A stretch of DNA of 25,275 bases from a virus, in the IMG/VR virus record IMGVR_UViG_3300006876_000005, positions 1 to 25,275 of that record. One strand, given 5' to 3'. Positions 1 to 25,275 of the stretch are shown here, piece by piece. The position numbers and the translations under genes are program-made. The notes below the pieces were generated by a model. The model had not been told where the DNA came from, did not search any database, and was given only the letters and a program-made list of their open reading frames with translations. The stretch's first letter is position 1; the number at the start of each line of letters is the position of its first letter.

Positions 1-57
1 GATCACGGCGCGGCCGGTTGAGGCGTGAGGTACACTAGAAAACGGTATGGAGCCATG

Positions 58-92
58 AGGCCCCGCGCTTGCAGTGTGCGGGGCCTGCTCTT
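58..92 (+). terminator. Hairpin terminator upstream of the methyltransferase
   Basis: A perfect 9-bp stem (AGGCCCCGC at 58-66, GCGGGGCCT at 78-86) with an 11-nt loop is followed by a short TTT at 91-93. It probably ends transcription entering from the left edge. The T-run is weak, so it may be a structural hairpin only. Bases 1-57 show no gene I can support. Confidence 0.5.
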
Positions 93-134
93 TGACCTGG
101 AATGTTACCGTGCGCATCGCGGTCGGGAAAGTTT

Positions 135-186
135 TCTGAGAAATCTTGGCCCAGGGGTTGCGGACCGGAGCTGGGCGGGTTAAGGT
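135..186 (+). promoter_or_regulatory. Promoter of the methyltransferase gene
   Basis: A -35 TTGCGG (158-163), a 17-bp spacer and a -10 TAAGGT (181-186) precede the ATG at 221. The element TCTGAGAAATCTTGGCCCA at 135-153 resembles the sequences just upstream of the promoters at 927 and 1408, so these three belong to one family. A 6-bp inverted repeat GCCCAG/CTGGGC (149-154 and 171-176) spans the -35, echoing the stronger palindromes of the other promoters. Confidence 0.55.
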
Positions 187-220
187 TGGGGGACAAAGAC
201 CAACGATCGAAGGATGCACC

Positions 221-907
221 ATGTCAAGAATTCCCAAACTCCTCGACCTGTTCGCCTGCGCCGGCGGGGCATCAATGGGATACCACATGGCCGGCTTCGA
301 AGTGACCGGAGTCGACATCGAACGACACGACGCATACCCGTTCGAGTTCCATCAGGGAGACGCGATCGTGTTCGTGAAAGAACACGGACACGAATTCGAC
401 GCGATCGCGGCTTCACCTCCCTGCCAGGCGTACAGCGTCACCAAGAGTCTGCACACCTCGACGCACGCACAGCTGGTAGAACCCACGCGTGACGCGCTGG
501 CCGGCTCCGGCAAGCCGTACGTGATCGAGAACGTCGTCGGAGCGCCCTTGCGTGACCCCATCCAACTCTGCGGATCCATGTTCGGCCTCCGCGTGCGCCG
601 ACACCGTTTGTTCGAAAGCAACGTGCCCCTCGAACAACCCCCTTGCGACCACGCGTGGCAGGACGCCGACCTGGTGTACAACCTCCGCGTGAGCAAGAGC
701 AGGGGACGAACCCGCAGGTCCGGCATCATTCCCGTACACGGTGGGCTGCAAATGCTGTTCGATGACAAGTCGAACACCATGCTGGAGACGCACGCGGTCG
801 GCGCTGCGATGGGCATCGATTGGATGACGAAAGCGGAAATGAACCAGGCGATCCCGCCGGCGTACACGCGCCACATCGGGGCGCAACTCATGCAGTATCT
901 TTCCTGA
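221..907 (+). CDS. C5-cytosine DNA methyltransferase (Dcm-type)
   Basis: Transfers methyl from S-adenosylmethionine to carbon 5 of cytosine in a DNA target. The 228-residue product shows the family motifs in order: motif I LDLFACAGGASMGY near the N-terminus, motif IV SPPCQAYS with the catalytic Cys, motif VI VIENV, motif VIII RRHRLFES, and a C-terminal motif with AIPPAY...IGAQLM. It is short because the target-recognition region is small, as in many phage enzymes. The ATG at 221 was chosen over upstream in-frame starts because it lies about 35 nt after the -10 box and follows GAAGGA. No restriction enzyme gene is beside it, so it is an orphan enzyme, probably protecting the element from host restriction or marking its DNA. 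The target sequence cannot be told from the protein. Confidence 0.93.
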   Translation: MSRIPKLLDLFACAGGASMGYHMAGFEVTGVDIERHDAYPFEFHQGDAIVFVKEHGHEFDAIAASPPCQAYSVTKSLHTSTHAQLVEPTRDALAGSGKPYVIENVVGAPLRDPIQLCGSMFGLRVRRHRLFESNVPLEQPPCDHAWQDADLVYNLRVSKSRGRTRRSGIIPVHGGLQMLFDDKSNTMLETHAVGAAMGIDWMTKAEMNQAIPPAYTRHIGAQLMQYLS

Positions 908-955
908 AAATACTTGCCCCACCCGCTTGCCGCGATGGCAGGCGGGTGTTAGGCT
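904..955 (+). promoter_or_regulatory. Promoter inside a palindrome (operator-like), copy 1
   Basis: The -35 TTGCCG (927-932), a 17-bp spacer and the extended -10 TGT-TAGGCT (950-955) drive the gene at 995. The -35 and spacer are wrapped in an imperfect palindrome whose outer arms are CACCCGC and GCGGGTG, with inner arms TGCC and GGCA. Upstream is the element CTGAAAATACTTGCCCCA, which overlaps the methyltransferase stop codon. The same layout recurs at 1384-1437 and 2051-2087. A protein binding the palindrome would cover the -35, so it reads as an operator. Confidence 0.7.
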
Positions 956-994
956 TACGGGGCAAGCAACGATCAACGACGCAAGGACGAGAAC

Positions 995-1366
995 ATGAAG
1001 CTCACGAAGGCGCAGACCCTCGCACTCCAGACCATTGCCGACAACCCCGGTAACGTCGTCGCGATCCTGCGGCTGTCGCAGCTGGGGCACATGCTCAAGA
1101 TCAACGGCAACGTCGAGACCACGCTCAGCCGATCCGGACTCATCGAAGAGGTTCCCACCGGGCGCACTGTCACCCACAGCGGGGGCACTTGCGCCGTCAA
1201 CACCTGGGAGCTGACCGCCGCTGGCCGCGCCGCGATCAAGCAGGCGACCGCACCGAAGACCACCCGAAAGGTGAACGTGCGGGCGAACCTCAAGCAGTCC
1301 CCCGAAATCAAGCGGACCGAGAAGTCCGGCATGGATTCCCTGCGGGACATGCTCAAGCTGTACTGA
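995..1366 (+). CDS. Small winged-helix protein, copy 1 of a tandem pair
   Basis: The 123-residue product starts KLTKAQTLALQTIADNPG and continues through a helix-rich segment to a wing-like stretch ending in NTWELTAAGRAAI, the usual shape of a small winged-helix DNA-binding domain (about residues 1-85). The C-terminal 40 residues are basic (KTTRKVNVRANLKQ). The first 18 residues nearly match those of the next gene, and the promoters of the two genes match as well, so the pair arose by tandem duplication. The ATG at 995 follows AAGGACGAGAAC. A role as an early regulator, perhaps acting on the local palindromic promoters, is inference. I do not recognise a named family. Confidence 0.8.
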   Translation: MKLTKAQTLALQTIADNPGNVVAILRLSQLGHMLKINGNVETTLSRSGLIEEVPTGRTVTHSGGTCAVNTWELTAAGRAAIKQATAPKTTRKVNVRANLKQSPEIKRTEKSGMDSLRDMLKLY

Positions 1367-1382
1367 CCTGGGAGAACAGGAA

Positions 1383-1437
1383 ATCTGAAAATAGTTGACC
1401 CACCCCCTTGCAGCTTCTGCGGAGGGGGTGTTAGGCT
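1383..1437 (+). promoter_or_regulatory. Promoter inside a palindrome (operator-like), copy 2
   Basis: The -35 TTGCAG (1408-1413), an 18-bp spacer and the extended -10 TGT-TAGGCT (1432-1437) precede the GTG start at 1487. The palindrome has arms CACCCCCT and AGGGGGTG with inner arms GCAG and CTGC. The upstream element ATCTGAAAATAGTTGACCCA matches that of copy 1 closely. Because the -10 lies at 1432-1437, an ATG at 1439 cannot be the start used from this promoter. Confidence 0.7.
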
Positions 1438-1486
1438 TATGGAACAACGACGCAACGACGCAACGACGAACGACAGGGGTAAGACC

Positions 1487-1747
1487 GTGAAGCTTTCATC
1501 TGCTCAGACCAAAGCCCTCCAGACCATCGCTGACAACCCGGGCAAGGTCGCGAACAACTGGGAGCGCACCGCAGACCTTCTCACGATCCGGCTGACCACG
1601 GGGCAGGCACTCGCGAACGCGGGCCTTATCGACGGCGTACAGAACGATCGATTCATGACCCACACGTATCCGACCGGGCACATGATCAGCGTTCAGCTCG
1701 TCACTTGGGAACTTACCGACGCGGGCCGAGAATACCTCGGGATGTAG
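1487..1747 (+). CDS. Small winged-helix protein, copy 2 of a tandem pair
   Basis: The 86-residue product begins with KLSSAQTKALQTIADNPG, almost the same as the previous gene, and also keeps the TWELTDAGRE end of the winged-helix fold. It lacks the basic C-terminal tail of its neighbour. The middle differs more, including the segment that would be the recognition helix (LTIRLTTGQALANAGLI), so the two proteins may bind different sites or heterodimerise. The GTG at 1487 is preferred because the promoter -10 ends at 1437 and a purine-rich site (ACAGGGGTAAG) precedes it. A strong terminator follows eight bases after the stop. Confidence 0.78.
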   Translation: MKLSSAQTKALQTIADNPGKVANNWERTADLLTIRLTTGQALANAGLIDGVQNDRFMTHTYPTGHMISVQLVTWELTDAGREYLGM

Positions 1748-1755
1748 CAGGACAG

Positions 1756-1777
1756 GCCCCGGGAAACCGGGGCTTTT
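1756..1777 (+). terminator. Strong intrinsic terminator
   Basis: A perfect 7-bp stem GCCCCGG (1756-1762) and CCGGGGC (1767-1773) with a GAAA tetraloop is followed by TTTT. It ends the transcript of the second winged-helix gene. Confidence 0.88.
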
Positions 1778-1806
1778 CGCTGGCACCATGATGAGAGGAT
1801 ACGAGG

Positions 1807-2034
1807 ATGGACGACAAACTTCCCGGTGAAGAGTACCGCGAGTACCACCGCAGGACCGGCGGCGACTACACCACGTGGCGCTGCCAGGTCGAAGTGGAGG
1901 CGGACAACATCATCCGGCAGCACCGCGAAGCATTGACCCCTGATGAACGCGAAGCCGAGAAGCAGCGCGGAACGAAAGCAGTTCGCGAGATCATGGACGA
2001 GTGGAACAACATTCGAGCGCAGCTCAGAGACTAA
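1807..2034 (+). CDS. Small charged protein of unknown function
   Basis: A 75-residue, highly charged, mostly helical protein with no motif I recognise. The central stretch is rich in Glu, Arg and Gln (HREALTPDEREAEKQR) and could form a coiled coil. The ATG at 1807 follows the ribosome-site box GATGAGAGGAT (1789-1799) that recurs before several genes in this window, and then ACGAGG. It lies after a terminator and before a new promoter. No clear promoter is visible in the 30 bases between that terminator and the start, so it may be read by partial read-through. Confidence 0.65.
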   Translation: MDDKLPGEEYREYHRRTGGDYTTWRCQVEVEADNIIRQHREALTPDEREAEKQRGTKAVREIMDEWNNIRAQLRD

Positions 2035-2050
2035 TCCAAGAAAGTTCGGC

Positions 2051-2087
2051 CACCCCCTTGCACCGTAGTGCGAGGGGGTGCTAGAGT
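2051..2087 (+). promoter_or_regulatory. Promoter inside a palindrome (operator-like), copy 3
   Basis: The -35 TTGCAC (2058-2063), an 18-bp spacer and the -10 TAGAGT (2082-2087) precede the ATG at 2124. Arms CACCCCC (2051-2057) and GGGGGTG (2074-2080), with inner TGCAC/GTGC, form the same palindrome as the promoters at 927 and 1408. The leader ACGACGTAAGGACAGCACC matches the common ACGAY(N)AAGGA leader of this region. Confidence 0.68.
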
Positions 2088-2123
2088 TGTCCTTACAAAG
2101 ACCGACGACGTAAGGACAGCACC

Positions 2124-2537
2124 ATGGACGCCAATCGCGAAATCAAGCCCGGCCGATGCCTCGCCCGCGTTGCCGAGACCGGCAAGAACTTCAAGCAGTG
2201 CACCCGCGAGCACGGCCACACCGGAGACCACGAGACCGGCAAGCGCGCAGCCGAGATGTGCACGGCGCAGCCCACGGTGAAGACAGCCGCCATGCGCAAC
2301 ATCACCCCCGCAAAGGCGAAGAACATGCTGATGGGACTCAACAATGAGGCGCTGTCCATGGCGTATGACGAAGCCGTTAGGCAGCTTCCCGGCAAGGAGG
2401 TCAGCATGGTTCTCGACTGGATCGGGACCGAACTCGAACGCCGCATGGGCACGGAACTCTACGAGGAATGGCTCATGGACTTCACCGGTGAGGATGACAG
2501 TCCGGTTCCCGCTATAGGATACCTGAACCGCAAGTAG
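2124..2537 (+). CDS. Hypothetical protein with a Cys/His N-terminal motif
   Basis: A 137-residue protein. Residues about 10-40 contain CLARV...KQCTREHGHTGDHE, a Cys-x(n)-Cys-x(3)-H-x-H-x(3)-H arrangement of the kind seen in many small actinophage proteins and suggestive of metal binding. The second half is a helical domain (MLMGLNNEALSMAYDEAV, then MVLDWIGTELERRMGTEL) with acidic surface. It has its own promoter and ends in a terminator that begins in its stop codon, so it is a single-gene unit. Function unknown. A regulatory or host-takeover role is only inferred from its place among small early genes. Confidence 0.78.
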   Translation: MDANREIKPGRCLARVAETGKNFKQCTREHGHTGDHETGKRAAEMCTAQPTVKTAAMRNITPAKAKNMLMGLNNEALSMAYDEAVRQLPGKEVSMVLDWIGTELERRMGTELYEEWLMDFTGEDDSPVPAIGYLNRK

Positions 2538-2570
2538 CGAAAAGGCCACCCGAGAGGGTGGCCTTTTCGC
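2537..2570 (+). terminator. Bidirectional intrinsic terminator
   Basis: A perfect 15-bp stem, GCGAAAAGGCCACCC (2537-2551) and its complement (2556-2570) with a GAGA loop, has A4 on one flank and T4 on the other, so it can stop transcription from both sides. It begins with the last base of the upstream stop codon. Confidence 0.92.
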
Positions 2571-2713
2571 AGGGGAAACGTGTAAGCGCTTGCCAAACGA
2601 GGGTTGGGGTGGGCGCGACGGTTATTTGGGGGCTCTGCGCCCGAGGAGGGCCCAAAAAAGAAAAACCCTTTCAAATCGGACATCAACCCCGGCCACCGCG
2701 CCCTCGTCGGCTG

Positions 2714-2722
2714 TGGTAACCT
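2714..2722 (+). promoter_or_regulatory. Extended -10 promoter for the gene at 2751
   Basis: TGG-TAACCT (2714-2722) fits an extended -10 element (TGnTAnnnT), with no good -35 at 17 bp. It is followed by the leader ACAACGATTGAGAGGACACACG and the ATG at 2751. The 140 bases before it (2571-2710) carry no gene and include a G+C-rich imperfect hairpin near 2630-2665 next to an A-run. Confidence 0.45.
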
Positions 2723-2750
2723 GGACAAACAACGATTGAGAGGACACACG

Positions 2751-2966
2751 ATGGCTCGTCAAGACGACACGTTCAACAAGGTCATGAAGGGTGTCAACGG
2801 CACCAAGGGACTCACCAAGGCGCAGCGCGCCGAGCTTGACAGGCGTCGCGCTAAAGGCGAGGCACAGGCGGCCAACGATCGCCAGCGCAGGGACACACAA
2901 AAGAAAGCGAAGGACCGGCGACGCGGTGATGACGGCGTGATCGATACTGGAATGTTCGGATCGTAA
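2751..2966 (+). CDS. Small basic protein of unknown function
   Basis: A 71-residue, strongly basic protein, with clusters such as KAQRAELDRRRAKGEAQ and RQRRDTQKKAKDRRRGDD and a short C-terminal tail DTGMFGS. It could bind nucleic acid through charge, but no fold is recognisable. The ATG at 2751 is chosen because it sits about 29 nt after an extended -10 element and 8 nt after GAGAGGA. A longer in-frame reading from 2604 would begin upstream of the promoter. A terminator follows 17 bases after the stop. Confidence 0.72.
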   Translation: MARQDDTFNKVMKGVNGTKGLTKAQRAELDRRRAKGEAQAANDRQRRDTQKKAKDRRRGDDGVIDTGMFGS

Positions 2967-2983
2967 CCACATAGCTACACACA

Positions 2984-3011
2984 GGGGCATCCCACCACGG
3001 GGTGCCCCTTT
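2984..3011 (+). terminator. Intrinsic terminator ending the left plus-strand block
   Basis: A 10-bp stem with one wobble (GGGGCATCCC at 2984-2993, GGGGTGCCCC at 2999-3008) is followed by TTTG. It closes the rightward block facing the leftward genes. Confidence 0.8.
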
Positions 3012-3281
3012 GCTATGCCCTGAGAACGTCTCTACGCCCCCGTACCCCAGAACCCTAACCCGTGTAGGCGTACGACCTGTGAGTCCGTCAGCGTGGAGTA
3101 CAGCCCCGGGAATCGCTATAGACGCCTATCCCCACCGCTCGCGCTGGCAGGATTGCCCCTGGGAATTCCCGGGAATTTCCCGCCCCCAGAGAAACCCCTG
3201 GTCACGGAACCGGGATAGCTTTTGAGAAGTGTGGTTCCCGCAAGTAACCACTGTCAAGATTCAAACTTGAGCCTCCCCGAC
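3012..3281. repeat. Gene-free convergent region with palindromic repeats
   Basis: No gene is supported here. The stretch lies between convergent genes. It holds the palindrome GGGAATTCCC (3161-3170) directly followed by CCGGGAATTTCCCGCCC (3169-3185). An exact 17-nt copy of the latter lies at 3305-3321, inside the end of the next gene. Also visible are GTGGTT...AACCAC (about 3230-3251) and TCAAG...CTTGA (about 3258-3274). These may be terminators for the leftward gene or protein-binding sites; I cannot decide. Confidence 0.45.
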
Positions 3282-3788
3282 TCAACTCTCAATACCGGGA
3301 CGTTCCGGGAATTTCCCGCCCATCGACGCATGTCGGGACGAAAGCTCACGCCCGACCTCAGCCAGCGCGGTGCGCAACTCCACCGTGGCCGCTGCCCACT
3401 GCTCATCCGTCAATTCGGCCGCCTGTAGGGCCCTCTGGAGGACTGCGGCGATCATCCGCGCCTCAGCCTGCACCGACTCGATGTAACGCTCTGAGAGGCC
3501 CGCTGAGACGGCCGCACGGGCCACCTGTGCCCCATGGGCCCGCTCCTCGCGTCCGAGCCGGACCCACTCCCTCAGCTCGCGTCCCGCACGGCTTCGCGCA
3601 ATCTCGAACTTCTCGGGTTCCCAGTCGTGTTCTTGCGCCTCCAGTTCGGCTTCGCGTTGGATCTCTTTCCCGATCCGCTCTTCAAGCCACAAGATCCGGT
3701 ACCCCGATCGCCGGACCTCCGACAGGATCGCGTCCCATGGCGCAACGTCGACCTCGCCGTCATGCGGAATCTGCTTTTTCGTGTCCAT
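3282..3788 (-). CDS. Helical protein of unknown function (DNA-packaging-like resemblance)
   Basis: A 168-residue, mostly helical, charged protein. It opens with a segment of the type PWDAILSEVRRSGYRILWLE, continues with a long charged helix, then a helix-turn-helix-like stretch (VARAAVSAGLSERYIESVQA) and an Ala-rich helical end (MIAAVLQRALQAAELTDEQW). This overall pattern reminds me of a common actinophage/Streptomyces family that sometimes lies beside terminase genes, but this is memory of style, not a match I can prove, and no terminase is here. The ATG at 3788 has AGGAG eight bases upstream. It lies at the left end of the leftward block, immediately beyond the repeat array, so it could be an array-binding protein. 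Confidence 0.7.
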   Translation of the reverse strand: MDTKKQIPHDGEVDVAPWDAILSEVRRSGYRILWLEERIGKEIQREAELEAQEHDWEPEKFEIARSRAGRELREWVRLGREERAHGAQVARAAVSAGLSERYIESVQAEARMIAAVLQRALQAAELTDEQWAAATVELRTALAEVGRELSSRHASMGGKFPERPGIES

Positions 3789-3811
3789 CAGTGTTTCTCC
3801 TGGTCAGCTAG

Positions 3812-4320
3812 GGGGTGGACTTAGCCGCAAGCCTCTGACCTGCGGGGGGGACTTAGGGGTGGACTTAGCACTTCCGATTTCACCCCCATCTACCTGCGAA
3901 AACTCGCCTGGGGTGGACTTGGGGGACTTAAAACGCGGTGTCGCTCCCTATACAAACACAAACAGTAATATATTACTGTTTTTCTCGTATGTAAGTATCT
4001 CCTCTTTAAGTCTACCCAAGTCTACCTGTTTTTAGAGTTTTTACTGGTAAGAGAGTCGGCAAGCCTTTTCCATCGGGGTGGACTTGCCGTGGTCAGGACC
4101 CCTTTACAAGTCCACCCCAAGTGTTTTTCCAACCCCCTAAGTCCACCCAAGGCTACCCTAATAATACGTACAGCTATCAATCTCTCACCCTAAGATACGT
4201 GCATACATCGATACATATCAGCGCCGAAGCCAAAAGGGGTGGACTTAGACGGCTTGGCGAGGCGCTAAGTCCACCCCAGAGACCACCTAAGTCCACCCCC
4301 ATTTGCGTTAAGTCCCCCTA
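3812..4320. repeat. Array of GGGGTGGACTTAG repeats: candidate replication origin
   Basis: This gene-free tract holds about 14 full or near copies of a 13-bp motif. Forward GGGGTGGACTTAG: 3812-3824, 3856-3868, 4236-4248, with near copies at 3845-3856, 3910-3922, 3921-3930 and 4075-4087. Reverse CTAAGTCCACCCC: 4265-4277, 4287-4299, with near copies at 4008-4017, 4018-4026, 4108-4118, 4137-4148 and 4308-4320. Copies 4236-4248 and 4265-4277 form a perfect inverted repeat. The middle (about 3945-4040 and 4125-4235) is far more AT-rich than the rest of the window. Repeats plus an AT-rich zone beside Prim-Pol and ATPase genes is the classic layout of an iteron origin. An operator cluster is the main alternative. 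Confidence 0.75.
3960..3981. repeat. 22-bp perfect AT-rich palindrome
   Basis: AACAGTAATATATTACTGTT (3961-3980) is a perfect palindrome, extended by one A:T pair on each side. It lies in the AT-rich centre of the repeat array and is the most likely melting or initiator-binding site within it. Confidence 0.75.
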
Positions 4321-5940
4321 ACGCAGAGTGTGCACAGTCCAGAATTGGACACCTTTCCGCTTCCCTTCTTTGACCACCTGCACATCACCGAACCACCTCC
4401 GGTTGCGGTTCCCGAGGAACCTTCCGGCAGTCATGGAGAAAGACCCCGTGGCGAACCCTGTCCACTTGGCCGCCAGCGCGGAGGGCATGACCTCTTCCAG
4501 TCCCGGAACCATGTTGAGCGCGTTACCCAGATCTTTCGTGTTCCATTCGGCTTGACCGAAGTGCGCCTTCACCGCGTGGAGGAACGAGCACCACTCGTCA
4601 TCCTCATCCGACATGACCGGTCTGACGGCCTTCGCGTCGAACTCCTCGCCGAGTCCGGCGTGCTGCAAGATCCCTGACAGCATCTGCCGCCACAGCGCAT
4701 ACGAGTCCGATCCTGTGGCCGGTGGCATCTGCGCCCCCGCGTATAGCCATGAACGGATCACGGTCATGAGCGCCGACAGGTACTCGCCCCGGTGGTCTCC
4801 CATCCACTTGACGGGGTTGGCGATGTCGAACCCGGTCCGGTTCTCGGGGTCGGGACCGGCATCGAGCCGAACTTTGAGCACACGCCGCGCCATGTCGCCC
4901 CCGATGGACGCATTGTTCCCAGTCAGAATCCACAGCCGGTCGTTCGCGATCGTGGCCTCAGTGTTCCCACCGAGCAACCGGTCGGACCATGTTTCGGCCG
5001 TGAGCAGCGCTTCGAGGGACGGCGAGGAGATCATGCCTTTGACGTTGTCGAACACGATGATCCCTTCGGCGCCCAGCAGGGCCGTGGTGATGGTCTTGCG
5101 CATCTCGGCTTCTTTGTCCGGCAGCGCACCGCGCAGGGTGCCCCCGTGGAGCTTGCGGAGCATCCCGGCGAGGTAGCCCTTGCCGGACCCCGGTTGGTGC
5201 GCCTCAATGATGCCCAATTTGTACGGCCCTGGGGCCAAATAGCGCAGTAGCGGCGTAAACGCCATACCGATCCAATTGGCTTTATCCGCTTCGGTTTCGA
5301 ACGGGAACTGCGCCACGGGGTACTTGATGAGGGTCGCGGCCTCGAACATGGCTTGCCGCGAAGGCTCTTCGGGGACCGAGATCTTGAGGCCGTCGCCGGG
5401 CTGGTACAGCATCTGTGTGACTTCGTCGTAGCCTTCGCGGTCGATGAGATCGCCATCGCCACGGAACAGCGGAATCGAGGTGATACCTGCCAGCTCCCGT
5501 GCGTTCGCGAGCCGGTGCACCGCGCCGCACGCGTTCTCAGCAGCGATCAGCGGAAAGTTGGTGTCGCGCACGCCTTTGTCTGTGTGGCGGATGGAGCGGA
5601 ACGTGTAGTCGATCTCCGCGCGCAGCCTTCGGGCGTCAAGCGGCTGGATAGCGCCTGGGATGACCCGAACCAGCTCCCCGCGACGCTTGTACATGTGGTC
5701 CAATTCGCCGACGCCGATCCTCCTGGACAACCACAGGTGCAGCGAGCTGGGCTCGGTGGCGTCGCAGACGGGACGGTCGATGTCCTCGGCCGACGAGTCA
5801 TTCACACCGTCTGGGACCACCGGTTGTTCATCGTTTGCGCCGCTGTCACCGTTGAAGTCCATGTTTTCGAGCATGGCTTTCGCCCAGTCATCCGATGATC
5901 CTGTGGCGTTCGCGTTGTTTGCGGCGTCTGTGTCGGTCAT
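4318..5940 (-). CDS. P-loop ATPase, likely replicative helicase-type partner of Prim-Pol
   Basis: A 540-residue protein likely to act in replication initiation. The first ~60 residues are acidic and probably disordered. A central ATPase domain has a Walker A-like HQPGSGKGYLAGML (about residue 260), a Walker B-like GIIVFDNV (about 310), a sensor-like LWILTGNNASIGGD and an arginine-finger-like MARRVLKVRLD. This order fits the AAA+/SF3-like helicases paired with Prim-Pol in actinomycete plasmids and phages. The ATG at 5940 is preferred because AGGTGA lies nine bases upstream; a GTG at 5952 is possible. The stop codon overlaps the last repeat of the origin-like array, so the gene reads straight into it. 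The precise helicase family is not certain. Confidence 0.8.
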   Translation of the reverse strand: MTDTDAANNANATGSSDDWAKAMLENMDFNGDSGANDEQPVVPDGVNDSSAEDIDRPVCDATEPSSLHLWLSRRIGVGELDHMYKRRGELVRVIPGAIQPLDARRLRAEIDYTFRSIRHTDKGVRDTNFPLIAAENACGAVHRLANARELAGITSIPLFRGDGDLIDREGYDEVTQMLYQPGDGLKISVPEEPSRQAMFEAATLIKYPVAQFPFETEADKANWIGMAFTPLLRYLAPGPYKLGIIEAHQPGSGKGYLAGMLRKLHGGTLRGALPDKEAEMRKTITTALLGAEGIIVFDNVKGMISSPSLEALLTAETWSDRLLGGNTEATIANDRLWILTGNNASIGGDMARRVLKVRLDAGPDPENRTGFDIANPVKWMGDHRGEYLSALMTVIRSWLYAGAQMPPATGSDSYALWRQMLSGILQHAGLGEEFDAKAVRPVMSDEDDEWCSFLHAVKAHFGQAEWNTKDLGNALNMVPGLEEVMPSALAAKWTGFATGSFSMTAGRFLGNRNRRWFGDVQVVKEGKRKGVQFWTVHTLR

Positions 5941-5999
5941 GGTAGTGTTCACCTGCCTTATCTGATCTATGCTGTTGCGCAGCGGCTTGAAGGGCGCAA

Positions 6000-6031
6000 G
6001 TGCCCCGGCTCCTCACCCGAAGCCGGGGCAC
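6000..6031 (-). terminator. Hairpin between the micro-gene operon and the ATPase gene
   Basis: An 11-bp perfect stem (GTGCCCCGGCT at 6000-6010 and AGCCGGGGCAC at 6021-6031) with a 10-nt loop lies nine bases past the stop at 6040. There is no real T-run on the minus strand, so it may attenuate rather than stop. The 47 bases between it and the ATPase start contain a possible -10 (TAGATC) with no good -35. Confidence 0.55.
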
Positions 6032-6039
6032 TGTTGCGT

Positions 6040-6393
6040 CTAGGTGTTGTCGTTACGGCAGTCCGGGCACAGCGCGATGCACCCGAATCCCGAGAGGTGA
6101 TCCATGCGCCATCCGAATACGGTTGCCTCTGTGCGAAACACCCTGGTCCCGCACTCATGGCAACGGGACAGCGGCGTGGAGTCGCATTGCGGGCAATCCC
6201 CGAATCCCCGGTTCATCTCGTTCACGTCGGGATGCTGGGTGATCTCCGCTTCGATGATCGGCCGTACAGCTGCCACGATATCCCGCGCTAGCTGAAACTC
6301 CTTCTGGCAATCGGGATCACCTCCGCACGAGCATTCGGTGCCTGGAACCATGGCACGAACTGCGCGTTCGGCCTCGGTGAGTTCGTTGCTCAC
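6040..6393 (-). CDS. Multi-cysteine zinc-finger-like protein
   Basis: A 117-residue protein with a helical N-terminal half and cysteine pairs: CSCGGDPDCQ near residue 25, then CPQCDST, CHECGTRVF and a final CPDC. The last three pairs look like zinc-ribbon knuckles. The GTG at 6393 is chosen because it overlaps the upstream stop codon (GTGA) and has GAGGA five bases before it; starting at 6447 would overlap the previous gene by 58 bases. It is the last of seven tightly packed small genes between Prim-Pol and the ATPase. Exact role unknown; metal binding and nucleic-acid or protein contact are inferred. Confidence 0.72.
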   Translation of the reverse strand: MSNELTEAERAVRAMVPGTECSCGGDPDCQKEFQLARDIVAAVRPIIEAEITQHPDVNEMNRGFGDCPQCDSTPLSRCHECGTRVFRTEATVFGWRMDHLSGFGCIALCPDCRNDNT

Positions 6394-6548
6394 TGCGTCC
6401 TCGATTCCATGGTGTTGAGCACCGTTTCCTTGCCGCAGGTCTGACACCAGAATTCGTCTGCGGCTTCCCCGTCGAAGGATTGGAGGCCATCAGTCCACTC
6501 CGCCCAGCGATCGCAGCCAGGGCAGCGATACTCGGTTTCGGTGCTCAT
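6390..6548 (-). CDS. 52-residue zinc-ribbon micro-protein
   Basis: The product begins MSTETEYRCPGCDRW and has a second pair FWCQTCGKE near residue 35, giving the C-x2-C...C-x2-C spacing of a zinc ribbon. The ATG at 6548 overlaps the upstream stop codon (ATGA), so translation is coupled. The start of the gene at 10533 is similar (MSTETKCDGCGAKL), so the two may be distant relatives. Function unknown. Confidence 0.7.
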   Translation of the reverse strand: MSTETEYRCPGCDRWAEWTDGLQSFDGEAADEFWCQTCGKETVLNTMESRTQ

Positions 6549-6712
6549 GATCCCCAACGCCTGTCGATGTCGTCCTGAGCTTCGAACGGGTCCAAACCGA
6601 CCCACGGGTTCGGCTCCTCGGGAATCATGCAATGGCCGCACATGTCGTCCCTGCCTTCGGTGTCGGCATCGTACATGCCTGCGCAGTCGTCACAGGTTCG
6701 GTAGTCCGGCAT
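6545..6712 (-). CDS. 55-residue zinc-finger-like micro-protein
   Basis: The product starts MPDYRTCDDCAGMYDAD and carries a second cysteine pair MCGHCMIPEE, followed by an acidic tail. C-x2-C pairs about 16 residues apart suggest one zinc site. The ATG at 6712 follows the upstream stop by one base, with GAGGGG upstream; the stop overlaps the next start (ATGA). Function unknown. Confidence 0.7.
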   Translation of the reverse strand: MPDYRTCDDCAGMYDADTEGRDDMCGHCMIPEEPNPWVGLDPFEAQDDIDRRWGS

Positions 6713-6713
6713 G

Positions 6714-6875
6714 TCAGCGCCCCTCTTCGAACGGTTTGCGCTGCATGTCCTTCTTGGCGTTGTCGGTGCGCGTCTCTCGCTGCGAATCGCGCCTTGCGGT
6801 GCGGTTGTCACGTGCGGTGCGCGTGGTCGGTTCGGCGCGCTCGGGGTTGGGCTGCCGGTTGTGCCAGAGTGCCAT
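6714..6875 (-). CDS. 53-residue Arg/Thr-rich basic micro-protein
   Basis: The product begins MALWHNRQPNPERAEP, continues with a run of Arg, Thr, Asp and Asn (RTARDNRTARRDSQRETR), and ends KPFEEGR. No cysteine pairs and no hydrophobic core are evident, so it is probably disordered or an RNA/DNA-contacting peptide. The ATG at 6875 has GAGGA nine bases upstream, overlapping the end of the previous gene. It is supported mainly by its place in a tightly spaced operon and its own ribosome site. Confidence 0.6.
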   Translation of the reverse strand: MALWHNRQPNPERAEPTTRTARDNRTARRDSQRETRTDNAKKDMQRKPFEEGR

Positions 6876-6878
6876 CTT

Positions 6879-7046
6879 CTAGTCCTCTTTCGTGTTGTGG
6901 TTCATGCAGCGGCACTGCATGCGCACGCCGGGCGGCGCGGGGATCGCTCGATACGGCCCCCACCGTTCACCATCGAACACTTCGACCTTGCCGTTACGGA
7001 GGCGCACGGCCCCCTCTTCGTCAGGAATGGTGTTGTCGTCGCTCAT
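6879..7046 (-). CDS. 55-residue micro-protein with C-x-C motif
   Basis: The product is acidic at the start (MSDDNTIPDEEGAVRL), has a short beta-like segment KVEVFDGERWGPYRAI, and ends in MQCRCMNHNTKED. The ATG at 7046 overlaps the upstream stop (ATGA) and has AGAGGA nine bases before it. The segment VRLRNGKVEVFDGERWG suggests a small SH3-like beta fold, but this is a guess. Function unknown. Confidence 0.65.
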   Translation of the reverse strand: MSDDNTIPDEEGAVRLRNGKVEVFDGERWGPYRAIPAPPGVRMQCRCMNHNTKED

Positions 7047-7213
7047 CGTTCATCCTCTTTCGTGTCGTCAACGGGCACCAACCGGTACCCGAGGTTTTCT
7101 GCCTGTGCAGACAGCATGACCAGGCGTTGCCTGCGCTTGTCCGCTTCGGTCTTGCCCTTCCACCGTGCTTCGGCTGCGGTGCGAGCGCGGTTGACGCGTT
7201 GTTCCTTGTTCAT
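7043..7213 (-). CDS. 56-residue basic helical micro-protein
   Basis: The product is a basic helical peptide (NKEQRVNRARTAAEARWKGK, then ADKRRQRLVMLSAQAENLGY) ending LVPVDDTKEDER. The ATG at 7213 overlaps the upstream stop (ATGA) and has AAGGGA upstream. The stop in turn overlaps the next start, so the gene is translationally coupled on both sides. A nucleic-acid-binding role is inferred from charge only. Confidence 0.65.
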   Translation of the reverse strand: MNKEQRVNRARTAAEARWKGKTEADKRRQRLVMLSAQAENLGYRLVPVDDTKEDER

Positions 7214-7374
7214 GCGCGTCCCTTAGTGTCCGGATGGGTGCCACTGCGGTTGCAGTGCGCGGCCCAAGGGCTACCTGGGTACTGCGGACGCCCGTCGTTG
7301 TGGTGCCACAGTACGCCGTTCTTCCGGAGTGCTATGTACTTGCCACAACCAGGGCACTTCATACGTAGTCGCAT
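7210..7374 (-). CDS. 54-residue zinc-ribbon micro-protein, first gene of the operon
   Basis: The product starts MRLRMKCPGCGKYIALR and carries later His and Cys residues (LWHHNDGRP, AAHCNRSGTH) that could complete a zinc site. CPGCGK-type knuckles are typical of small zinc-ribbon proteins. The ATG at 7374 has AGAGGAG eight bases upstream and lies about 25 nt after an extended -10 promoter. It is the first of seven overlapping micro-genes on this strand. Confidence 0.7.
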   Translation of the reverse strand: MRLRMKCPGCGKYIALRKNGVLWHHNDGRPQYPGSPWAAHCNRSGTHPDTKGRA

Positions 7375-7398
7375 GTGTTGCTCCTCTCGTTAGCAAGC

Positions 7399-7407
7399 AT
7401 TCTATCA
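7399..7407 (-). promoter_or_regulatory. Extended -10 promoter overlapping the Prim-Pol stop codon
   Basis: On the minus strand TGA-TAGAAT (7407-7399) is a near-ideal extended -10. Its TGA is also the stop codon of the Prim-Pol gene, so the promoter of the micro-gene operon is built on that stop. No clear -35 is needed or seen. Confidence 0.65.
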
Positions 7408-8283
7408 CACCCCGCTCGCTTGCCTACCCGCCTCCCACCCGCTTTCAAACGTCCTACGTTGGGATGACTCATCGTCGTTCGCCCCGATCGAGAACATCAC
7501 GGTCCGAAGCTCCGACCACGCCTCCTCGGCACCCATGGTGCCCATTTTCCCGAGCCGGAACGCGGCCACGTTCAGCTCGTTGTTGCGGGTCCCCGGTGCC
7601 GCGTTCCCGAGCCGGTCAAGCACGCGCTCGGCCTCGCGTTCGGCCTGCGCACTGCCAGGTTCGTACTGCGGTTCCGACCGCTCTCCGCGCTCCGGTTTGC
7701 GCGTGAGCTTCACGAGCCAATCGGGAGCCGGGACGATAACAGTACTCCGAATACCGCCCCTGGGAACCACTTGGTAGCCGCCGCAGCCGGGAGCTTTCAC
7801 CAGGCCCCCGATACCGCGCACGTCGATGCCGGGACCGAGGAGGCCGGACGAGTTGTGCACGCCTTTTTGGCGCAAGACCGTTTCGTCCCACCGGAAGTAG
7901 AGGTGTGCCCCCCCGGAGGGCGTGGCGACGGTCATCGTGCCGGTGAAGTCGGCAAGAGTGCTGCCGTGCTGCACCGCGAGGTCACGCAGGGAGGCGAAAC
8001 CGTCGATACCGTTCTTTCGGTCCAGGTCCAGCACCCAGATGCTCGAACTGGGACCCGTGGCGATGCCCACGGGATATCCGGTGAACTCTCCACCGGCCCA
8101 CCAGGCGTGAACCTGGTCGACTTCGCGCGTTGCCAGCCGCTTCCAGTCTTTGACCGCTGGTCGCTTCGTGCCGTTCATCAAGGGAAACACGCGGAACCCG
8201 AGCTGCACGCAGGCGTACGCGACCGCTCCCGTGCTGGGGGCCTGTCCGCCTGCGGCGGTGTCTTCGAAACGGGTGGTTGCCAT
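7405..8283 (-). CDS. Bifunctional DNA primase-polymerase (Prim-Pol)
   Basis: Makes primers and can extend them at the origin. The 292-residue product has the Prim-Pol N-terminal fold: GFRVFPLMNGTKRP (about residues 30-43), the catalytic acidic motif WVLDLDRKNGIDG (about 83-95), TPSGGAHLYF (about 121-130) and GIDVRGIGGLVKAPG (about 151-165). This matches the Prim-Pol domain at the N-terminus of many plasmid and phage primases; here it stands alone, with the helicase-like ATPase encoded separately downstream. Residues 200-292 form a helical tail. The ATG at 8283 follows the box GATGAGAGGATGAAGG. It is the first gene of the leftward replication block, divergent from the gene at 8404. Confidence 0.93.
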   Translation of the reverse strand: MATTRFEDTAAGGQAPSTGAVAYACVQLGFRVFPLMNGTKRPAVKDWKRLATREVDQVHAWWAGGEFTGYPVGIATGPSSSIWVLDLDRKNGIDGFASLRDLAVQHGSTLADFTGTMTVATPSGGAHLYFRWDETVLRQKGVHNSSGLLGPGIDVRGIGGLVKAPGCGGYQVVPRGGIRSTVIVPAPDWLVKLTRKPERGERSEPQYEPGSAQAEREAERVLDRLGNAAPGTRNNELNVAAFRLGKMGTMGAEEAWSELRTVMFSIGANDDESSQRRTFESGWEAGRQASGV

Positions 8284-8403
8284 CCTTCATCCTCTCATCA
8301 TGGGTCGTTGCTGTTCAATCTTACGCCTGTCTGATACCATTGCGCTAGCAGGGACGACCCGCTGACGATTGACAGACGATCGAAGATGATGAAGGGAAGC
8401 AAC
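8284..8403. promoter_or_regulatory. Divergent promoter region
   Basis: This 120-bp gap separates the divergent Prim-Pol and the gene at 8404. On the plus strand TGA-TACCAT (8332-8340) fits an extended -10, with a leader GACAGACGATCGAAG of the common type. On the minus strand TAAGAT (near 8320) could be a -10 for Prim-Pol, with no good -35. Reciprocal control of the two blocks would be possible here. Confidence 0.45.
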
Positions 8404-8952
8404 ATGAGCAACACTGACACCAGCACGCTTGACGAACCCCTGGACGTGGTTTCGGACGAGTTCGCGAAGTTCGCTGCTCAAGAGTGCGAGTTCGACGATC
8501 CCACCGTGAAGGACTTCACCGTTTCCGGGCAGGTGTTCACCGGCTGGGTACTGGGCTTCGGGTCCTCCCGTCACCGGAACGGGACCCACAATGGACACAT
8601 GCCTGGTACGACGCTGCCTCGCGGCCAGACGTGCTCGGCCTGCCGGTGGGCTGACGTTGCGATCATGGGCGTGAACACCGACGACAACGTTCCGATGTTC
8701 CTGGTACTGACGATCGGCAAGTCCACGATCCCCGGCGAGGATCAGCGCGTATCGACCACGTGGACGCCGGATGCGCTTGAGGTTTTGAAGTCGTTGTACG
8801 TCAAGAGCAAGAACGGCCACCCGCCGAAGATCCCGCTCCCGAACGCCACCGCGTTCCGCGCCGCCGCCGCTGTCGACAAGTCGATCGACCGCGTGTTGGA
8901 GCGGTTCGAGGACATGGTGCCCCTGGTGCCCGAGGATGACATTTTCGGGTGA
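8404..8952 (+). CDS. Hypothetical protein with CxxCRW motif
   Basis: A 182-residue soluble protein of unknown function. The N-terminus is acidic; the middle has HNGHMPGTTLPRGQTCSACRW (a His/Cys patch that could bind metal, about residues 59-80), then a beta-rich stretch around MFLVLTIGKSTIPGED; the C-terminal half is helical and ends in the acidic tail VPEDDIFG. The ATG at 8404 follows AAGGGAAGCAAC; an ATG at 8386 would lack a good site. It is the first gene of the long rightward block, so it is likely expressed early. Confidence 0.78.
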   Translation: MSNTDTSTLDEPLDVVSDEFAKFAAQECEFDDPTVKDFTVSGQVFTGWVLGFGSSRHRNGTHNGHMPGTTLPRGQTCSACRWADVAIMGVNTDDNVPMFLVLTIGKSTIPGEDQRVSTTWTPDALEVLKSLYVKSKNGHPPKIPLPNATAFRAAAAVDKSIDRVLERFEDMVPLVPEDDIFG

Positions 8953-8965
8953 CACCGACCCCACG

Positions 8966-8994
8966 TTGCACGATCACGGACACCATGATAGGTT
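8966..8994 (+). promoter_or_regulatory. Promoter for the gene at 9135
   Basis: TTGCAC (8966-8971), a 17-bp spacer and the extended -10 TGA-TAGGTT (8989-8994) form a good promoter. Transcription would begin near 9001, giving a leader of about 134 nt. Confidence 0.65.
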
Positions 8995-9054
8995 TAGCAA
9001 GTCTCTCCAATGCTTTCGGGCAACGGGAAACCGGGAACTTACCTTTCCGGCACG

Positions 9055-9086
9055 GGGCCCATCTTTCGGAGGGGTGGGATGGGCCC
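9055..9086 (+). promoter_or_regulatory. Leader hairpin in a long 5' UTR
   Basis: A perfect 9-bp stem GGGCCCATC (9055-9063) and GATGGGCCC (9078-9086) with a 14-nt loop lies in the leader between the promoter and the ATG at 9135. There is no T-run after it, so it is more likely an mRNA stabiliser or protein-binding hairpin than a terminator. Confidence 0.5.
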
Positions 9087-9134
9087 TCAAAATCGTCCCT
9101 CACGACAACGATCAAAGACGGAAGGACACACACC

Positions 9135-9539
9135 ATGTCAGACAATACGCGACGTGAGAACGTCATCACTGGTTTCCGCGCGCTCGCCGATTTCCTGGAA
9201 AAGTACCCCAATGCGCCACTGCCTGAGTTCGGACGCATCGACGTCACGACTTGCGTGCTTGACGAGGACCAGCACACGGCGCGCACGCGGTTCGGGGACA
9301 TGAAAAATGCGCTGTACCACGCGGCTCTTACTGAGTACGCAGACTACACAGGTGACCGACGCGAGCACGAAGGCACGCAGCAGCACGAGGTGAATTTGGA
9401 GTTCGGCAACGGCTCGGTCGCATACCAGGTGCTGTGGATCGAGAAGACGGAAGAGGTCGAAAACCCGTACCACGAATGCCCCGGTGCTAGCTGCGAGGTC
9501 TGCTACCGGGACGAGAAGACGGAAGAGGCAGGACAGTGA
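9135..9539 (+). CDS. Hypothetical acidic protein
   Basis: A 134-residue acidic protein. The N-terminal helix (TGFRALADFLEKYPNAPLPE) resembles the start of several small phage proteins; the middle looks alpha/beta, and the C-terminus has a cysteine cluster CPGASCEVC that may bind metal. The ATG at 9135 was chosen because the promoter lies at 8966-8994 and GGAAGGACACACACC precedes the start; an in-frame ATG at 8949 lies upstream of the promoter. The stop overlaps the next start (GTGA). Function unknown. Confidence 0.75.
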   Translation: MSDNTRRENVITGFRALADFLEKYPNAPLPEFGRIDVTTCVLDEDQHTARTRFGDMKNALYHAALTEYADYTGDRREHEGTQQHEVNLEFGNGSVAYQVLWIEKTEEVENPYHECPGASCEVCYRDEKTEEAGQ

Positions 9540-9745
9540 ACGCAACAGAGCGCACGATCATGATTATCAAGGTCGAGGTTCTGAAAGAGGCTATCGAAGC
9601 CTTGACGGAACTCGAAGCCGAACGCGCAACCAAGCCCACCGTTCCCGCGCAGCGCAGCCGGTTCGGCATCAAGGATTCGATCCGGCAGATTCAGGCGATC
9701 ATCGAAGCGTGCGAAGCGCGGATGGAGAACGGCAACGATGAGTGA
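9536..9745 (+). CDS. Small helical protein of unknown function
   Basis: A 69-residue protein made of two predicted helices (EVLKEAIEALTELEAERAT and DSIRQIQAIIEACEARMENG) joined by a basic loop, which would suit a helical hairpin or coiled-coil dimer. The GTG at 9536 overlaps the upstream stop (GTGA), with GAGGCAGGAC just before it. The end overlaps the next gene by eight bases. It belongs to a chain of coupled small genes from 9135 to 10529. Confidence 0.7.
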   Translation: MNATERTIMIIKVEVLKEAIEALTELEAERATKPTVPAQRSRFGIKDSIRQIQAIIEACEARMENGNDE

Positions 9746-9908
9746 CGAACCGAAGAGTTTCGAGTACTACATGCGCAAGGCCGATGAGGCGTTGCAGGCT
9801 GCAAGCGAGAAGGCGAAAGACGGGTACAACGAATCTGCGAAGTCCTATCTCAATGTCGCGGCTATGTACACCGAGCAGGCGAAGCTCATGAAGGGGCCGA
9901 TATACTGA
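9738..9908 (+). CDS. 56-residue protein, paralog of the next gene's N-terminus
   Basis: The product begins MSDEPKSFEYYMRKADEAL and is a helical, Lys/Glu-rich peptide with a TPR-like sequence (ESAKSYLNVAAMYTEQAKLM). The next gene starts MSDELKDFRYYADKSEWLL and also continues MAKVYAELAK, so the two are likely products of a short tandem duplication. The ATG at 9738 overlaps the upstream gene, and the stop overlaps the next start (TGATG). Function unknown. Confidence 0.7.
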   Translation: MSDEPKSFEYYMRKADEALQAASEKAKDGYNESAKSYLNVAAMYTEQAKLMKGPIY

Positions 9909-10237
9909 TGAGTGACGAACTGAAAGACTTCCGTTACTACGCGGACAAGTCCGAATGGCTGTTGTCGTCCAAGCAATTCGACGGAAAACCGTTGAACCAC
10001 CAGACTGTCATGGTGGAAATGGCTAAGGTCTACGCCGAGCTGGCAAAGGCCGCGCCTAAGACCGAGCCCAAGATGCCGTACGACTGCTCAAACAATTGGC
10101 GCCACGGTGAGTACACGTACGTGTGCCAGTTGCGCTACGACCACGACGGACGCCACCGAAACGATGCGGCCGGATTCGTGGAGTGGGACTGGCACAAGGG
10201 CACGTCTATGTCAGACGCGCGAGAGGACAACGACTGA
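9908..10237 (+). CDS. Hypothetical protein with a C-terminal Cys/His motif
   Basis: A 109-residue protein. Residues 1-55 are a helical region paralogous to the preceding gene. The second half (PYDCSNNWRHGEYTYVCQLR, then YDHDGRHRNDAAGFVEW) has the Cys...Cys...H-x2-G-x-H pattern shared with the gene at 2124 and seen in many small actinophage proteins, and may bind a metal. The start overlaps the upstream stop (TGATG) and the stop overlaps the next start in the same way. Confidence 0.75.
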   Translation: MSDELKDFRYYADKSEWLLSSKQFDGKPLNHQTVMVEMAKVYAELAKAAPKTEPKMPYDCSNNWRHGEYTYVCQLRYDHDGRHRNDAAGFVEWDWHKGTSMSDAREDND

Positions 10238-10371
10238 TGTCAGACGACAAACAGAAATTGAACGGATGCGCCATTGCCGTGATCATCGCGGCAATGCTCG
10301 TCATCATCCCGCTCGGAGTCACCGTGTTCTGGATTTTGCTGGAATTCGGGCAGTGGATCAGGAGGCAGTGA
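10237..10371 (+). CDS. 44-residue single-span membrane micro-protein
   Basis: The product begins MSDDKQKLNGCAIAVIIAAM and has one hydrophobic span (about residues 11-37) with a polar N-terminus and a basic tail (FGQWIRRQ). It starts in the TGATG overlap with the upstream gene and ends in another TGATG. It sits directly before a second membrane micro-protein, so the two may act together in the cell membrane, for example in superinfection exclusion, though this is a guess. Confidence 0.68.
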   Translation: MSDDKQKLNGCAIAVIIAAMLVIIPLGVTVFWILLEFGQWIRRQ

Positions 10372-10529
10372 TGGGACACCTTCTAGTCTCACTGATGCTG
10401 GCGTTCATATGCGGCCTTATCACGTTCGCGCTAGGGTATGAGCACCCGTGGCCGCTTATCGTAGGCGTTGCGGGATTTCTACTGTACTGGGGTGTTTGCA
10501 TTGTCATCCTTGATGCGGATTGGTTCTAG
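10371..10529 (+). CDS. 52-residue two-span membrane micro-protein
   Basis: The product has two hydrophobic spans (HLLVSLMLAFICGLITFALG and LIVGVAGFLLYWGVCIVIL) linked by a short polar turn YEHPWP, and a short C-terminal DADWF. GGAGG lies just upstream of the ATG at 10371, which overlaps the previous stop. A small integral membrane protein of unknown role; a host-envelope function is inferred. Confidence 0.68.
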   Translation: MGHLLVSLMLAFICGLITFALGYEHPWPLIVGVAGFLLYWGVCIVILDADWF

Positions 10530-10532
10530 CCG

Positions 10533-10754
10533 ATGTCAACTGAAACCAAGTGCGATGGCTGCGGCGCGAAGCTCGGCACACGTCAGCATCCGAACTGGTG
10601 GCATGCGGTGCTCATGGGCGACACGATCCGCAACGGGAACGGGGTCCTCATAGAGAACACGGGACTGTTTGACCGGAGCAGCGCAAACCAGCCCATTCCG
10701 ATAGACAATGCGGACATGTGCATTCCGTGCATGTCCAAGACCAAAGAGGGTTAG
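10533..10754 (+). CDS. 73-residue zinc-finger-like protein
   Basis: The product begins MSTETKCDGCGAKLGTRQHP and has a second pair CIPCMSK at the C-terminus, so a C-x2-C...C-x2-C zinc site is likely, with the pairs about 55 residues apart. The middle is polar with a conserved-looking WWHAVLMGD. Its start resembles the 52-residue zinc-ribbon protein at 6390-6548. The ATG at 10533 follows the previous stop by three bases. Function unknown. Confidence 0.7.
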   Translation: MSTETKCDGCGAKLGTRQHPNWWHAVLMGDTIRNGNGVLIENTGLFDRSSANQPIPIDNADMCIPCMSKTKEG

Positions 10755-10755
10755 T

Positions 10756-10932
10756 ATGACTGACGGTAAAGAACTCATGACCCCGAGCGAGGTTGCGAAG
10801 ATGCTCCGTGTCGACCCGAAGACGGTCACGCGATGGGCTGCGCGAGGACTCATCCGAGCGGTCAAAACGCCCGGCGGTCAGAATCGTTTCTTTGCGGATG
10901 ATATCCGAGCGATTGTCAACGGAGAGAACTAG
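10756..10932 (+). CDS. BldC-like MerR-type helix-turn-helix protein
   Basis: A DNA-binding regulator of 58 residues. The core MTPSEVAKMLRVDPKTVTRW, followed by AARGLIRAVKTPGGQNRF and an acidic helix DDIRAIV, closely follows the single-domain MerR-like fold of Streptomyces BldC, whose corresponding region reads TPAEVATMFRVDPKTVTRW; phage excisionases share this fold. BldC binds direct repeats cooperatively as an asymmetric oligomer. The ATG at 10756 starts one base after the previous stop, and a terminator follows 15 bases after its end. It could control phage genes, act as an excisionase-type factor, or interfere with a developmental programme of the host; I cannot tell which. Confidence 0.85.
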   Translation: MTDGKELMTPSEVAKMLRVDPKTVTRWAARGLIRAVKTPGGQNRFFADDIRAIVNGEN

Positions 10933-10947
10933 AGACACGCATCAATT

Positions 10948-10975
10948 CGGGATCCTTTGGGGTCCCGTTTTGGTT
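10948..10975 (+). terminator. Intrinsic terminator after the BldC-like gene
   Basis: An 8-bp stem with one wobble (CGGGATCC at 10948-10955, GGGTCCCG at 10960-10967) and a TTTG loop is followed by TTTTGGTTT. The sequence TAGAGACACG just before it recurs before the hairpins at 11887 and 12197. Confidence 0.8.
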
Positions 10976-11012
10976 TCAGGTGTAGGATGTTAGATAACCG
11001 AGAGGACTGCGA

Positions 11013-11558
11013 GTGGACAACGGCAGGGTATGCAAGATCGAAGGATGCGAGAGAAAGCATAAGGCGCACGGTTGGTGTAGAACGCACTACGCAAGGTGGC
11101 AGAGAACGGGGAACACTGATGACCCGTATTCGGAAACCCCTTACGATCGATTCTGGAAATTTGTTGACGCTGATGGTGATTGCTGGGAGTGGACAGGAGG
11201 TAAGAACCCCAACGGATACGGGGTGTTCGCAGCTAAGCACGGAACTACGGTACGACCGCATCGGTTCGCCTGGGAGTCTTTGGTGGGAGAAATTCCCGAA
11301 GGGCTTGTAATCGATCATCTATGCAGAAACAGATTGTGTGTGAACCCGGATCATCTAGAGCCGGTCACGCACGCAGAAAACACTAAGCGAGGATTCGCTG
11401 GCGTTCTGGCATCAGCTCGTGCCAAAAGAATTACTAAGTGTAAATATGGACACGGATTCACGGAAGAGAACACACTGGTGCATAACGGGAAAAGGGCATG
11501 TAAGAAGTGCGCAAAGAAACGTTCTCGCGAGCACTACGAACGACAGCGTGCCTCCTAG
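11013..11558 (+). CDS. HNH endonuclease (homing type), copy 1
   Basis: A 181-residue nuclease. An N-terminal finger (CKIEGCERKHKAHGWCRTHY) is followed by a beta region (CWEWTGGKNPNGYGVF), the HNH core DHLCRNRLCVNPDHLEPVTH with the catalytic His and Asn, and a C-terminal C-x(n)-H-x(n)-C-x2-C finger. This is the layout of free-standing phage HNH endonucleases that spread by cutting related genomes. The GTG at 11013 has AGAGGA seven bases upstream. The gene is visibly richer in A and T than its neighbours, consistent with recent arrival. A clear paralog lies on the other side of the polymerase gene. Confidence 0.9.
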   Translation: MDNGRVCKIEGCERKHKAHGWCRTHYARWQRTGNTDDPYSETPYDRFWKFVDADGDCWEWTGGKNPNGYGVFAAKHGTTVRPHRFAWESLVGEIPEGLVIDHLCRNRLCVNPDHLEPVTHAENTKRGFAGVLASARAKRITKCKYGHGFTEENTLVHNGKRACKKCAKKRSREHYERQRAS

Positions 11559-11568
11559 ATAACGTGTC

Positions 11569-11600
11569 AGACCCGGTGTCGATGGGGCACCGGGTCTTTC
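11569..11600 (+). terminator. Intrinsic terminator after the HNH gene
   Basis: A perfect 10-bp stem AGACCCGGTG (11569-11578) and CACCGGGTCT (11588-11597) with a 9-nt loop is followed by TTC. Confidence 0.82.
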
Positions 11601-11643
11601 CTATGCTTGGGATACCGTCTCAGCACTTCCTGAGGAATCCGCC

Positions 11644-11883
11644 GTGTTTTGGTCTGCCCTTTTTATGCTCGGATACACCATGTTCGCCATCGGTACGGGG
11701 GTGATCCTGTACAGCACCGTTGCTACCATCATGGGATCACTGCCCGACTCTCGACACCGCGATACCGCCGAAGATGAGATCTGGAGAGATCTGGTCGTCA
11801 CTGTCGGTATCGCCGCGCTCTGGCCGGTCACGCTGCCACTATGGGTGGCTAGCCGCGTCGTCAACCGTACTGTAGAATCGTAG
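11644..11883 (+). CDS. 79-residue two-span membrane protein
   Basis: The product has a hydrophobic span near the N-terminus (LFMLGYTMFAIGTGVILYS), a polar loop with several acidic and basic residues (DSRHRDTAEDEIW), and a second span (VTVGIAALWPVTLPLWVAS). The GTG at 11644 follows TGAGGAATCCGCC. The next gene's promoter lies inside the end of this one. A small membrane protein follows it with the same plan of two spans, so they may be related in function. Confidence 0.68.
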   Translation: MFWSALFMLGYTMFAIGTGVILYSTVATIMGSLPDSRHRDTAEDEIWRDLVVTVGIAALWPVTLPLWVASRVVNRTVES

Positions 11884-11924
11884 ACACGGGGACCCTTCGG
11901 GGTCCCCGAACCTAAGATGAGAGG
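11850..11924 (+). promoter_or_regulatory. Promoter and UUCG-hairpin leader, cassette 1
   Basis: TAGCCG (11850-11855), a 17-bp spacer and TAGAAT (11873-11878) lie within the end of the upstream gene. About 10 nt later a perfect 9-bp hairpin CGGGGACCC-TTCG-GGGTCCCCG (11887-11908) with a stable UUCG tetraloop stands in the leader, with no T-run, followed by the GATGAGAGGAT ribosome site and the ATG at 11930. The same promoter and hairpin recur at 12155-12218. Confidence 0.6.
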
Positions 11925-11929
11925 ATGGA

Positions 11930-12157
11930 ATGAACACAGATATGATGATGTGGTCAGCATTCGGGCTGTATTGCCTGTTCGCGTGTATGATAGCTGCGGC
12001 TCTTATCAAAGAATCCAAGAGTACCGATGTCGATGTCGACGACAGCCTTCGCCCGTCGCTGTATGTACTGCTGGCGATCACGGCTGCCGGTTGGCCCTTG
12101 AGCCTTGCTTGCGTAGCGGTGATTCGCCTAGGTCGGCGGATGTCGCGGAAGAGCTAG
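11930..12157 (+). CDS. 75-residue two-span membrane protein
   Basis: The product has an N-terminal span (WSAFGLYCLFACMIAAALI), an acidic loop (ESKSTDVDVDDSLRPS), a second span (LYVLLAITAAGWPLSLACVA) and a basic end (RLGRRMSRKS). By the positive-inside rule the C-terminus is cytoplasmic. The ATG at 11930 has GAGAGGATGGA just before it and sits in the first of two matching promoter-hairpin-leader cassettes. Function unknown. Confidence 0.7.
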   Translation: MNTDMMMWSAFGLYCLFACMIAAALIKESKSTDVDVDDSLRPSLYVLLAITAAGWPLSLACVAVIRLGRRMSRKS

Positions 12158-12240
12158 CCGCGCCGCTGCGAGTGCGGTAGGATAGAGACACGTACACGGG
12201 GGCCCTTCGGGGCTCCCGTTTCAAGACCCAAGATGAGAGG
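12155..12240 (+). promoter_or_regulatory. Promoter and UUCG-hairpin leader, cassette 2
   Basis: TAGCCG (12155-12160), a 17-bp spacer and TAGGAT (12178-12183) match cassette 1 in -35 sequence and spacing and again overlap the end of the upstream gene. The hairpin CGGGGGCCC-TTCG-GGGCTCCCG (12197-12218), with one wobble pair, is followed by TTTC, then by the AGATGAGAGGAT ribosome site before the ATG at 12250. Confidence 0.6.
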
Positions 12241-12249
12241 ATCAAAGAC

Positions 12250-12396
12250 ATGCCTACCCAGCGTAGAGGCAGCAAAATCCACCGCGCCAACGGCCCGTAC
12301 TGGCCGCTGGGTTTCATCGGTGGCGAGTACTGCGTGAAGTGCGGGCAAGACTGGCCATGCAAGCCTGAGCAGGACAAGAGGTCTCGGAATGCTTGA
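12250..12396 (+). CDS. 48-residue Cys-containing micro-protein
   Basis: The product is MPTQRRGSKIHRANGPYW followed by PLGFIGGEYCVKCGQDWP and a basic tail. The C-x2-C in YCVKCGQ, with a later Cys (WPCKP) and a His upstream, may form a small zinc site. The ATG at 12250 follows the GATGAGAGGATCAAAGAC leader. Its end overlaps the DNA polymerase start by eight bases, so it lies in the polymerase transcript and may be translationally coupled to it. Confidence 0.68.
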   Translation: MPTQRRGSKIHRANGPYWPLGFIGGEYCVKCGQDWPCKPEQDKRSRNA

Positions 12397-14200
12397 GGGG
12401 GTCCAACTCCACCTGGTCGAGACGATCGAGGACGTGAACGCTTGCCTTGACTGGCTTTCGGGGCTAACCTGCGACCGTATCGGCTTCGACTGCGAGACCA
12501 CAGGACTTGACAAGATCCACGACAGGCCACGCCTAGTGCAATTCGGCGACCGGTTCCAGGGATGGGCCATCCCCGTTGACCGCTGGTACGGACTGATTCA
12601 GGAGATTGTGTCGCGATGGTCGCGCATGGGCCGCTTCGTGGGCCACAACTCCTGGTTCGATGTGCGCCACCTGGCGAACATCGGTATCACCGTTCCCGCA
12701 CACCTGGTGGACGATACGATGCCGCTCGCACACATCGCCGACTCAACGGTTTCGATCGGGCTCAAGCAGCAGTGCGCCAAGCACATCGACGCACGCGCCG
12801 CTGCGATGCAGTCGCAGCTTGACCAGGTCATGCACTCCGGTGGCTACACGTGGCGAACGATCCCGATCACGGCCACCGGTCCGTGCGCCGTGTACTGGGT
12901 GTACGGGGCTCTTGACCCTGTGTTGACCGTCCGGCTGTGGGAGCACCACGCGCCGAACGTCCTGCCTACCGCCTCTAAGGCGTACGACATTGAGGTAGCT
13001 ACGGGGAACCTGACTGACCGCATGGAAGTGAAGGGAGTTGCTTGCGACCGCGAATACACGCAGGAACGCCGCAACGAGCTGACGCGACTGCACGACGACC
13101 TCACCAGGCGCGGACATGACGAGTTCGGGGTGAATCTCGGTTCGTCACAACAGGTCATTGACAGGCTCATCGAGGATGAGGTGCCACTCTGGAAGCGGAC
13201 CGATGGCGGGGCATGGTCGCTGGACAAGTTCGCACTTGAGGGCATCGACCACCCGTTGGTGCAGTTGTTGCAGTACCGTTCGAAGGCCGAGAAAATCAAC
13301 TCTGTGTATCTGAAACGATTCTTGCAGTACTCGGAGTACGACGGCCGTATCCACCCTTCGATTAACCCGCTCGGGTTCAATGAGCAGAAGGCGGGGGCGT
13401 TCGGTGTCAAGACGTCGCGCATGTCGATGAGCGAGCCGAACTTGCAGCAACTCACACGCGTCAACGCCGATGACCCGTTGAGCATGATAGCGCGCAACTG
13501 CATCGTTGCCTCACCTGGTCACACGCTGTTGCTGTTCGATTTCGACCAGATCGAAATGCGCATCATGACGCACCTCTCGAAAGATCCCGGGCTGTATGAG
13601 GCGTTCGCGTCGGATGAAGACTTCTTCGTGACGCTCACGCGGAAGGTGTATCAGGACGAGACGATCACGAAAAAGGACCCGAGGAGAAACGTTACGAAGT
13701 CGTACGGTTACGCCACGATCTACGGTTCGGGAAATGACACCCTCGCGACCACGACGAAACGACCGCTCGCCGAAATCGAGCAGCTGTCACGAGACTTCGC
13801 GAACAGCTACCCCGGTGTGCCCGCCTTCCAGAATGCTATTCAGCAGGTTGCCAGGCAGCGGTACAGAGATGAAGGGGTTGGATACGTGATCTCACCGCTT
13901 ACCGGACGCCGGTCGCTGTGCCACAATCCGAACCTTATGTATCAGCTGGTCAACCACCAAATCCAAAAGATGGCGGCGGAGATCATGAAGATGAAGCTCC
14001 TGGAACTCGACGCCGCAGGGCTCGGCGATTACCTCGCACTGGTCGTGCACGATGAGGCTATCGCTGATGTACCGGACGATGAGGTTCAGGATGCGATCGC
14101 GACCATGCAAGACGTGATGAACGACGACAGCCTGTTGTCTCTGCCGCTCACTGCGGGTGGGGCGACAGCTAAGCGCTGGGCGATGAAGTCCGAGTTGTGA
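12389..14200 (+). CDS. polA: DNA polymerase I (family A) with 3'-5' exonuclease
   Basis: Replicates the element's DNA. The 603-residue protein has a 3'-5' exonuclease domain (Exo I DCETTGLD at about residue 34, Exo II VGHNSWFDVRHL at about 84, Exo III YGALDP at about 173) and a family A polymerase domain: motif A FDFDQIEMR (about 385), motif B RRNVTKSYGYATIYG (about 432) and motif C VVHDEA (about 552). There is no 5' nuclease domain, which is usual for phage pol I proteins. Motif A reads D-F-D-Q instead of the D-Y-S-Q of bacterial Pol I. The ATG at 12389 overlaps the previous gene and has AGAGG upstream. HNH endonuclease genes lie on both sides. Confidence 0.96.
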   Translation: MLEGVQLHLVETIEDVNACLDWLSGLTCDRIGFDCETTGLDKIHDRPRLVQFGDRFQGWAIPVDRWYGLIQEIVSRWSRMGRFVGHNSWFDVRHLANIGITVPAHLVDDTMPLAHIADSTVSIGLKQQCAKHIDARAAAMQSQLDQVMHSGGYTWRTIPITATGPCAVYWVYGALDPVLTVRLWEHHAPNVLPTASKAYDIEVATGNLTDRMEVKGVACDREYTQERRNELTRLHDDLTRRGHDEFGVNLGSSQQVIDRLIEDEVPLWKRTDGGAWSLDKFALEGIDHPLVQLLQYRSKAEKINSVYLKRFLQYSEYDGRIHPSINPLGFNEQKAGAFGVKTSRMSMSEPNLQQLTRVNADDPLSMIARNCIVASPGHTLLLFDFDQIEMRIMTHLSKDPGLYEAFASDEDFFVTLTRKVYQDETITKKDPRRNVTKSYGYATIYGSGNDTLATTTKRPLAEIEQLSRDFANSYPGVPAFQNAIQQVARQRYRDEGVGYVISPLTGRRSLCHNPNLMYQLVNHQIQKMAAEIMKMKLLELDAAGLGDYLALVVHDEAIADVPDDEVQDAIATMQDVMNDDSLLSLPLTAGGATAKRWAMKSEL

Positions 14201-14218
14201 TGCTGTACAATTGACAGT

Positions 14219-14794
14219 ATGAAACCAAAGTGTGCAGTAGCTGAGTGTCGTAAACCCAGTGAGACGCGGGGGTGGTGCAGCATCCATTACCGCAGGTGGA
14301 AGGCGCACGGTGACCCAAACAAAACCCTTAGACCGCAGCTAGTGAAGGGCACTGTAAAGGTCCGTTTCTGGTCAAAGATTGCGCTACCCAATGCGGATGG
14401 TTGTATGATTTGGCTTGATTCAACCGACAAAGGGGGATATGGGGTTTTTCGACTAGGAAACCGGCAAATTCGCGTACATCGTCTTGCTTACGAACTGTTG
14501 GTAGGTCCGATCCCTGACGAAATGGTGCTTGATCATGTGCGCGCATGGGGTTGCGCTGACAAACGTTGCTGCAACCCCGACCACCTTGAGCCAGTCACCA
14601 CCGCTGAAAACACTAGGCGCAGTGGGGCATGGGAGCACAACGCAAAAAAGACACACTGCAAGTACGGACACCCATACGACGAAAAGAACACAAGATATAC
14701 AAAAGGGAAATCGGGCATTCAGCGCGGGTGCAAAAAGTGCGATGCTCGCCGACACATGGAAAAACGATGGGGAAAAACGATGGGGAAAGATTAA
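14219..14794 (+). CDS. HNH endonuclease (homing type), copy 2
   Basis: A 191-residue nuclease with the same plan as the HNH gene at 11013: an N-terminal finger (CAVAECRKPSETRGWCSIHY), a CMIWLDSTDKGGYGVF beta region, the HNH core LDHVRAWGCADKRCCNPDHL with catalytic His and Asn, EPVTTAENTRR, and a C-terminal finger (HCKYGHPY...CKKCDARR). It starts 18 bases after the polymerase stop with no clear ribosome site. A TACAAT box sits 7 bases before the ATG, so a leaderless message is possible. The gene is richer in A and T than its neighbours, which suggests recent transfer. Its stop overlaps the next start (TAATG). Confidence 0.9.
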   Translation: MKPKCAVAECRKPSETRGWCSIHYRRWKAHGDPNKTLRPQLVKGTVKVRFWSKIALPNADGCMIWLDSTDKGGYGVFRLGNRQIRVHRLAYELLVGPIPDEMVLDHVRAWGCADKRCCNPDHLEPVTTAENTRRSGAWEHNAKKTHCKYGHPYDEKNTRYTKGKSGIQRGCKKCDARRHMEKRWGKTMGKD

Positions 14795-15297
14795 TGAGTA
14801 ACGAATACGTGATTATCGGTATCGACCCCGGTCTCACGACAGGTGTGTTCACCTATGGGAGCCCGAACCTGTTTGGATATCCTTCTAACACGTGGCCTGC
14901 ACAAATGCCCGCGTCCGAGGTGCCTAGGTACCTTCGCACGGCCGTGGTAGATGCTACGGATCACGTTGGATTCAGGGATGTGCACGTGGCTGTGGAGCGG
15001 TACATCATCACACCGAAGACTGCGAAACTCTCACAGCAGACCGATGCGCTTGAGGTGACCGGCATGGCGAAAGCGATTATGGCGATGTATGCGGCTACCG
15101 ACGTTCGCCAGTACGCGAAGGCGAACCTCAAGTTTGCCTCAGATGACATGCTCAAGGCTGTCGGGTGGTACTCACCGAAGCTGCGTCACGCCAACGACGC
15201 TGCCCGACAGGCGTTCGCACTCCTCAAGGACGTGGACTATCCCCGCTGGTCAGAACTGGTGCGGGATGCTAGTATGGAACCTACGACGGAAGGATGA
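14794..15297 (+). CDS. RuvC-like Holliday-junction resolvase
   Basis: A 167-residue nuclease of the RNase H fold. Motifs: IGIDPGLTTGVF with the first catalytic Asp (about residues 8-19), HVAVERYI with the Glu (about 67-74), and the C-terminal LRHANDAARQAFALLKD with the last acidic pair (about 131-147). Resolvases of this group cut branched DNA left by recombination and replication. The ATG at 14794 overlaps the stop of the HNH gene (TAATG). It is followed after three bases by the SNF2 gene, so resolvase and translocase are made from the same message. Confidence 0.88.
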   Translation: MSNEYVIIGIDPGLTTGVFTYGSPNLFGYPSNTWPAQMPASEVPRYLRTAVVDATDHVGFRDVHVAVERYIITPKTAKLSQQTDALEVTGMAKAIMAMYAATDVRQYAKANLKFASDDMLKAVGWYSPKLRHANDAARQAFALLKDVDYPRWSELVRDASMEPTTEG

Positions 15298-15300
15298 AGG

Positions 15301-17211
15301 ATGAATGAGATCTATGCCGAGCTGGGCGAAGACGACCGGATTACCCTGTTCAGTCGCAAGGCGAACGGTGAGCACGACGAAACGCTCTGGAATGACTCGT
15401 ATCAGATCAAGATGATCCCAGGCAAGAAGTGGGACCGCAAGGCGAAGCGCTGGACGCTCCCGAAGTCCTACGCGGCGTGCATCGTGCTGCGAGAACTATT
15501 CGGCGATCGGATCGTGGTCGAACCCGAGCTTGCCGCTTGGGCCCGTTCGGAGCGTGCACGGCGTGACGAAGTGCTGTCACTGCGTGAAGCATTGTCGATT
15601 GACGGTACCTCCGAGTTCGCCAACGACCACGATGCCGACCTGTTCCCGTTTCAGATTCCAGGGCGTGACTTTCTGGTCAAAGCACGCCTAGTGCTGCTCG
15701 GTGACCATATGGGTACGGGCAAGACTTTTCAGACCCTTGCGGGTATTCGAGCAGTTGACAGCATCGGAGACGCATACCCCGCACTAGTCGTCTGCCCCAA
15801 CTCCCTGAAACGGAACTGGGAACGCGAGATCAAGCGGTGGCTGCCCGAGGCGAACCCGTTCGTGATCCAGGGAAGCGCCGCGAAGCGCCGCGTGCAGATC
15901 ACCGAAGCGGCTGAGACTGACAACGCGATCATCATCGTGAACATTGAAGCGATGAAAATACACTCCCGTCTGTCCCCGTACGGTTCGACGCGCCTGAAAC
16001 GCTGCATGGAGTGCGAGACGAAGACGCAACCCGGCACGCCGGACCTGAAAGAGTCCGCCTGCGAGGTGCACGAGAAGGAACTCAACCGCATCCCGTTCCG
16101 GGTGTGTGTGCTCGATGAGGCGCACCGGGTCAAAGATCCGAACGCCATGCAGACGCGCGCTATCTGGAACGTGTTTCACGGGCCTACGGTCGAATACCGC
16201 TGGGCGCTCACGGGAACGCCTGTGGCGAACCACCCCGGTGACCTGTGGAGCATCATGCACGCGGTTGACCCGCTCACGTGGCCTGCGAAGTCGGCCTTCA
16301 TCGACCGGTACGCGCAGCTTGAATACAGCCATTTCGGGCCTATGCAAATTGTGGGCTTGAACCAGGAGCACAAAGAGGAGTTCTTCAAAATCCTTGACCC
16401 GCACTTCCGGCGAATGATCAAGGCGGATGTCCTCAAGCAGTTGCCTGACAAGGTGTTCATGCGACGTGATGTCGAGATGAGCCCCAAGCAGGCGAAGGCA
16501 TACAAGGACATTGCCGAGCAACTGGTGACCGTACTGGAAGACGGAACGGTCCTCGTCGCCAACGGGAACCTTGCAGGGGCCACCCGGTTGCTGCAATTCG
16601 CTTCCGCCTACTGCGAGGTTGACCATGGGGAAACTCCTGATGACCCCGCCACGTGGCTTGTGTCGCTTACCGACAGCCCGAAGTCCTCGAAGATCGATGA
16701 ACTCATGTCGATTATCGAAGACAACCCGGGCAAGCCGCTCGTGATCGCCGCTGAACACCGGCAACTGATCGACCTGGCAGCAGCCCGTATGACCGACGCT
16801 GGTATCCCGTTCGCTCGGGTGACCGGAGGAATTTCGGCTGATGAGCGGGACGCTGCGGTTCAGGCGTTCCAGGACGGCAAGATTGACTACATCCTGTTCA
16901 CCTACAAAGCCGGTGGGGTCGGTCTCAACCTCACGCGCGCTGACACCATGGTGCGCCTCCAGAGAAGTTGGAGCCTCATCGACAATAACCAGGGTGTCGA
17001 CCGTATCCACCGGATCGGATCCGAGGTGCATGAAAAGGTGACCATCATTGACCTCGTAGCCGCTGACACGATCGAAGAAACGCAGCTCGAAAGGCTGTAT
17101 GAGAAGGCCGAACGACTGGAGGAGATCGTGCGTGACCGCGCTAAGCTCGTCGCGCTCGGCAAGACCACCGATGATCTGGACGCGGAAGCGTCCAAGATCG
17201 AAGCAACCTGA
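15301..17211 (+). CDS. SNF2-family DNA helicase/translocase
   Basis: A 636-residue ATP-driven DNA translocase. Residues 1-110 form an N-terminal domain (KKWDRKAKRWTLP...) resembling the HARP-like region of SMARCAL1-type annealing helicases. Then the SF2 motifs: Walker A GDHMGTGKTFQ (about 136), VCVLDEAHRVKD (DEAH, about 272), LTGTPVANHPGDLWS (motif III), and near the C-terminus AGGVGLNLTRAD and NNQGVDRIHRIGS (motifs V and VI). A cysteine insert C-x2-C-x(n)-C-x2-H (about 237-259) sits between the helicase motifs and could hold zinc. The ATG at 15301 follows GAAGGATGAAGG. Fork regression or annealing at replication forks is the likely job. Confidence 0.93.
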   Translation: MNEIYAELGEDDRITLFSRKANGEHDETLWNDSYQIKMIPGKKWDRKAKRWTLPKSYAACIVLRELFGDRIVVEPELAAWARSERARRDEVLSLREALSIDGTSEFANDHDADLFPFQIPGRDFLVKARLVLLGDHMGTGKTFQTLAGIRAVDSIGDAYPALVVCPNSLKRNWEREIKRWLPEANPFVIQGSAAKRRVQITEAAETDNAIIIVNIEAMKIHSRLSPYGSTRLKRCMECETKTQPGTPDLKESACEVHEKELNRIPFRVCVLDEAHRVKDPNAMQTRAIWNVFHGPTVEYRWALTGTPVANHPGDLWSIMHAVDPLTWPAKSAFIDRYAQLEYSHFGPMQIVGLNQEHKEEFFKILDPHFRRMIKADVLKQLPDKVFMRRDVEMSPKQAKAYKDIAEQLVTVLEDGTVLVANGNLAGATRLLQFASAYCEVDHGETPDDPATWLVSLTDSPKSSKIDELMSIIEDNPGKPLVIAAEHRQLIDLAAARMTDAGIPFARVTGGISADERDAAVQAFQDGKIDYILFTYKAGGVGLNLTRADTMVRLQRSWSLIDNNQGVDRIHRIGSEVHEKVTIIDLVAADTIEETQLERLYEKAERLEEIVRDRAKLVALGKTTDDLDAEASKIEAT

Positions 17212-17222
17212 TTGATGGGAGC

Positions 17223-17396
17223 ATGATGCCGCCAAGCATGAGATATGACGACCCCAAGGCAACACCCGAGTACATCGCCAAAGAGAAGAAACGCAAGCGC
17301 ATCGCGAACCTGAAAGTGTTCGTGGAGCGATGGTCGCCTAGGTTCGAGGCCGAAGTGAGAGAGGAGAGGGAACATGAGGCGATTCAGCCAGAGTGA
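17223..17396 (+). CDS. 57-residue charged protein bridging helicase and nuclease genes
   Basis: The product is MMPPSMRYDDPKATPEYIAK, then a Lys/Arg-rich helix (EKKRKRIANLKVFVERWSPR) and a Glu-rich end (FEAEVREEREHEA). Starts at 17223, 17226 or 17238 are all possible; GGGAG fits 17226 best. It overlaps the nuclease start by 23 bases, so the two are likely coupled. A helical adaptor role is only a guess. Support comes mainly from its position in a gap that would otherwise be 160 bases. Confidence 0.5.
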   Translation: MMPPSMRYDDPKATPEYIAKEKKRKRIANLKVFVERWSPRFEAEVREEREHEAIQPE

Positions 17397-18345
17397 GTTT
17401 AAGACGTTCGCCTGTGCCAGACGTTGGTGGTTGAGTGACTACCGCAGGCTGGCACCGGCTTCGTTCAACCCTTCCGGTCCGCTCAAGTCCGGTAGCCGAG
17501 TGCACACCGCATTGGAGGTTTTCTACGGTCCCGAACCTGAGACGTATCTCGACGTTCTCAAAGCCGCACAGGATGCCGACTGGCAGGCGTATCTGGAGAA
17601 CTGCACCGAACTGGGTGTGTACCCCGATGTCGAAGTGTCGAAGGCGTTCGAGAAAGACTGCGAGCTGGAACGCGCGATGCTGGAAGGCTATGCCGGTTGG
17701 ATTGCCGAATCAGGGGTTGACGCCGGTATCGAGTTCACCGCGATTGAGGAGATCGTTTCGGTTCGCGGCTCTGACTTCGCGCCTGAGATCGTGGAGCGGT
17801 TTGGAGAGTTCGAAGTCGTTGGCAAGCTGGACGCTCGCGTGCTCAGGCTCATGGACGGCGCGCGGAAGTTCGTTGACCACAAGACGGCTGCGAGCCTGAC
17901 CTCAGCACTTGCGACGCTGCACATGAACTCGCAGATGCTGCACTACGCGTGGCTTGAGCGCATGACGCAACCGACAGGCACGTGGAGTGACGGTGCGTTG
18001 TACAACGTGCTCAAGAAGGTCAAGCGCGGCAAGCAGGCGAAACCGCCGTTCTATGACCGGTTCGAGGTCAACCACAACGACGACCAGATCGTGTCCTACG
18101 AGCTGCATATGAAGCGCAAGATCACGAAGATATTCGAGCTTGAGGCGTTGCTCAAAGACGCTACGGTCGAAGAGCAGGCGCACATTGCCGAGCCGAGCCC
18201 GGACGACTCATGTTCTTGGAAGTGCCAGTTCTTCACACTGTGCCCGATGTTCGATGACGGCTCCCGTGCGGAGGACATGGTACGCGAGGAGTTCACCGAG
18301 CGTGACCCACTTGCCAGGTATGCGGAAGGTGTCAACAATGCGTGA
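17374..18345 (+). CDS. Cas4/RecB-like PD-(D/E)XK nuclease with Fe-S-type cysteines
   Basis: A 323-residue DNA nuclease of the RecB/Cas4 group. It begins FSQSEFKTFACARRWW with a Cys (about residue 11), has GSRVHTALEVFYG (about 43-55), the catalytic GKLDARVLRL...FVDHKTA (Asp and Asp-x-Lys, about 150-171), and ends with CSWKCQFFTLC (about 283-293). One N-terminal and three C-terminal cysteines are the pattern that holds a 4Fe-4S cluster in AddB and Cas4. In phages such proteins make 3' overhangs for recombination. It overlaps the preceding micro-gene and the next gene. GAGAGGAGAGGGAAC is just before the ATG. Confidence 0.92.
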   Translation: MRRFSQSEFKTFACARRWWLSDYRRLAPASFNPSGPLKSGSRVHTALEVFYGPEPETYLDVLKAAQDADWQAYLENCTELGVYPDVEVSKAFEKDCELERAMLEGYAGWIAESGVDAGIEFTAIEEIVSVRGSDFAPEIVERFGEFEVVGKLDARVLRLMDGARKFVDHKTAASLTSALATLHMNSQMLHYAWLERMTQPTGTWSDGALYNVLKKVKRGKQAKPPFYDRFEVNHNDDQIVSYELHMKRKITKIFELEALLKDATVEEQAHIAEPSPDDSCSWKCQFFTLCPMFDDGSRAEDMVREEFTERDPLARYAEGVNNA

Positions 18346-18583
18346 GTCATGGCCGAACAAAGAGGCGTTCGATATCGGATGCTCCCGTGACTGCCGGATA
18401 GAGCACAGTTACCAGTGGGGCCGGTGCGATCTTGCAGTACCGCCAAGACCAAAGTTGAACCTGTATTCCTTCGAAACGTTCACCGCCTCTGACGGAAACG
18501 AATCGATGAAGTACCGTGAAGTCACAGAATCGGAAGTTCTGGACATGATCGAGCGGTACCGAGCGGACACAGATGAGGCGTGA
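18338..18583 (+). CDS. 81-residue hypothetical protein
   Basis: The product starts MRESWPNKEAFDIGCSRDC and contains RIEHSYQWGRCDL, a Cys/His set (C-x3-C-x4-H...C) that may bind metal; the second half is acidic and helical (REVTESEVLDMIERYRADTD). It overlaps the nuclease gene by eight bases (AATGCGTGA), so translation is coupled. Its stop codon TGA forms the TG of an extended -10 promoter that drives the next gene. Function unknown. Confidence 0.7.
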   Translation: MRESWPNKEAFDIGCSRDCRIEHSYQWGRCDLAVPPRPKLNLYSFETFTASDGNESMKYREVTESEVLDMIERYRADTDEA

Positions 18584-18589
18584 TATAAT
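18581..18589 (+). promoter_or_regulatory. Consensus extended -10 promoter built on a stop codon
   Basis: TGA-TATAAT (18581-18589) is a perfect extended -10. The TGA is the stop codon of the upstream gene, as at 7407-7399 on the other strand. It should drive the Sak4-like and DUF669-like genes separately from the polymerase operon. Confidence 0.75.
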
Positions 18590-18618
18590 TCAGACCTAGG
18601 ACAAAGGGAAAGGATGCA

Positions 18619-19413
18619 ATGACACAAGACCGAAACCCGCGCCACAACGCGACGTTTTTGGTGTATGCCGAAACCAAGCGCGGGAAGTCGACGCTTGGTG
18701 CGAGCTGCCCAGGGCCGGTGCTCGCACTCGACGCGGAAGGAAGCTGGAACGCGTTCGAGGGGCGTAAGAACCCGAACAACCCTGACCAGCCCTACCGCGT
18801 CGTGTGGTGGGACCCGAAGGAAGCACCACCGAAGGCGGACGGGACCTGGGATATCTGCGTGGTCGACGTGCTTCGATGGGAGACCGTTGAACAGGTGATC
18901 GGCTGGACTATCCAGCCCGACCACCCGTTCCAGTCGATCGTGGTCGACTCGGTGACGCAGCTCCAGAAACGATGCAAGGAAGCGCTGCCCGGTTTCCAGT
19001 CCGGTAACCAGCAGTACTCTGACTGGGGCCAGCTCTTGACCCGCATGTCCGAGAAGGTGCAGCGGTTCCGGGACATGGTGAAGGACGTGCGCAACCCATT
19101 CCGGGTAGCGGTGTTCACGGCCGAGGGTGACCTTCGCGCGGACGGGAAGTACGTTCCTAACATGGAAGGCGCGCTGCGCAAGGGCATCGCCTATTGGATG
19201 AACACCACAGCGTGCCTCACGGTCAAGCAGGTGCCGAACGCGGATGGGATCATCGCCGCTGACAGCCCGCTGGTTCGCTCGCTCATGGTGAAGCCGAACC
19301 CGAACTACATCACCGGTTCGCACTTCGAGGACCGATTCACCACCAACTCCATTGAAAACCCCAACATCACCGAGATGATGGGCCAGATCTTCCCCGGCTT
19401 CAAGTCGGAGTAA
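18619..19413 (+). CDS. Sak4-like RecA-type ATPase (single-strand annealing/recombination)
   Basis: A 264-residue RecA-core ATPase. The Walker A-like AETKRGKSTLG (about residues 16-26; Ala replaces the first Gly), LALDAEGSWNAFEG, the Walker B-like SIVVDSVTQLQKR (about 110-122) and the beta-strand VFTAEGDLRADGKYVPNM follow the pattern of the phage Sak4/AAA_24 family, which binds ssDNA and pairs with an ssDNA-binding protein. Here the DUF669-like gene follows after ten bases, which is a recurring pairing in actinophages. The ATG at 18619 follows AAGGGAAAGGATGCA. It has its own promoter. Confidence 0.85.
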   Translation: MTQDRNPRHNATFLVYAETKRGKSTLGASCPGPVLALDAEGSWNAFEGRKNPNNPDQPYRVVWWDPKEAPPKADGTWDICVVDVLRWETVEQVIGWTIQPDHPFQSIVVDSVTQLQKRCKEALPGFQSGNQQYSDWGQLLTRMSEKVQRFRDMVKDVRNPFRVAVFTAEGDLRADGKYVPNMEGALRKGIAYWMNTTACLTVKQVPNADGIIAADSPLVRSLMVKPNPNYITGSHFEDRFTTNSIENPNITEMMGQIFPGFKSE

Positions 19414-19423
19414 GGAACACATC

Positions 19424-19966
19424 ATGACTACTGTCCCGTGGGATGTCCTGGTCGCCAAGGCCAAGGAGAACGGACACACCGAGGTCGCCCCGGTGGGCGT
19501 ATACCAATGCCGTATCGAGTCGGCCGAAGCCGGGGAGAACCAGAACGGTAACGCTTTCATCGAGACGCGTCTCAAGATCACCGAGGGCGAACACGCCGGT
19601 AAGCGTCCTACGACGTTTTACCACAAGATCTACCAGACCGAAAAGACCGTGAACATCTTCATGCAGAACATGAAGGCGTTCGGCATCACGGACGAAACTG
19701 TTCTGCAGCAGCGGCCCACCCTTGACCAGGTGGCGCGGGCGATCATCGGCAAGACGGTGACTGTCAAGACCAAAGTTGCCACGGACAACCGGAAGAACAA
19801 CGAGGTCAAGATGGATCGCGAGGGCAACCCCCAGGTTGAAGTGAACTGGTCTTTCAGCGCTCCGCGTGACGGCGCTATCGCGGTGACCGAGTTCCCGCCC
19901 GTTGGCGGTGGCCACGTCGGCACTAACGCCAGTACGCACGCCGGTGCGATCGACCCCGGTTTCTAA
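19424..19966 (+). CDS. DUF669-like ssDNA-binding protein
   Basis: A 180-residue protein likely to coat single-stranded DNA. The beta-rich central part (APVGVYQCRIESAEAGENQN, then AFIETRLKITEGEHAGKRPT and KTVTVKTKVATDNRK) has the OB-fold look of DUF669/phage SSB-like proteins, which replace bacterial Ssb in many actinophages. The C-terminus is Gly-rich and less acidic than that of typical Ssb. It follows the Sak4-like gene after ten bases, and the pair probably works together in annealing and recombination. A terminator follows seven bases after the stop. Confidence 0.83.
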   Translation: MTTVPWDVLVAKAKENGHTEVAPVGVYQCRIESAEAGENQNGNAFIETRLKITEGEHAGKRPTTFYHKIYQTEKTVNIFMQNMKAFGITDETVLQQRPTLDQVARAIIGKTVTVKTKVATDNRKNNEVKMDREGNPQVEVNWSFSAPRDGAIAVTEFPPVGGGHVGTNASTHAGAIDPGF

Positions 19967-19972
19967 ACACCC

Positions 19973-20002
19973 AAGGGGCTCCCCAACCGGGAGCCCCTTT
20001 CA
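19973..20002 (+). terminator. Strong intrinsic terminator after the recombination genes
   Basis: A perfect 11-bp stem AAGGGGCTCCC (19973-19983) and GGGAGCCCCTT (19989-19999) with a CAACC loop is followed by TTC. Confidence 0.88.
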
Positions 20003-20020
20003 CTCTTTGGAGGTACCATC

Positions 20021-20539
20021 ATGTACGTGGCGACAAACCGACAGAAAAAGAACGCGTTCGAGAAACGCGCGGAGATGCAGCGGAAGGCGGCGGAACCAGC
20101 TCCCAAGTCTGCGCCTCGCGCGACTCCCACCCCGGTAGCGGAGCCGAAACCGGACCTCGAAGCGATGAAAGCTGCGGCTGCGGAAGCGGCTGCACTCGTC
20201 CACGCGGGCGACCCGGAAACGATGGTCGCTGATTTCGAAGCCGAGACCGCGTTTGCACTGGAGGACCCTGAGCGGGCAGCGGCACTGCGAGCCGCAGTAA
20301 TCGAACCCGAACCCGAGCCCAAGCGAGGCCGCCCGATGTCTGCCGCCGTGGCGAAGCGGAACGCGACGATCCTTCAGCTCCTCGCAGAGAACCCCGAAGG
20401 GCTCTCGAAGCCCCAGCTCGCTACGGAACTCAAGGAGAAGGAGGCGAACGTGTACACGTCACTGCGTCGTCTCCAGAGTGACGGGAAGGTTCGCACGGAG
20501 AACACCGAAGGCACCAAGTACCTGTGGTACCTGGTCTGA
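20021..20539 (+). CDS. Winged-helix DNA-binding protein with a disordered N-terminus
   Basis: A 172-residue protein. Residues 1-50 are basic and rich in Ala and Pro; residues 50-105 form an Ala/Glu-rich helical part; then comes a basic linker PEPEPKRGRPMSAAVAKR; residues 115-172 form a winged helix (ATILQLLAENPEGLSKPQLA, then EANVYTSLRRLQSDGKVR). GRP in the linker resembles an AT-hook that contacts the minor groove. The ATG at 20021 follows TTTGGAGG by seven bases. It lies between two terminators with no clear promoter before it, so partial read-through is likely. A regulator of late or tRNA-region expression is plausible. Confidence 0.78.
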   Translation: MYVATNRQKKNAFEKRAEMQRKAAEPAPKSAPRATPTPVAEPKPDLEAMKAAAAEAAALVHAGDPETMVADFEAETAFALEDPERAAALRAAVIEPEPEPKRGRPMSAAVAKRNATILQLLAENPEGLSKPQLATELKEKEANVYTSLRRLQSDGKVRTENTEGTKYLWYLV

Positions 20540-20566
20540 TCTGCGGAAACGTTCAGGGGGTACCCC

Positions 20567-20599
20567 GGTGTTGACAGCATCGGGGGCACCTGTTAGGGT
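20567..20599 (+). promoter_or_regulatory. Consensus promoter for the tRNA region
   Basis: TTGACA (20571-20576), a 17-bp spacer and the extended -10 TGT-TAGGGT (20594-20599) make the best sigma-70-type promoter in the window. GGTG (20567-20570) and CACC (20587-20590) flank the -35, echoing the palindromes near the left end. It precedes the micro-gene at 20639 and probably the tRNA cluster. Confidence 0.8.
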
Positions 20600-20638
20600 T
20601 AGTACATCGCAAGGAAGACCAACGATCAAAGGACACAC

Positions 20639-20794
20639 ATGCAGACATTCATCGGAATCCTGTTGATCACTGTTGCGCTCTTGGGAGCGTCTGCGCTGGC
20701 TGTGTTCATACTCGCACCCTGCGGAGACGCACTCGACCACGACAACCGTCGCCGAAGCGGCAAGGGGAACAATTGCGGTTGTCCTCTCGCCTAG
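20639..20794 (+). CDS. 51-residue membrane micro-protein upstream of the tRNAs
   Basis: The product begins MQTFIGILLITVALLGASAL and has one long hydrophobic span (residues 3-27) that ends at a Cys, followed by a polar, basic tail (DNRRRSGKGNNCGCPLA). The tail points to the cytoplasm by charge. The leader CCAACGATCAAAGGACACACATG is almost the same as the consensus leader of the early genes, so the start is secure. It sits 39 bases before the first tRNA and under the strong promoter, so it may be co-transcribed with the cluster. Function unknown. Confidence 0.72.
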   Translation: MQTFIGILLITVALLGASALAVFILAPCGDALDHDNRRRSGKGNNCGCPLA

Positions 20795-20833
20795 CGGCAA
20801 GTAAGATCAAGTCCGGGCTTCGGTCCGGCACAT

Positions 20834-20909
20834 AGCGCGGTAGAGGAGCTCGGTTGTCCTCGCAGCCCTCATAAGGCTGAGATCGTGAGTTCAAATCTCA
20901 CTCGCGCGA
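20834..20909 (+). tRNA. tRNA-Met (CAU), initiator-like
   Basis: All arms fold: acceptor (2-7 with 66-71), D stem GAGG/CCTC, anticodon stem CAGCC/GGCTG with loop CTCATAA (anticodon CAT), and T stem GTGAG/CTCAC with loop TTCAAAT. The body is close to actinobacterial initiator tRNA. Two initiator hallmarks are present: the pair A11-T24, and no Watson-Crick pair at 1-72 (A opposite G). The third, three G-C pairs at the bottom of the anticodon stem in GGG/CCC order, is not kept. No CCA is encoded. An elongator Met or a modified Ile (CAU) tRNA cannot be excluded. Confidence 0.8.
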
Positions 20910-21023
20910 CGGTGTGTTTAGTCCGTACACCACAAGTCGACAGCGCTTGACCAGCGTCACGGACTCAGGTTCGGTCGGGTAGCTCCCGACGCGGGCACAA
21001 AGGCCCCGAGTGGTTTCGGGGTA
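20910..21023 (+). other. Structured spacer in the tRNA cluster, no gene
   Basis: No coding sequence or tRNA is supported. It holds an inverted repeat AGTCCGT/ACGGACT (20920-20926, 20959-20965), a hairpin GTCGGG-TAGCT-CCCGAC (20974-20990) and a hairpin CCCCGA...TCGGGG (21004-21021) ending two bases before the next tRNA. These may guide tRNA processing or be the remains of a tRNA. Confidence 0.4.
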
Positions 21024-21095
21024 GTGCTGTTAGCTCAGTCTGGCAGAGTAGCAGGGTCAAACCTGTGGTCCGGGGTTCGAATCCCCGACAGCACT
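21024..21095 (+). tRNA. tRNA with a 6-nt anticodon loop (identity unclear)
   Basis: The acceptor (GTGCTGT/ACAGCAC), D arm (GCTC/GAGT) and T arm (CGGGG-TTCGAAT-CCCCG) are all standard. The anticodon arm is GCAGG-GTCAAA-CCTGT: the stem is sound but the loop has six bases instead of seven. If T in GTCAAA is position 33 the anticodon is CAA, but the long variable arm of Leu tRNA is missing. If a T is missing, it would be UCA, reading UGA. The discriminator base is T. No CCA is encoded. Confidence 0.65.
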
Positions 21096-21304
21096 CGAAT
21101 GCGGTACCGGCTTCGAAACGGGGCACGGACATAGACGAACTTGCTGAAAACGTCGTGTCAGTGTTTGCAGCTTCTGAAGGGACCTCGGAAGCGTTACCTT
21201 CCGGGGTGTGGGCGACGATCGTAACGGGTCGGGTGTTCACCAAAATAGGGGGACTCGGATGGAGATCCGTAGTCTTAAACGACATCTGGTCATGTGCCCC
21301 GCTA
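21096..21304 (+). other. Spacer between tRNAs, no gene seen
   Basis: This 209-base stretch has no tRNA I can fold and no convincing gene. An open frame runs through it, but it continues across the adjacent tRNAs and has no ribosome site, so I take it as chance. A small hairpin CGGAT-GGAG-ATCCG lies near 21257-21270. Confidence 0.4.
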
Positions 21305-21377
21305 GCACCGTTAGCTCAGTGGAACGAGCGGCTGTCTTACAAACAGCGGGTCGGGGGTTCGACTCCCTCACGGTGTA
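21305..21377 (+). tRNA. tRNA-Val (UAC)
   Basis: A complete cloverleaf: acceptor GCACCGT/ACGGTGT (one G-T pair), D stem GCTC/GAGC, anticodon arm GCTGT-CTTACAA-ACAGC with anticodon TAC, variable GGGTC, and T arm GGGGG-TTCGACT-CCCTC with one G-T pair. Discriminator A suits Val. It reads GUA, a codon that is uncommon in G+C-rich genomes. No CCA is encoded. Three bases separate it from the next tRNA-like gene. Confidence 0.85.
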
Positions 21378-21380
21378 CGA

Positions 21381-21456
21381 AGGTCGGTAGCTCAATGGTA
21401 GAGCCCCAGGCGCTTCGTCAACGGGTGAGTTCCGGGTTCGAGTCCCGGCCGGTCTT
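21381..21456 (+). tRNA. tRNA-like gene with an irregular anticodon arm
   Basis: The acceptor AGGTCGG/CCGGTCT pairs fully (one G-T), the D arm GCTC-AATGGTA-GAGC and T arm CCGGG-TTCGAGT-CCCGG are standard, and the discriminator is T. Between D and T arms there are 27 bases instead of about 23, and I cannot form a normal 5-bp anticodon stem. The best alternative (CGCTT/GGGTG around CGTCAAC) needs wobble pairs. The D-arm sequence resembles Gly tRNAs. It may be a degenerate tRNA, or carry a small insertion. Confidence 0.6.
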
Positions 21457-21458
21457 CA

Positions 21459-21492
21459 AAAGCGGGTCCTCTCTTGAGGGCCCGCTTTCTTT
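21459..21492 (+). terminator. Strong terminator ending the tRNA cluster
   Basis: A 13-bp stem with one wobble (AAAGCGGGTCCTC at 21459-21471, GAGGGCCCGCTTT at 21476-21488) and a TCTT loop is followed by CTTTC. It starts three bases after the last tRNA-like gene and separates the tRNA cluster from the transfer-like genes. Confidence 0.9.
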
Positions 21493-21528
21493 CGTGCTAT
21501 GGTGGGAGTCCCCCAAGATGAAGGACGA

Positions 21529-22767
21529 ATGATGATGGAAGATTTCACGTCAACCCCCGAAGGCGCACTCCTGAGCTCGTGCGCGCTCGGCGCGATCATG
21601 CTCGCGCTCATCCTTTGGCGCACCTCGCAGGGCGCGCGCGCGCGCGCATCAGAACGCGCGCGCATCTGGGGCGAACTCAAGCGTCCCGAGCTGGAAGCGC
21701 GCGCGCAGCGCAAGGCGGACGCGCGCGCATCAGGAGCGCGCGCGGACGCGCGCTTGCGCATCACGCTAATGAGCGCGGTCGCGCTCGTTGCGCTCGCGGC
21801 AACGAACCTGAGCGCGCACGCGACGATCACCGCTATCCAGCGCATCGGCCTCACCTCGGTTGATGCCGCTATCTCGGCTGTGATCGTCTTCGAAGCATGG
21901 CTTGCGATCCTCGGGGCGTTGTCCCTGCGGCACATGACGCGAGGTGAAGGATTCAACCGGTACGAAGCCGGTGTATGGACAATGGCGTCCCTCATGGGCG
22001 TGATCGCATGGTGGGGCGGAGAGAGCCCCATCTTCGCGCTGTGGCCGCTCCTGGCTGCCGTCGCGTGGCACGTGGTCATTACCTTTGGCAGGCCGCACAA
22101 GCCGTCCTCTCTGGTCACCTGGTGGCGTTTGAAGCGTGGTAAGGCGACCTCGCGGGACGCGAACACCGTACTCACTGAACGCCTTATCACGCTCATCGTC
22201 AACACGGGATACGCGGCGAACGTCGGACCGAAGATCGCGCGCGGTTTTTACGCGCGCGCATACGACCGCGCGTGGGCGCGCGCGGACGCGCTCGGCATCC
22301 TCACGCCGGAAGTGCGCGCGCGCATTCAGACGCGCATCGCCGCGCGCTACGTCGGTGCGCGCGCACTCGCTCCCGAAGCGGTCGCGCACATGAATCCTTG
22401 GAATGAGCGCGCATCGATGAGCGCGCGCACGCACGCGCGCGCTGTGCGCCCGGTGAGCGCGCCCCCCGCGCGCGCACTCGAAGTGAGCGCGCATGTTCCC
22501 GAGGATGCGCGCGCGCTCACTGAGGACCCGCACGCATCGGAAGAGTTGCGCGCGCCTTCGCGCACCACGGGTACGCGCACGAAGGACGACATGATCGCTG
22601 CGATCGATGCTGAGGATATCCCCGCAGAGGTGAAGGCGAGCATGCAGGAATTCGTAGCCACCACGGGCAAGCTCCCCTCGCAGAAATGGATCGCAAGCGC
22701 GACAGGCAAGTCCATCGGTCACGCGGGCAAGTGGCTCACTCCGGTGCGCAAGGCACTCGGGTACTAG
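21529..22767 (+). CDS. Multi-span membrane protein, DUF2637/transfer-type
   Basis: A 412-residue membrane protein. TM1 is at about residues 15-33 (ALLSSCALGAIMLALILW). A 45-residue Ala/Arg segment follows. TM2 (about 80-100), TM3 (about 108-130) and TM4-TM5 (about 142-176) form a core resembling the DUF2637 membrane proteins of actinomycete conjugative plasmids. Residues 177-412 are cytoplasmic and end in a helix-turn-helix-like stretch (LPSQKWIASATGKSIGHAGK). The ATG at 21529 follows AAGGACGA. The Ala/Arg parts are packed with GCGCGC runs, in sharp contrast to the rest of the window. Its place before the FtsK/TraB-type gene suggests a membrane partner of the translocase. Confidence 0.82.
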   Translation: MMMEDFTSTPEGALLSSCALGAIMLALILWRTSQGARARASERARIWGELKRPELEARAQRKADARASGARADARLRITLMSAVALVALAATNLSAHATITAIQRIGLTSVDAAISAVIVFEAWLAILGALSLRHMTRGEGFNRYEAGVWTMASLMGVIAWWGGESPIFALWPLLAAVAWHVVITFGRPHKPSSLVTWWRLKRGKATSRDANTVLTERLITLIVNTGYAANVGPKIARGFYARAYDRAWARADALGILTPEVRARIQTRIAARYVGARALAPEAVAHMNPWNERASMSARTHARAVRPVSAPPARALEVSAHVPEDARALTEDPHASEELRAPSRTTGTRTKDDMIAAIDAEDIPAEVKASMQEFVATTGKLPSQKWIASATGKSIGHAGKWLTPVRKALGY

Positions 22768-22768
22768 C

Positions 22769-22968
22769 GGCACAGTGACCGGCACACCCTTGGGGAAGGT
22801 GTGCCGGGAACGTGCAGGTAGCACACCCACCGGCACACCGCTAAACCCCGGTTGACCTGCGAAAACACTGTTTCGGCACACTGGCACGGTGTGCCGAGAG
22901 CACCGCTCTCAAAGTGTTTTCGCAGGTCACCGCGACCACGTGAACACCCCGCCTGGTGTGCTGTGCCG
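22769..22968. repeat. Cluster of CGGCACA/TGTGCCG repeats between transfer genes
   Basis: Seven copies of a 7-bp word lie in 200 bases: CGGCACA at 22769, 22780, 22831 and 22874, and TGTGCCG at 22800, 22890 and 22962. Several are part of longer words such as CCGGCACACC, and two pairs form inverted repeats (22779-22788 with 22798-22807; 22873-22881 with 22889-22897). A cluster of short repeats near a TraB-type gene is how the clt/TRS loci of Streptomyces plasmids look, although their known word (GACCCGGA) differs. It may instead be a regulator's operator. Confidence 0.7.
22853..22929. repeat. 17-bp inverted repeat enclosing an inner hairpin
   Basis: TGACCTGCGAAAACACT (22853-22869) and its exact complement AGTGTTTTCGCAGGTCA (22913-22929) enclose 43 bases that themselves hold the 9-bp repeat TCGGCACAC/GTGTGCCGA. 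Together they can form a large cruciform or stem in DNA or RNA. There is no T-run, so a simple terminator is unlikely. Confidence 0.8.
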
Positions 22969-22976
22969 TGCCGGTG

Positions 22977-22982
22977 TACAAT
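22977..22982 (+). promoter_or_regulatory. Possible -10 element for the gene at 23021
   Basis: TACAAT (22977-22982) followed by the AT-rich TAATTAATGAATC is the best -10 candidate, but no -35 is clear. The leader CAAGATGAGAGGACGAATTC holds the common ribosome-site box. Confidence 0.4.
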
Positions 22983-23020
22983 TAATTAATGAATCAAGAT
23001 CAAGATGAGAGGACGAATTC

Positions 23021-23458
23021 ATGATCGAAACCGCTATTGACCAGACCGCTGGTGGCCTCGCTATCGCGTTTTTCGCGCTGGCGTGGTGGACGAATCGCAA
23101 GGGCTCAAGCAAGATCGCAGGTATCACGGCTGTCATCTTCGCAATCATCGGATCGGGGCTGCTGTATGCGGCTCCGTGGTCGCTAGGGATGGCTAACCTC
23201 ACGGCTTCGGTGCTCGGCATGTTCGGGAATGTCCCCGTGCACCCGATAATGACGATCATCTGCTTTGCGCTGATGCTGGGCGTTATCTACGACCTGTACG
23301 ACGACCCCACGTACAACGCCGGGGCCGTGTGGGCCCTGATCTTCGCGCCGATCATGGCGCGCGGTGCTGCCGGTTCGGTCGGATCGTTCCTTGAGCAGCT
23401 GTTCGGGGGGGCGTCCATGGCGTTTCTCGAAGCTGTGAAGCAGATGTTCGGTGCTTGA
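23021..23458 (+). CDS. Small multi-span membrane protein (transfer/spread-like)
   Basis: A 145-residue integral membrane protein with four hydrophobic spans (about residues 10-24, 30-55, 68-90 and 97-120) and short loops; the last part (FLEQLFGGASMAFLEAVKQM) is amphipathic. Small membrane proteins of this shape lie beside traB in Streptomyces plasmids, where Spd proteins help plasmid spread between mycelial compartments. I can claim only the general shape, not homology. The ATG at 23021 follows GATGAGAGGACGAATTC. The next gene starts two bases after its stop, so they form one unit with the translocase. Confidence 0.72.
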   Translation: MIETAIDQTAGGLAIAFFALAWWTNRKGSSKIAGITAVIFAIIGSGLLYAAPWSLGMANLTASVLGMFGNVPVHPIMTIICFALMLGVIYDLYDDPTYNAGAVWALIFAPIMARGAAGSVGSFLEQLFGGASMAFLEAVKQMFGA

Positions 23459-23459
23459 C

Positions 23460-25275
23460 ATGACCGACAACAACACGCGCGCATTGACGCGCACGGCGCG
23501 CGCCTCGTGGGGTTACACCCTGCGCGGCGCGCGCGCGCTCATGAATGACGCCGCGCATTGGGCGCGCGCGGAGGGTATTGAGGCGCACATCCGGGAGCGC
23601 GATGCGCGCGCACTCAGCGCGCAGCACCAACGGGCGATGCGCGCGCACGCGCGCACTCCCAAGAACCGACGCGCGCACACTCCTCCCCCTGCGCGCGCGC
23701 ACGCGATCACGGACATTGAGGTGAATGCGCGCGCGTTCGGTACGCGCGCGTTTCGATGCGCGATCACGCTCGCAGTTCCCGCGTGCGCGCTCATCGTTCC
23801 CCCATGGATGCTCATCGAAGGCAGTCCCGGTGCGCTCCTCATGTGGCCTGCCGCGTACGGGTACCTGGCGTGGAATGGGTGGATGCACCGCACCGAGGAT
23901 GTTATCGAAGACGACAACGACGACGAGACCCAAACCCCTGACACCACCGTTGCGCTCCCAGCGGCGTCGATCTTCGTTCCACGGCGGGGCACGGGGCTCG
24001 CACCTACGGCACAGGAATCAGCGATCATCGACCGTATCCACAATTGGGAGTCCAGCGCGGCCGAGCGCAAGCTCACCGAGGTTATCCCCGGTGCGCCCAC
24101 CATTGATGAGTCCGGCATTCTCATTCCCGTGACGTTTGCTGGCACGTGGACGCCCGCCCGTCTCGACGCCAATGCAGATCAAGTGCGCGCACTGCTCGCG
24201 ATCCCTGATGAGGTGCGCACTGAGATCAAACCAGGAGGTACCGCAGACCGGTCAGTGATCCGCGTGCGTACCCGCATCCGTGAACTTGACCTGCGCTGGA
24301 CACCCGAGCGCGAAGGCATCGGCCTCAATGCCGACACAGGCGAAGTGGTCGACGTTGACGATGACGACCGAGTTCTCACCGCTGGTATCACGGGTGCGGG
24401 CAAGTCAGTAGCGTTGCGCGTGCTCATGGCGAAGGCGCTCAAGCGACCGCACACAGCGCTGGTCATTCTCGACGTGAAGACGGACGGGGCGCTGTGGTCG
24501 CACGTGGCACGCGTCGAACACGAGCCGGAAGGGATGCAAAGTGTTGTCGATGACCTGATCACAGAGATGAAAGAACGTGAGACGATCATGCGTGCGAACA
24601 ACCTGGACAAGTGGGAACCCACGGCTGAACGCCCACGCATCGTCGTCGTTGTCGATGAGGGTGCCGAATTCATGCTCAGCGCGCCTGACGCTGTGGAAGG
24701 CACACGTTCACTCGCCATGCGCGCACGGTCGACGGCGATCATCCTCAAGTGGGCCACGCAGAAACCCACGAAGACCGGACCAGGCAAGGGACTCGATTCC
24801 GCTACATCGGGAATGCTCGGCACCAAAATCTGTATGGCCGTGGCATCGCAGATGGAGACGAGAACCGTCCTCGGGGAGGAGGCAACCGGGGAGGGCTGGC
24901 ACGCGGAAAACCTCCCTAAAGGCGGCTGGGCGCTTATCCAGGTGCAGGGTGAGGACCGGAAACCCGATCCCGTGCGGTTCTGGTTCATGACGAAAGAAGA
25001 CGTGAAGGCCCTGGAGCCGCGTTCGCCGTGGCGTAGGGCTAAGTCGAATCCCCCGGTGGTCGACGCGAAAGACGCCCTCGTGACTGCTCTTGAGCTGTCT
25101 GAGGGGCTGAACGGAGTGTCAACGGTCCGGCTCGCTATCGCGCTTGGGATCGCTGACACCGAGGTGCACGTGCGTATGCGCGTGCACGGGGTGACTCCCG
25201 AGCCGAACGCCTTTGCCATGGGCAACGGTGAGAAGGCACGAGGATACCGCAGAGATAAGCTTGAGGCTGCGTTCA
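23460..25275 (+). CDS. FtsK/SpoIIIE/TraB-type DNA translocase (runs off the window)
   Basis: At least 605 residues, open at the right edge. Residues 1-100 are an Ala/Arg segment rich in GCGCGC codons, then a membrane part at about 100-145 (ALIVPPWMLIEG, LLMWPAAYGYLAW), an acidic linker, and a motor domain: Walker A GITGAGKS (309-316), LVILDVKTDGALW, Walker B RIVVVVDEGAEF (D399), STAIILKWATQKP, MAVASQMETRTVLG and ALIQVQGEDRKPD. The C-terminal part (VRLAIALGIADTEVHVRMRV) resembles the winged-helix DNA-recognition domain of TraB/FtsK. Such motors pump double-stranded DNA through a membrane pore, in division or in conjugation. The gene follows a membrane-protein gene by two bases, as in plasmid transfer operons. 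Confidence 0.9.
   Translation, partial: MTDNNTRALTRTARASWGYTLRGARALMNDAAHWARAEGIEAHIRERDARALSAQHQRAMRAHARTPKNRRAHTPPPARAHAITDIEVNARAFGTRAFRCAITLAVPACALIVPPWMLIEGSPGALLMWPAAYGYLAWNGWMHRTEDVIEDDNDDETQTPDTTVALPAASIFVPRRGTGLAPTAQESAIIDRIHNWESSAAERKLTEVIPGAPTIDESGILIPVTFAGTWTPARLDANADQVRALLAIPDEVRTEIKPGGTADRSVIRVRTRIRELDLRWTPEREGIGLNADTGEVVDVDDDDRVLTAGITGAGKSVALRVLMAKALKRPHTALVILDVKTDGALWSHVARVEHEPEGMQSVVDDLITEMKERETIMRANNLDKWEPTAERPRIVVVVDEGAEFMLSAPDAVEGTRSLAMRARSTAIILKWATQKPTKTGPGKGLDSATSGMLGTKICMAVASQMETRTVLGEEATGEGWHAENLPKGGWALIQVQGEDRKPDPVRFWFMTKEDVKALEPRSPWRRAKSNPPVVDAKDALVTALELSEGLNGVSTVRLAIALGIADTEVHVRMRVHGVTPEPNAFAMGNGEKARGYRRDKLEAAF

Follow-up and report, generated by a model that had tools for sequence, protein, structure and literature searches.

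A two-way iteron array next to a RepA-type helicase gene, the most likely replication origin of a tailed actinobacterial phage

The window, i.e. the whole stretch of DNA analysed here, is a 25,275-base record from a virus collection. It carries a repeat array between the stop codon of a 544-aa ATPase gene (rep) and the start of a 168-aa gene, with a Prim-Pol gene located 1.5 kb upstream of rep on the same strand. The features of the locus are the following.

3282..3788, minus strand: 168-aa all-helical protein, phrog_3678 (function unknown), start codon 24 bp from the array
3802-3806 and 4091-4095, minus strand: shorter TGACC matches
3812..4320, both strands: two-way iteron array, 14 copies (10-bp cores), based on repeat counts
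3813-3822, 3845-3854, 3857-3866, 3911-3920, 3920-3929, 4076-4085, 4237-4246, plus strand: iteron cores
4008-4017, 4018-4027, 4108-4117, 4139-4148, 4267-4276, 4289-4298, 4310-4319, minus strand: iteron cores
3833..3844, plus strand: putative second origin element, box CTCTGACCTGCG, with core CTGACCTG at 3835-3842
3940..4059: AT-rich centre (60-67% AT in 60-bp windows), candidate unwinding element
3961..3980: perfect 20-bp palindrome AACAGTAATATATTACTGTT, with an exact match also in the L006 contig
4037..4071, minus strand: 35-bp non-repeat block GGAAAAGGCTTGCCGACTCTCTTACCAGTAAAAAC, identical in L006
4236..4277: perfect 13-bp inverted pair of the word (4236-4248/4265-4277), arms 16 bp apart
4318..5952, minus strand: Rep, SF3/D5-like ATPase of 544 aa, homologue of pWTY27 RepA; proposed initiator and helicase
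4327..4608, minus strand: Rep residues 449-542, winged-helix-like topology, proposed reader of the iteron word (model and covariation)
7405..8283, minus strand: Prim-Pol (PF09250, E 1.5e-27), proposed primer-making partner, cf. pWTY27 RepB

The 14 GACTT-centred copies, seven per strand, filled positions 3812-4320 around the AT-rich centre, and neighbouring copies on the same strand were commonly spaced by 8-13 bp. Nine of the 14 had the exact GGGTGGACTT core (3813, 3857, 3911, 4076, 4108, 4139, 4237, 4267 and 4289), and five were exact copies of the 13-mer (3812, 3856 and 4236 on the plus strand, 4265 and 4287 on the minus strand), the others having one to three mismatches. Every match to the 13-mer with up to two mismatches in the window fell within 3812-4299; with up to three mismatches, 15 matches were counted, compared to 5.3 expected and a maximum of 11 in 100 shuffles. 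The 10-mer AAGTCCACCC occurred nine times in 510 bp (maximum of two in 500 shuffles). The AT content reached 0.60-0.67 at the array centre (60-bp windows starting at 3940-4000) against about 0.40 in the whole window, and only mechanical ORFs were present in 3789-4317. The original prediction, which described a gene-free tract with about 14 repeats in both orientations, a perfect 13-bp inverted pair and a central AT-rich zone, was borne out on these points. It also reported a repeat over the ATPase stop codon, which is there but degenerate (4310-4319, two mismatches to the 10-bp core), and placed the array beside both the ATPase and Prim-Pol genes, which holds for the former but not for the latter, located 3 kb away.

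The rep gene reaches 5952 with an upstream GTG start. Its product shared 33% identity with pWTY27 RepA over 400 aa (residues 142-543, E 9e-56). No family was assigned to it by Pfam or NCBIfam, and no Rep_3 or similar initiator domain was found in this protein, which lacks a Pfam match; a profile search of PDB chains, including SaPI5 Rep (7ola), gave no relevant Rep match at E-values up to 1. In a Foldseek search with the AlphaFold model (pLDDT 82.7), the top PDB matches were SF3/D5-family helicases, with modest TM-scores (0.35-0.5); the NrS-1 C-terminal region (E 2e-9), the SaPI5 primase-helicase (7ola, E 7e-8), PriRep1 with dsDNA (7pds) and poxvirus D5/E5 were matched. In that model, the C-terminal domain has helices and then a beta hairpin, an arrangement resembling the topology of a winged helix.

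Plasmid pWTY27 of Streptomyces sp. Y27 (NC_013667.2) has two-way GTGGGAAC iterons in a 300-bp region directly 3' of repA, RepA binds them in EMSA and footprint assays, and replication, which is bidirectional, needs repA, repB (Prim-Pol) and the 300-bp tract (PMC3583192). In the plasmid sequence itself, the iterons were located immediately after the repA stop codon, with a single word present on both strands. The window resembles it in having a homologous RepA, a Prim-Pol partner, two-way iterons 3' of the rep stop codon and a CTGACCTG box, which forms an inverted pair in pWTY27. However, pWTY27 has GTGGGAAC as its word, a Prim-Pol gene directly adjoining repA, a less AT-rich centre and no 168-aa gene, and it is a plasmid, not a tailed phage.

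The homology and identical layout in pWTY27, together with arrays at the equivalent place in dozens of relatives (see below), make the reading of the array as a replication origin well supported by comparative sequence analysis, in agreement with the original prediction. Most likely, the array serves a tailed soil phage as its replication origin; the relatives of this phage suggest an actinobacterial host. Very probably it is a theta-type oriV at which the adjoining Rep binds the iterons via its C-terminal domain. Either the ATPase or the 168-aa protein had been proposed as initiator; the former, as a homologue of pWTY27 RepA, was retained, and the latter was not retained as word reader.

Other replication systems share parts of this arrangement. 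The Rep of staphylococcal SaPI elements reads iterons directly downstream of its own gene with its C-terminal domain, and SaPI Rep/ori and SCCmec Cch2 (PDB 7ola, 7pds) also have an SF3/D5-type core, an array directly downstream of the helicase gene and a C-terminal domain that binds dsDNA there and is predicted to do so here; the match to the window Rep is at the fold level only, and these are staphylococcal satellites or cassettes (PMC7581432). AICE RepPP (SCO4618-like) modules, e.g. SLP1, are similar by description: in these mobile elements of actinobacteria, a separate replication gene comes after the Prim-Pol gene; one AICE has a reported D5-type protein, and the accessible part of that source describes no origin for RepPP modules (PMC3218068). 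In the PLE satellites of Vibrio cholerae, the origin and the DNA-binding domain of RepA vary together, with specificity demonstrated by swaps, but that RepA_N domain is N-terminal, the initiator is unrelated and the three iterons are about 30 bp long (PMC8263062).

The 450 bp located 3' of the rep stop codon were scanned for arrays in 47 actinobacterial genome loci, 39 viral loci and several plasmids. One dominant word on both strands, usually in 5-14 copies (shuffle maximum 3-4; 2-4 copies in control stretches of the scanned loci), was present in most phages and, with few exceptions, at the RepA-family loci of actinobacterial genomes and plasmids. Within these 450 bp, no clear array was detected for the phage RepA relatives L089, L090, L091, L120 and L121; degenerate arrays were missed because the scoring used exact 8-mers. 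Pas55 of phiAsp2, which has the homologous domain within a longer protein, was discarded, with no array directly 3' of its gene.

Related genomes had an array at the same place, but the word itself differed by lineage. In L006, the closest relative (Rep 86% identical), the tract could be aligned and kept the array, the palindrome and the landmarks, but GTAGACTT stood in place of the window's GTGGACTT in most of the homologous copies, a change made in register; the GTAG form was kept by two central copies of the window. The array word, at the same place, was TGCAGGGGTAGA in L008, GCGG(A/T)GTT in L009, CTTGCAGGGAT in L010-L013 and TGTCCGGGAT in L015, in phages whose 168-aa proteins are 63-97% identical to that of the window. 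It was TGTCCGGG in L035 and, less clearly, GTTACA in L033 (seven copies of the 6-mer, shuffle maximum 5). Close phages differ by concerted turnover of the word (GGGGTGGACTTAG, GGGTAGACTTGG, TGCAGGGGTAGA, CTTGCAGGGAT, TGTCCGGGAT), a new observation in which all window relatives with changed words come from the viral collection. Among them, the L008 contig (G002) encodes a terminase large subunit and portal/head, tape measure and tail-fibre proteins, with matches to PHROG terminase, portal and tail families; the TerL family PF03354 gave no match in the relatives. The original prediction did not recognise the word from described iterons, rightly so, but this is less significant than it looks because every lineage has its own word. 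A literature search for the string CAGGTCAG with search terms gave no match, which is a weak test of novelty.

Rep itself changed unevenly. Between the window and L008, which differ in their words, residues 51-450 were 72-82% identical and residues 451-544 only 34-40%, whereas pWTY27 and L018, with the common word GTGGGAAC, had Rep C-termini 76-84% identical. Across 59 Reps, the core-corrected identity of residues 450-544 was correlated with word similarity (r = 0.33, permutation p = 0.0005), although partial Mantel tests can be too liberal under shared ancestry, so that this significance may be overstated. Covariation was highest in this segment, with weaker signals at 200-250 and 350-400. 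Between the Reps of the window and L006, SFSMTAGRFLGNRN/SFAMTLGRYLGYKD differ within identical flanks, in a stretch modelled as the helix before the hairpin. Word similarity thus appears to track the C-terminal 95 residues better than other Rep segments, a new result suggesting that this DNA-binding tail is apparently rewritten along with the word in relatives.

The helicase gene was also exchanged. The slot between Prim-Pol and the array is filled by a RepA-type Rep in the window, L006, L008 and L009, and by P4/D5-type helicases in L010-L013, L015, L033 and L035, each helicase type having its own array. Sequence similarity to the window Rep was not detectable for the L011, L013 and L015 helicases. 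In the phages with P4/D5-type helicases, Prim-Pol was 53-77% and the 168-aa protein 63-77% identical to those of the window. Closely related phages, with 168-aa neighbours at this level of identity, have either this Rep or a P4/D5-type helicase in one slot. This finding, also new here, recalls staphylococcal cassettes with their two unrelated helicases, Cch and Cch2 (PMC7581432).

One element was constant across arrays with different words. The octamer CTGACCTG, first noticed by eye in the initial locus set, was found in 14 of 41 non-redundant array regions, compared to 0.6 expected and a maximum of two in 40 shuffles, bearing in mind that array regions from separate clusters may nonetheless be related by descent and that sequence collections are incomplete. 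Its density was 1.03 per kb in arrays and 0.09 per kb in the flanks of those loci, and it was present in 8 of about 30 clusters outside the set where it was first noticed. It often forms an inverted pair (pWTY27, L018, L046) and also occurs in L016, L060 and others, whose words differ, while the related octamers CTGGCCTG and CTGAGCTG were found in some arrays lacking it. As the box accompanies both RepA-type and D5-type helicases, its reader is probably not Rep. It is unmentioned in the accessible part of the pWTY27 paper (PMC3583192) and is apparently undescribed.

Other explanations of the array were considered. The least improbable, though still an unlikely one, is an operator or partition array with sites for a repressor or a centromere-binding protein, the origin lying elsewhere. 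Lying upstream of the 168-aa gene, the array may regulate that gene as well; centromeres can consist of clustered two-way repeats; and in L019 a ParA gene is present further downstream. Cluster A mycobacteriophages have stoperators, a 13-bp asymmetric word in many copies in the phage. Stoperators are dispersed, however, whereas the near-exact copies of the window all lie in one 510-bp tract, the word being limited to the array tract in G001 and G002 as well; dozens of elements with differing downstream genes also have their array 3' of the replication helicase, and the homologous pWTY27 tract is needed for replication (PMC3583192). That the array is an origin but with the 168-aa protein as its iteron-binding initiator is very improbable. 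This gene adjoins arrays of different words in the phage relatives covered, and its start codon is close to the array. Yet the protein is 97% identical between the window and L008 while their array words are entirely different, and a search of 72,556 plasmid records gave no homologue, though plasmids with this replicon have the array; because of these two results, it is not taken as the word reader. Its AlphaFold model is all-helical, with nothing below E 0.4 in a fold search of the PDB, and no array was found near gp82 of Arthrobacter phage Kukla, a distant homologue.

Two further readings carry a negligible probability. A DnaA-box cluster, read by host DnaA, is evoked by the reverse word CTAAGTCCACCCC, which by eye has GTCCAC in common with the DnaA box consensus, TTGTCCACA. 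Three of nine positions differ, however, homologous array words are unlike DnaA boxes (GTAGACTT, TGCAGGGATA, TGTCCGGGAT, AAACCCGG), and word similarity tracks the C-terminal domain of each element's own Rep. An equally remote reading is a pac/cos packaging site, with the terminase small subunit, possibly the 168-aa protein, as reader: the latter is all-helical and phage-specific as far as searched, and the L012 contig starts inside the array, but the terminase large subunit gene of G002 (L215:3345-5075, about 43.3-45.1 kb) lies about 9 kb from the array, and homologous arrays also occur on plasmids and in actinobacterial genome loci.

Under the preferred reading, a replication origin read by Rep, a working model was drawn from the SF3/D5 fold matches and the SaPI Rep precedent. 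Rep would bind the iterons through its C-terminal domain, and since copies of either orientation flank the AT-rich centre, often spaced by roughly one helical turn, two opposed Rep oligomers might form, melt the centre and self-load as helicases in both directions. Primers made by Prim-Pol would then be extended by the phage DNA polymerase A (12389-14200). The word and the Rep C-terminal domain would co-evolve, while the CTGACCTG element keeps its sequence and is probably read by a non-Rep factor (Prim-Pol or a host protein). The origin would thus be of an ordinary kind with an unusual modular evolution. More tentatively, and with considerable doubt, actinobacterial phages and plasmids might share a modular system in which a conserved frame (AT-rich centre, CTGACCTG box with a Rep-independent reader, perhaps Prim-Pol) receives unrelated helicases, each with an iteron word brought along or evolved through its C-terminal domain. 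All copies would be rewritten rapidly and in concert, perhaps under pressure from incompatibility or from defence that targets origins.

The recognition code relating a helicase's C-terminal domain to its DNA word could be studied on these dozens of origins, a natural data set in which the neighbours are known and the words differ. They also open to direct testing a question that has long been puzzling for iteron origins, namely how an initiator changes in step with the more than ten copies of its site. Incompatibility groups of plasmids and phages in Streptomyces and its relatives could be predictable from the words, and the CTGACCTG box provides a concrete second element.

GC skew, proposed as a check of the origin, pointed away from the array in the window, with a cumulative minimum at about 8.5-9.0 kb, at the transcription divergence. 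In the 60-kb relative G002, the cumulative skew was low near the array (about 54 kb) and also at 58 kb, so that it does not discriminate. With minima at or near transcription divergence, it was dropped as an origin marker.

Elsewhere in the window, genes at 12389-14200, 15301-17211, 17374-18345 and 18619-19966, encoding DNA polymerase A, an SNF2 helicase, a PD-(D/E)XK nuclease, an AAA_24 ATPase and a DUF669 protein, form a separate elongation/recombination set. Genes for a tRNA-Met (20834-20910), a tRNA-like sequence with an ambiguous anticodon (21024-21096) and a tRNA-Val(tac) (21305-21378) were also found. An FtsK/TraB-like DNA translocase gene is located at 23451-25274 (open at its end) and, in a relative, at L213:15102-16952, where it matched the NCBIfam plasmid_TraB (E 3e-15, below the curated cut-off) and PHROG FtsK/SpoIIIE-like (E 9e-56) families. 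Such translocases occur in Streptomyces conjugative plasmids and here in a tailed phage; considered along with the plasmid-type origin, this is suggestive of a phage-plasmid, or of a phage with an acquired plasmid transfer module.
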